Shown here piece by piece: positions 1 through 45,560 of a stretch of 45,560 nt of DNA. The notes under the pieces are model-generated. The model was not told the DNA's origin. It saw only the letters and a program-made list of their open reading frames with translations, and did no database searches. Each line of letters begins with the position of its first letter. Within the stretch, counting starts at the first letter, position 1. The position numbers and the translations under genes were made by a program. The stretch comes from Actinomycetota bacterium (GTDB lineage Bacteria; Actinomycetota; Thermoleophilia; Gaiellales; Gaiellaceae): the NCBI GenBank assembly GCA_013697275.1, contig JACCXC010000100.1, positions 1 to 45,560 of the forward strand. Direction: 5' to 3'.

Positions 1-58
1 CGCCGGGGGACGGGCTGCGCTTCGGTACCGACGCGGAAGCTACCCCGCGACGATCCTC

Positions 59-646
59 CTAATCGTTCCGCGAGCTCGCGACCGAGGACACGCACTTGCC
101 GTACGCGTTCCGGCCCTCGCCGAAGACCTGGGCGAACGTCTTGCCGGCGTTCGCCGTCCCGGCCATGGCCGCCGTGAAGGCCGCCGGGTCGTTCTTCCAG
201 CTTCGGCACGTCTTCGCAGCGTTCACGAACGCGGCGCGACGGGCCTGGTTTCGCGCCCGCGCCACGGAGGAGACGCACTTGCCGTAAGCGTTCGCCCCGG
301 TGCCGTACACCTGCTCGAAGGTCTTCCCCTGGTTCGGCGTGCCGGCGACTGCGGCGGCGAACAAGGCCGAATCGGCCTTCCAGGCAGCGCACGTCTTCGC
401 GGCATTCATCCGCGCCTGCTGCATCGCGGCGGCCTCCCGCCTCGAGCAGTTCCGGAGGGCGGCGCGCGGGCTCCGGGTCAAGGGTGCGAAGGCCGCGTTG
501 AAGTTACGGGCGCCCATCTGCGCCTTGACGTTCTGGCACACCTTGACCGTCGCGTTCTGGTTCGCGTGCTCGTCCGGCCCGCCGGCTGCGGCGGTCGGCG
601 CGAGCGCTAGCGCGACGGCCGTCGTGACGATTCCAAGCTTCAGCAT
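59..646 (-). CDS. Secreted protein with tandem Cys-containing repeats
   Basis: Not recognised as a named family. I chose ATG at 646 over the upstream TTG at 667 because AAGGAGG lies a few bases before it. The product (195 aa) opens with a short hydrophobic signal peptide ending near an Ala-rich cleavage site, so it is probably exported. The C-terminal half holds two near-identical repeats of about 47 residues. Each has a K-T-C-x2-W-K start, an A-G-T-x-N-x-G-K-T-F-x-Q-V core and an N-A-Y-G-K-C-V-S-S-V-A end. Each repeat has two Cys, suggesting an intra-repeat disulfide. A more degenerate unit may precede them around residues 40-80. It faces the carboxyltransferase gene across a 115-bp divergent promoter region. 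No enzyme motif is visible, and a binding or structural role is only a guess. Confidence 0.8.
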   Translation of the reverse strand: MLKLGIVTTAVALALAPTAAAGGPDEHANQNATVKVCQNVKAQMGARNFNAAFAPLTRSPRAALRNCSRREAAAMQQARMNAAKTCAAWKADSALFAAAVAGTPNQGKTFEQVYGTGANAYGKCVSSVARARNQARRAAFVNAAKTCRSWKNDPAAFTAAMAGTANAGKTFAQVFGEGRNAYGKCVSSVASSRND

Positions 647-674
647 GTCCCTCCTTGGGTTCAGCAACCTTCTG

Positions 675-680
675 ACAGTA
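675..680 (-). promoter_or_regulatory. Candidate -10 box of the secreted repeat protein gene
   Basis: TACTGT on the minus strand, about 29 bp upstream of the ATG at 646, leaves a short leader that includes the AAGGAGG ribosome-binding site. The -35 region would fall close to the direct repeats at 703-730. Confidence 0.4.
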
Positions 681-702
681 ACCCGGGGCTATTGGTCTTC
701 CC

Positions 703-730
703 TAAGCAGTCCGTAAGCAAGGCGTAAGCG
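703..730. promoter_or_regulatory. Three direct repeats with 11-bp period between divergent genes
   Basis: TAAGCA, TAAGCA and TAAGCG start at 703, 714 and 725, each separated by exactly 5 bp; extended leftward they read CTAAGC, GTAAGC, GTAAGC. An 11-bp direct-repeat period on one helix face is the usual binding-site geometry of OmpR/PhoB-type response regulators. The array lies between the -10 boxes of the secreted protein (675-680, minus) and the carboxyltransferase (750-755, plus), covering the latter's expected -35 region. The regulator is not identified. Confidence 0.55.
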
Positions 731-749
731 TCTCCCGGGAAGAGCGGCA

Positions 750-755
750 TAGGCT
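750..755 (+). promoter_or_regulatory. Candidate -10 box, leaderless start of acyl-CoA carboxylase beta
   Basis: TAGGCT is followed by 6 bp and then the GTG start at 762, with no Shine-Dalgarno sequence. This places the transcription start at or next to the start codon. Confidence 0.5.
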
Positions 756-761
756 TAGGCC

Positions 762-2321
762 GTGATCCTCGAGTCGCGCGTCGACCCCTCTGCGCCCGGC
801 TTCGCGCAGAACCGGGCCCGCATGGAGGAGCTCGTCGCGGAGCTCCGGACACGAAGCGCCCAGGTCAACCAGGGCGGCGGCCCCGGGTCGGTCGAGCGTC
901 ACCACGAGCGCGGAAAGCTCCTCGCCCGCGAGCGGATCGACCGGCTCGTCGATCCCGGGTCGGCCTTCCTCGAGCTGAACGCCCTCGCCGCCTCGGATCT
1001 CTACGACGGGGATGCGCCGGCCGCCGGAATCGTGACCGGGATCGGCGTCGTCGAGGGCCAGGAGTGCGTGATCGTTGCGAACGACGCGACGGTCAAGGGC
1101 GGCACGTACTACCCGCTCACGGTGAAGAAGCACTTGCGGGCGCAGGAGGTCGCCGAGCAGAACCGCCTCCCCTGCATCTACCTGGTCGACTCCGGCGGCG
1201 CCTTCCTCCCCATGCAGGACGAGGTCTTCCCCGACCGCGAGCACTTCGGACGGATCTTCTTCAACCAGGCGCGCATGTCGGCCGCGGGGATCCCGCAGGT
1301 CGCTGTCGTCATGGGCTCTTGCACCGCCGGCGGGGCCTACGTCCCAGCGATGAGCGACGAGACGGTGATCGTCAAGGGGACCGGGACGATCTTCCTGGGC
1401 GGCCCGCCCCTCGTGAAGGCGGCGACCGGCGAGGAGGTGACGGCGGAGGAGCTCGGCGGCGCCGAGGTGCACTCTCGCGTGTCGGGCGTGACAGATCACT
1501 ACGCGCACTCGGACGAGCACGCGCTCGCCCTCGCGCGTGAGATCGTCGCGAACCTGAACGGCTCGCGCCCGCCGCTTCCGTGGGAGCCCGCCGACTCGGA
1601 GGAGCCGCTTCACGCCCCCGAAGACCTCTACGGAGTCATCCCCGAGGATCAACGCACGGGGTATGACGTCCGCGAGGTGATCGCCCGCCTCGTAGACGGA
1701 AGCCGCTTCCACGAGTTCAAGCCGCTCTACGGCGAGACGCTCGTCTGCGGCTTCGCGCACCTCGAGGGCTTCCCGGTCGGGATTCTCGCCAACAACGGCG
1801 TCCTCTTCTCCGAGTCGGCCCTCAAGGGCGCGCACTTCATCGAGCTCGCCTGCAAGCGGCGCGTCCCGCTCGTCTTCCTCCAGAACATCACCGGCTTCAT
1901 GGTCGGGAAGGAGTACGAGGCCGGCGGGATCGCGAAGGACGGGGCGAAGATGGTCACGGCAGTCGCCTGCGCGGAGGTGCCCAAGTTCACGGTGATCGTG
2001 GGTGGGTCGTTCGGTGCCGGGAACTACGGCATGTGCGGGCGCGCATTCTCTCCGCGCCAGCTCTGGATGTGGCCGAACGCGCGAATCTCGGTCATGGGCG
2101 GGGAGCAGGCGGCCACGGTGCTCTCGGCCGTCGGGCGCTCGGACCCGGAGGAGATCCGCGCGAAGTACGAGCGTGAGGGGAACCCTTACTACTCGACGGC
2201 CCGACTCTGGGACGACGGGGTGATCGACCCGGCCGACACCCGGCACGTCCTCGCGCTCGGGATTGCGGCGAGCCTGAACGCTCCCATCCCCGAGACCACG
2301 TTCGGCGTCTTCCGGATGTGA
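762..2321 (+). CDS. Acyl-CoA carboxylase beta subunit, methylcrotonyl-CoA carboxylase type
   Basis: This is the carboxyltransferase subunit of a biotin-dependent acyl-CoA carboxylase. It moves carboxyl from carboxybiotin to an acyl-CoA, here most likely 3-methylcrotonyl-CoA in leucine breakdown. At 519 aa it is full length, with N- and C-terminal crotonase-like carboxyltransferase halves. Visible landmarks are D-S-G-G-A-F-L-P at residues 143-150 and G-S-C-T-A-G-G-A-Y at 185-193. The KGGTYYPL stretch (112-119) and the [12 protein letters not shown] segment are typical of MCC beta rather than propionyl- or acetyl-CoA carboxylases. GTG at 762 follows a TANNNT box directly. A methylglutaconyl-CoA-hydratase-like gene and the biotin carboxylase lie 3-4 kb downstream, supporting a leucine pathway role. 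Substrate choice is inferred. Confidence 0.92.
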
Positions 2322-2352
2322 GGGAATCGCCCGCGCGGGCATAACTGAGTCC

Positions 2353-2961
2353 TTGTCGCGCCGCCTCCTCATCGTTTTCCTCGCGCTCGGGCTGCTCGTG
2401 ACCGGCTGCACGGTCGAGGAGGCCGAAGAGAAGCCGTCCGCCGCCGGACCGGACCTGATGACGTACCGGGACGAGGACAAGGGCTTCTCGATCGAGGTTC
2501 CGAAGAGCTGGGGCGTCGTCCAGCCCGGCGAGAAGCCTCCCGAGGGCCTCGAGGCGATCTCGCTGCCCGAGAACGCGAGGCTTGTAGCCCTCTCGCCCGA
2601 GCGCGCCGACTCGGTCGAGGCCGGGGAGCTCGCAGCGCTCGCGCCGGCCCTCGTCGTGCAGGTCAACCCGACAGCCCGCGAGCTCGACTTCGAAGAGTTC
2701 GAGCGGGCGACGACGCAGGCCGTCCGCGCTTCAGCCGACGAGGAGACCTTCGAGAGTCAGGTCGTGGCGCTCCCACCCGGGGAGGCCGTCGAGTACACCT
2801 ACGAGAGGGCTGCCGAGGGCGGCGTCCGGTCGGGCGTAAGGCAATACGCGCTGCTCGTGGACGGCAAGCAGTACGTGCTCTCGTTCCAGACCGAGGCCGA
2901 CCGCCTCCACGGCGACACCGACCTGTTCGAGCAGATCGCCGACACCTTCAAGGTCGACTGA
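2353..2961 (+). CDS. Lipoprotein with PsbP/LpqN-like domain
   Basis: A 202-aa protein from a TTG start. The first 19 residues form a lipoprotein signal: two Arg, a hydrophobic stretch, then lipobox L-V-T-G-C with the lipidated Cys at 19. The mature part begins with an acidic linker. It continues with a domain whose pattern (a GFSIEVPKSW-like strand near residues 50-59, a late LLVDGKQYVLSFQT-like strand and a closing FEQIADTFKV helix) resembles the small alpha/beta fold of PsbP-, DUF1795- and LpqN-type proteins. It would sit on the outer face of the cytoplasmic membrane. It lies 31 bp after the carboxyltransferase, across a short GC palindrome (2329-2340), so it may be partly co-transcribed. 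Function unknown. Confidence 0.75.
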   Translation: MSRRLLIVFLALGLLVTGCTVEEAEEKPSAAGPDLMTYRDEDKGFSIEVPKSWGVVQPGEKPPEGLEAISLPENARLVALSPERADSVEAGELAALAPALVVQVNPTARELDFEEFERATTQAVRASADEETFESQVVALPPGEAVEYTYERAAEGGVRSGVRQYALLVDGKQYVLSFQTEADRLHGDTDLFEQIADTFKVD

Positions 2962-3006
2962 GAGCACGCCGCAAGACGGCGCGTGCGGGGGGATCTTCTC
3001 AACAGG

Positions 3007-3080
3007 GGAGGGCCCCGAAGCATGGAGACCGCTGACCGGCTGCGGCCGACCGACCGCGGGGTCGCTCCGGGGCCCACTCC
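3007..3080. repeat. Large imperfect inverted repeat between convergent genes
   Basis: Arms at about 3007-3021 and 3064-3080 pair with an 8-bp perfect core (GGGCCCCG against CGGGGCCC) and flanking matches, enclosing about 42 bp of GC-rich sequence. A smaller hairpin (about 2964-2986) precedes it. It lies between the stops of the lipoprotein gene (2961) and the oxidase gene (3140), so a shared bidirectional terminator is the simplest reading. A structured small RNA is possible. Confidence 0.5.
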
Positions 3081-3139
3081 ACTCTAGCCCGGGGCGCCGA
3101 AGCTCATCATCCGGCGTCTTTCTTCACGGTTGTAGATTC

Positions 3140-4192
3140 TTAGAGGATGACCGTCTCCGGAAACACCGCTCCGGCGGCGAATCGCTCCAGCCGATAGGGG
3201 GTCAGGTCGAAGCTCGACTCCCCCTCGAGGATCTCCTCGGCGAGCGCGCGTCCCACCGCGGGCGATTGCATGAACCCGTGGCCCGAGAACCCGCAGGCGG
3301 CGTAGACGCCCTCGGCGACCGGGCCGATGATCGGGTGCGCGTCCGGCGTCATGTCGTAGAGGCCGGCCCAGCCGCTCTCCACCAGAGCATTCGCGGCCGG
3401 CGCGAACCGCGCGGCCAGGCGGGCGCGACGATCTTCGAAGACCGACTCGTCGAGCCACGGCTCCGCCTCCCAGCGCGGCTCTGCGTCGGTCATCGCCAGT
3501 ACGAGCCGGTCGCCGCGGGCGCGGAAGTGGAAGCCCGTCTCGGCCTCGATCGTCATCGGCAGCCGGACGGGCAGATCCGGGATCTCCGAGGTCAGGAGGA
3601 GCTGGCGGACGAGCGGCCGGACAGGCAGCTCGATGCCGAAGCGGCGACCGACCTCAGCCGACCAGGCGCCGCAGGAGAGGACGACCACGTCGGCCTCGAT
3701 GTCCTCCACCCCCGTTCGCTCGCGCACCTCGACACCCAGCTCGATTGCGCGGCGGATCAGCTCGCGAGTGACCCCCGGCGGGTCGCCCACGCCGTCCGTC
3801 GCGCAGAAGACGGCTCCGACGACGTCGTCCGTGCGCAGGCCCAGGACGAAGCCCGGGTCGACGCGCTCCACCGCGACGCCCAGCTCGGCCTGAACCAAGC
3901 GGCGCTCCTCGAGCGCGGCGAGCCCGTCGCCGGTCGTAGCAAGGAAGAGGTAACCCACCTGGTCGAAGAACGGCGGGCCGAGCTCCTCGAAGAAGGCGAT
4001 CGACGCCTGGGCGAGGCGCACCTCCGCCGCAGTCGAGAACTGCTGCCGGACACCGCCCATCCCCTTGCTCGTCGCCCCCGAGACCAGCTCGCCTCGATCG
4101 CAGAGCACGACGTCCCGCGCACCGGCGAGCGCGAGGTGGTACGCGACGGACGCGCCTACTGAGCCGGAACCGGCGACGACGATTCGAGCCAT
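3140..4192 (-). CDS. FAD-dependent amine/amino-acid oxidoreductase (DAO family)
   Basis: A 350-aa flavoprotein of the D-amino acid oxidase / sarcosine oxidase beta fold. The N-terminal Rossmann motif is G-S-G-S-V-G at residues 8-13, the D-R-G-E acid ending strand two follows at 32-35, and the C-terminal FAD motif reads C-G-F-S-G-H-G-F. Such enzymes oxidise the C-N bond of an amino acid or N-methyl amine. The start overlaps the end of the DapA-family gene by 37 bp, so the two are co-transcribed and translationally linked. An oxidase or dehydrogenase beside a DapA-family lyase recalls the D-hydroxyproline dehydrogenase / pyrroline-hydroxycarboxylate deaminase pair, but no epimerase is present here, so the substrate is open. 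Confidence 0.85.
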   Translation of the reverse strand: MARIVVAGSGSVGASVAYHLALAGARDVVLCDRGELVSGATSKGMGGVRQQFSTAAEVRLAQASIAFFEELGPPFFDQVGYLFLATTGDGLAALEERRLVQAELGVAVERVDPGFVLGLRTDDVVGAVFCATDGVGDPPGVTRELIRRAIELGVEVRERTGVEDIEADVVVLSCGAWSAEVGRRFGIELPVRPLVRQLLLTSEIPDLPVRLPMTIEAETGFHFRARGDRLVLAMTDAEPRWEAEPWLDESVFEDRRARLAARFAPAANALVESGWAGLYDMTPDAHPIIGPVAEGVYAACGFSGHGFMQSPAVGRALAEEILEGESSFDLTPYRLERFAAGAVFPETVIL

Positions 4193-5034
4193 TCGGCCAC
4201 CGTCCGGTCGACCTGCGCGCGCTCCTCGTCCATCAGTGTGCGAAGCGGGCCTCGGACGTCCTCGCGGATGGGCACGCCGCGCCGCCCGAGGGCGCGCTTC
4301 GCCGCGGGGACGAACGGGAAACGCTCGAGCGCCGTTCGCAGGCCCCGCACCGTTTCGGCCGCCTCCTCGCTACGGTCCCGGACGAGCGCAGCGACGGGCT
4401 CGGGAAAGACCGACGCGAGCCCCGAGACGGCGCCCGCTGCTCCTGCCGCGAGCCCCTGCGGAATCAGCGCCTCGGCGCCGATGAAGACGTCGAGCCCATC
4501 GACTAGATACGGCTCCACGGCCTCCCAGGGCGTGTCCGAGACCTTCATCCCCGTGAGGTTCGGCGCCTCCTCGCGCACACGCTCGACGACCGAGAGCGGG
4601 ATCGGGTAGCCAGCCCGCGGGGCGAACTCGTAGAGATAGAAGGGGACCGGGGCGCAGGCGCTTGCGGCCGCGAGGAAGTGCGCCGCCAGAGCGGGCTCGT
4701 CGGGCGCGTAGTACGGAGGCGCGACGACCGCGACTCCCTCGATGCCGAGCTCGGCCGCGTGCGCGCAGAGGGCGACCGTCTCACCCGTCGTCTGCGCGCC
4801 GCAGTGAAGAACGACCGCGAGCCGGCCGGCGACGACCTCGACCACGAGCTTGGCGGCGCGCCGGCGCTCCTGACGGGTGAGGAGGATGCCCTCCCCGGTC
4901 GTTCCGAGCGCGAAGACGCCGTCGAGCCCGGCGCCGGCGAGGAAGTCGAGATAGGGCGCAAACGCCTCCTCGTCGAGGGCCTCCCCGCCCTCGCGGAGCG
5001 GGGTCAGGACGGCCGCTACGGTTCCGCGAAGCAC
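4156..5034 (-). CDS. DapA/N-acetylneuraminate lyase family aldolase or deaminase
   Basis: A 292-aa TIM-barrel class I aldolase-type enzyme. The pyruvate-binding G-T-T-G-E-G is at residues 44-49, the conserved Tyr falls in L-Y-E-F (Y135), and the Schiff-base Lys is K164 in G-M-K-V-S-D. The usual DapA Y-N-V-P-G-R-T motif is replaced by Y-E-F-A-P-R-A, so true dihydrodipicolinate synthase activity is unlikely. Relatives act on keto-sugars or hydroxyprolines. GTG at 5034 follows a TAGAGT box by 6 bp, predicting a leaderless mRNA that also carries the oxidase gene. The promoter overlaps that of the divergent hydratase gene. Confidence 0.85.
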   Translation of the reverse strand: MLRGTVAAVLTPLREGGEALDEEAFAPYLDFLAGAGLDGVFALGTTGEGILLTRQERRRAAKLVVEVVAGRLAVVLHCGAQTTGETVALCAHAAELGIEGVAVVAPPYYAPDEPALAAHFLAAASACAPVPFYLYEFAPRAGYPIPLSVVERVREEAPNLTGMKVSDTPWEAVEPYLVDGLDVFIGAEALIPQGLAAGAAGAVSGLASVFPEPVAALVRDRSEEAAETVRGLRTALERFPFVPAAKRALGRRGVPIREDVRGPLRTLMDEERAQVDRTVAEWLESSSPVPAQ

Positions 5035-5040
5035 AGGCGA

Positions 5041-5050
5041 ACTCTAGACT
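5041..5050. promoter_or_regulatory. Overlapping divergent -10 boxes
   Basis: On the minus strand TAGAGT (5041-5046) lies 6 bp before GTG 5034. On the plus strand TAGACT (5045-5050) would start transcription about 29 bp before ATG 5086. Because the two boxes share bases, the two directions should compete for polymerase. Confidence 0.4.
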
Positions 5051-5085
5051 CGCTCCCTCGTGCTCGGCGACCCCGATCCATCCAG

Positions 5086-5826
5086 ATGAGCGCGCTGAAG
5101 GTCGAACGCCGAGATCGGGTCTTGCACGTCACGCTGGCGCGCCCCGAGCGGAGAAACGCGTTCGACGCCGCGCTGATCCGCGAGCTCACGCAGGCCTTCG
5201 CCGACGTCGGCGACGCCAGGGCGGTCGTCCTCGCCGGAGACGGGCCGAGCTTCTGCGCGGGCGCGGACGTCGAGTGGCAGCGCTCGTCCATCGACCTCTC
5301 GTACGAGGAGAACGTCGAGGACGCGACCCGGCTCCTCCGGATGCTTCAGACGGTCGATGGCTGCCCGGCACCGGTCGTGATGCGCGTTCACGGATACGCG
5401 CTGGGGGGAGGCTCGGGGCTCGTCGCCTGCGCGGACGCGGCGGTCGCGGCGCCCGATTCGATCTTCGGCTTCTCCGAGGTGAAGCTCGGCATCATCCCGG
5501 CCGTCATTTCGCCCTTCGTGCTGGCGAAGATCGGTGCGTCGGCCAGGCGGCTGTTCGTCACGGGCGAGCGCTTCGGAGCGGACGTGGCTCTTCGGATCGG
5601 GCTCGTGGACGAGCTCGCCGACGACGCGGACGCCGCCGTTGGGCGGGTCCTGGGGGAGATCCTGTCCTCAGGCCCTGAGGCGGCCCGCGCGGCCAAGCGT
5701 CTCGTTCGGGAACCGCCGACGATCGCCGAGCTTCCCCGGCTCGCGGCCCGGATGCGCACGAGCGAGGAGGGCCAGGAGGGCCTTCGCGCCTTCCTCGAGA
5801 AGCGTCGACCTCTCTGGCGGGGCTGA
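5086..5826 (+). CDS. Enoyl-CoA hydratase family, methylglutaconyl-CoA hydratase-like
   Basis: A 246-aa crotonase-fold protein. The oxyanion-hole segment F-C-A-G-A-D is at 56-61, the second glycine-rich segment G-Y-A-L-G-G-G-S-G-L is at 103-112, and the catalytic-type Glu is E131 in F-S-E-V-K-L-G. The first of the two classical crotonase glutamates is replaced by Gly in G-G-G-S-G-L. From memory, bacterial methylglutaconyl-CoA hydratases (LiuC) show the same substitution together with a P-A-V-I-S-P-F signature, which is present here from residue 138. That fits hydration of 3-methylglutaconyl-CoA to HMG-CoA in leucine catabolism, between the two carboxylase genes. ATG 5086 is the first start in frame with the domain. 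Confidence 0.85.
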   Translation: MSALKVERRDRVLHVTLARPERRNAFDAALIRELTQAFADVGDARAVVLAGDGPSFCAGADVEWQRSSIDLSYEENVEDATRLLRMLQTVDGCPAPVVMRVHGYALGGGSGLVACADAAVAAPDSIFGFSEVKLGIIPAVISPFVLAKIGASARRLFVTGERFGADVALRIGLVDELADDADAAVGRVLGEILSSGPEAARAAKRLVREPPTIAELPRLAARMRTSEEGQEGLRAFLEKRRPLWRG

Positions 5827-5857
5827 GGACAACACAGAGATCGAATCGCCTGGGCCC

Positions 5858-5863
5858 TAAGCT
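5858..5863 (+). promoter_or_regulatory. Candidate -10 box, leaderless start of the biotin carboxylase gene
   Basis: TAAGCT, then 6 bp, then GTG at 5870, with no ribosome-binding site. The gene may therefore be transcribed on its own despite lying only 43 bp after the hydratase gene. Confidence 0.45.
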
Positions 5864-5869
5864 CTTGCC

Positions 5870-7492
5870 GTGTCCGAACGGAAGCCCGTCGAGCGGCTCC
5901 TCGTCGCGAACCGCGGCGAGATCGCCGTTCGGGTGTTCCGCACCTGTCGGCGGTTGGAGATCGAGACCGTCGCGGTCGCCGCGCCCGACGACGCCGGCGC
6001 GTTCCACACCCGCCAGGCCGACCAGGTCGTCGAGATCGGCTCGTATCTCGAGCCCGCGCACATCGTCGCCGCGGCAGAGCGCGCGAACGCCGCCGCCGTG
6101 CACCCGGGCTACGGGTTCCTCGCCGAGAGCGCGGACCTCGCCGAGGCTGTCACCGCGGCCGGACTGGTCTGGGTCGGGCCTCCACCGGATGTCCTCCGGG
6201 CTTCGGGGGACAAGCTCGCCGCCAAGCGCCTCGCGGAGGCTGCCGGCGTCCCGGTCGTAGAGACCGGTTCTCCCGACGAGGTCGGTTTTCCGCTGATGAT
6301 CAAGGCAGCGGCCGGCGGCGGCGGACGCGGGATGCGCCTCGTTCGCTCGCCGGAGGAGCTCGACGAGGCGCTCGCGGCTGCCCGGCGCGAGGCCAAGGGT
6401 GGTTTCGGCGATGACACGGTCTTCTTCGAGCGCTACGTGGAGCGCCCCCGCCATGTCGAGGTGCAGCTCCTCGGGGACGCTCACGGGGCGGTCATTCACC
6501 TGGGGGAGCGGGAGTGCTCGATCCAGCGGCGCCATCAGAAGGTGTTCGAGGAGAGCCCGTCGCCCGCGCTCGAGGCGGTCCGCCGGGCCGAGCTCACGGG
6601 CGCCGCCGTCGCGCTCGCGCGCGAGCTCGGCTATCAGGGCGCGGGAACGGCCGAGTTCATGCTGGACGGCGAGCGCTTCTACTTCCTCGAGCTGAACGCG
6701 CGGATCCAGGTCGAGCATCCCGTGACCGAGCTCGTGACGGGCATCGACCTCGTCGAGCAGCAGCTCCGCATGGCGGTGGGCGAGCCGCTCGCCCTCGAGT
6801 CCCGCGATCCCGAGGGTCACGCGGTAGAGGCGCGCCTCTACGCCGAGCACCCGCTGACCTTTCTGCCCCAGGCCGGCCGAGTGAACGCGCTGGCGCTGCC
6901 CGCGGGGATCCGCGTGGACGCAGGCGTCGAGGCCGGCGACGACGTCCCGGTCTCCTACGACCCGATGATCGCCAAGCTCGTCGCGGCGGGCGAGACCCGG
7001 GACGAGGCCCTCGACGCGCTCGCGACCGCGCTGTCTGAGACCCGCGTCGCCGGCGTCACCACCAACCTCCCCTTCCTGCGCTGGCTCGTACGGCATCCCG
7101 AGCTTCGAGCCGGCCGCACGACGACGGCCTTCCTGACCGAGCATGCGCCGCTCTCTCGCTACCCGCACGTCCCTGCGGTGTGGCAAGGCGGCTGGCGCCT
7201 GAACGCTGACGTCGTCCGGCCGCGGCCGCCGCCGGTGCTCGAGACCGCAGCGCACCCGACCGACCCGGGCGGGCACGCCGACCGGATCGTCGCCCCCATG
7301 CCCGGCGTGGTGATCCGGGTTCTGGCCGAGGAGGGTGCCCGGGTCGAGCCGCGGCAGCCGCTCGTCGTCCTCGAGGCGATGAAGATGGAGACGCCGCTCG
7401 CCTCGCCCTTCGAGGCGACCGTGAAGAAGATCAATGTCGCGGAGGGCGACCGGGTCGCCGGGGGCGCCGTCCTCATCGAGCTCGAGGACTAG
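5870..7492 (+). CDS. Acyl-CoA carboxylase alpha subunit (biotin carboxylase plus biotin carrier), short form
   Basis: A 540-aa ATP-grasp biotin carboxylase fused to a biotinyl carrier domain, partner of the carboxyltransferase at 762. The biotin carboxylase domain spans about residues 8-450 with A-A-G-G-G-G-R-G-M at 147-155 and E-L-N-A-R-I-Q-V-E-H around 283. The carrier domain occupies about 470-540, with biotin-accepting Lys K505 in E-A-M-K-M. Methylcrotonyl/propionyl-type alpha subunits are usually about 650-670 residues because a beta-barrel BT domain lies between the two; here only about 50 linker residues remain. Function in leucine breakdown is inferred from neighbours. The stop codon abuts that of the convergent SDR gene. 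Confidence 0.92.
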   Translation: MSERKPVERLLVANRGEIAVRVFRTCRRLEIETVAVAAPDDAGAFHTRQADQVVEIGSYLEPAHIVAAAERANAAAVHPGYGFLAESADLAEAVTAAGLVWVGPPPDVLRASGDKLAAKRLAEAAGVPVVETGSPDEVGFPLMIKAAAGGGGRGMRLVRSPEELDEALAAARREAKGGFGDDTVFFERYVERPRHVEVQLLGDAHGAVIHLGERECSIQRRHQKVFEESPSPALEAVRRAELTGAAVALARELGYQGAGTAEFMLDGERFYFLELNARIQVEHPVTELVTGIDLVEQQLRMAVGEPLALESRDPEGHAVEARLYAEHPLTFLPQAGRVNALALPAGIRVDAGVEAGDDVPVSYDPMIAKLVAAGETRDEALDALATALSETRVAGVTTNLPFLRWLVRHPELRAGRTTTAFLTEHAPLSRYPHVPAVWQGGWRLNADVVRPRPPPVLETAAHPTDPGGHADRIVAPMPGVVIRVLAEEGARVEPRQPLVVLEAMKMETPLASPFEATVKKINVAEGDRVAGGAVLIELED

Positions 7493-8254
7493 CTAAGGCA
7501 CGGCAGTCACGAGGCCGCCGTCGACCACGAGGTTCTGGCCCGTCACGTAGGAGGCGGCCGGCGAGAGGAGGAAAGCCGCCACGCGAGCCAGCTCGGCTGG
7601 CTCGCCCTGGCGGCCGAGTGGGATCCGCGCCTTCTCGCGCGCGAGGAGGTCCTCGAGCGAGACCCCCTCGGACTCTGAGCGCGCCTTGCCGAGCTCGACG
7701 GTGCGATCCGTCGCGATCCGGCCGGGCGCGAGCCCGTTCACCCGCACGCCGGGAGCAAGATCGCGTGAGAGCGTCTTCACGAGCGACGCGACGCCCGGCC
7801 GCAGAACGTTCGAAGTGTCGAGCCCCGGCATCGGCTCGCGCACCGTCGAGGACGTGATCCAGACGATCGCGGCGCCGTCGGCGAAGCGCGGCACCAGGGC
7901 GCGGAGCAGGCGGATCGGCCCCCGCAGGACAAGGTCGAACGCAGCCTGCCATTCGTCGTCGGCGAGCTCGAGCGCGCGGCCGAAAGGAGGGCCGCCGTGA
8001 TTCAGGAGGACGCCGTGGAGCGGCCCGTCCACCGCTGCCACCACCGTCTCGGCCGCGTCCGGGTCGGCCAGATTGGCCGCCACGGCCGTCGCACCTTCGC
8101 CGAGCTCCTCGGCCGCCCGCTCGAGCGCCTCGCCACCGCGAGAGACGAGGACGACGCGCGCTCCTTCCCGCACGAGCTCCTCCGCGACCGCGCGGCCGAG
8201 CCCCCGGCTCCCCCCGCCAACGACGAACGCGCGCTCCGCGAGGCCCAGGTCCAC
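7493..8254 (-). CDS. Atypical short-chain dehydrogenase/reductase
   Basis: A 253-aa Rossmann protein of the SDR superfamily, closest in pattern to FabG-like proteins. The cofactor motif is G-G-G-S-R-G-L-G instead of T-G-x3-G-I-G, followed by N-H-G-G in place of the usual N-A-G. The catalytic region has the I-T-S-S serines, but the Y-x3-K pair is replaced by S-N-V-L-R, so Tyr and Lys are both absent. The C-terminal segment with V-T-G-Q-N-L-V-V-D-G-G-L is normal. From memory, a described FabG-like SDR subgroup lacks the perfect tetrad, so this is probably not decay. GTG 8254 is the first start in frame. Its stop abuts that of the carboxylase alpha gene. Confidence 0.85.
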   Translation of the reverse strand: MDLGLAERAFVVGGGSRGLGRAVAEELVREGARVVLVSRGGEALERAAEELGEGATAVAANLADPDAAETVVAAVDGPLHGVLLNHGGPPFGRALELADDEWQAAFDLVLRGPIRLLRALVPRFADGAAIVWITSSTVREPMPGLDTSNVLRPGVASLVKTLSRDLAPGVRVNGLAPGRIATDRTVELGKARSESEGVSLEDLLAREKARIPLGRQGEPAELARVAAFLLSPAASYVTGQNLVVDGGLVTAVP

Positions 8255-8293
8255 GAGCGCATCTTCCCAGGGTTGCCCACCCGGACAGTCCCC

Positions 8294-9487
8294 CTAGAGC
8301 GATGCGGGAGCGGCGGCCGTGTCCAGCCGGGCCGATCGCCGCGACGGCGGCAAGAGAAATGTCAGGGCCACGGCGAGGGCTGGTCCCGCGGCCGTGAGGA
8401 GCAAAGCCGTCCGCAGATCGATCGCGTCCGCAACGGCCCCGAGGCTGACCGCCGCGATGCCGCCGAGCCCGATCGCAAAGCCGATCGAAAGGCCCGACGC
8501 CATCCCGACCCGGCCCGGCATGTACTCCTGGCTCATGACGAGGCTGACGCCGAAGGTGCCGATGATCGCCGCACCGCTCAGCACGAGCGCCGCGGCGCCG
8601 ATCCACCCCCCGACGACGACATAGGTGAGGACGAGGGGCGCGGCGGCGGCAAAGCTCCACGTGAGGACGCGGCGACGCCCGCAGCGGTCGGCGAGCGGGC
8701 CGCCCACGAGCGTCCCGAGGGCTCCCGCGAGGAGGAACGCCGCCAGGAGCCGCGTCCCGTAGGCCTCGCTCGAGCCCTGCGCGACCTCCCAGAGCGGCAC
8801 GAAGGTGAAGAGGCCCATGTGAGCGAGACTCCGCAGGCCGATCACGCCGATCAGGAGCGCAAGGCCACGATGCTGGCTCGGGGCGGCCGCGGCCCGCGCC
8901 TCGCGCCCGGTCACGGCCGGCGCGAACTCTCCCAGGTAGCGCAGGGTCACGAGCAGGAAGACCGCGATCGCCAGGCCGGGAACCGCCACGAGCGCACCTC
9001 CCGCGAGCCCGAGGCCGAGGGTGACAATCGCGAACGAGGCCACGAGCGGGCCGAGCGCGAACCCCAGGTTCCCACCGATCGAGAAGAGGGACATGCCGCT
9101 CGCGCGCCGCGCTCCGCTGACGTAGCTCGCGAACTTCGAGCCCTCAGGGTGGTACGCGGCGACGCCGAGGCCCGAGACGAGCACGGCCACGAGCAGGAGC
9201 GGATAGCTCGGCGCCACGGTCGCCGCTGCCATCCCCAAGCCCGCGAGGACTACGCCCAGCGGGAGGAGCCAGAGCGCGCCGCGCGCGTCCGACCAGAGGC
9301 CGAACGCCGGCTGGACGATCGAGGAGCTGATCGTCGCGGCGAGCACGAGCGAGGCTGCCATCGTGTACGAGAGGTCGAACTTCACGACCAGGTAGGGCAG
9401 GAGCGCCGGGAGCGCGCCCTGGGCCAGATCGGCCGCAAGATGCCCCGAAGACAGCGCAGCCATGGCCTTCCGGTCGACTCCCCTCAC
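8294..9487 (-). CDS. MFS transporter, fosmidomycin-resistance (Fsr)-like
   Basis: A 397-aa major facilitator with about 12 hydrophobic segments. The N-terminal G-H-L-x2-D-x3-G-x-L-P pattern in the first helix and the S-x4-Q-P-x-F-G-x-W-S-D segment before the first loop resemble the Fsr group of drug exporters. GTG at 9487 is preceded by TAGCAT with 6 bp between and no ribosome-binding site, which supports that start over the internal ATG at 9463. It reads in the same direction as the SDR 39 bp downstream, so they may share a transcript. The exported compound cannot be predicted. Confidence 0.85.
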   Translation of the reverse strand: MRGVDRKAMAALSSGHLAADLAQGALPALLPYLVVKFDLSYTMAASLVLAATISSSIVQPAFGLWSDARGALWLLPLGVVLAGLGMAAATVAPSYPLLLVAVLVSGLGVAAYHPEGSKFASYVSGARRASGMSLFSIGGNLGFALGPLVASFAIVTLGLGLAGGALVAVPGLAIAVFLLVTLRYLGEFAPAVTGREARAAAAPSQHRGLALLIGVIGLRSLAHMGLFTFVPLWEVAQGSSEAYGTRLLAAFLLAGALGTLVGGPLADRCGRRRVLTWSFAAAAPLVLTYVVVGGWIGAAALVLSGAAIIGTFGVSLVMSQEYMPGRVGMASGLSIGFAIGLGGIAAVSLGAVADAIDLRTALLLTAAGPALAVALTFLLPPSRRSARLDTAAAPASL

Positions 9488-9493
9488 GGGGCG

Positions 9494-9499
9494 ATGCTA
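9494..9499 (-). promoter_or_regulatory. Candidate -10 box, leaderless start of the Fsr-like transporter
   Basis: TAGCAT on the minus strand lies 6 bp before GTG 9487, with no Shine-Dalgarno sequence. Confidence 0.45.
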
Positions 9500-9528
9500 G
9501 CCGGGCCCGTGCGGCCGGAGTCCTGGTC

Positions 9529-9741
9529 CTACGCCGTGGCGTAGTGGGCGATCAACGCCCGCGCGATCTGCTGATGGAGGTCGACGATTGCGCGACGGTT
9601 TCGCTCGAGTTCCATCGACGGGCCACTCTTCCGGAGCTCTTCGCGCTCGCGTAGGAGCCCCCCAAGATCGTCTTGGAGGGCTCCTAGCGGGAGAGGGTGC
9701 CCGCGAGGGGACGCGGGCGGAGAGGGTAGAGCAGCGCTCAT
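9529..9741 (-). CDS. Small helical hypothetical protein
   Basis: A 70-aa reading frame from ATG 9741 at the end of a longer open frame that runs antisense to the aminopeptidase. The upstream part looks like a shadow, but this end lies outside any other gene. The N-terminus is Pro-rich. From about residue 20 onward it has a charged helical pattern with heptad-like Leu/Ile spacing (D-D-L-G-G-L-L-R-E-R-E, then A-I-V-D-L-H-Q-Q-I-A-R-A-L-I). I do not recognise the family. It fills most of the gap between the transporter and the aminopeptidase, which otherwise holds only the aminopeptidase promoter. Confidence 0.5.
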   Translation of the reverse strand: MSAALPSPPASPRGHPLPLGALQDDLGGLLREREELRKSGPSMELERNRRAIVDLHQQIARALIAHYATA

Positions 9742-9812
9742 AGCGCAGTCCGTCCATCGGCGAAGCCGCCGCAGGGCTTGAGTGCCCACAAAGGGTGATT
9801 TCGGCGTTCGGC

Positions 9813-9818
9813 TAGCAT
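9813..9818 (+). promoter_or_regulatory. Candidate -10 box of the aminopeptidase gene
   Basis: TAGCAT lies 10 bp before ATG 9829. The intervening bases are pyrimidine-rich and contain no ribosome-binding site, so the leader would be only a few nucleotides long. Confidence 0.35.
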
Positions 9819-9828
9819 CCCCTCCTCC

Positions 9829-11322
9829 ATGCAGGTCGACGTCGTCGAGACCGCACCGCGCGACGTCGAGGCAGACGTCCTGGGCTTCGCCGTCCCCGAG
9901 CCGACCGAGCTCCCGGCGGCGGTACAGCAGCTCGACGAACTCGTGAACGGCAGGCTCACGCACCTCGTCGAGGACGGCGAGCTGACGGGCTCGCGGGGCG
10001 CGGTCACGCTCGTCCACACGATCGGCGAGCTCGCGGCTCATCGACTCGCCGCGGCCGGAGTCGGGCCGGCGGCCGAGCTCGACGCCGACGCGGTGAGAGC
10101 GGCCGCGGCTTCCGTCGCCGCCAAGACAGGTCTCACAGGCGGGCGGACCGTGGCGTGGCTTCTCGCCGACGACGGCCTGCCGCTCGCCGAGGAGGCGCGG
10201 GCCGCGGTCGAAGGCATCCTGCTCGGCCGCTACGACGCCGGGCGCTGGAAGACGAACGGGATGCCGCCGACGCCGGTCGAACGGATCGTCCTCTGCGGAC
10301 GCGGCGCGAAGGCGGTCGCGGAAGAGGCGCGCGAGGCCGCCGTCGTGGCCGGCTGGGCCAATCGCTGCCGCGACATCGTCAACGCGCCGCCCAACGAGCT
10401 CACACCGGTGCGCCTGGCCGGGTTCGCCGAGGAGGTGGCAGGTGGCTCGAGGGCGCTCACCGTGGAGACGCTCGGCCCCGGGGAGATCGAGGCGGCCGGG
10501 ATGGGCGCATTCGCAGCGGTTGCACAGGGAAGCGAGAACGAGCCGCGGCTCATCCGGCTCGCGTACGAGCCTGAGCGGCCGGTGCGCGCGGACGTCGTGC
10601 TCGGCCTCGTCGGGAAGGCGCTCACTTTCGACGCGGGCGGGCTCTCGCTGAAGCCGGCCGACGGGATGGACGAGATGAAGTCGGACATGGGCGGGGGCGC
10701 AGCCGTCCTTGCCGCCGTCGGCGCGATCGCGGAGCTTGGGCTCCCCGTCCGCATCCTCGCCGTCGTACCGGCCTGCGAGAACATGCCCGGAGGGCACGCC
10801 TACCGCCCCGGCGACATCCTGACCGCGGCGAACGGCAAGACGATCGAGGTGACGAACACCGACGCGGAGGGCCGCCTCATCCTGGCCGACGCCCTCTGGT
10901 ACGCGCGCGAGGAGGGCGCGACCCACCTACTCGACCTGGCCACGCTGACCGGGACGATCGTCGTTGCGATGGGCGACTTCTACGCCGGTCTCTTCGGAAG
11001 CGATCCTGACTGGGTCGGCGAGGTACAGGCGGCCGCGGACGCGAGCGGCGATCACGCCTGGACGATGCCGCTCCATCGTTCTTACCGCCGCTTCCTCGAC
11101 TCGGAGTTCGCCGACGTGAAGAACTGCCCGGACAAGAAGCGCGGCTCCTCGATCATCGCCGCCCTCTTCCTGCAGGAGTTCGCGGGCGAGGGGCCCTGGG
11201 CGCACCTCGACATCGCCGGCACGGCGTACATCGACCGGGCTCGAGACCCGTTCCCGCGGATGGGCGCAACCGGCTACGGCGTGCGTCTCCTCGCCGCCCT
11301 CGCCCGCCGCCTCTCCGCGTGA
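9829..11322 (+). CDS. pepA: Leucyl aminopeptidase (M17)
   Basis: A 497-aa cytosolic di-metal aminopeptidase that removes N-terminal residues from peptides. The catalytic domain carries the full metal site: K263 and D268 in G-K-A-L-T-F-D-A-G-G, K275, D286 in K-S-D-M-G-G-G, and D345, E347, R349 in the signature N-T-D-A-E-G-R-L. The N-terminal macro-like domain covers about residues 1-160. Length is typical for PepA. The stop overlaps the acyl-CoA dehydrogenase GTG by 4 bp (GTGA), so translation is coupled. Its place beside branched-chain acyl-CoA genes fits peptide-derived amino acid catabolism. Confidence 0.95.
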   Translation: MQVDVVETAPRDVEADVLGFAVPEPTELPAAVQQLDELVNGRLTHLVEDGELTGSRGAVTLVHTIGELAAHRLAAAGVGPAAELDADAVRAAAASVAAKTGLTGGRTVAWLLADDGLPLAEEARAAVEGILLGRYDAGRWKTNGMPPTPVERIVLCGRGAKAVAEEAREAAVVAGWANRCRDIVNAPPNELTPVRLAGFAEEVAGGSRALTVETLGPGEIEAAGMGAFAAVAQGSENEPRLIRLAYEPERPVRADVVLGLVGKALTFDAGGLSLKPADGMDEMKSDMGGGAAVLAAVGAIAELGLPVRILAVVPACENMPGGHAYRPGDILTAANGKTIEVTNTDAEGRLILADALWYAREEGATHLLDLATLTGTIVVAMGDFYAGLFGSDPDWVGEVQAAADASGDHAWTMPLHRSYRRFLDSEFADVKNCPDKKRGSSIIAALFLQEFAGEGPWAHLDIAGTAYIDRARDPFPRMGATGYGVRLLAALARRLSA

Positions 11323-12452
11323 ACTACGACCTCTCGGAGGAGCACGCGCTCCTGCGCCGGACAGTCCGCGAGTTCGCGGAGCAGCGGATCGCCCCGGTCG
11401 CGGAGGAGCTCGACCGCGAGCACCGCTTTCCGTACGAGATCGTCGCCGAGCTCGCGGAGCTGGGGCTCATGGGCATCCCGATCCCCGAGGAGTACGGCGG
11501 CTCGGGAGGCGACACGCTCGGCTATGCGCTCTCGATCGAGGAGCTGACCCGGATCGACTCGTCGGTGGCGATCACGGTCGCCGCCCACACATCGCTCGGC
11601 ACGATGCCGATCCTCCTCTACGGATCGGAGGAGCAGAAACGCAAGTGGCTCCCCGATCTCGCCTCTGGGAGAAAGCTCGGCGCCTTCGGTCTGACCGAGC
11701 CCGATGCCGGCTCCGACGCGGGCGCGGCGCAGACCCGCGCGGACCTGCGCGACGGGCACTGGGTCGTGAACGGCTCCAAGATCTTCATCACGAACGCAGG
11801 CACGGACATCTCGGGGTGCGTGACGATCGCCGCGCGCACCAGCGCGGACGAGGTCTCGAACGTGATCGTCCCGAACGGCACGCCCGGATACGACATCTCC
11901 GCGCCGCTGGAGAAGATGGGCTGGAACGCCTCCGACACGCGCGAGCTCTCGTTCGTCGACTGCACCGTCCCCGAGGGAAACCTGCTCGGGCCGCGCGGCC
12001 AGGGCTTCCGCCAGTTCCTGGAGATTCTCGACGGTGGCCGGATCTCCGTTGCCGCAATGGGCGTCGGCCTTGCGCAGGGAGCGTACGAGCAGGCCCTCGG
12101 CTACGCCCGGGAGCGAGAGCAGTTCGGGCGGCCGATCGCCAAGCTCCAGGCCGTCTCCTTCAAGCTCGCCGACATGGCGACGGAGATCGAGGCGGGCCGG
12201 CAGCTCGTATACAAGGCTGCGTGGCTCAAAGATCAGGGCCGACCCTTCGGCCAGGAGGCCGCGATGGCGAAGCTCTACACCGGGATCCTCTCGAACCGCG
12301 TCGTCAACGAAGCGCTGCAGATCCACGGAGGGTACGGCTACATGGAGGAGTACCCGATCGCCCGCTTCTACCGAGACCAGAAGGTCCTCGAGATCGGTGA
12401 GGGGACGAACGAGGTGCAGCGGATGGTGATCGCCCGCCACCTCGGCCTCTAG
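11319..12452 (+). CDS. Acyl-CoA dehydrogenase
   Basis: A 377-aa FAD acyl-CoA dehydrogenase that introduces the alpha-beta double bond into an acyl-CoA and feeds electrons to ETF. Family segments are L-T-E-P-D-A-G-S-D (about 124-132), N-G-S-K-I-F-I-T-N-A-G (about 150-160) and the C-terminal Q-I-H-G-G-Y-G-Y. The catalytic base is in the short-chain position, E361 in G-E-G-T-N-E-V-Q; classical isovaleryl-CoA dehydrogenases carry it elsewhere and lack Glu here. So although it lies with leucine genes, straight-chain or short branched substrates are as likely as isovaleryl-CoA. It is coupled to pepA by a GTGA overlap. Confidence 0.92.
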   Translation: MNYDLSEEHALLRRTVREFAEQRIAPVAEELDREHRFPYEIVAELAELGLMGIPIPEEYGGSGGDTLGYALSIEELTRIDSSVAITVAAHTSLGTMPILLYGSEEQKRKWLPDLASGRKLGAFGLTEPDAGSDAGAAQTRADLRDGHWVVNGSKIFITNAGTDISGCVTIAARTSADEVSNVIVPNGTPGYDISAPLEKMGWNASDTRELSFVDCTVPEGNLLGPRGQGFRQFLEILDGGRISVAAMGVGLAQGAYEQALGYAREREQFGRPIAKLQAVSFKLADMATEIEAGRQLVYKAAWLKDQGRPFGQEAAMAKLYTGILSNRVVNEALQIHGGYGYMEEYPIARFYRDQKVLEIGEGTNEVQRMVIARHLGL

Positions 12453-12462
12453 TCACTGGCGC

Positions 12463-12503
12463 TAGGCTGCCGGGCGCAGCAAGCTCGCCATTCTCCGAGG
12501 AGG
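12463..12503 (+). promoter_or_regulatory. Promoter and ribosome-binding site of the protease gene
   Basis: TAGGCT at 12463-12468 is a candidate -10. A strong purine-rich site, GAGGAGGG, at about 12496-12503 precedes TTG 12512 by about 8 bp and supports that start. Confidence 0.45.
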
Positions 12504-12511
12504 GATTCATT

Positions 12512-13264
12512 TTGCAGAAGCTCGTCGCTCTTGCGGCGCTCACGTTGGCAATCGCGGCATTCGCGGCCTCTCCCGCCGGCGCGATCACGTACGGCCAGCC
12601 CGACACGCAGAACCGCTACCCCTACGTCGGCGCGCTCGTCGGGACGTTCGACGGCCAGACGTACGCGTACTGCTCGGGGACGCTCATCTCCTCGACCGTC
12701 TTCCTGACGGCCGCCCACTGCGACATCGGAACCGGGACGGCTTGCGTCACCTTCGATGCCCAGTACACGTCGCGCTCGAAGCTCTACTGCGGCGAGTTCA
12801 TCGCCCATCCCGACTACCGCCAGTCGCAGTCGAACCCGAACGACGTTGCGGTGATCGTCTTCTCCAAGCCGATCCGGGGCATCCAGCCGGCGAGGATCGC
12901 CGAACCTGGCCTGCTCGACCGGATGAAGGCGGACGGAACGCTCAACCAGTCGACCGCCTTCACCTCGGTCGGGTACGGCGCCCAGGAGCCCGGCCACAAG
13001 AACGAGCTCACGTATCTCGACCGTCGCGAGTACGCGGTCGGGTACTTCAATGCGCTCGGCCCGGGCTACCTGCGCGTCTCGCAGAACCCGGCCACCGGGA
13101 GCGGCGGCACCTGCTACGGCGACTCGGGCGGCCCGGTCTTTCTCGGGAGCACGAATATCGTCGTGGCGATCACGACGACGGGCGACATGTTCTGTCACTC
13201 GACGAACGTCGACCAGCGCATCGACATCCCGTCGGTTCAGCAGTTCCTCGCACAGTACGTCTAG
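12512..13264 (+). CDS. Secreted trypsin-like serine protease (S1)
   Basis: A 250-aa chymotrypsin-fold protease with an N-terminal signal peptide of about 24 residues ending in A-G-A. The catalytic triad is complete: H69 in T-A-A-H-C, D111 in N-D-V-A-V-I and S205 in G-D-S-G-G-P. Cys pairs at 54/70 and near 201/228 match conserved S1 disulfides. There is no long propeptide: the mature end begins at about I-T-Y-G, where trypsins have I-V-G-G, so activation may follow directly from signal removal. TTG start with a strong ribosome-binding site. A perfect hairpin follows the stop. Confidence 0.92.
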   Translation: MQKLVALAALTLAIAAFAASPAGAITYGQPDTQNRYPYVGALVGTFDGQTYAYCSGTLISSTVFLTAAHCDIGTGTACVTFDAQYTSRSKLYCGEFIAHPDYRQSQSNPNDVAVIVFSKPIRGIQPARIAEPGLLDRMKADGTLNQSTAFTSVGYGAQEPGHKNELTYLDRREYAVGYFNALGPGYLRVSQNPATGSGGTCYGDSGGPVFLGSTNIVVAITTTGDMFCHSTNVDQRIDIPSVQQFLAQYV

Positions 13265-13271
13265 CGACCGA

Positions 13272-13301
13272 GCCCGCCCCGCCGATCCCGGCGGGGCGGG
13301 C
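13272..13301. terminator. Bidirectional GC hairpin terminator
   Basis: Perfect 12-bp arms (13272-13283 and 13290-13301) around a 6-nt GATCCC loop, with partial pairing beyond. It lies between the convergent protease (stop 13264) and threonine dehydratase (stop 13307) genes. There is no U tract. Confidence 0.85.
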
Positions 13302-13306
13302 TTCGG

Positions 13307-14506
13307 CTAGCGCATCCGCTCGGCCTCGTAACCCCACTCTCGTAGGCGCTCGAGCATCTCGAGGCATTGCTGCTCGTCGCGCGTCTGAAGGGTCAGCTCG
13401 ACCGCGGTCTGAGCCGGCTTGACGCGCAGCCCCTCCCGCTGGTGCTGCACCGCGATCACGTTCACGCGCTCCTCCGCGATCAGCGCGAGGAGCTTGGCGA
13501 GGCCGCCGGGGCGATCCTGGACGTACGTCCGCAGCACCAGGAACCTTCCCGCCTGTGTCAGCGAGTAGCGGGCGACCTCGATCAGAAGGCTCGCGTCGAT
13601 GTTCCCGCCCGAGAGAAGTGCGAGCGCGCTACCGCGGCCCTGCACCTTCCCGGCGAGGAGGGCGGCCACCGAGGCGGCTCCGGCGCCCTCGACGACGAGT
13701 TTGACGCGCTCGAGGAGGAGAACGATCCCGTCGGCGATCTCGTCGTCGCTCACGGAGACGAGGTCGTCGAGTCGCTCGCGGAGGATCTCCTGCGTCAGCT
13801 CGCCCGGCTGCTTGACGGCGATCCCGTCGGCGATCGTGTAGCCCGCTCCTCCGCCCACGACGAGCGGCGCGCAGTTCGCGGCTTGAACCCCTATCACCTG
13901 AATCTCCGGCCGCACTTCCTTGAGCGCGATCGCGATCCCCGCTGCCAGCCCTCCGCCGCCGACCGGGACGATCACGGCCTCGACGTCCGGCAGCTGGTCG
14001 GCGAGCTCGAGTCCGAGCGTGCCCTGGCCGGCGATGACGACCTCGTCTTCGAATGCGTGCACGAGGGTCGCACCGGCCTCTACTCGCTCCCGAGCGGCCT
14101 CCTGCGCCTCGTCGTAGCCCGAGCCCGCGAGCACGACCTCCGCCCCGTAGCTCCGCGTCGCGTCCACCTTTGCCATGGGGGCGTCCTCCGGCATGAAGAT
14201 CGTGGAGCTGACCCCGACCTCGCGTGCGGCCCAGGCAACGGCCTGGCCATGGTTTCCGGCGCTCGCCGCCACGACCCCGGCTTCCCGCTCGTCGGGCGAC
14301 AGACTCGCGAGCTTGTTGACGGCGCCACGCACCTTAAACGAGCCGGTGCGTTGTAGGTTCTCGGCCTTGAGGAAGACGGGACGACCCGTCAGGCGCCCGA
14401 GCGTCTCGGACGAATAGACGGGCGTGACGCGCGCAACCCCGGCGATGCGGGCGCGCGCCGCCTGGATCTCAGCGAGTGTCGGGCCTGTTCGTGTCGGAAT
14501 CGCCAA
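13307..14506 (-). CDS. ilvA: Threonine ammonia-lyase with ACT domain
   Basis: A 399-aa PLP enzyme of fold type II converting threonine (or serine) to the 2-oxo acid and ammonia, the first step towards isoleucine. The PLP Lys is K58 in S-F-K-V-R-G-A, followed by S-A-G-N-H-G-Q and the phosphate-binding G-G-G-G-L. An ACT-type regulatory domain fills about residues 320-399, suggesting allosteric control by amino acids. I chose TTG 14506 over the upstream GTG 14533 because GGAGAAGG (14516-14523) lies 9 bp before it. The start lies inside the end of meaB, so the two genes are coupled. The catabolic and biosynthetic forms cannot be told apart here. Confidence 0.93.
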   Translation of the reverse strand: MAIPTRTGPTLAEIQAARARIAGVARVTPVYSSETLGRLTGRPVFLKAENLQRTGSFKVRGAVNKLASLSPDEREAGVVAASAGNHGQAVAWAAREVGVSSTIFMPEDAPMAKVDATRSYGAEVVLAGSGYDEAQEAARERVEAGATLVHAFEDEVVIAGQGTLGLELADQLPDVEAVIVPVGGGGLAAGIAIALKEVRPEIQVIGVQAANCAPLVVGGGAGYTIADGIAVKQPGELTQEILRERLDDLVSVSDDEIADGIVLLLERVKLVVEGAGAASVAALLAGKVQGRGSALALLSGGNIDASLLIEVARYSLTQAGRFLVLRTYVQDRPGGLAKLLALIAEERVNVIAVQHQREGLRVKPAQTAVELTLQTRDEQQCLEMLERLREWGYEAERMR

Positions 14507-15458
14507 CGTGGAACACCTTCTCCAGGATCTCACGCACTGCGCTCAGCGGGTCGAGGCGCCTCCCTTTCACCTCGTCGAGCACGCGCCCGAGCTCCGCGTC
14601 GTCTGCAACCGCGTGCTCCAGGTGAGATCTTGCCCGCGCGCTCGCGACGGCGAACACCTCTCCTGCCAGGTTCGTTGCGCGGCGCGCCTCGAGGCGCCCG
14701 TCTTCGTCCAGGTATGCGCGGTGCTCCGCGATCCGGCCCCAGAGCTCGTCGATGCCTTCCTCCTGCACGGCCTCGGTCAGCACGATCGGCGGGGACCAAT
14801 CGCGCTCGGCGTCGAGGGAGAGGATCGAGCGCACTTCGTTCACCATCGTCTTCGCGGCCGGATGATCCCGCTTGTTCACGACGATCACGTCGGGGATCTC
14901 CATGATTCCCGCTTTCAGCGCCTGGATCGAATCCCCCGAGCCCGGCATGAGCGCGAGCACGACCGTGTCGGCGATGCCGACGATCTCCACCTCACTCTGG
15001 CCTGTACCAACCGTTTCGACGAAGAGGATGTCCTTGCCGGCCGCGTCCAGGATCAGAGCGGCCTGTAGCGTCGTCTCGGCGAGCCCGCCGAGGTGACCGC
15101 GGGTTCCCATGGAGCGGATGAACACGTCGGGGTCGAGGAAGTGATCGGCGAGCCGGATGCGGTCTCCGAGAAGCGCACCGGACGTGTATGGGCTGGACGG
15201 GTCGACCGAGATCACCCCGACCGTCTTCCCCGCGCTTCGCACGCGGCGGATGAGCGCGCTCACCAGGCTCGACTTCCCGACACCCGGCGGACCTGTCATG
15301 CCGATCACGTACGCCTTTCCGGTCTCGGGATAGACATCCCGCACGAGCTCGTAGGCGAGCGGGTTGCCGTTCTCGACCAGCGTGATCGCCCGTGCGAGCG
15401 CGCGGCGATCGCCGGCGCGGACGCCCTCGACGAGGGTCGCGCGGCCCCAGGTCGCCAC
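14469..15458 (-). CDS. meaB: Methylmalonyl-CoA mutase-associated GTPase MeaB
   Basis: A 329-aa G3E-family P-loop GTPase that chaperones cobalamin loading and protects methylmalonyl-CoA mutase (or a related acyl-CoA mutase). The Walker A loop G-P-P-G-V-G-K-S is at 56-63. Next come the D-P-S-S-P switch region, the E-T-V-G-T-G-Q-S-E segment and the V-N-K-R-D base-recognition motif. The GTG start shares one base with the MFS stop (TAGTG), and its end overlaps the ilvA start. No mutase gene lies in the window, so its client must be encoded elsewhere. Confidence 0.94.
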   Translation of the reverse strand: MATWGRATLVEGVRAGDRRALARAITLVENGNPLAYELVRDVYPETGKAYVIGMTGPPGVGKSSLVSALIRRVRSAGKTVGVISVDPSSPYTSGALLGDRIRLADHFLDPDVFIRSMGTRGHLGGLAETTLQAALILDAAGKDILFVETVGTGQSEVEIVGIADTVVLALMPGSGDSIQALKAGIMEIPDVIVVNKRDHPAAKTMVNEVRSILSLDAERDWSPPIVLTEAVQEEGIDELWGRIAEHRAYLDEDGRLEARRATNLAGEVFAVASARARSHLEHAVADDAELGRVLDEVKGRRLDPLSAVREILEKVFHVGDSDTNRPDTR

Positions 15459-16687
15459 TACGCCCCGTCTCCGACCGCGGCCCGGGCCGGCGCTCCCGTC
15501 AGGAGGAGAAACCCGACGCCCGCTCCCACCGCGCAGAGGCCGGCGGCGGCCACCCAGACGGCGCGGGCCCCGACCTCATTCGTAAGCGGCCCTGCGGCGA
15601 TCATTCCGGCTCCCAGAATCCCGTAGCCCGTGCTCATGAGGACACTGAAAGCACGTCCCCGGAGATGGTCGGGGGCGCCGCGCTGCACGAGAACGGCGTT
15701 GCAGACCACTGCCGCTCCATTCCCCAGGCCGGCCACGACCACGCAGGCCGAGGCCACCCACACGTTCGGCGAGGCGGCAGCGGCGAGGAGCCCAGCTCCC
15801 ATCAGCGCGATCGCGAGCCCATAGGGCCCGCGCATCCCGAAGCGGTCGATCAGCTCTCCGCCGGCGAGGCTGCCTCCGACGAGGCCGACCGCGCCCATCG
15901 CGACGAGGAACCCGTAACCGAAGTCGCCCGCGTCGAAGACCTCTCGGGCGAGAAAGACCTCGGCGACGTTCGTGCCTGCGTTCGCGAGCATGACGATGCT
16001 CCAGGCGACGAGCACCGTGAGGAGGGGCCGGGAGCGGACGACGAGGGCGAGGCCCGCGAGCAGATCCCGCACGTGCCCTTCGCTCACCATCTTGCCCTGC
16101 TCGAGTGTCTCCCGAATGCGCAAGAGCAGCAGGGCCGAGGCGGCGAAGCTCGCCGCGTTCACCCAGTAGGCGAGGTCGGGCCCGGACAGGGCGACGAGCA
16201 CGCCGCCGACGAGCGCGCCGATCGCCCAAGTGAGATTCTCGGCGGTCTGAAGAAGCCCGTTCGCCTCGGGCAAGTCCTTGTCGGCGACCAGATTCGGCAA
16301 GCCTGCGTAACTGGCAGGGCGGAAGAGGCTCGTTGCGACACCCGCTGCGAGCGCGAGGAGCACTATCGCGAGCGCTCCGTCCGCGAAGGGAAGCGCGAGG
16401 AACACCGCCGCGCGCAAGATGTCGGCCGCGATCAAGATCTGGCGCCGGGGGAGCCGGTCGACGAGGGGCGCCGCGAGGAGGCCGACGACGACGATCGGGA
16501 GGAACTCAACGATCAGGAGGGCACTCACCCAACGCGCGTCGCCGGTGCGATCCATGATGTCGATCACGAGCGCGACGTAGGCGAGCCACGTGCCGACCCC
16601 CGAGGCAAGCGCGGCAAAGAAGAGGAGGCGATAGCCCGGAGCCCGCGTTAGGAGCGCGAGTCGGGAGGAGGCGAGGTTGCGAGTCAC
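15458..16687 (-). CDS. MFS transporter, EntS/macrolide-efflux type
   Basis: A 409-aa polytopic membrane protein with about 12 hydrophobic segments. The first cytoplasmic loop motif (A-x-L-V-D-R-L-P-R-R) and the L-F-R-P-A-S-Y-A segment after helix 4 fit the MFS_3 / enterobactin-exporter-like group of small-molecule exporters. GTG 16687 overlaps the end of the aminotransferase by 4 bp (GTGA), and its own stop shares a base with the meaB start, so the gene is locked into this operon. Substrate unknown. Confidence 0.87.
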   Translation of the reverse strand: MTRNLASSRLALLTRAPGYRLLFFAALASGVGTWLAYVALVIDIMDRTGDARWVSALLIVEFLPIVVVGLLAAPLVDRLPRRQILIAADILRAAVFLALPFADGALAIVLLALAAGVATSLFRPASYAGLPNLVADKDLPEANGLLQTAENLTWAIGALVGGVLVALSGPDLAYWVNAASFAASALLLLRIRETLEQGKMVSEGHVRDLLAGLALVVRSRPLLTVLVAWSIVMLANAGTNVAEVFLAREVFDAGDFGYGFLVAMGAVGLVGGSLAGGELIDRFGMRGPYGLAIALMGAGLLAAAASPNVWVASACVVVAGLGNGAAVVCNAVLVQRGAPDHLRGRAFSVLMSTGYGILGAGMIAAGPLTNEVGARAVWVAAAGLCAVGAGVGFLLLTGAPARAAVGDGA

Positions 16688-17799
16688 CGCGCCGCGAGGG
16701 CGAGGCAGCGTGCAAGGGCTTCCCCGAAGAACTCGTTCTCCTCCGGGCTCCCGACCGTTACACGAATCGCCCCGGCCGCGCCGAACGGCCCGAGCGGGCG
16801 GACGATCACGCCTTCGCGCAGGAGGGCTTCGAAGATCGTGCGCGCGTCGCCTCCGATATCCACATACAAGAAGTTCGCGACGGCCGGGGTCGCCACACGC
16901 AGACCAAGGCCGGAACAGATCTCGAGGAGCTGTGCACGGCCGGCGGCGGTCATGTCTCGTCGCCTCCCGAGCTCGGCGGGGTCGCCCAGGCTCGCGCGAG
17001 CCGCGTCCTGTGCAGGCTGGCTGATGTCGAACGCGTTTCGCACCTTGCGGATGCCCTGCACCACGTCGGACGGGCCGATCCCGTAGCCGACCCGCAATGC
17101 CGCGAGGCCGTAGATCTTGGAAAAGGTCCGGAGCACGAGCACCTGCCGCGCGTCCCGCTTGAAGTATTCCTCGATCCCGTCGGGGTAGTCGCTCTCGACG
17201 ACGTACTCGAAGTAGGCCTCGTCGAGGACGGTCACTACATGCTCCGGGACGAGGCTGAAATACGTGTCGAGACCCTCGCGGGCCACCATCGTGCCCGTCG
17301 GGTTGTTCGGGTTTGCGACGTAGACGATCTTCGTCCGCTCCGTCACCGCCCCGATGAGCGCCTGAGCGTCGTAGCGGTCTTCGCGAAGGGGAATCCGGAC
17401 GGGCTTCGCACCCAGTTTGACCGCATCGAGGACGTAGCTTGGGAAGGACGGCCAGCCGCAGACGACCTCGTCGCCCGGATCGAGAACGGCGAGCGAGAGG
17501 TACATGAGCACTCCGTCGGCACCGGCGGCGAGCGCGACGTTCTCCGGAGCGACGCCGTGCTTCTCGGCGAGCGCGACGGTCAGCCGGTACGCGCCTCCGT
17601 CGGGGTAGCGGTTCGAGTCACCGAGCCCCCGCTCGACGGCGGCGAGCGCGGCGGGAAACGGCCCGAACTGTCCTTCGTTCGAGGCGAGCTTGACGACGCG
17701 GTCGAGGCCGAGCTCGCGCTGGACCTCCTCGACCGGCATGCCCGGCTCGTAGGGGACGAGGTCTGCGATTGCTGGCCGGAAGAAGTCGCGCGGGGCCAC
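16684..17799 (-). CDS. hisC: Histidinol-phosphate/aromatic aminotransferase family
   Basis: A 371-aa fold type I PLP aminotransferase. The PLP Lys is K228 in R-T-F-S-K-I-Y-G-L-A, with N166 in N-P-N-N-P-T-G and D193 in L-D-E-A-Y. The N-terminal K-L-A-S-N-E segment is typical of HisC-type enzymes. No other his genes are nearby, so aromatic or other amino acids are possible substrates. GTG 17799 follows TAGGGT by 6 bp, predicting a leaderless message that leads the four-gene operon running through MFS and meaB to ilvA. Confidence 0.85.
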   Translation of the reverse strand: MAPRDFFRPAIADLVPYEPGMPVEEVQRELGLDRVVKLASNEGQFGPFPAALAAVERGLGDSNRYPDGGAYRLTVALAEKHGVAPENVALAAGADGVLMYLSLAVLDPGDEVVCGWPSFPSYVLDAVKLGAKPVRIPLREDRYDAQALIGAVTERTKIVYVANPNNPTGTMVAREGLDTYFSLVPEHVVTVLDEAYFEYVVESDYPDGIEEYFKRDARQVLVLRTFSKIYGLAALRVGYGIGPSDVVQGIRKVRNAFDISQPAQDAARASLGDPAELGRRRDMTAAGRAQLLEICSGLGLRVATPAVANFLYVDIGGDARTIFEALLREGVIVRPLGPFGAAGAIRVTVGSPEENEFFGEALARCLALAAR

Positions 17800-17805
17800 C
17801 GGCCA

Positions 17806-17811
17806 ACCCTA
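17806..17811 (-). promoter_or_regulatory. Candidate -10 box for the hisC-MFS-meaB-ilvA operon
   Basis: TAGGGT on the minus strand, 6 bp before GTG 17799, with no ribosome-binding site. Confidence 0.45.
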
Positions 17812-17857
17812 ATCGCCCGCACAGCGGGGGAGCCGACAGCCCGAGCCCTCATCCCTC

Positions 17858-17863
17858 TACGCT
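17858..17863 (+). promoter_or_regulatory. Candidate -10 box, leaderless start of the Lon-domain gene
   Basis: TACGCT, then 7 bp, then ATG 17871. Confidence 0.4.
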
Positions 17864-17870
17864 TTCGGAG

Positions 17871-18482
17871 ATGGACGAGCTCGGTCTCTTTCCACTTCCT
17901 GCGGTCCTCATGCCCGGCGAGCAGGCGCCTCTCCACATCTTCGAGCCGCGCTACCGCGAGCTGATCGCGGAGTGTCTCGATCGTCAAGCCGACTTTGGAC
18001 TGGTCCTCGCGGACGACGCCGGGATGCGGGTCGTCGGCACCCGTGCCTCCGTCGTCGAGGTGCTCGAGCGGTTTCCCGACGGGCGGCTGAACGTCGTCGT
18101 CGAAGGCCGCGCCCGGTTCCGCGTGGTGGAGGTGACCGAAACGCGCTCGTTCGCAACGGCCGAGGTTGACGAGCTCGACGACGCCGGCGACGAGCCGACC
18201 GACGAGGAGCGTGCCCGCTGCCTCGCCGCGTTCGACCGCGTGGTCGCGGCGGCGGATGTCGAGCTCGACGAGCTCGACCGCGAGTCCGAGTTTCTCTCGT
18301 TCGAGATCGCGGGCCGGATCGACCTCGGCACGGACGTCAAGCAGGAGCTGCTGGAGACCCGCTCCGAGCGCGAGCGGGTCGTGCGCCTGGCCGGGCTCCT
18401 CGACCGCGCGGCAAAGGCGGTCTCGCGAGAGCGCGAGATTCGAGAGCGGGCCTCCTCGAACGGACGCGTCGAAGCGCTCTAG
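17871..18482 (+). CDS. Lon N-terminal (LAN) domain protein
   Basis: A 203-aa stand-alone protein matching the substrate-binding N-terminal domain of Lon protease, without ATPase or protease domains. Recognisable are L-F-P-L-P-x-V-L-M-P-G-E near the start, the H-I-F-E-P-R-Y-R-E-L-I segment (about 22-32) and the G-R-A-R-F-R-V strand (about 77-83). The C-terminal third is a charged helical bundle. Such proteins are common in Actinobacteria and lack an assigned role. ATG 17871 is preferred because the domain begins there and a TANNNT box sits 7 bp upstream. Confidence 0.85.
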   Translation: MDELGLFPLPAVLMPGEQAPLHIFEPRYRELIAECLDRQADFGLVLADDAGMRVVGTRASVVEVLERFPDGRLNVVVEGRARFRVVEVTETRSFATAEVDELDDAGDEPTDEERARCLAAFDRVVAAADVELDELDRESEFLSFEIAGRIDLGTDVKQELLETRSERERVVRLAGLLDRAAKAVSREREIRERASSNGRVEAL

Positions 18483-18560
18483 CCTCGCTCCTCGCGAAAA
18501 CTCCTCCCGTCTAATTACGGGTCCCGACCCGCCCCCTGCTCGGGTTCAGCCTGACGCCGA

Positions 18561-18585
18561 AAAGCGCGCGCGTGGCGCACGCTTT
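18561..18585. terminator. Hairpin between convergent genes
   Basis: AAAGCG pairs with CGCTTT, followed by one mismatch and GCGC/GCGC around a 3-nt loop. It lies between the Lon-domain gene (stop 18482) and the convergent small gene (stop 18623). Confidence 0.55.
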
Positions 18586-18622
18586 GTGCCCCGAATGTTG
18601 CGAGGTGTGCCGACAGAGACGG

Positions 18623-18988
18623 CTAGCGGGCGCGCACCCCGTGCACCGGGCGGCCTGCCGCCTCCCAGGCGTAGTACGAGGCGCTCGGCCCAAACTCTGG
18701 CCGGTACTCGATGATCGCGGGGTTGCGGCCTACCTCCTTCGCCCGCTGGGCGTGGCGGAGGAGGTTCGGGTCGTCCCGCTCCTCCCAGACGAGGATCAGG
18801 TGGGCGGCCGTCATGAATTCCGCCACGAACGCGCAACCGGCGGCCGGGCACGGGAACGGGTCGGTACGAACACAAGACCAGCCCGCGTGATCGCCGCCGC
18901 CCTCGTCCGCCCAGAGCTCCTCCTCGAGGACGAGCTCCGTCTCGTCGAACAGAACCGTGCCACGCTCCGGCGCGCCCGGTTCGCTCAT
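18623..18988 (-). CDS. Small conserved-looking protein with zinc-finger-like Cys/His set
   Basis: A 121-aa protein not recognised by name. ATG 18988 overlaps the GNAT stop by 4 bp (ATGA). After an acidic N-terminus it has C39, then C47-x4-C52, H63 and H79, a spacing that could bind one zinc (C-P-x3-C-x10-H). The segment around W68-E-E-R-D-D and the tail with E-Y-R-P-E-F-G look well structured rather than random. As last gene of the run from parA through ftsZ, ggt and GNAT it is probably co-translated with the acetyltransferase. Function unknown. Confidence 0.7.
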   Translation of the reverse strand: MSEPGAPERGTVLFDETELVLEEELWADEGGGDHAGWSCVRTDPFPCPAAGCAFVAEFMTAAHLILVWEERDDPNLLRHAQRAKEVGRNPAIIEYRPEFGPSASYYAWEAAGRPVHGVRAR

Positions 18989-19500
18989 GCCCCAACCTGC
19001 TTCGCCATCAGGATCGCGTCGACGAGTTCCTCCCCACGGCGGAGATGCCCTTTCCGGAGGCCCTCTTGCTCGTATCCCAGACTCCCGTAGAGCGAGATCG
19101 CGGCCGTGTTGTAAGGGAACACGTGGAGCTCGATCTTCTGGATGCCAGCCTCGCGCGCCCAATCCTCGGCGGCCGCCATCAGGGCACGGCCCGCCCCGCG
19201 GCGGCGGAAGCCTTGCGCCACCATCAGGCCGAGGTCGGCGACATGCCGGCTCGCCGGGTGCGGATCGCGCGCGATCGAGAGCCGACCGACGACGCCCTCC
19301 GCGGCCTCGACGATGAGCACGGCCGCGTGCGGCGACCGGCGGATCGCGCGCAGGTAGCGCCGTTCCTCCGAGCTGCTTCGCCACTCACCGTTCGTGATCA
19401 GCCACCCCTCCGGCTCCGCACCGATTGCCCTGGCCAGCTCGACCAGTGCCGCTGCGTCCCCTGGCTCGGCGTGCCGGATGTGAAAAATGCTTTCGTTCAC
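18985..19500 (-). CDS. GNAT-family N-acetyltransferase
   Basis: A 171-aa acetyltransferase. The acetyl-CoA-binding motif A reads G-F-R-R-R-G-A-G-R-A-L (about 97-107), followed by the helix E-D-W-A-R-E-A-G-I-x-K and the beta-strand E-L-H-V, then N-x2-A-I-S-L-Y-x2-L-G-Y-E. This is the RimI/RimJ-like layout. The substrate may be a protein N-terminus, an amino acid or a small amine. The gene overlaps both neighbours by 4 bp (ATGA), so it is tightly coupled to the gamma-glutamyltransferase upstream and the small protein downstream. Confidence 0.88.
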   Translation of the reverse strand: MNESIFHIRHAEPGDAAALVELARAIGAEPEGWLITNGEWRSSSEERRYLRAIRRSPHAAVLIVEAAEGVVGRLSIARDPHPASRHVADLGLMVAQGFRRRGAGRALMAAAEDWAREAGIQKIELHVFPYNTAAISLYGSLGYEQEGLRKGHLRRGEELVDAILMAKQVGA

Positions 19501-21059
19501 GAGACCACGATGCCAGCGCCGCTTCGCCTGGGATCCCCCGCAGCCTCGAGCTCGCCGTGCTCCGTCCGAGCGACGGCCGAGGCACCGCCGAAGAAGAGGT
19601 TTCGGCTGCGCCAGCGCACCGTCTCATAGCCGAGCCGCTCGAGGTCGTCGGCTGCCGCGGCGGGAATCCCTCCCTCCAAGTGGAGCCGCGCGCCCTCGAG
19701 GTGAATGCGCGGCGCGGCGGTCGCCTCCTCGACGCGCAGGTCGTAATCGACCACGTTGGCGATGATCTGAACGATCGCGCCGCGAAGACGCGCTGACCCT
19801 GCACTTCCGACGACTAGTCGAGGGCGCCCGTCCCGGAGGACTACCGAGGGCGACATCATGCTCGTCAGGCGCCGGCCCGGCCCACAGCGAGTGCCGCTCG
19901 CCGCGAGGTCTTCCTCCCCGAGCATGTTGTTCAGATGAATTCCGGTTCCGGGGACGAGTACGCCGGAGCCGGCGCCGGTGGAGCTCGACAGCGAGGCGGC
20001 GTTCCCTGCCGAGTCGACCACGCTCACGTGGGTTGTCGAGGGGAGGCCCGGTGACTCGGCGATCCCGGGCGCTCGGCCATTTCGAAGCCGCGCTGACGCC
20101 TCACTGATCGCCACCTCGGAGAGGAGTCGGCTCGCAAGGCCTCCACGATGCAGATCACTGGCGAACCGGCCACCACGCGCGCGGGCCGCTTCACCCATGA
20201 CCGCCGCGATCCGCGCAAGTGCCGCCGTCGTTCCTCGCTCAGGCACCTGCCCCAGCTCGTCGAGCAAGCGCAGCGCGTACGCAACCAGGACGCCGCCCGA
20301 GGACGGCGGCGGGTTTGAGACGAGCTCGTGGCCGCGGAAGGATGTTCTGACCGGCACGCGCCTGATCACGCGGTACGAAGCGAGGTCGTCGGCGGTGATT
20401 CGTCCGCCGCGCTCGCGAACGTGATCGCTGACGCGGCGGCCGAGCTCGCCCCCGAAGAGCGCCGCGGCTCCGTCCTCGGCGATCACCTCGAGAGTTTCGG
20501 CAAGGTCGTGCATGACGACCTCCTGCCCGGAGGCTCGGGCAGCCCTCGCCCCGTACACTCGCCGGCCGTCGGGCTCGCGGCGGAGGATCGGGTCGAGGAT
20601 CGCGTGGAGGCGGGCCTGCGCCGAGTTCAGCTTCACGCCGTTCCGGGCGAGCGCCGCAGCGGGGGCGACTAGCTCCCTCCATGGATAGCTTCCGTAACGA
20701 CGGTGCGCTTCGGAGAGTCCGGCGAGCGCCCCCGGCACGGCGCACGTAGCCGGCCCGACGTAGAAGCGCTGGTGAGTCGTCCGGTCGAACGCCACGTCGA
20801 CTGGCTCGATTGCGGCCGCTGGCCCGGACAGCCCCCGACCCGGAACGGCTACGAAGAAGTCCAGCAGCTGGTCGGCTCGGTCCCGCGCACGGTGGACGAG
20901 CATGAACCCGCCGGCCCCCGGTCCCGTGAGGGGGCTCTCTGTCACCCAGGAGACGAACGCCGCCGCCACGCAGGCATCGACCGCGTTTCCGCCCCCGGCG
21001 AGGATGCTGGCCCCGGCCTCGGCGGTCAGCCGGTGTCCTGCGGCGATCGCGCCGTTCAC
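19497..21059 (-). CDS. Gamma-glutamyltransferase family protein
   Basis: A 520-aa Ntn-hydrolase precursor. Self-cleavage would release a small subunit starting at the nucleophile T342 in S-T-T-H-V-S-V-V-D. Downstream, S-S-S-T-G-A-G-S-G and the N-N-M-L-G-E-E-D segment match GGT proteins. The N-terminal half has the A-G-G-N-A-V-D-A and G-P-G-A-G-G-F-M segments. No signal peptide is visible, so unlike periplasmic GGTs it seems cytosolic and may act on other gamma-glutamyl or acyl amides. GTG 21059 follows TACGCT by 6 bp; it could also be read through from ftsZ, which ends 43 bp upstream. Confidence 0.9.
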   Translation of the reverse strand: MNGAIAAGHRLTAEAGASILAGGGNAVDACVAAAFVSWVTESPLTGPGAGGFMLVHRARDRADQLLDFFVAVPGRGLSGPAAAIEPVDVAFDRTTHQRFYVGPATCAVPGALAGLSEAHRRYGSYPWRELVAPAAALARNGVKLNSAQARLHAILDPILRREPDGRRVYGARAARASGQEVVMHDLAETLEVIAEDGAAALFGGELGRRVSDHVRERGGRITADDLASYRVIRRVPVRTSFRGHELVSNPPPSSGGVLVAYALRLLDELGQVPERGTTAALARIAAVMGEAARARGGRFASDLHRGGLASRLLSEVAISEASARLRNGRAPGIAESPGLPSTTHVSVVDSAGNAASLSSSTGAGSGVLVPGTGIHLNNMLGEEDLAASGTRCGPGRRLTSMMSPSVVLRDGRPRLVVGSAGSARLRGAIVQIIANVVDYDLRVEEATAAPRIHLEGARLHLEGGIPAAAADDLERLGYETVRWRSRNLFFGGASAVARTEHGELEAAGDPRRSGAGIVVS

Positions 21060-21065
21060 GGGTTG

Positions 21066-21071
21066 AGCGTA
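21066..21071 (-). promoter_or_regulatory. Candidate -10 box, leaderless start of the GGT gene
   Basis: TACGCT, 6 bp, then GTG 21059 on the minus strand. A weak GCGGG/CCCGC hairpin just downstream of the ftsZ stop overlaps this region. Confidence 0.4.
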
Positions 21072-21102
21072 ACGCGGGCTCGGAACCCGCCTCGACAGCG
21101 GA

Positions 21103-22419
21103 CTACGTACGCAGGAAGCTCGGCGGCTCGAGCGTCTCTTCGCGCGGAGGCTCCACCGGGCGCGTCGGCTCGGAGGCGGCGAGCGGCTGCAGGCGACGAC
21201 CCGACTTCCCTAGACCCGTCGCGACCACGGTCACCCAGACCTGTCCCGCAAGGCGCTCGTCGATCGTCGCACCGAAGATGATGTTCGTCTCCTCCGTGGA
21301 GGCCGCGCGAATCGTCTCGGCCGCCTCGTTCACCTCGAGGAGCGTCAAGTCCTGGCCGCCGGCGACGGAGAGGAGGATGCCGCGTGCACCCACGAGCTCC
21401 GTGTCGATCAGTGGCGAGCGAAGCGCGCGCTCGGCCGCCTCGCGGCCGCGGTTCTCGCCCGTCGCGAAGCCGATGCCCATGAGTGCAGTGCCCGCGTCGC
21501 TCATGATCGTCCGCACGTCGGCGAAGTCGAGGTTGATGAGACCGGGCGTCGTGATCAGATCGCAGATTCCCTGCACGCCCTGCCGGAGGACGTCGTCAGC
21601 GATGCGGAAGGCCTCGAGCATGGACGTCGAGCGGTCGAGCACCTCGAGCAGCCGGTCGTTCGGAATGACAATGACCGTGTCGCAGACGCCCCTGAGCGTC
21701 TCGATCCCGTCCTCCGCCTGTTTGCGCCGACGGCTGCCTTCGAACCGGAAGGGCACCGTGACGATCCCGACCGTGAGCGCGCCCAGCTCTCGCGCGATGC
21801 GGGCGACGACCGGCGCAGCGCCGGAGCCGGTGCCACCGCCCTCCCCTGCCGTGACGAAGACCATGTCCGAACCGCGGAGGACATGCTTGACCTGGTCGTA
21901 AGCCTCCTCGGCGGCGCGACGCCCCACGTCGGGGTCGGCGCCGGATCCAAGGCCCTGGGTGAGCTCGCGGCCGATGTGGAGCTTGATGGGGGCTTCGGAG
22001 CCCCGGAGCTGCTGGATGTCGGTGTTCACGCCGATGAACTCGACCTGGGAGATGCCGGCCTCGATCATTCGGTTGACGGCGTTCAAGCCTCCGCCGCCTA
22101 CGCCGACGACGCGGATCACGGCCAGGTAGGCGACCGAGTCCGGACGGGGCGAACGAATGCGCGGCGGCGCCTCCGTCAGGTGAGCGGCAGGGCGCAGCTC
22201 GGGCACGGCGGCATGCTGCTGAGCGTGTACGGGCACCTTCGCCGGAGCGGTCTCAGCGGAGGGAGCCGGATCGGGCCCCGCGTGCTCGACGGTTGGCGCA
22301 TCGTTCGACCCGCTCGAACCGCGCTCCTTGTCGGCTTGCCTCTGTGCTGCCTCGGTCGCCTTGAAGAGCTCGGCGAGCGGGCCCTCACGCATGCTCGCGC
22401 GTGCGCGGTTTCGCGCCAT
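21103..22419 (-). CDS. ftsZ: FtsZ with long N-terminal extension
   Basis: A 438-aa tubulin-like GTPase that forms the division ring. The GTP-binding [13 protein letters not shown] is at 106-118, tubulin signature G-G-G-T-G-S-G at 194-200 and T7 loop N-L-D-F-A-D at 296-301. The tail ends in L-E-P-P-S-F-L-R, a plausible peptide for binding SepF or FtsA. I chose ATG 22419 because a perfect AAGGAGG lies 6 bp upstream inside parA; ATG 22392 is the alternative. Unusually, about 100 residues precede the GTPase core: an amphipathic helix (about 14-30) then an Ala/Pro-rich, probably disordered stretch. The C-terminal linker is short (about 25 residues). No other dcw genes are nearby; the upstream partner is parA, overlapping by 35 bp. 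Confidence 0.93.
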
Positions 22420-23224
22420 TGAGCACCTCCTTCGCCAGCTGGCGGTACGCGTCGGCGGCCGGGCCGGACGGTTCGTACTTGAGAACGGACGAGCCCTGTA
22501 CGGGGGCCTCGGCATACCGGATCGTCTTGCGGATCCGCGTGTCGAAGACGAGGTCACCGAAGTTCTCCTTGAGCATCTCGACGGCTTCGCGCGCGTGCAG
22601 CGTGCGCGAGTCGTACATGGTCGGCAGGATCCCGCGGATCTCGACCGTCGGGTTCAGGTTCTCGCGGATCATCGAGAGCGTGCCTTCGAGCTGAACGAGG
22701 CCGCGCAGCGAGAGGTACTCGCACTGCACCGGGACGATCACGTTGTCAGCCGCCGTCAGCGCGTTGATCGTCAGTAGGCCCAGGGAGGGCGGCGTGTCGA
22801 TCAGGATGTAGTCGTAGCGGCTCCTCACCGGAAGCAGCGCCTTCTGAAGGGCGCGCTCACGGCCGATCATGCTCGAGAGCGCAAGCTCGGCCCCAGCCAG
22901 ATCGATGGAGGAGACGGCGACGTCGACCTCCGCGCGAACGATCACTTCCTCGATGGGAAGCGAATGCACGAGGACGTCGAACATCGACCGCTCGACGTCG
23001 TCGGGGTTCATCCCCTGGCTCATCGTGAGGTTGCCCTGGGGATCGAGGTCCACGACCAAGACCTCGTGCCCGAGCTCCTTGAAGGCGACCGCGAGGTTCA
23101 GGGTCGTCGTGGTTTTCGCCACGCCGCCCTTCTGGTTGGCGAGCGCGATGACCTGACCCAAGGCGACTCCGTTCGAGGTGGGCGTCCGACCGAGCGAACG
23201 CGAGAGATTGCTGAGAAGGCTCAT
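22385..23224 (-). CDS. parA: ParA/Soj-type ATPase
   Basis: A 279-aa deviant Walker A ATPase of the ParA/MinD superfamily. The Walker box K-G-G-V-A-K-T-T is at 32-39 with signature Lys K32, Walker A' is V-V-D-L-D-P-Q-G-N (about 57-65), and Walker B is L-I-D-T-P-P-S (141-147). ParA proteins position DNA or protein cargo by ATP-dependent binding to the nucleoid or membrane. The first 13 residues ([10 protein letters not shown]) could form a short amphipathic helix. No parB or parS-like site is visible; ftsZ follows directly, with its start and ribosome-binding site inside this gene. ATG 23224 has a purine-rich AAGGGAAGG upstream. A division-site or cargo-positioning role is inferred from context only. 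Confidence 0.9.
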
Positions 23225-23298
23225 TGAGGCCTTCCCTTTCGTTCGAGGCTAGCACAATCCTTCCGCATTCCCGATTGCCGCAAAGTGCGGCAAAAAGA

Positions 23299-23327
23299 AA
23301 GGACGGGAGGATCCGGATCCCGTCCTT
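23299..23327 (-). terminator. Intrinsic terminator with U tract
   Basis: Perfect 10-bp arms (23299-23308 and 23318-23327) around a 9-nt loop. On the minus strand the stem is followed by TTTCTTTTTG, a classical U tract. It would end transcripts coming from the DUF4383 region and insulate parA. Confidence 0.8.
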
Positions 23328-23350
23328 CTACCTTTCGGCTGATCTCGGAT

Positions 23351-23521
23351 TTACGTCGTGGCCGCGCGACTCGCGATGACGCGGCGGCTGAGAAGGTAGC
23401 CGGTGGCGATCACCGCGACTCCGAGCACGAAGTGGAGCCAGTTGTCGTGCACGTTGAACGGGACGAAGTTCGCCGAGAGTCCTCGTGATGAGGAGCCCGT
23501 AAAACCAGAGGACGAAGGATT
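23351..23521 (-). pseudogene. Truncated, frameshifted DUF4383 copy
   Basis: Reading the minus strand in two frames gives S-F-V-L-W-F-Y-G and then, after a shift, S-A-N-F-V-P-F-N-V-H-D-N-W-L-H-F-V-L-G followed by a G-Y-L-L-S-R-R-V ending. These match the last roughly 50 residues of the intact DUF4383 protein directly upstream. The first 100 residues are missing, with no alignable sequence before the match. It ends at TAA (23351-23353), followed by the U-tract terminator. It is best read as the remnant of a tandem duplication. The 17-bp hairpin at 23529-23567 separates it from the intact copy. Confidence 0.8.
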
Positions 23522-23528
23522 CGCGGCA

Positions 23529-23567
23529 CGAGCCGGAGCGCGCCGACATCCGGCGCGCTCCGGCTCG
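23529..23567. terminator. 17-bp perfect GC hairpin after the DUF4383 gene
   Basis: Arms 23529-23545 and 23551-23567 pair perfectly around ACATC, 12 bp past the DUF4383 stop. No U tract follows. Confidence 0.75.
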
Positions 23568-23578
23568 GTGCGAAATGC

Positions 23579-24040
23579 CTAGGCCGTGGCGGTGCGGTCG
23601 CGAGTGACCCGCCGGCTGAGCAGGAAGCCGATCCCGACCATGGCGACGCCGAGGACGAAGTGCAGCCAGTCCGACGCCGAATTCATGCCAAGGAAGTTCG
23701 CCGAGCTGTCGTCGTTGCTCCCGCCGAAGAGGCCGTAGAGCCAGAGAACGAGGTACACGACGCCGCCCCAGATGAAGTAGCTCTTCGAGGCAGCCCAGCT
23801 CGCGGCGGCCGCGAAGCCGGCGATCGCGTAGAGGCCGTGCACGGCGTTCTCGAGGATGTTGACGCCGATGATCCCGAAGATCTCGGCCCCAACGCCGTCG
23901 AACGTCGTCAGCCCGTCGTAGTTCGTCGTGATGCCGGGGATGAACCCGAGAATCGTCACGAGCGCGAAGACAGCTCCGAAGAGCATCGCGGCCCGCTGGA
24001 TGTCGGTCTTCTCCCCCGCCATTCCACCTTCACGTCGCAT
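23579..24040 (-). CDS. DUF4383 four-helix membrane protein
   Basis: A 153-aa integral membrane protein with four predicted helices (about 17-35, 55-80, 88-106 and 126-142) and an Arg-rich cytoplasmic tail. The N-V-L-E-N-A-V-H-G-L-Y-like centre (here N61 to Y71) and the W-L-H-F-V-L-G segment near 125 are typical of DUF4383, common in Actinobacteria and of unknown function. ATG 24040 is supported by GGGAGGG about 6 bp upstream. A GGAAC-N17-CGAAT pair upstream resembles ECF-type promoters. A broken second copy follows downstream. Confidence 0.88.
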   Translation of the reverse strand: MRREGGMAGEKTDIQRAAMLFGAVFALVTILGFIPGITTNYDGLTTFDGVGAEIFGIIGVNILENAVHGLYAIAGFAAAASWAASKSYFIWGGVVYLVLWLYGLFGGSNDDSSANFLGMNSASDWLHFVLGVAMVGIGFLLSRRVTRDRTATA

Positions 24041-24077
24041 GCATTCCCTCCCGTTGTCCGTTCAGACGTTCGGACGT

Positions 24078-24104
24078 ATTCGTCTCGATCGCGTGAACGG
24101 TTCC
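24078..24104 (-). promoter_or_regulatory. Possible ECF-type promoter of the DUF4383 gene
   Basis: On the minus strand GGAAC (24100-24104) and CGAAT (24078-24082) are 17 bp apart, about 38 bp before ATG 24040. The -35 matches the ECF consensus; the -10 match is weak. Confidence 0.3.
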
Positions 24105-24145
24105 CCCGACCCGGATGGAACAAACGGAGCGGACGTGGGAGGACT

Positions 24146-24370
24146 TCAGGCAGGCAACGCGGCCTCGTCGCCGGAGCGGCCCATGCGGGCGCGGCATTCG
24201 TCGAGGAGCGCCGAGGCGCGCTCGGTGCCGGCGGGCTCCGTTGCGATCCACCTCTCGCCTTCGGCCAGGAGCTGCCGCACTTCGCCGAGCAGCACGAGCC
24301 GCGAGCCGCCGCCTTCCCGCAGCCGCTCGATGCGCTCGAGCCGGTCGATGATGCGCCGCGCTTCCTCCAT
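24146..24370 (-). CDS. Small charged helical protein
   Basis: A 74-aa protein, unrecognised. It is almost entirely helical in pattern: an N-terminal basic/acidic helix with heptad-like I/L spacing (E-E-A-R-R-I-I-D-R-L-E-R-I-E-R-L), a Gly hinge, then two more charged helices and one Cys near residue 59. ATG 24370 has TAGCCT 6 bp upstream, which supports the start. It lies between the DUF4383 gene and the 418-aa hypothetical gene, all leftward. It may be a small dimeric adaptor, but nothing shows a specific role. Confidence 0.65.
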   Translation of the reverse strand: MEEARRIIDRLERIERLREGGGSRLVLLGEVRQLLAEGERWIATEPAGTERASALLDECRARMGRSGDEAALPA

Positions 24371-24376
24371 GGCCTG

Positions 24377-24382
24377 AGGCTA
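24377..24382 (-). promoter_or_regulatory. Candidate -10 box, leaderless start of the small helical protein
   Basis: TAGCCT, 6 bp, ATG 24370 on the minus strand. Confidence 0.4.
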
Positions 24383-24462
24383 GGAAACGAGAACGCACAG
24401 GGAGGACGCCGTTCGTGCCGAGTTCCGCGCGGCTTCGCGCCGACTTGCGCCGATGGCGAGGG

Positions 24463-25719
24463 TCAGGCCGTCGCGAAGACGCGTTCCGCGATCGACGAGC
24501 CCCGGGGCCGCACGCCGAGCAGCACCTCGTCGAGGTCGGCGACGAGGCCCATGCGCGAGTCGTGGAGCAGCGTCTCGACGAGCGCCCTCCGAACGGCGTC
24601 CTCTGCGCGAGCGCCGGGTCCGTCGCCGTCAAGGAGCGCCCGCAAGGCGGTCACGAGCTCCTCACGCTCGCGCCCGCTCTCACCGAGGAGGACTGCCGCT
24701 CGCATTGCTGCGGCCCACGCGCCCTCCTCGCAGCCGAGCAGCGATTCGAGCGCCTCGCGAAGCTCGTCGGCCCGCACGGGGCCTGCGTGGAAGAGCGCGA
24801 GCTCCCAGCGGTCGAGGGCCTCGAGAACGTCTGCGTCCGCCCCGGCGGCGAGCCGCTCCTGCAGCTTCGCGACGAGGCGCGCGCGGAAAGGATCGAGGCG
24901 CGTTGGCTCGCCGGGGGGCAGTTGCGCAGATAAGGGCGGCACGGGCCGGACGCCGTAGGGCCGCCAATCAAGCCGCTCGAAGAGGACGGGCCCAGCTGCG
25001 ATCGCCCCCGGGGTCGCCAGGCGAAGCGCCGTGACGGCCCGCGACACCTCGAGGGGCGTATCCGGCACGAGGCAGGCCGCGCCGTCGAGCTGCGTCTCGA
25101 GCTCCAGCACGAGCGTCCGGTCGACCTCCCGGCCGAAGTCCCGAGGCAGGAGGCGCGCGGACTCCGGCCACGATGCGGCAAGCTCGCCGCTCGCGGCCGG
25201 GCGTACGCGCAGACCGCGACCGAGCTCGATCGTCCCGCCGGCCGTGAGGCCTACGAGCGGAACGACCGCTGCGTACGCGCGGTTCGCGCCGAAGAGGGAG
25301 CGCTCGAGCTCTGCGTAAGCGCGCTCGAAAGCCTCGTCGTCCCAGTCAAAGCCGCCGCAGTTCTCGGCACTGCGCACGAGGAGCGGAATCAGGATGGTTC
25401 GTCGAAGAGCCTCGTCCTCGCTCGCCCGGTCGCCCGCGTGAGCGCGGGCGAAGATGCCCGCGGCCGGCTCGTCCTTGAGCGCCTGGAGCGCCGTCAGAGC
25501 GTCCTCTCGCAGGCCCAGCCGTTCGGCACGCTGCTCCACGAAGCTTCCGAGGAGCTGCCGGTACTCATAGAGCGTAGGGCGGCCGGGAGCCGCATGCTCC
25601 TCGAGCGCCACGGGAATGTCTGCGCCCCCCTCGAGCTCGGCGCCGCAATCGAAGAAAGCTCCCAGGCAGAAGGCGCGCAGGGCGCGGAGGAGACCCGGTG
25701 AGCGAGGCGCAGAACCCAC
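24463..25719 (-). CDS. Hypothetical protein, 418 aa
   Basis: I do not recognise this protein. It is soluble, acidic and Leu/Ala/Arg-rich. The first 120 residues are helical. About residues 125-160 read C-G-G-F-D-W-D-D followed by a helix and Y-A-A-V-V-P-L-V-G-L, then a beta-rich part with G-G-T-I-E-L-G-R-G-L-R-V-R. That strand pattern is loosely like the N-terminal domains of ApeA/HEPN-type defence proteins, a weak resemblance seen by eye only. The C-terminal 150 residues are again helical and end with a short R-P-R-G-S-S-I-A-E-R segment. Codon use and length indicate a real gene. GTG 25719 is the first start; a later start cannot be excluded. Confidence 0.7.
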   Translation of the reverse strand: MGSAPRSPGLLRALRAFCLGAFFDCGAELEGGADIPVALEEHAAPGRPTLYEYRQLLGSFVEQRAERLGLREDALTALQALKDEPAAGIFARAHAGDRASEDEALRRTILIPLLVRSAENCGGFDWDDEAFERAYAELERSLFGANRAYAAVVPLVGLTAGGTIELGRGLRVRPAASGELAASWPESARLLPRDFGREVDRTLVLELETQLDGAACLVPDTPLEVSRAVTALRLATPGAIAAGPVLFERLDWRPYGVRPVPPLSAQLPPGEPTRLDPFRARLVAKLQERLAAGADADVLEALDRWELALFHAGPVRADELREALESLLGCEEGAWAAAMRAAVLLGESGREREELVTALRALLDGDGPGARAEDAVRRALVETLLHDSRMGLVADLDEVLLGVRPRGSSIAERVFATA

Positions 25720-25802
25720 GGCCGACCGGATACGCGCTGGCGGCCCGGGTTCCTGCTTTTCGAGTACTTGACCGCCGGGCCGCGCGGGTGCTTGCTCCCG
25801 TG

Positions 25803-26223
25803 ATGCGCCCCCTCCTGATGCTAACCCTTACGGCTGCGCTGCTCGCCTTCGCACCCCAGGCGACGCCGGGCGGAACGCCGACGTGCGGCGGGCGTGGAGC
25901 CACGATCCTCGGGACTCCCGGAAACGACACGATCCACGGCACGGGGGCTGGACGTGATCGTCACGCTCGGCGGTGCGGACACGATCTACGCCCATGGCGG
26001 CGACGACATCGTCTGCGCAGGGACGGGCGCAGATCGCGTCTACGGGGCCCGGCTGGGACGAACTGCTCGGCCAGGGCGGGGACGACGTGCTCGTCGGGGC
26101 CGACGGCGGCGACTACCTCTCGGGCGAGACCGCGTCGACGGCGGCCCCGACGCCGACTGCTGCGACGGCGGGCTGGGCACCGACGACGCCACGACCTGCG
26201 AGACCGATTCGGGCGCGCCCTAA
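25803..26223 (+). pseudogene. RTX-like calcium-binding repeat protein, frameshifted three times
   Basis: From ATG 25803 the frame gives a signal peptide and then I-L-G-T-P-G-N-D-T-I-H-G, the start of a hemolysin-type G-G-x-G-x-D repeat. The repeats continue only by changing frame. After the G run at about 25943-25947 comes T-L-G-G-A-D-T-I-Y-A-H-G-G-D-D-I-V. After the G run at about 26044-26047 comes L-L-G-Q-G-G-D-D-V-L-V-G. After about 26125-26131 the frame returns to D-G-G-P-D-A-D-C-C-D-G-G. Each change is explained by one base (two extra G, one missing G), so it is a recent pseudogene or three sequencing errors. If intact it would be a secreted protein of about 140 aa. The TAA overlaps the stop of the convergent sigma gene. 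Confidence 0.75.
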
Positions 26224-26783
26224 GCGGCAGCGGCCGAGCGGGACGGCTCCGCAAGCGCGTCGCGCAGGCGGGCGAGACCGGCGAACGTTCGCGTCTTCAC
26301 CGTGCCGAGCGGGATGCCGAGTCGCGCAGAAACCTCGCGCTGCGTCAGCCCTCCGAAGTAAGCAAGCGCGAGTGCTTGGCGCTCGCGCTCGGGGAGCGCA
26401 GCAAGGGCGGCTCGCACACGCGCGCGCTCGACTCCGTCCGGCGACGCGTCCTCCGCCCCGACGAGCGTCAACTCATCGAGCGGCCCGGCTGACCGGCGGT
26501 TCTCTCTGCGCACCAGGTCGACCGCGCGCCGGTGCACTAGCATCAGAACCCAGGCTTGGGCGCTTCCTTGGCGCGCCGAGTAACGTTGGGACGCCCGCCA
26601 AACCGAGAGGAACGCGTCCTGCACGGCATCTTCGGCCAGGGCAGGGTCTCGGAGGACGCGAAGCGCGAGCCCGTAGGCCGGGCCCGCGAGCCGGTCGTAC
26701 AGCTCGCCGAAAGCCGCGCGGTCACCGGAGGCGATCGACGCTAGGAGCTCCTCCTCGGCCCGGACGGGGTGGCGGGTTTCCAT
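26220..26783 (-). CDS. ECF RNA polymerase sigma factor
   Basis: A 187-aa extracytoplasmic-function sigma factor. The sigma-2 domain spans about residues 20-92, with A-F-x-E-L-Y-D, E-D-A-V-Q-D-A-F-L-S-V-W-R and A-W-V-L-M-L-V-H-R-R-A-V-D. Sigma-4 covers about 122-174 with the helix-turn-helix L-T-Q-R-E-V-S-A-R-L-G-I-P-L-G-T-V-K-T-R. The pattern resembles SigK-type ECF factors. No anti-sigma gene is adjacent, since nei lies upstream and the RTX remnant downstream. It has its own clear promoter; the start codon lies only about 8 bp after the -10, so the mRNA is nearly leaderless. Confidence 0.93.
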   Translation of the reverse strand: METRHPVRAEEELLASIASGDRAAFGELYDRLAGPAYGLALRVLRDPALAEDAVQDAFLSVWRASQRYSARQGSAQAWVLMLVHRRAVDLVRRENRRSAGPLDELTLVGAEDASPDGVERARVRAALAALPERERQALALAYFGGLTQREVSARLGIPLGTVKTRTFAGLARLRDALAEPSRSAAAA

Positions 26784-26791
26784 GCGGCCGA

Positions 26792-26821
26792 ACGATACGC
26801 CTTCTGTCCGGCTTTTGTCAA
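26792..26821 (-). promoter_or_regulatory. Promoter of the ECF sigma gene
   Basis: On the minus strand TTGACA (26816-26821) and TATCGT (26792-26797) are separated by 18 bp. ATG 26783 follows 8 bp after the -10. This is one of the best housekeeping-type promoters in the window, in a locally AT-rich stretch. Confidence 0.7.
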
Positions 26822-26829
26822 ATATCTGT

Positions 26830-27606
26830 TCAGAGTTTGTTCGAGCGGATACGGAGACGCCGGGGCTCCCGAGGGCCCGCCTGGCAGGACGGGCACCAGA
26901 AGGCCGTCCGCGCGTCGTCGCCCTGGCGCCACGCGTCGATCAGCGCGTTGCAGCGTCGGCAGGGGAGGCCCACGCGCCCGTAGACTAGGTGACGCTGCCG
27001 CCGCGTCGCACGCATCGCGCGGGAGGTCTCGTCCAGGACCCTCCGCAGCTCCTCGTCGGAGACTTCGTGGAGACGAGACCACGGCGATTGCCCTGCGAGG
27101 AAGAGCCCCTCCGCCTTCCACATGTTCCCGATCCCTGCGACCAGGCGCTGGTCGAGCAGCGCATCGCCGACCTCCCGCTCCTTATCCGTGGCGCGCAGGC
27201 GGGCGACCATCCCGTCGAGATCGGGTGGGTCGAGCATGACGTCCGGCCCGAGCCGCTCGACTTGGGGGTGGCGGCGGGCGAGCTGGAGGACGGCCCCGTT
27301 CCAAAGGACTCCCTGGTGCTCGCGCCCGCGCAGGACGAGCCAGGGTCTCCCGCGCACGTCCGCACCGGAAGGACGGATCCCCCAGCGGCCGGTCATTCGC
27401 AGGTGGCTGCGCAGGACGAGGCCGCCCTCGAACGTGAGGAGGAGGTTCTTCCCGACCGCCTTGACACCCTCGAGCCGCTTGCCGTCGATCTCCTCGGCGA
27501 TCCGAAGCACCTGGGCACGTGGGTGATGTGCCTCGACGGCCAGGGTCTCCCCCACGAGGGGCTGGAGCCGTGCGGCCGCCCGGTGGAGCGAGTCACCCTC
27601 AGGCAC
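26830..27606 (-). CDS. nei: Fpg/Nei family DNA glycosylase (endonuclease VIII type)
   Basis: A 258-aa bifunctional glycosylase/AP lyase removing oxidised bases. After Met removal the catalytic N-terminal Pro-Glu (P2-E3 in P-E-G-D-S) is exposed, as needed for the Schiff-base reaction. The helix-two-turn-helix has Q-R-L-V-A-G-I-G-N-M-W-K-A-E. A C-terminal zinc finger carries C216, C219, C238 and C241. P-E-G-D-S/T is typical of Nei rather than Fpg. GTG 27606 overlaps the lhr stop by 8 bp, so the two are co-translated. The lhr-nei pair also occurs in mycobacteria. Confidence 0.93.
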   Translation of the reverse strand: MPEGDSLHRAAARLQPLVGETLAVEAHHPRAQVLRIAEEIDGKRLEGVKAVGKNLLLTFEGGLVLRSHLRMTGRWGIRPSGADVRGRPWLVLRGREHQGVLWNGAVLQLARRHPQVERLGPDVMLDPPDLDGMVARLRATDKEREVGDALLDQRLVAGIGNMWKAEGLFLAGQSPWSRLHEVSDEELRRVLDETSRAMRATRRQRHLVYGRVGLPCRRCNALIDAWRQGDDARTAFWCPSCQAGPREPRRLRIRSNKL

Positions 27607-30600
27607 GCAGAACGGCCCGCCGGGGGCCGGCGAGGAAGCCGGCCTCGACGAGAAGTGGCAGCACGGTCGACTCGGCGACCGGCTCTCCGTCGAAGCGCTC
27701 GACAGCGAGACGCTTAGCCCCGCTCGTTCGGACGTGCTCGACAAGGGCGGCGAGGGCGGAGCGGAGCCACCCCTCCTCGGGATCGCGCAACGGGACGAGC
27801 GAGCGGCCGCCGCGCTCGACGAAGAGGGTTGCCTCGCCGCCGAGGAGGATGACGTGCGCGCCCGCGACGCGGGCGGCCCGGGCTCCCGCCCGTTTCGGCC
27901 AGGGGAGCGCCGCCCCGTACGGCTGGGCCGGGTCAGCCGCCGGAAGGACGAGGGGCGCCTCGCCGCCCGTCTTGTCACGCAGTCGTTCGACCGCTCCCGG
28001 CAGCGCGAACTGCGCTCCGCCGAGGCCCTGGACGAAATAGCCACGCCGGCAGACACCCAGGGTCTCCAGCTTGCGAAGCTCCTGGTAGACGCGGCCGTAG
28101 CCGCCGGGGACGCCTTCGGCGCGCACGCCGTCGCGCGTCACGATGCCCTGGCGCTCGAGCAGGAGCTCGGCGAGCGCGCGAGGGTCGATCTCGCCGGCAA
28201 AGAGCCGTTCCGTGGTCGACCAACGGCCTTGAGTGGCCGTGATCGCGTTCGAGCGCTGCCGCGAGAAGCGGCGCTGGCGTCGCTCCGGCCGCGGTGTCTG
28301 GAAGCGCCGGCTCGCACGGAGCGGCTGCCAGGCGTCGTTCGTCACCTCGCCGGCCCAGACCAGGTCCCAGAGCGCCGGAAGCGCGACCGCCGACTCGAGC
28401 TTGGTCTCGTTCAGGAGGTCGTACCAAAAGAGCGCGCCACGCTCGAGCGCCCCGCGGATCGCCGCATGTGCCTCCTCCTCCGGCGGCGGGAGCGCACCCG
28501 GCCGGCCGAGCGCAGGGGCGTCCTCACGGAAGAAGAGCGCAACGCGTTCGAGGCCCGCGCCCACCCAGACGATCTCGCCCGAAGCGCTGAGCTGATCGAG
28601 CTCGGCCGGGCGGTACCCCGGGACGCGGCGCGGCAGCAGGTCCGACTCCCAGAGCGAAACCGGCAAGGAGAGGCCCTGGAGAGGGACGAGTGCCTCGCGC
28701 AGGGTGGCGCGGCGGTCGACCCCCTGCCAGGCGGGCAGGAACCGCGCGAGCGCGGCCGGATCGACCGGCTCGACCTGCTTGCGCAGCCGGGCCAGACTTG
28801 CGCGGCGAAGGCGGCGCAAGACCTCGGGGTCGCACCACTCACGCTCCGTGCCGCCGGGGCGAAGCTCGCCGCGGACGAGCCTGCCGTCGCGCTCGAGCGC
28901 CGAGAGCTCCGCCTCGGCCCGCTCGGGAGCGAGCGCGAAGCGATCCGCCGCTTCGGCCGTCGTGAACGGCCCGCGTCCACGGGCGAAGCGAACGAGGAGT
29001 GACGCGAGCGGAGCCTCGCCTGCCTCGAGGAAGGCATCCGGAAGGCCGGCGGGCGGCATCGCACCGAGCGCGTCGCGGTAGCGGCCCGCATCCTCGGCGG
29101 CGATCAGGCGCTCCTCGCCCCCGACGCGAACGGGGACGGCGCGTCGCTCCTCGACGAGGGGCTCCGCGAGGGCGGGCTCATACTCACCGGGCCGCAGGTC
29201 GCCACGCCGCAACAGCAGGTCGTGCAGCTGATCGGCGGAACGCGGCTCGCCGCGCAGCTCTTCCTCGACGTGCTGGACGGCCTCGGCGTCCAAGAGGTCG
29301 CGGAGCTCTTCCTGGCCGAGGAGCTCCTTCAGGAGGTCCCGGTCGAGCGCGAGCGCCTGGGCCCGGCGCTCGGCCATCGGCGTGTCGTCCTCGTACATGT
29401 AGGTCGCGACGTAGTCGAAGAGGAGCGAGGAGGCGAAAGGAGAGGCGGTCGGCGTCTCCACGTCGACGAGATCGACGCGCCGCGCCTGCAGGTCGCCGAG
29501 CAGGCGGCGAAGCGACGGCAGATCGAACACATCCTGGAGGCATTCGCGGTAGGTCTCGAGGACGACGGGGAACTCGGCGTAGCGGCGTGCCACTTGGAGC
29601 AGCGACTGCGCCTTCAGGCGCTGCTGCCAGAGTGGAGTTCGCTGCCCCGGACGCCGCCGGGGGATGAGGAGCGCGCGGGCGGCGTTCTCGCGGAAGCGCG
29701 CGCCGAAGAGCGCCGTTCCCCCGAGCTCGGCCACTACCAGGTCGTCGAGCTCGGCCGGCGCAATGAGGAGGTCTTCGGTCGCGGGCGGGGCGTCGGCGTC
29801 GGGTAGGTGCAGCGCGATCCCGTCGTCCGACCAGATCGAGCTCACCTCGAGGCCGAGCGCATCTCGTAGGCGGGCCGTCAGCGCGAGCGACCACGGCGCG
29901 TGAACCCGGGCGCCGAAGGGTGTCAGGATGCAGACGCGCCAGTCGCCGATCTCGTCGCGGAAACGCTCGACGACGACCGTCCTGTCGGAAGGGACGGCCC
30001 CCGTCGCCGCTTCCTGGTCGCGCAAGAAGGTGACGAGGTTCCGGGCGGCAAGCGCGTCGAGCGAGTGCTCCTCGCGGAGGCGAGTCACCGCGCGCGCGTC
30101 ATCGAGCGCGACGATCTCGCGCGCCGTCTGGCCGAGTGCCGCGCCCAGCTCGTACGGGCGACCGATGCCTTCGCCCTTCCAGAAGGGCACGGTGCCCGGA
30201 ACGCCCGGGGCGGGCGAGACGAGCACGCGGTCGCGCGTGATCTCCTCGATCCGCCAGGTCGAGGCTCCGAGCATGAACGTCTGACCCGACCGAGCCTCGT
30301 AGACCATCTCCTCGTCGAGCTCGCCGACGCGCCCGCCGCCCCCGATCAGGTACACGCCGAACAGGCCGCGGTCGGGGATCGTTCCTGCGTTGGTGACCGC
30401 GAGTCGCCGGGCGCCCTCGCGCCCTCGCACGAATCCGCGCACCCGGTCCCACGTGATCCGGGGACGAAGCTCTGCGAACTCCTCGGACGGATAGCGGCCG
30501 GCCAGCATGTCGAGGACGTTCTCGAGCTGCTGGCGCGAGAGGTCGCGAAAGGGGTAGGCGCGACGTACGAGTTCGTTGAGCTCGTCGACCGAGATCTCCT

Positions 30601-31849
30601 CCTGCGCGGAGATCGCCACGATCTGCTGAGCGAGAACGTCGAGCGGATTCTTCGGAATTCGTGTCTCCTCGATCGCGCCCTCGCGCATCCGCTTCACGAC
30701 CACGGCGCACTCGAGAAGGTCGGCGCGAAACTTCGGGAAGATGCGGCCCTTCGACGGCTCGTTCAGCCGGTGACCCGCGCGCCCGACGCGCTGGAGCCCT
30801 GAGGCTACCGACTTCGGCGACTCGACCTGCACGACGAGGTCCACTGCGCCCATGTCGATCCCGAGCTCGAGCGAGGAGGTGGCGACGAGGCACGGAATGT
30901 CGCCCCGCTTCAGGAGCTCCTCCACCTCGAGTCGCTGCTCGCGCGCGAGCGAGCCATGGTGCGCACGCGCGACCTCGATCTCGGCGAGCTCGTTCAACCG
31001 AAGCGCGAGGCGCTCGGCCAGGCGTCGGTTGTTCACGAAGACGATCGTCGAGCGGTGCGCCTCGACGAGCTCGAGAAGCTTCGGGTAGATGGACGGCCAG
31101 ATCGACCGGCCTCCCCCCTCGGCGCCGGTGCCGGGGATGGGGGTTCCGTCCGAGCTCGCGTCCGGCTCCCGCATGTCCTCGAGCGGCACGACGACCTCGA
31201 GGTCGAGCTCCTTCGCGCGGCCCGCGTCGACGAGCTCGATCGGCCGACCGCCAGAGACGAAGCGTCCGATCTCGTCCATCGGCCGCTGCGTCGCCGACAG
31301 GCCGATCCGCTGCACGGGCCCGGCGGTCAGGCGTTCGAGGCGCTCGACGGAGAGAGCCAGATGGGCGCCCCGCTTCGTACCCGCGACCGCGTGCACCTCG
31401 TCGAGGATCAGGAAACGGACGGTCGTCAGGATCGCCTGCGCCTGCGAGGTCAGCATGAGGAAGAGCGATTCGGGCGTGGTTATCAGGATGTCGGGCGGCG
31501 TGCGCAGCATCTGCGCGCGCTCCTTCGGCGGCGTGTCGCCCGTCCGGACGCCGACGGAGAGCTTCGACCCGATTCCCGCGAGCGGACCGCGCAGGTTCCG
31601 CTCCACGTCGTAGTTGAGCGCCTTGAGGGGGCTGACGTAGAGAACCTGGGTCCCCTCGCCGGGCCTAGCCTGGTCGAGCGCCCAGAGGAAGGCGGCGAGC
31701 GTCTTTCCCGACCCGGTGGGCGCCTGGATGAGCGTGTTCGCGCCGGAGGCGATCGCCGGCCAGCCGCGCTCCTGCGCAGGCGTCGGGGCGTCGAACGTCC
31801 CCTCGAACCAGGCGCGTACCGCCGGACTGAACGGAGCGAGGGCGGCCAC
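27599..31849 (-). CDS. lhr: Lhr-family ATP-dependent helicase (long form)
   Basis: A 1416-aa superfamily 2 helicase acting on DNA or DNA:RNA hybrids in repair. Motif I is A-P-T-G-S-G-K-T at 43-50, motif Ia includes Y-V-S-P-L-K-A-L, motif II is D-E-V-H at 150-153 and motif III is S-A-T-Q. Motifs IV-VI include V-F-V-N-N-R-R, V-A-T-S-S-L-E-L-G-I-D and Q-R-V-G-R-A-G-H. The Lhr-Core winged-helix and beta-barrel regions follow to about 860, then the long Lhr C-terminal region. GTG 31849 has TAGCCT 6 bp upstream. The gene drives nei through an overlapping stop/start, which suggests the helicase and glycosylase work in one repair process. Confidence 0.95.
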   Translation of the reverse strand: MAALAPFSPAVRAWFEGTFDAPTPAQERGWPAIASGANTLIQAPTGSGKTLAAFLWALDQARPGEGTQVLYVSPLKALNYDVERNLRGPLAGIGSKLSVGVRTGDTPPKERAQMLRTPPDILITTPESLFLMLTSQAQAILTTVRFLILDEVHAVAGTKRGAHLALSVERLERLTAGPVQRIGLSATQRPMDEIGRFVSGGRPIELVDAGRAKELDLEVVVPLEDMREPDASSDGTPIPGTGAEGGGRSIWPSIYPKLLELVEAHRSTIVFVNNRRLAERLALRLNELAEIEVARAHHGSLAREQRLEVEELLKRGDIPCLVATSSLELGIDMGAVDLVVQVESPKSVASGLQRVGRAGHRLNEPSKGRIFPKFRADLLECAVVVKRMREGAIEETRIPKNPLDVLAQQIVAISAQEEISVDELNELVRRAYPFRDLSRQQLENVLDMLAGRYPSEEFAELRPRITWDRVRGFVRGREGARRLAVTNAGTIPDRGLFGVYLIGGGGRVGELDEEMVYEARSGQTFMLGASTWRIEEITRDRVLVSPAPGVPGTVPFWKGEGIGRPYELGAALGQTAREIVALDDARAVTRLREEHSLDALAARNLVTFLRDQEAATGAVPSDRTVVVERFRDEIGDWRVCILTPFGARVHAPWSLALTARLRDALGLEVSSIWSDDGIALHLPDADAPPATEDLLIAPAELDDLVVAELGGTALFGARFRENAARALLIPRRRPGQRTPLWQQRLKAQSLLQVARRYAEFPVVLETYRECLQDVFDLPSLRRLLGDLQARRVDLVDVETPTASPFASSLLFDYVATYMYEDDTPMAERRAQALALDRDLLKELLGQEELRDLLDAEAVQHVEEELRGEPRSADQLHDLLLRRGDLRPGEYEPALAEPLVEERRAVPVRVGGEERLIAAEDAGRYRDALGAMPPAGLPDAFLEAGEAPLASLLVRFARGRGPFTTAEAADRFALAPERAEAELSALERDGRLVRGELRPGGTEREWCDPEVLRRLRRASLARLRKQVEPVDPAALARFLPAWQGVDRRATLREALVPLQGLSLPVSLWESDLLPRRVPGYRPAELDQLSASGEIVWVGAGLERVALFFREDAPALGRPGALPPPEEEAHAAIRGALERGALFWYDLLNETKLESAVALPALWDLVWAGEVTNDAWQPLRASRRFQTPRPERRQRRFSRQRSNAITATQGRWSTTERLFAGEIDPRALAELLLERQGIVTRDGVRAEGVPGGYGRVYQELRKLETLGVCRRGYFVQGLGGAQFALPGAVERLRDKTGGEAPLVLPAADPAQPYGAALPWPKRAGARAARVAGAHVILLGGEATLFVERGGRSLVPLRDPEEGWLRSALAALVEHVRTSGAKRLAVERFDGEPVAESTVLPLLVEAGFLAGPRRAVLRA

Positions 31850-31855
31850 GATTTC

Positions 31856-31861
31856 AGGCTA
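31856..31861 (-). promoter_or_regulatory. Candidate -10 box, leaderless start of lhr
   Basis: TAGCCT, 6 bp, GTG 31849 on the minus strand. The box lies 14 bp from a 42-bp palindrome. Confidence 0.45.
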
Positions 31862-31874
31862 CCGGCGGCAGATC

Positions 31875-31916
31875 GGCACCCGGGCCGCGCTCGTCGACGA
31901 GCGCGGCCCGGGTGCC
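31875..31916. terminator. 42-bp perfect palindrome, probable terminator
   Basis: Two 21-bp halves are perfect reverse complements, centred at 31895/31896, with no spacer. It lies 15 bp past the stop of the M14 carboxypeptidase gene and just upstream of the lhr promoter. A GC hairpin terminator is the simplest role; there is no U tract. Confidence 0.75.
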
Positions 31917-31930
31917 GTAGCGCTGATGCC

Positions 31931-34900
31931 CTAGTTCGGGCGGCCGGTCAGCGAGCCGCCGGCACCGGAGCCGGCCGTCCCCGCACGCGCGGGCCGCGCG
32001 CGCACGTTCGCGAGACAGTCCCGCATGTTCGAGGCCGTCGCGCGCACGTGGATGATCCCCGCCCTGCTCGGGCGGATCCGGATCGAGACGGCACCGTTCG
32101 CCCCGGCCGTGGTGTTCCTGCTCACGCCCGCCCCACGCAGGGCGATGCGCACCGGGCGCGCCGCCTGGGCCGCCGTGCGACCGGGGCCGAAGGCACGGAC
32201 GACAGCCCGCAGGTTGCTCGGGCGGCCGGCGATCGGCCGCCGCCCGCTGAGCGTCAGCGAGCAGCTGAGGAATTCGACCGTGTACGTGACCGTCTCGGTC
32301 TGGCGATTGCCGGCTTCGTCCACGGCCGTGACCGTGAAGAGATACGTGCCCGGCCGGCTCGTGTCGATCGGCGAGCCGCTCTCCACCGGTGCCGTGCACG
32401 ACTGGATCCCCGAGAGGGCGTCGGTGCACGCGTACTCGGCTTTGACCTGCTGCCCGGCGCCGTAGTTTCGGGCCGTCGGGCTCGCCAGAGTGATCGCCGG
32501 CGCGGTCGCGTCGAACGTGAACCGTGACGAGTCAGGCGTGATCTCCTGGTTGCCACCGACGTCGGTCGCTCGCGAGCGGACGATGTAGTCGCCTTCCGTG
32601 AGCCGCGAGGACGGGAAGGAGTAGAACCAGTTCGCCCCGCCGGTCGCGTTCGCATAGACAGGGGTCGGGCTGGCAAAGGCCGAGCCGTTCCACCAGAGAC
32701 CCGAGCTGACCTGCTGGATGGCCACCGCCACCGAGGCGATCGCCGGGCCTGGCGCCGATGACGCCACGCCGCAGATCCCCGCGCCGCCCGAGCATGCATC
32801 CGAGAAGCGGGCGTGCCCTACCTCGGCGCCCGGTGCCGGGCTGACGACATCCGAGTTCGCCTCGTCGGTCAGCGTGCCCCAAAGAGCGGCCTGGCCGATC
32901 ATCGTCCACTCCCTCTCTGCATCCTGGCGGGAGAACGGGTTGGTGGCGAGGCCCATGTAGCGGCCGACGTTGTTCGTCGTCCCGTGGACGACCATCGGCG
33001 CGTTCGCGACGTTGGGATCCCGGTCACGCCAGAGACCTGCGACCCAGGTCGCCGTCGTGTCGCCGAGGTAGCGACCGTCTACGACCGCGCCCGTCGGGAT
33101 GGCCGAGAAGAAGGTCACGTTGGACGGCAGGTAGAGCGTGTCCTGCGCCGGGTAGCCGCCGGTGATCGGGCTCGCCGAGCCGCCGACGTTGTTCCAGAGG
33201 GCCATCCCGCCGCTGGCCCCGTCACTCGTGTGCGCGAAGGTGCCGCCCACGAGGCTAGCGCCTGTCAGGAACATGAAGTTGTTCCCGGACTGGCTCGTGC
33301 CGATGTAGCCGCCGCCCCGGGCGAAGAAGGCGAGGAGGCGCGCCTGCGCCGTCGCGTTCGCCGTGGACGGGAAGGTCTGGCCGGTGTTGTAGATCACATC
33401 GAACCCGGCCAGCGGATCGGTTGGCGCATTCTGGAGCGACCCAGATCCGTTGACGGTCGAGACGAACGCAGCGTCCGACCCAAAGATCGCCTCGAGCGAC
33501 TCAGACTGGTCGGAGTTCGCAAAGATCCCGCTCCCCGGGTTGACGAGGATCGCGACCTTGGGAGCCTTCTCCACGAGCGTCGTGGCCGGCTTCGTCACGC
33601 CGACGTTCCGTTCGAAGAAGATCCCGGCCGCGAGGCCGGCGGCGTCGAGGGCCGACCGCGTCGCGGCGTCGTTCGGGAAGATGAGCGTGCCGGCCGGCAT
33701 CGCGCCGCCGGTCGTGCTCGTGAACGGCGCCTCTGCCATTTCGCCGTAGACACCGCTTCGCAGGAGCCCGAGGATCGCGCGCACCTCGGAAGGCCCTCGC
33801 AGCGTGACCGAGTACCAGTCGGACGCGGCGGCCGTCCCGCCCCGTACGCCGCCCGTCGGTGCGCTCGGCGCAGTGATGGACGAAGTGGCGGGGGTGAAGG
33901 CCGCGCCGCGCGGCACCTCCACGATGTCGGCGCCCCACAGGTAACCGTGGCTCCAGGCACCGGGCGGCGCGTAGAGCTGGCTGATCCGGCTCGAGATGTC
34001 CTGCCCTGCGTTCAGCGCCGTCAGCGCCAGGCCGCGGAGCGCCTGATTCATGAAGACGATGTACGAGCCGGTCGGGTAGGTCGTCCCGTTGTAGGTGAAG
34101 GGCGCGGTTGCGCGATTCACCTTGATGCCGTTGTCGAGGAGCCACTGGACGAGGCGGTTCGCCTCGGCGTCCGACCGTTGGCCCGCGCCATCGAACGGAA
34201 TGACGTAGGCCCGCGGGTACGGGATCATCCAGTTGTGAAACTCCTCGGTGAAGCCGCGCGACGCGATGGCCGGATTGGTGCAACAGGCCGGCCGCTCTGC
34301 GTCGGTGACGCCGCGGCGGTAGATCTCGATCTGGTCGTTCATCATCGAGGCCTTGTTGTCGATCCAGTAGTTCATCGACGAGTAGAAGGTCACGTACTGG
34401 GTCTTCTTCGACCCGAGCCGTCCCTCACCGCCGCAGCCACCCGTGGGGGTGGACGAGCTGCACATCTCCACCGTCGAACCGTCGAGCCCGATCAGCGAGA
34501 TGTAGGTCTGCGTGTAGAAGGGGCCCCAGTCGTCCCAGCCCTCAGCCGAGGGAGGTCCGGGGGCAGTCACACCGTCGTCGCAAAGGCCGCCCGAAGTGTT
34601 CGGCTCGTCGCCTTCGGGACACCACTCGTTGACCGGGCGAGTGATCCCGTAGCCCGATGAGCCCGGGGCACCCGGCAACGCGTCAAGCACTACTTGGTTC
34701 GCGTCGATCCGGGGCTGGTTCCACTTGAGGAAGATGTCGTAGTCGAGGCCCGGGTTGTGGGGCTTCGTGAGCGCGTCGACGAGCGTCGGGTTGACGTAGC
34801 CGTGCAGCGCGAGGCCGTTTGTCGCGAGCCACTGGTGCTGCACGCGGACGCTCGCCTTGACCTCCGACTGCGACTGCACGAGGAAGTCGCGGTTCATGTC

Positions 34901-35590
34901 GAAGCCGTTCGAATTCGCGCGCGTCCCCAGTGCCCGGCCGTCCGGGTTCTGCGAAGGGATGACGACGAGGATCGTGTTGTCGAGGAACTTGTCGACGAGC
35001 GCGTTCGTGCCGCGGGGAGTGGTCACGAGGTCGCGAAGCGCCTGCATCATCGCGTCGGCGCCTTCCTCCTCGTTCCCGTGGATGTTGGCCTCGATGAAGA
35101 TCGGCATCTTCACGTCACTGCCGAACGTCGCGAGGAGCACCTGCGCGGCCGCCGGGTTTTCGAGCTCGAGCGCCCTGATCTGCTGCCAGCGGGCGTAGTC
35201 GCGCTGCTGGTTGGTCGTCTCGAGCGCGTTCACCACCGCGACGTAGAGGGGACGTCCGCCGGCCGAGTTGCCGATCGTCGAGTAGGTCATGCGGGCCGGC
35301 ACGCCGGCCGTCGCCGCCTCGTTCTGGATCTTCTGGAGGGTGCACTGGATCGCCTCGTACGGGATCAGCGCGAGCGGGGCGCCTTGCTGGTTCGCGATGC
35401 TCGACCCGGGCGCCGCGTTGGCGCACCAAGGATCGCCGTACGTCGGGCCGAGGCCCGCGGAGATCGGCGTGCCGTCGTAGGGCGGCACAGCAGAAGCCTG
35501 CGTCGCGGCGACGAGCGCAAGAACGAACATCCCCAGCGTGGCCGCAAGAAGGCGCCGGATGTCCGGGCCTGCGGTGGTCGATCCGTGCAT
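31931..35590 (-). CDS. Large secreted M14 zinc carboxypeptidase with extra C-terminal domains
   Basis: A 1219-aa exported metallopeptidase. I chose ATG 35590 because a GAGAGGGAG site precedes it and a signal peptide (hydrophobic about 13-33) starts there; the longer frame would overlap the promoter. The M14 domain covers about 75-450. Zinc ligands H171 and E174 lie in H-G-N-E-E, the third His is probably H263 in L-H-G-Y, substrate-binding R234 is in M-N-R-D-F, and E374 is a candidate catalytic Glu. Residues about 675-880 look like a class I glutamine-amidotransferase-like domain (V-A-I-L-V-N-P-G-S-G, then A-R-G-G-G-Y-I-G). Ig-like modules follow at about 990-1150. The last 20 residues are Gly/Ala/Arg-rich. 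It probably degrades extracellular peptides. Confidence 0.9.
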   Translation of the reverse strand: MHGSTTAGPDIRRLLAATLGMFVLALVAATQASAVPPYDGTPISAGLGPTYGDPWCANAAPGSSIANQQGAPLALIPYEAIQCTLQKIQNEAATAGVPARMTYSTIGNSAGGRPLYVAVVNALETTNQQRDYARWQQIRALELENPAAAQVLLATFGSDVKMPIFIEANIHGNEEEGADAMMQALRDLVTTPRGTNALVDKFLDNTILVVIPSQNPDGRALGTRANSNGFDMNRDFLVQSQSEVKASVRVQHQWLATNGLALHGYVNPTLVDALTKPHNPGLDYDIFLKWNQPRIDANQVVLDALPGAPGSSGYGITRPVNEWCPEGDEPNTSGGLCDDGVTAPGPPSAEGWDDWGPFYTQTYISLIGLDGSTVEMCSSSTPTGGCGGEGRLGSKKTQYVTFYSSMNYWIDNKASMMNDQIEIYRRGVTDAERPACCTNPAIASRGFTEEFHNWMIPYPRAYVIPFDGAGQRSDAEANRLVQWLLDNGIKVNRATAPFTYNGTTYPTGSYIVFMNQALRGLALTALNAGQDISSRISQLYAPPGAWSHGYLWGADIVEVPRGAAFTPATSSITAPSAPTGGVRGGTAAASDWYSVTLRGPSEVRAILGLLRSGVYGEMAEAPFTSTTGGAMPAGTLIFPNDAATRSALDAAGLAAGIFFERNVGVTKPATTLVEKAPKVAILVNPGSGIFANSDQSESLEAIFGSDAAFVSTVNGSGSLQNAPTDPLAGFDVIYNTGQTFPSTANATAQARLLAFFARGGGYIGTSQSGNNFMFLTGASLVGGTFAHTSDGASGGMALWNNVGGSASPITGGYPAQDTLYLPSNVTFFSAIPTGAVVDGRYLGDTTATWVAGLWRDRDPNVANAPMVVHGTTNNVGRYMGLATNPFSRQDAEREWTMIGQAALWGTLTDEANSDVVSPAPGAEVGHARFSDACSGGAGICGVASSAPGPAIASVAVAIQQVSSGLWWNGSAFASPTPVYANATGGANWFYSFPSSRLTEGDYIVRSRATDVGGNQEITPDSSRFTFDATAPAITLASPTARNYGAGQQVKAEYACTDALSGIQSCTAPVESGSPIDTSRPGTYLFTVTAVDEAGNRQTETVTYTVEFLSCSLTLSGRRPIAGRPSNLRAVVRAFGPGRTAAQAARPVRIALRGAGVSRNTTAGANGAVSIRIRPSRAGIIHVRATASNMRDCLANVRARPARAGTAGSGAGGSLTGRPN

Positions 35591-35648
35591 GTGGGTACTC
35601 CCTCTCCGTTCGGTCCTCGGAAGCGCCGCCCTCGCGACGCGCCGGGCC

Positions 35649-35654
35649 ATCCTA
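35649..35654 (-). promoter_or_regulatory. Candidate -10 box of the M14 gene
   Basis: TAGGAT on the minus strand about 58 bp upstream of ATG 35590, leaving a leader with a good ribosome-binding site. Confidence 0.35.
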
Positions 35655-35733
35655 GAGCGGATTCGCGGAAATGCCTAGTCGGTTGCGCATTGCGAAACGC
35701 GATCTTCGCCGCTCCACATGGAGTCCGATTCGG

Positions 35734-35751
35734 ATAGGCCGATCGGCCTAT
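35734..35751. repeat. 18-bp perfect palindrome
   Basis: ATAGGCC-GATC-GGCCTAT lies in the 284-bp gap between the acyl-CoA dehydrogenase stop (35875) and the M14 start, about 80 bp upstream of the M14 -10. It could be an operator for the M14 gene or a terminator for the dehydrogenase. I see no other feature in the rest of this gap. Confidence 0.5.
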
Positions 35752-35874
35752 TGAAACCGGGCGCACGTAAGCGCGACCCCGGGAAAGGTCATCTCGCAGT
35801 CGGCGCGCTCGGGCAGGTGGCTCGCGCAGGACGCCAAGGTCGGCGTGATGCTCTGCCGCGGCAAGCGGCCCTAG

Positions 35875-37053
35875 CTACACAACCGCGAGCGCCGAGGAGC
35901 GCAACTCGCGCACCATCTCGCGCGCGATCACGAGGCGCTGGATCTCGTTCGTGCCCTCGTAGAGCTGCGTGATCTTGGCGTCGCGCATCATGCGCTCGAC
36001 CGGGTACTCCTTGATGTAGCCGTACCCGCCGAGAACCTGCACGGCCTCCGTCGTGACCTCCATCGCAACGTCCGAGCAGTGGAGCTTCGCCATCGCCGAG
36101 GCCTTCGTCAGCTCGGGCCCGTCCGCGCCCTCGTCCGCGAGGAGCCCGTAGCGGTAGAGGAGGCCGCGTGCGGCCTCGCACTTCGTCTCCATGTCCGCGA
36201 GCTTCGCGGCGATGAGCTGGTGCTCGGCGATCGGCTTCCCCATCGTCTCGCGGCTCTTCGCGTACTCGAGCGCGTAATCGGTGGCGCCCTGGGCGATCCC
36301 GAGCGCCTGCGCGCCGATGCCCGGCCGGGACCGGTCGAGGATGCGCATTGCGAGCTTGAACCCCTCTCCCTCCTCGCCGATCAGGTTTCCAGCCTGGACG
36401 CGGCAGTCGTTGAGGAAGATCTCGCCGGTCGTCGAGCCCCTGATCCCCATCTTCGGCTCGATCCGGCCGACCTCGAGACCAGTTGCATCCGCCTCGACGA
36501 CGAAGCAAGAGATCCCGGAGTGGCCGCCCTCCGGATCAGTCTTCGCGAAGACGGTGTAGAGGCCCGCGACGCCCGCGTTCGTGATGAAGCGCTTGCCGCC
36601 GTTCAAAACGTATCCGTCCCCATCACGGCGGGCGGTCGTCCGCATCGCGGCCGAGTCGGAGCCCGAGCCGGCCTCGGTCAGCGCGTACGCGGCGAGCCAC
36701 TCGCCGGAGGCGAGTCGAGGAACCCAGCGCGCCTTCTGCTCCTTCGTCCCCGCCAGCTTGAGCGCGAGCGAGCCGAGCTCCTGCACGGCAAGGATGAGGC
36801 CGGTCGTCGCGCAGGCCTTCGAGATCTCCTCCACGGCGACGAGGAGGGTGAGCGTGCCCGTCCCGGTGCCTCCGTAGCGCTCCTCGAAGGGAAGGCCGAG
36901 AAGGTCGTTCTCCCGGAAGAGCTCGACCAGGTCCCAGGGGAACTCGGCCGACTCGTCGATCTCGGCCGCCCGTGGCGCGATCCGCTCCCGCGCGAGCGAG
37001 CGGACGAGCTCGCGGATCTCGCGCTGTTCGCCGTTCAGGAGGTCGTAGGCCAC
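35875..37053 (-). CDS. Acyl-CoA dehydrogenase (second copy)
   Basis: A 392-aa FAD acyl-CoA dehydrogenase. It has L-T-E-A-G-S-G-S-D (about 125-133), N-G-G-K-R-F-I-T-N-A-G, the Q-V-L-G-G-Y-G-Y-I segment and the catalytic Glu in L-Y-E-G-T-N-E-I-Q near the C-terminus, so it is of the short/medium-chain type. It differs clearly from the copy at 11319 and stands alone. GTG 37053 follows TAGAAT by 7 bp. Its substrate is unknown; it may serve fatty-acid or branched-chain oxidation. Confidence 0.92.
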   Translation of the reverse strand: MAYDLLNGEQREIRELVRSLARERIAPRAAEIDESAEFPWDLVELFRENDLLGLPFEERYGGTGTGTLTLLVAVEEISKACATTGLILAVQELGSLALKLAGTKEQKARWVPRLASGEWLAAYALTEAGSGSDSAAMRTTARRDGDGYVLNGGKRFITNAGVAGLYTVFAKTDPEGGHSGISCFVVEADATGLEVGRIEPKMGIRGSTTGEIFLNDCRVQAGNLIGEEGEGFKLAMRILDRSRPGIGAQALGIAQGATDYALEYAKSRETMGKPIAEHQLIAAKLADMETKCEAARGLLYRYGLLADEGADGPELTKASAMAKLHCSDVAMEVTTEAVQVLGGYGYIKEYPVERMMRDAKITQLYEGTNEIQRLVIAREMVRELRSSALAVV

Positions 37054-37060
37054 TACGGCG

Positions 37061-37066
37061 ATTCTA
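37061..37066 (-). promoter_or_regulatory. Candidate -10 box, leaderless start of the second acyl-CoA dehydrogenase
   Basis: TAGAAT, 7 bp, GTG 37053 on the minus strand. It lies in the 22-bp gap after the propeller-like gene. Confidence 0.45.
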
Positions 37067-37075
37067 GGTCGAGAG

Positions 37076-38044
37076 TCAGCGCCAGATCAGGTCGCGGGCG
37101 CGAATAGGGAGGCGGATGAAGCGGAGCGCGCGCTCGCCCGTCTCCCACACGTAGATGCTGTCCGGCGAGGCGACCGCCGTCCACGTCTCGTCGTACGACC
37201 ACGCGATCGCCCGGGCGATCCGAAACGGGATCGCGACGAGCTCGGCCCGCCGGTCGAGCACCACGAGACCGACCGCGGGCAGGCCGACCCGCGCGGCGAC
37301 GAAGGAGCCTCTCGGGCTGACGCGGAGGCCCGACAGCCGCTCGTAGGGAAAGGGCGGCGCGCCGACCAGCCGGCGGCCGCGGAAGAGCGCGATGACGTCG
37401 TCTTTCTCCCGGCCCGGATCCGAGACGACCACCGCGACCAGGTCGTGGTCGAGCCAGGCGGCCTCGCGCACTCGAGGGTCGGCGAACGCCCAAGGATCGC
37501 GCGCGAGCGCGCGGGCGACGTCCCGGCGGGAGAGGAGGACGCGCGAGCCGCGCCGCCGAAGCTCGACGAGCTCGCCATCACGGACTGCGGTCAACCGTCC
37601 GTCGGGCGTCCAGGCAGGGGCGCACCCGGGAGCCCGCCCGAGCAGCTCTCCTTCCTGTCGAACCTCGACGCCTCCGGCGATGCACTCTGCGATCAGCTGG
37701 GCGCGTGGCGACGCCACAGCCGTCCCTGGAGCGTAGAGGCCGCCTGGCGAGGTCGTGAACGCGCAACTCGTCCCGCTCGGGGCCCCCTCCGCCGGGTTCA
37801 GGCCCGGGAGCCGGATAGAGCGAATCGCGCAGCCCTCGTCCGCGTAGAGGAGCGTGCCGCTGATGCCGCGCGCGCGCGCGGCGCGGACGAGCTCGGCCCG
37901 CTCGTCGACCCGTTGCCGCTCCGGTACCTTCCGCGCGGGTGCGGCCGCCTCGTCGCCCAGCACGGCGTCGACCGTCGCCGCGGCCACGAGCACCGCGACG
38001 GCGACCGCAAGGAGCCAGGTGCCCGAGCGTCGCATCCGCCGCAT
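37076..38044 (-). CDS. Membrane-anchored propeller-like hypothetical protein
   Basis: A 322-aa protein with one N-terminal transmembrane helix (about 9-29) after an Arg-rich start, so the body faces outside. A charged linker follows, then repeated strand patterns such as A-P-A-W-T-P-D-G-R-L-T-A-V, a G-L-R-V-S-P-R-G-S-F-V-A-A segment and A-I-A-W-S-Y-D-E-T-W-T-A-V-A-S-P-D-S. Two or three of these resemble TolB/WD-type blades, fewer than a full propeller. Cys residues near 72, 93, 119 and 140 may form disulfides. The family is not recognised. It reads towards the acyl-CoA dehydrogenase but has no obvious functional link to it. Confidence 0.7.
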   Translation of the reverse strand: MRRMRRSGTWLLAVAVAVLVAAATVDAVLGDEAAAPARKVPERQRVDERAELVRAARARGISGTLLYADEGCAIRSIRLPGLNPAEGAPSGTSCAFTTSPGGLYAPGTAVASPRAQLIAECIAGGVEVRQEGELLGRAPGCAPAWTPDGRLTAVRDGELVELRRRGSRVLLSRRDVARALARDPWAFADPRVREAAWLDHDLVAVVVSDPGREKDDVIALFRGRRLVGAPPFPYERLSGLRVSPRGSFVAARVGLPAVGLVVLDRRAELVAIPFRIARAIAWSYDETWTAVASPDSIYVWETGERALRFIRLPIRARDLIWR

Positions 38045-38079
38045 GGTTGATACCAGTGGTGGACGGGAATTCGCCGGTC

Positions 38080-38468
38080 ATGCCGAAAAAGCCGAGCGAG
38101 CTTCCGGGCACTCTGAAGCGCTCACCCAAGAAGGCACAGCGGACCTTCCTCAAGACGCACGACGCCGCCGAGGAGCAGTACGGGAACGAGGAACGCGCGC
38201 ACCGGACGGCCTTCGCCGCGCTCAAGCACTCCTTCGAGAAGGTCGGCGACCACTGGGAGGAGAAGGACGAGAAAGGCCCGTCCGACCCCAGGTCCGAGAA
38301 AAGCGGCAAGGCGGCGCGGAAGAGCGAGGGCGAGGCGTTCGGCGGGATCGACGTCTTCGGCAACACGAAGCAGGAGCTCTACGAGCGGCGAAGAAGGCGG
38401 GCGTCGAGGGCCGCTCGAAGATGTCGAAGGCCGAGCTCGCCCGGGCGCTCGCGCGGAAGAACGGCTAG
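38080..38468 (+). pseudogene. ChaB-like protein gene with one frameshift
   Basis: ATG 38080 opens a frame with the ChaB pattern: M-P-K-K-P-S-E-L-P-G-T-L-K-R-S-P, then A-Q-R-T-F-L-K-T-H-D and K-V-G-D-H-W-E-E-K. At about 38386-38388 the frame must shift for the protein to continue as K-K-A-G-V-E-G-R-S-K-M-S-K-A-E-L-A-R-A-L, a Rho-N/SAP-like ending that stops at 38468. Adding one G to a GG pair restores an open frame of about 129 aa. Family members are linked by name to cation transport regulation, with little evidence. It is either a recent mutation or a sequencing error. Confidence 0.75.
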
Positions 38469-38479
38469 AGCTCCTCGCG

Positions 38480-38497
38480 GGCGGGACAAGCCCCGCC
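38480..38497. terminator. Small hairpin between convergent genes
   Basis: GGCGGG/CCCGCC arms (38480-38485, 38492-38497) with a 6-nt loop, between the ChaB-like gene and the M24 peptidase; it overlaps the latter's stop codon. Confidence 0.45.
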
Positions 38498-39654
38498 TAC
38501 AGCTCGAGCAGCTCCTCGTTGGCTGTCGTCAGCCGCTCGACGCCGTCCTCGAGGACGAGGTAGGAGTTCTCGATCCCCACCGCGCCCTCGCCAGGGAGGA
38601 CGAACTTCGGCTCGAGCGCGAAGACCATCCCCGGCTCGAGCGGCTCGTCGAAGCCCGGCGCGAGCACGGGGAGCTCGTCGATCTCGAGGCCGAAGCCGTG
38701 GCCGACGAACGACACACCGCCCATGAAGCCGGGGCGGTCGCCCGCTGCGGCCGCGGCCACCGCCCAAAGGCGCGAAGGCGCGACGCCGGGCCGCGCCTCC
38801 TCGACCACCGCGCGCATGACCACGCGCGCCGCCTCGTAGCGGTCGCGCCATAGGCCGGCGAGCGGGCCGAGCGAGAAGGTGCGTGTCTGGTCGGCCAGGT
38901 ACCCCTCCCATGCACCCGCGAGGTCGATCACGATCGGCTCGCCGGGCTCGATCGGCCGGTGGGACGCGCCCTTCGAAACGGCCACGTTCGCGCCCGGGCC
39001 GACGATCGGGGTCTCGGTCGAGCCCGGCACCGCCGCGCTCGGGCCCGCTAGCACCGAGCCGTAGAAGAGCTCGTTGTTGAAGGCGCGAAAGCGGATCGGG
39101 CCCTGGTGGCCCGCAAGCCGAAGCTCGCGCTCGAGCTCAGCCGCCAGCTCGAGCTCGGTCATCCCGGCCCGTGCGTGGCGTGCCATCCACTCCGGAACGT
39201 GGCTCAACATCTCGGCGGCGCCGCGGATTCGCTGCAGCTCCCACTCGGACTTGACCGCCCGCACGCGACGAAGGAGGGCGGAGCAGTCCGCGAGGCCGAA
39301 CCCGGGAAGGCGACGGGAGTACCCGAGGTAGGACGCGGCGGGTACGACGTCGAGCTCGAGACCGAGGCGGCCGCCCTCGAGGCCCACGCTGGCAAGCGCT
39401 GCTGGAAGCTCGCGAAGCGAAGAAAGCGGCTCCACCCGCTCGAGGGGCGACTCGGCGCGCGCCCGCTCGAACGTCTTTCGCACGAGGAGCGCCGGCCGGC
39501 CCTCGGCAGGCACGAGGAGGTGCGCGCTCTGGCCCGTGCCCGCGAGGTAGACGAGATCGGTCTCCTGGACGATCAGCGCGCCGTCGAAGCCCGCGGCGCC
39601 AAGCGCAGCCTGGAAGCGGACGAGCCGCTCCTCGATCTGTTCCCGTGGAATCAC
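38497..39654 (-). CDS. M24 family Xaa-Pro peptidase
   Basis: A 385-aa pita-bread metallopeptidase (aminopeptidase P/prolidase type). It has an N-terminal creatinase-like domain to about residue 135 and a catalytic domain with all five metal ligands: D244, D255, H319 in G-H-G-F-G, E348 in A-L-E-P and E362 in G-I-E-N. It would cleave Xaa-Pro bonds in the cytosol. I chose GTG 39654 because homology starts there and the amidohydrolase promoter lies just beyond; the longer frame upstream runs antisense into that gene. It is divergent from the amidohydrolase, with 22 bp between starts. Confidence 0.92.
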   Translation of the reverse strand: MIPREQIEERLVRFQAALGAAGFDGALIVQETDLVYLAGTGQSAHLLVPAEGRPALLVRKTFERARAESPLERVEPLSSLRELPAALASVGLEGGRLGLELDVVPAASYLGYSRRLPGFGLADCSALLRRVRAVKSEWELQRIRGAAEMLSHVPEWMARHARAGMTELELAAELERELRLAGHQGPIRFRAFNNELFYGSVLAGPSAAVPGSTETPIVGPGANVAVSKGASHRPIEPGEPIVIDLAGAWEGYLADQTRTFSLGPLAGLWRDRYEAARVVMRAVVEEARPGVAPSRLWAVAAAAAGDRPGFMGGVSFVGHGFGLEIDELPVLAPGFDEPLEPGMVFALEPKFVLPGEGAVGIENSYLVLEDGVERLTTANEELLEL

Positions 39655-39660
39655 CGCGCA

Positions 39661-39666
39661 TAGAGT
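39661..39666 (+). promoter_or_regulatory. Candidate -10 box of the amidohydrolase gene
   Basis: TAGAGT, 10 bp, then GTG 39677, inside the 22-bp divergent gap. The two starts leave no room for separate full promoters, so their -35 regions must lie in the opposite gene. Confidence 0.35.
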
Positions 39667-39676
39667 CTCGCGCAAC

Positions 39677-41218
39677 GTGATCCTCGAGAACGGCGTCATT
39701 CGGACTATGGACCCCGCGCTGCCGACGGCCGCCGCGCTCGCGATCGCCGGGGAGCGGATCGCCGGCGGCGTCGGGACGCACGAAACGTCCCTGGCGAGCC
39801 CCGACCGGGTCGACCTCGGAGGGCTCTGCGTCCTCCCCGGCTTCAACGACTCACACGTTCACTTCGCGCAGTGGTCGCTCGCCCAGCGGCAGGTGCGGCT
39901 CGAGGGCGTCCGCTCCCTCGAGGAGGCCGTGGCCCGCGTCGCCGAGGCCGCGCGGAGTGCGCCCTCCGATCGCTGGCTCCGAGGAACCGGATGGCGAAGC
40001 GGCGAGTGGCAGCCTCACACCGAGCCGACCAAGAAGGCGCTCGACGCGGTCACGGGCGACGTGCCCGTCGCGCTCATGGCGAAGGACGGTCATTCGCTCT
40101 GGCTGAACTCGGTTGCGCTCGCCCGCGCGAACGGCGACCTCCGGGTCCCTGGCGGCGTCGTCGAGGTCGACGAGCGCGGGGAGCCGACGGGCGTCCTGCG
40201 CGAGGAGTCCGCCTGGCACTTCCGCGAGACCTTCGTCGTCACGCCCGAGGCGGAGTGGATCGACGCCATGCGGGTGGGCATTCGACTCGCCAATTCTCGC
40301 GGGGTCACGGCGGTACACGACAAGGACGGCTGGCTCGGGATCCTCCCCTGGTGGCAGGCGATCCACGGGGACGGGGGGCTCACGCTGCGGGTCTGGCAGT
40401 CGCTCCCGTGGGAACGGCTCCCCGAGCTCGAGGCCGTGGGCATCACGTCGGGCTTCGGAGACGACCTGCTGCGGGTCGGCTACATCAAGGTCTTCATGGA
40501 CGGGACGCTTGGGTCGCGAACGGCGCGACTCCTGGACGGCTCCGGCGTCGAGATCACGAGCCGCGCGGACTTCGAGGAGATCGTCCGCCGCTCTGCACGG
40601 GCCGGCTTCCCGGTCGGCGTGCATGCGATCGGCGACCAGGCCAACCGTGACGCGCTCGACGGCTTCGAGGCCGCCGGCGAGGAGTGGCGGCCGCGCGGCC
40701 TTCGCCCACGCATCGAGCACGCGCAGCTCCTTGCGCGCGAGGACATCCCGCGCTTCGGCAAACTGGGGATCGCCGCTTCGGTGCAGTTCACGCACGGGCC
40801 CTCCGACCGCGACCTCGCGGACGAGTACTGGGGCGGAATGACCGATCGCGCCTACGCGATCCGCTCGGTCCAGGACGGCGGCGCGCTCCTCGCGAACGGC
40901 TCGGACGCTCCCGTCGAGGAGCTCGACCCGCTGCTCGGGATCCACGCGGGGGTGCTCCGGACGATCGACGGGCGCGACGGCTGGCATCCCGAGCAGGCGA
41001 TCTCGGTCGAGGACGCGCTCCGCGCGACGACCGTGAACCCCGCCTGGCTCGCGGGCGACGAGCGCCGGCGCGGCCGCCTCGTGCCGGGGCAGCTGGCCGA
41101 CATCGTCGTGCTCGACCGCGACCCCCTCGCATGCGAACCGTCCGAGCTTCGGAACATCCGAGTCGTGGCGACCATGCTCGCGGGGCGCTGGGTCTTCGGC
41201 GGCCCGCCCTTCCACTAA
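39677..41218 (+). CDS. Amidohydrolase family 3 (YtcJ-like)
   Basis: A 513-aa metal-dependent amidohydrolase. The first metal-binding pair H60 and H62 is in N-D-S-H-V-H, followed by a K-V-F-M-D-G-T-L-G-S-R segment typical of this group. Next come G-V-H-A-I-G-D-Q-A-N, I-E-H-A-Q and the C-terminal G-S-D-A-P-V-E, supplying the later His and Asp ligands. The beta-sandwich halves flank the barrel (start and the G-Q-L-A-D-I-V-V-L-D segment). Relatives hydrolyse formamides, N-acyl amines or cyclic amides, so the substrate is open. It is followed by the palindrome and HxlR gene at 41232-41692. Confidence 0.9.
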   Translation: MILENGVIRTMDPALPTAAALAIAGERIAGGVGTHETSLASPDRVDLGGLCVLPGFNDSHVHFAQWSLAQRQVRLEGVRSLEEAVARVAEAARSAPSDRWLRGTGWRSGEWQPHTEPTKKALDAVTGDVPVALMAKDGHSLWLNSVALARANGDLRVPGGVVEVDERGEPTGVLREESAWHFRETFVVTPEAEWIDAMRVGIRLANSRGVTAVHDKDGWLGILPWWQAIHGDGGLTLRVWQSLPWERLPELEAVGITSGFGDDLLRVGYIKVFMDGTLGSRTARLLDGSGVEITSRADFEEIVRRSARAGFPVGVHAIGDQANRDALDGFEAAGEEWRPRGLRPRIEHAQLLAREDIPRFGKLGIAASVQFTHGPSDRDLADEYWGGMTDRAYAIRSVQDGGALLANGSDAPVEELDPLLGIHAGVLRTIDGRDGWHPEQAISVEDALRATTVNPAWLAGDERRRGRLVPGQLADIVVLDRDPLACEPSELRNIRVVATMLAGRWVFGGPPFH

Positions 41219-41231
41219 CCGGCCGCATCGT

Positions 41232-41243
41232 TTACTATAGTAA
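41232..41243. promoter_or_regulatory. Candidate HxlR-type operator
   Basis: A perfect TTACTATAGTAA palindrome, strikingly AT-rich for this genome, 13 bp after the amidohydrolase stop and 86 bp before the HxlR start. TACT...AGTA half-sites are known for HxlR-family regulators such as YodB. Autoregulation is the natural inference. Confidence 0.5.
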
Positions 41244-41247
41244 GCGC

Positions 41248-41298
41248 GAGCCGGGCGACCGTAGGGTGAGCCGCAGCCCCTGTGGATCCGCCCGGCTC
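41248..41298 (+). terminator. Long hairpin with pyrimidine tract
   Basis: Arms 41248-41257 and 41289-41298 pair perfectly over 10 bp, with a further AGGG/CCCT pairing inside the 31-nt loop, followed by AACCTTTTCCC. It fits a terminator for the amidohydrolase, or a structured leader for the regulator if transcription starts upstream. Confidence 0.5.
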
Positions 41299-41317
41299 AA
41301 CCTTTTCCCGGTAGGCG

Positions 41318-41323
41318 TACACT
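41318..41323 (+). promoter_or_regulatory. Candidate -10 box, leaderless start of the HxlR gene
   Basis: TACACT, 6 bp, ATG 41330, without a ribosome-binding site. Confidence 0.45.
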
Positions 41324-41329
41324 CCGGCC

Positions 41330-41692
41330 ATGCGCACGATGAGGCCCGTGCACGACGAAGAATGCGCGGTCGCCTGCACTGCGGACATCATTGGCTCGAA
41401 GTGGACCGCTGTCCTGGTGCACGACCTCTCGGAGGGCCCGCGGCGCTTCTCCGACCTCGAGCGCGCACTCCCGGGGATCAGTCCGCGGACGCTGTCCGAG
41501 CGGCTCCGCGCTCTCGAGCAGGAAGGCTTCGTTGCGCGCGAGAGCTATGCGGAGTCGCCGCCGCGCGTCGAGTACGAGCTCACCTCGAAGGGCGAGGCCC
41601 TCCTACCGATCATCGAGGCGATGCGCCGCTTCGGGCACGGCTGGCTGGTGCCGGAGCACGACCACTCCGGCGGCGCGCCCGTCGGCGCCTAG
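41330..41692 (+). CDS. HxlR-family transcriptional regulator
   Basis: A 120-aa winged-helix regulator that acts as a dimer. The core W-T-A-V-L-V-H-D-L-S-E-G-P-R-R-F-S-D-L (about 25-43), the recognition helix I-S-P-R-T-L-S-E-R-L-R-A-L-E (about 50-63) and the wing V-E-Y-E-L-T-S-K-G match HxlR proteins. Two Cys (12 and 16) near the N-terminus are in the region where redox-sensing members such as YodB and HypR carry their reactive Cys, so thiol or quinone sensing is possible. The palindrome at 41232 is a likely operator. The stop overlaps that of the convergent M20 gene by 3 bp. Confidence 0.9.
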   Translation: MRTMRPVHDEECAVACTADIIGSKWTAVLVHDLSEGPRRFSDLERALPGISPRTLSERLRALEQEGFVARESYAESPPRVEYELTSKGEALLPIIEAMRRFGHGWLVPEHDHSGGAPVGA

Positions 41693-43023
41693 CGGAGGTC
41701 CGCGAAAGCGACGAGCGTCTCTCGGGCGGCCGCCACGCCGAGAGGGATGTAGCGCACGAGCAAGCGCTCGTTCGGCGAGTGGATGCCAGCGCCTGGGATC
41801 GCAAAGCCGCTCAGGATCGTCGGCACTCCCTTGTCCGCGAGCGCCGGGACGATCGGCAGCGTCCCGCCCGAGCGCAGGAGAAGCGGACGGCGGCCGAGGA
41901 CTCGTTCGAACGCGTCCTGCGCGAGGCGGACGGGCGGGGCCTCCGGAGGGATCAGGCCCGCCGGCGCCGACGACCACCGCTCTATTTCGACCTCCGCGCC
42001 GTCGGGAGCCGCTCCGCGGACGAGCCGCTCGAACTCGGCGGAGATCTTCTCGGTGTCCTGGCCGGGCGCGAGCCGGATCGACACGTTCGCCTCGGCCGCG
42101 ACGGGGAGCACCGTCTTCTGGAGGAGCGGCTCGCCTCCCAGGATCCCGTTCACGTCGACTGACGGGCCGGCCAGAGTGCGGCGGTAGAACTCGTCTGCAG
42201 CGCCGGCGTCCATCGGCGTCGCGCCTGCGTCGGCGAGCACGGACGACCCCGAGTCGAGCTCCTGCCAGGAGGCGAGCTCGTCCGCGGTCGGCTCGATCGT
42301 CCCCGCACGAAGCTCAGCCGGAAGCGCCAAGACGGGCTCCAGGGCGCGCATGAGCGCGTGGACGCCGTTCAGTGCCGCCCCGCCAAAGACCCCTGAGTGC
42401 AGGTCGGCAGAGCCGCTGCGAACCCGCACGTGGAAGTAGAGGAGCCCGCGCGTACCGAGGTCGAAGGAAGGAACGCCCTCGCGTGGCATGCCGCTGTCGA
42501 AGATGAGGCACGCGTCCGCGCCTCGCTCGTCCCGGGCGAGGAAGTCGACGATCGAGTGGCCTCCGACCTCCTCCTCCCCATCGAAGGCCACGCGCACGTT
42601 CACGGGCAGCGCTCCTTCTGCGGCGAGGACCGCTGCCGCCTTGAGCAAGAGATAGGCCTGGCCCTTGTCGTCGGCTGCGCCACGGGCGTAGAGGTAGCCG
42701 TCGCGGATCTCCGGCTCGAAGGGGGCCGAGTCCCACACCTCGAGCGGGGCCGGCGGCTGGACGTCGAAATGACCGTAGAGCAGGACGGTCGGTGCGCTCG
42801 ACTCCTCGCCTGAAGCACGGATCTCACCGATCGCGAGGGGCAGCGTGGCGGTGTCGACGAGCTCCGCCTCGCCGCCTGCCCTGCGAACGAAGTCGCACAC
42901 CCACTCGCCCGCCCGCCGGACGTCGCCGGCGTGGCCCGGATCGGCGCTCACGCTGGGGATCCGCAGCCATTCGAAGAGCTCATCGAGCCAGTCCTGAGGT
43001 GGATGCGCGTCAGGAGACAGCAC
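41689..43023 (-). CDS. M20 family dipeptidase/carboxypeptidase
   Basis: A 444-aa di-zinc peptidase of the CNDP/ArgE type. H85 and D87 are in Y-G-H-F-D-V-Q-P, the bridging Asp is in A-A-D-D-K-G (118), the catalytic acids are in D-G-E-E-E-V-G-G (148-155), and the last His is in G-I-H-S-P-N-E-R. A dimerisation (lid) domain is inserted in the middle. It probably cleaves dipeptides in the cytosol. GTG 43023 follows TAGACT by 6 bp, and that box overlaps the DUF1272 stop codon, so the gene may have its own promoter as well as read-through from upstream. Confidence 0.93.
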   Translation of the reverse strand: MLSPDAHPPQDWLDELFEWLRIPSVSADPGHAGDVRRAGEWVCDFVRRAGGEAELVDTATLPLAIGEIRASGEESSAPTVLLYGHFDVQPPAPLEVWDSAPFEPEIRDGYLYARGAADDKGQAYLLLKAAAVLAAEGALPVNVRVAFDGEEEVGGHSIVDFLARDERGADACLIFDSGMPREGVPSFDLGTRGLLYFHVRVRSGSADLHSGVFGGAALNGVHALMRALEPVLALPAELRAGTIEPTADELASWQELDSGSSVLADAGATPMDAGAADEFYRRTLAGPSVDVNGILGGEPLLQKTVLPVAAEANVSIRLAPGQDTEKISAEFERLVRGAAPDGAEVEIERWSSAPAGLIPPEAPPVRLAQDAFERVLGRRPLLLRSGGTLPIVPALADKGVPTILSGFAIPGAGIHSPNERLLVRYIPLGVAAARETLVAFADLR

Positions 43024-43029
43024 AGGCGG

Positions 43030-43035
43030 AGTCTA
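43030..43035 (-). promoter_or_regulatory. Candidate -10 box, leaderless start of the M20 peptidase
   Basis: TAGACT, 6 bp, GTG 43023 on the minus strand. The TAG of the box is also the DUF1272 stop codon. Confidence 0.45.
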
Positions 43036-43218
43036 GGGTCGAGCCGCGGCTGGGCGAGGCCGACGGACGAGCTCGCCTCCGCAGTTCGGGCAGGTCGCCT
43101 CGAGCTCGCTCGCGCACCCCGGACAGTACGTGCATTCGAACGTGCAGATGAAGGCCTCGTAGCCCGCGGAGAGGGCGCGGCCGCAGCGCTCGCACGACGT
43201 CCTCATGTCCAGTGCCAC
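43033..43218 (-). CDS. DUF1272 zinc-ribbon-like protein
   Basis: A 61-aa Cys-rich protein. Four C-x2-C-type pairs (C-E-R-C, C-T-F-E-C, C-P-G-C, C-P-N-C) and the ending G-G-E-L-V-R-R-P-R match DUF1272, a family of unknown function that should bind two zinc ions. GTG 43218 has TAGACT 7 bp upstream; an internal ATG at 43206 is the alternative. It lies between a small membrane protein and the M20 peptidase, downstream of the primary sigma factor. Confidence 0.85.
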   Translation of the reverse strand: MALDMRTSCERCGRALSAGYEAFICTFECTYCPGCASELEATCPNCGGELVRRPRPAAARP

Positions 43219-43225
43219 GAGCGCG

Positions 43226-43231
43226 AGTCTA
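43226..43231 (-). promoter_or_regulatory. Candidate -10 box, leaderless start of DUF1272
   Basis: TAGACT, 7 bp, GTG 43218 on the minus strand. It is the same hexamer as that before the M20 gene. Confidence 0.4.
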
Positions 43232-43239
43232 GGGAAGCG

Positions 43240-43398
43240 CTACGCGCGCGGCAGCCAGCCCGGCCGTCGGGCCAGGTAGGCGAGATACGCGCCGAGAACG
43301 ACGAGCGTCGCGACGCGGGGGGCGAGCAGGCCGGCGCTTGCCTCGTCCCGAGCGATCGGCAGGAAGACGCTCGGCAGGATCAGGAGCCAGACGTTCAC
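43240..43398 (-). CDS. Small two-helix membrane protein downstream of the sigma gene
   Basis: A 52-aa frame from GTG 43398 to TAG 43240. It reads M-N-V-W-L-L-I-L-P-S-V-F-L-P-I-A as one hydrophobic helix, then a short acidic loop, then V-A-T-L-V-V-L-G-A-Y-L-A-Y-L-A as a second helix and a basic tail. The open frame continues upstream (with P-P-W-W-L-R-W-V-A-V) into the end of the sigma gene without an ATG, GTG or TTG, so the true start may be a CTG near 43450 or the GTG used here. The positive-inside pattern and spacing suggest a real gene. Function unknown. Confidence 0.5.
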   Translation of the reverse strand: MNVWLLILPSVFLPIARDEASAGLLAPRVATLVVLGAYLAYLARRPGWLPRA

Positions 43399-43447
43399 GG
43401 CGACCCAGCGGAGCCACCACGGCGGCTCAGCCAGGAGCCGGTTCAGC

Positions 43448-44527
43448 TCAGGCAGCGACTTCGCGGAGCTTCTGCGACTCGGCCATCGCCTGCAGCTTCT
43501 TCAGGCTCTGGTTCTCGATCTGACGAACGCGCTCGCGGGTCACGCTGAACGTCCGTCCGACCTCATCGAGCGTTCGAGGCTGCTCGCCGTTCAGGCCGTA
43601 ACGAAGCTCGAGGATGCGCCGCTCCCGGAACGAGAGCATCGAGAGGACGTGCTGCAGCGTCTCCTCGCGCAGCACCGTCTCGGTGGCCTCGTCAGGCGCG
43701 GCGGCCGACTCGTCGGCCAGGAAGGCGCCGAACTCCGAGTCCTCCTCGTCTCCGACTGGCTTCTCGAGCGAGACAGGCACCTGCGCGCTCCGGCGAAGCT
43801 GGTCGACCTCCTCGCACGTGAACTCGAGCTCGCGGGCGATCTCGGCCGAACCCGGCTCGCGGCCGAGCTCGGTGAGGAGCTTCCGCTCCGTGCGCCCGAT
43901 CTTGTTCAGCTTCTCGACCACGTGGACCGGCATGCGGATCGTGCGCGCCTTGTCGGCCAGCGCCCGGGCGACCGCCTGACGGATCCACCAGGTCGCGTAC
44001 GTGGAGAACTTGAAGCCGCGCCGATAGTCGAACTTCTCGGCGGCGCGGACGAGGCCGAGCGTCCCCTCCTGAATCAGGTCGAGGAACGGCAGGCCCTGGT
44101 TGCGGTAGTTCTTGGCGATCGAAACGACCAGCCGCAGGTTGGACTCGACCATCTTGCGCTTGGCCGAGTCGTCGCCGCGCTCGATCCGCTTGGCGAGCTC
44201 GACCTCCTGGGCGGCGGTCAGCAATGGGACGCGCCCGATGTCCTTCAGGAAGAGCTGCAGCGCGTCGGTCGAGGCCTCGCGCTCCGACCAGCCGAGGTCG
44301 ACCACCGCCTCGGGCGGGGCGAGCACGTCGATCTGCAGCTCGTCGAGAAGCTGGTAGAGCTCGTCGGCCTGCGCCGGGTCGGCCCCGATTTCCTCAACGA
44401 AGGTGGCGACCTCTTCTTGGGTGAGCGAGCCGGCCTCATGCGCGTGCTGGATCAGCGCCTTGGCGTCCTCGTGGTCGAAGCCGCCTCCGGTGACCACGTC
44501 AGATGTCGCCTCCCCTACGGCTCTCAT
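43448..44527 (-). CDS. rpoD: Primary RNA polymerase sigma factor (RpoD/SigA type)
   Basis: A 359-aa group 1-like sigma-70. A short region 1.1-like acidic helical part (about 18-75) precedes region 1.2 (88-120, L-Q-L-F-L-K-D-I-G). Regions 2.1-2.4 (about 124-197) contain N-L-R-L-V-V-S-I-A-K-N-Y and F-S-T-Y-A-T-W-W-I-R-Q-A. Region 3 spans about 200-260. Region 4 (288-345) ends with helix-turn-helix T-L-D-E-V-G-R-T-F-S-V-T-R-E-R-V-R-Q-I-E. It should recognise the TTGACA/TANNNT promoters seen in the window, including its own. ATG 44527 has GGGAGGTGG upstream and a good promoter. A group 2 (SigB-like) assignment cannot be fully excluded. Confidence 0.93.
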   Translation of the reverse strand: MRAVGEATSDVVTGGGFDHEDAKALIQHAHEAGSLTQEEVATFVEEIGADPAQADELYQLLDELQIDVLAPPEAVVDLGWSEREASTDALQLFLKDIGRVPLLTAAQEVELAKRIERGDDSAKRKMVESNLRLVVSIAKNYRNQGLPFLDLIQEGTLGLVRAAEKFDYRRGFKFSTYATWWIRQAVARALADKARTIRMPVHVVEKLNKIGRTERKLLTELGREPGSAEIARELEFTCEEVDQLRRSAQVPVSLEKPVGDEEDSEFGAFLADESAAAPDEATETVLREETLQHVLSMLSFRERRILELRYGLNGEQPRTLDEVGRTFSVTRERVRQIENQSLKKLQAMAESQKLREVAA

Positions 44528-44550
44528 TGAGAACCACCTCCCTGTCGCCC

Positions 44551-44579
44551 ACCGTAGATGCGCCTCTCCGCGCCGTCAA
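44551..44579 (-). promoter_or_regulatory. Promoter of the primary sigma factor gene
   Basis: TTGACG (44574-44579) and TACGGT (44551-44556) on the minus strand are 17 bp apart. Transcription would start about 17 bp before ATG 44527, leaving room for the GGGAGGTGG ribosome-binding site. Confidence 0.65.
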
Positions 44580-44640
44580 CAGCGGCCAGGTGCAAAAAGT
44601 CATGCGTCGGTGCAGCGACTTTAGCCACGCGCCATCCCCC

Positions 44641-44676
44641 ACCGCCATGGGCCGAACGGCCCATCTTGACGGCGGT
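44641..44676. terminator. Nested hairpin after the TPR gene
   Basis: ATGGGCC (44647-44653) and GGCCCAT (44658-44664) pair around GAAC. Outside them, ACCGCC (44641-44646) pairs with GGCGGT (44671-44676), leaving a 6-nt bulge. It lies just past the TPR stop at 44682 and upstream of the sigma gene promoter. Confidence 0.6.
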
Positions 44677-44681
44677 TGGTC

Positions 44682-45560
44682 CTATTGAGCTTCGTCCAGC
44701 CTTTCCAGGATTCGAGCGGCCTGGCGGCCGTAGAACCCGCCTTCGGTGCGGGCGCGACTCAGCTGGCGGCGCGCTTCGTCGACGTTCGGTAGCCAGAGGA
44801 GCAAGAGCCCGAGATGGAAGCGGACGAGGGCGCTCCGCGGGTTGCGCGGCGCCAGGGGGCCGAGGCGCGAAAACGCCCGGGCGGGCTCGTCCTTGTCGAA
44901 ACGGCTGACGGCAGCCGCCACCGAGGCCTCGAGCGAACCGGGATCGAGGGCGAGGGCCCGGTCGTAGGCCCGCTGGGCCGAGACCCTGTGTCCGACCGCC
45001 TCGAGCCCGCTTCCGTACAGGAGCCAGTCGGCGCCGCCGCCACGTCGGGCACGAGCGCGGAGGGTGTCGAGGCGGCGCGCGGCCGGGACGCCTGCGAGGT
45101 CGCGCGGAAAGCCGCGCAGGATGAACACCGGGCGGCCCGGGGGCGAGTCCGGGTTACGAAGGTCCTCGGCGCGCAGGGCTGCCGGGGAGTCCGGATCGCG
45201 GCGCTCGGCTTCGCGCCACTGCGTGAGGGCGGCGTCGTTCTCACCCGTGGCCAGGAGCGCGAGCCCAAGGTTCAAACGGGCCACCCCGCTTGCGGGATGA
45301 CCCTGAACGAGCTCTTCAAGACGGTCGACAGTCTCGCCCGGGTCGTCGGCTATCGCCGCACCGACGGCAGCCTCCACCGAGGCGGGATTCTCCTCGAGGA
45401 CGAGCGCGAAGCGGCGCGCCGCCCCCGCCGCGTCACCCTCCTCGTAGGCCCGCTCGGCGGCGCGAAGCGCACGGGCTTCCGCATCGTCACGATCGACGAG
45501 CGCCAGCTCGAGCGCGGGCGGCTCTGCCCGATCGGTTCCGGTAGCCGTCCGGCCGTGCAC
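44682..45560 (-). CDS. TPR-repeat protein, possibly partial at the window edge
   Basis: A frame of 292 codons reaching the last base of the window; the first codon there is GTG, but the true start may lie outside. It is made of tetratricopeptide-like helical hairpins. Clear units are A-E-R-A-Y-E-E-G-D-A-A-G-A-A-R-R-F (about 35-51), L-N-L-G-L-A-L-L-A-T-G-E-N-D-A-A-L (about 96-112), a central one around A-Q-R-A-Y-D-R-A-L-A-L-D-P-G, and a last one before the C-terminus. A non-TPR insert with R-P-V-F-I-L-R-G-F-P sits near residue 143. No signal peptide is visible in this part. It is probably a protein-interaction scaffold. Confidence 0.8.
   Translation of the reverse strand: MHGRTATGTDRAEPPALELALVDRDDAEARALRAAERAYEEGDAAGAARRFALVLEENPASVEAAVGAAIADDPGETVDRLEELVQGHPASGVARLNLGLALLATGENDAALTQWREAERRDPDSPAALRAEDLRNPDSPPGRPVFILRGFPRDLAGVPAARRLDTLRARARRGGGADWLLYGSGLEAVGHRVSAQRAYDRALALDPGSLEASVAAAVSRFDKDEPARAFSRLGPLAPRNPRSALVRFHLGLLLLWLPNVDEARRQLSRARTEGGFYGRQAARILERLDEAQ

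Follow-up and report, generated by a model that had tools for sequence, protein, structure and literature searches.

Operators of the OmpR/PhoB family of response regulators (RRs) follow a simple plan: direct repeats arranged head to tail, one helical turn (10-11 bp) apart, at a fixed position and in a fixed orientation relative to the -10 element. The PHO box of PhoP/PhoB in actinobacteria uses GTTCACC units, while the proteobacterial envelope-stress regulator CpxR has a GTAAA-N5-GTAAA box; a position directly upstream of a -10 box that lacks a -35 element is that of activating PhoB-like regulators. Other described sites are close in layout: Streptomyces coelicolor MtrA binds K-T-R-A-C-C-N5-G-T-K-A-C-N (PMC5650626); the WalR/YycF/VicR box, TGTWAH-N5-TGTWAH, serves a cell-envelope role in Firmicutes (PMC4168254); and the envelope regulon of CenR is comparable and also relies on direct repeats, the same paper mentioning three direct-repeat motifs for ArcA (PMC9275681). 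For Gaiellales, a literature search brought up no relevant work on regulons. Here we describe a triple repeat in 45,560 nt of contig sequence from a Gaiellaceae genome (the whole of this stretch is referred to as the window), and propose, with a probability of about 0.8, that it is a single operator through which a conserved OmpR/PhoB-family RR encoded elsewhere in the same genome would activate a secreted-protein gene and its own operon, the neighboring carboxyltransferase gene being a bystander.

A triple repeat between divergent genes

The original prediction described three (C/G)TAAGC hexamers, with exactly 5 bp between copies, at 703-730. The repeats are real and the gaps are as described, but the coordinates are one base off: the operator region is 702-729, with CTAAGC at 702-707, GTAAGC at 713-718 and GTAAGC at 724-729, three 6-mers with a period of 11. 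On the minus strand the array reads GCTTAC-N5-GCTTAC-N5-GCTTAG, so that half-sites 1 (724-729) and 2 (713-718) are identical and half-site 3 (702-707) is GCTTAG; these correspond to repeats 1 to 3 of the matrix described below, the third being the weaker repeat there. Together they make up a predicted 28-bp OmpR/PhoB-family operator (702-729, minus strand) facing the secreted-protein gene.

The array lies, as had been claimed, between two divergent genes. To its right, the plus strand encodes a carboxyltransferase subunit of a biotin-dependent acyl-CoA carboxylase (762-2321; PF01039, E=8.7e-154), whose -10 box, TAGGCT (750-755), is followed so closely by the GTG codon at 762 that its mRNA is probably leaderless; on that assumption the repeats cover the -35 region of this gene, at about -60 to -33. 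The carboxyltransferase is matched in 61 of 61 relatives, and its nearest named ones belong to metagenome-assembled genomes labelled Actinomycetota or Thermoleophilia, which makes Thermoleophilia the probable class of this uncultured actinobacterium. At the same time the repeats adjoin the -35 region of the gene to the left (59-646, minus strand). Its product, a secreted protein of 195 aa (MLKLGIVTTAVALALAPTAAAGG...) matched by no Pfam family, has two cysteine-containing repeats that end in NAYGKCVSSVA. The preferred start of this gene, ATG at 646 rather than TTG at 667, follows a Shine-Dalgarno sequence, AGGAGG (650-655, minus strand), and a -10 box, TACTGT (675-680, minus strand), which stands 21 bp past the operator and has no evident -35 element. 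With transcription taken to start ~7 bases past the -10 box, the operator spans about -61 to -34. Secreted proteins with cysteine repeats ending in NAFGKCV or NAYGKCV number at least two in this genome, the second being that of L004 (G000:C57:15854-16276).

Conservation in orthologous intergenic regions, one of the points named in the original prediction, is found in two relatives, G015 and G023, in which genes for relatives of the secreted protein are likewise divergent from the carboxyltransferase orthologue. The operator and its spacing are kept in all three genomes with this gene pair: 21 bp separate it from TACTGT in the window, TACCGT in G023 and TAGCGT in G015. The repeats, their orientation, this fixed spacing, their conservation and an architecture common with the RR operon can all be read directly from the DNA. 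Distant homologues of the secreted protein that are not encoded beside the carboxyltransferase mostly lack the site.

Number, placement and matrix scores of the sites

Is the motif rare enough to be meaningful? A genome search for GTAAGC-N5-GTAAGC, proposed along with the repeats to see whether hits sit upstream of genes, gave a split answer. The exact pair occurs twice in the 2.19 Mb of the own genome (0 for the reversed control), and in 103 family genomes there are 18 such pairs versus 13 control places; with one mismatch allowed, the own genome has 6 matches versus 7 for the reversed control, and with two, the window has 3 versus 3.4 expected from shuffles. Raw counts are thus near background, and we dropped enrichment as proof of function. 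Site placement, rather than raw number, is far from chance: gene calls around every exact pair in family genomes, made with a codon model that had verified genes as its training set, show 13 of the 17 distinct places to be intergenic, as compared to 4/13 in the control and 12.5% of random positions; of the other four, at least two (L043 and L046) resemble gene-caller errors. In the same survey, the genes behind most sites start like those of secreted proteins, as judged from the protein N-terminus, and GCTTAC-N5-GCTTAC, read by eye, points toward a secreted-like gene in about 12 of 14 cases.

A 28-bp matrix gives a more discriminating view. It was trained on 25 promoters of the RR operon described below, with the own genome and its near relative G023 left out, and it ranks 702-729 on the minus strand first over both strands of the window, at 21.3 bits; a shifted register of the same site scores 14.8 and the next independent site 4.7 bits, while in 200 dinucleotide shuffles of the window the maximum averages 8.0 and reaches 17.4. 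The own-genome RR-operon promoter scores 24.2 bits; other sampled loci of this genome stay at or below 10.9 bits, the 10.9-bit locus being a GTTCACC array, and 256 kb of other family loci hold a single site of 20 bits or more. Two further own-genome places were considered as targets and rejected: GTGAGC-N5-GTAAGC at C57:15762, before the secreted-protein gene of L004, lies in the opposite orientation in a locus that scores at most 5.2 bits, and the exact pair at C154:4150 falls at the 3' end of a called gene in a locus of at most 6.9 bits. Poor matrix scores at exact-pair sites in other genomes (L039, L040, L041, L049) suggest that other regulators may use similar repeats.

The complete architecture can be searched for as a 53-bp pattern, TTAC-N7-TTAC-N7-TNA-N22-TANNNT with up to two mismatches, in which three TTAC-type half-sites are followed by a -10 box 21 bp downstream. 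The own genome has exactly two matches, the window (0 mismatches) and the RR operon (1 mismatch), although these are not fully independent, unlike the matrix test, since the window site and the RR promoters partly shaped the pattern. With a relaxed -10 form there are 58 matches in 42 of the 129 genomes of the order and none in the reversed control; all 31 fetched matches are intergenic, and by our own count about 26 of them precede an RR operon or a gene for a secreted or membrane protein. One target recurs, a small secreted protein with a DWYxDGRIDxxYPxxCY-type motif (L246, L250, L254, L263, L264, L267, L268, L270), the gene of which is in several cases divergent from one for a polytopic, O-antigen-ligase-like membrane protein.

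A two-component operon and its promoter

The candidate regulator is encoded at C12:217-933 on the minus strand of its contig, one of 7 OmpR-type RR matches in the own genome, and combines a receiver with a Trans_reg_C domain (PF00072 and PF00486). In its operon, a conserved gene set, the RR gene stands between those for a small secreted protein and a HAMP-type sensor histidine kinase; a site equivalent to that in the window lies upstream. The link was also apparent in another genome, G001, where a triple repeat stands upstream of a secreted protein-RR operon whose RR has the C12 RR as its own-genome orthologue. Of 61 family genomes, 50 have a match to the RR at E <= 1e-70, in most cases as a single copy and with 68-89% identity; the search in G015, an 82%-complete genome that retains the operator, gave no match. 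Nearly all RR-operon promoters examined have three 11-bp TTAC-type repeats; a -10-like box, for the most part NATACT, begins exactly 21 bp past the third in 25 of the 27, the same fixed position and orientation as in the three orthologous regions that include the window. Kinase genes also occur next to motif-bearing secreted-protein genes elsewhere: another RR-histidine kinase pair is directly upstream of one in G093 (L116, C315), and a kinase gene of another in G090 (L159); the secreted protein at both loci (YRYVGQLQS...) resembles DUF5666 by eye.

How might such a system work? The kinase would sense an envelope or extracellular signal and bring about phosphorylation of the regulator, which would then bind head to tail to the three 11-bp units at about -61 to -34. 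Placed next to a -10 box without an evident -35 element, the bound regulator would recruit RNA polymerase and allow transcription of the secreted-protein gene (59-646, minus strand); the equivalent architecture at the C12 operon would lead to positive autoregulation. Because the operator takes the position used by activating PhoB-like regulators, we infer activation by the phosphorylated RR rather than repression; binding by the C12 RR and the nature of the signal are likewise proposed from sequence. Incidental interference with the -35 region of the carboxyltransferase gene may occur in this species.

A broader picture can be drawn, more tentatively. The two-component system would be clade-wide and might control little apart from itself and a small number of fast-changing secreted proteins, perhaps just one, with the secreted protein encoded first in the operon as a possible sensed or modulating partner. 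From genus to genus, its target might have been exchanged for a member of an unrelated secreted-protein family, with no change in operator geometry; we regard this picture as possible but somewhat doubtful. For a two-component system of an uncultured actinobacterial group, the analysis yields an operator sequence together with a candidate regulator, kinase and targets, and it ties secreted proteins of no known function to a signaling system.

Rival readings and known regulators

If the repeats sit between two promoters, do they control both genes? A shared operator that couples the secreted protein to acyl-CoA carboxylation, the new link between surface protein and metabolism put forward in the original prediction, has in its favor the overlap of the repeats with the carboxyltransferase -35 region in the window and the persistence of the divergent gene pair in two relatives. 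The geometry on this side is not constant, however: counted by hand, the last GTAAGC lies 20 bp from the carboxyltransferase -10 box in the window, but 30 bp from it in G015 and 34 bp in G023. Of 27 orthologues that lack the gene pair, 25 are without a site within 400 bp, the exceptions being a 15.7-bit site 188 bp away (L012) and a 9.8-bit site that faces another divergent secreted gene (L011). Many orthologues without repeats (among L014-L036) have TAGGCT or a close variant just ahead of the start codon, a placement that suggests a leaderless mRNA and a promoter thought to be independent of the repeats. Read on the plus strand, the window site fits the matrix poorly (-1.1 bits). Coupling of the two genes is thus quite unlikely, and the metabolic link is not supported: with a variable spacing and siteless orthologues on one side and a fixed 21 bp on the other, the operator most likely belongs to the secreted gene, and the carboxyltransferase is probably a divergent neighbor, not a conserved target.

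Even if the operator serves the secreted gene, which protein binds it? SARP/BTAD-type regulators likewise bind direct repeats of 11 bp, through a winged helix like that of OmpR, and three genomes have exact repeats directly before BTAD/SARP-type regulator genes: G096 (L044/L052, G096:C444, a triple), G007 (L046, G007:C80) and G028 (L039, G028:C61). (The gene divergent from the BTAD-type gene encodes a similar cupin-like protein, TIENPxTGERIVF, in G096 and G007.) A regulator of this type, which those three genes had suggested, was dropped as very improbable: PF03704 (BTAD) has no match in the own genome (G000) or in G015, and both keep the operator. A chance or non-functional repeat, for which the background frequency of the motif once mismatches are allowed and the modest total of exact pairs might speak, is scarcely credible given the position, orientation, -10 spacing, conservation in two relatives and the 58 versus 0 matches to the architecture pattern. 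Related regulators can share a motif, and with several OmpR-type RRs in the genome a different one, e.g., the most MtrA-like (C117:37232-37459), might bind the repeats, the secreted protein-RR-kinase operon being merely another of its targets. The equal period and similar half-sites of the S. coelicolor MtrA site (PMC5650626) favor this reading, as does the RR at locus L070, which reaches 284 bits against the 300-bit MtrA cut-off. But the strongest and most conserved sites belong to the operon with the C12-type RR gene, no site is present at L070 itself (0.4 bits) and, as weak evidence, none of six genomes of genus g11 has a site, with the RR unmatched in the four of them that were searched for it. 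We consider another OmpR-family regulator unlikely and favor the C12 RR.

How, then, does the proposed C12 operator compare with the known ones? The CpxR box, as its consensus is generally given, has a GTAA core and belongs to an envelope-stress regulator, but its period is 10, its half-site is different and it is proteobacterial. The PHO box is also a set of tandem 11-bp repeats upstream of a -10 element bound by OmpR/PhoB-family proteins, but the half-sites here are GTAAGC, not GTTCACC. The own genome has a PHO-box-like array as well: GTTCACC-type repeats with a period of 11 (GTTCACCGCTCGTTCACCATTCCTTCACC) on the minus strand of contig C116 (G000, L071, ~1642-1674), in the gap between an OmpR-type regulator gene and a divergent histidine kinase gene; thus, two distinct 11-bp operator types appear to coexist in this genome. 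Among solved structures, the closest to the C12 RR by sequence are RegX3 and MtrA, with M. tuberculosis RegX3 (PDB 2oqr) at the top, similar over the whole length at 205 bits, a likeness of sequence that need not mean orthology. The WalR/YycF/VicR box shares the period of 11 and the GTAA core (PMC4168254), but the half-site here ends in G, not A/T/C (CGTAAG and CCTAAG in this frame), and the C12 RR scores 225.6 bits with the YycF model, below its cut-off of 340. The MtrA box is alike in its two half-sites 5 bp apart, its OmpR-family regulator and a half-site, G/T-T-G/A-A-C-C, close to GTAAGC (PMC5650626); here, the fifth base is G instead of C, there are three repeats with a fixed 21 bp to the -10 box, and the C12 RR, at 233 bits, is below the NCBIfam MtrA cut-off of 300. 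The part of the original prediction that saw an OmpR/PhoB-type operator replacing a -35 element is supported, with the best matrix site in the window and an equivalent architecture at the RR operon, whereas MtrA or PhoP by name is not supported, in view of the model score and the separate GTTCACC repeat adjoining another RR. The operator is ordinary in kind but newly placed: it would define a new regulon of a known kind of regulator in an uncultured actinobacterial group.
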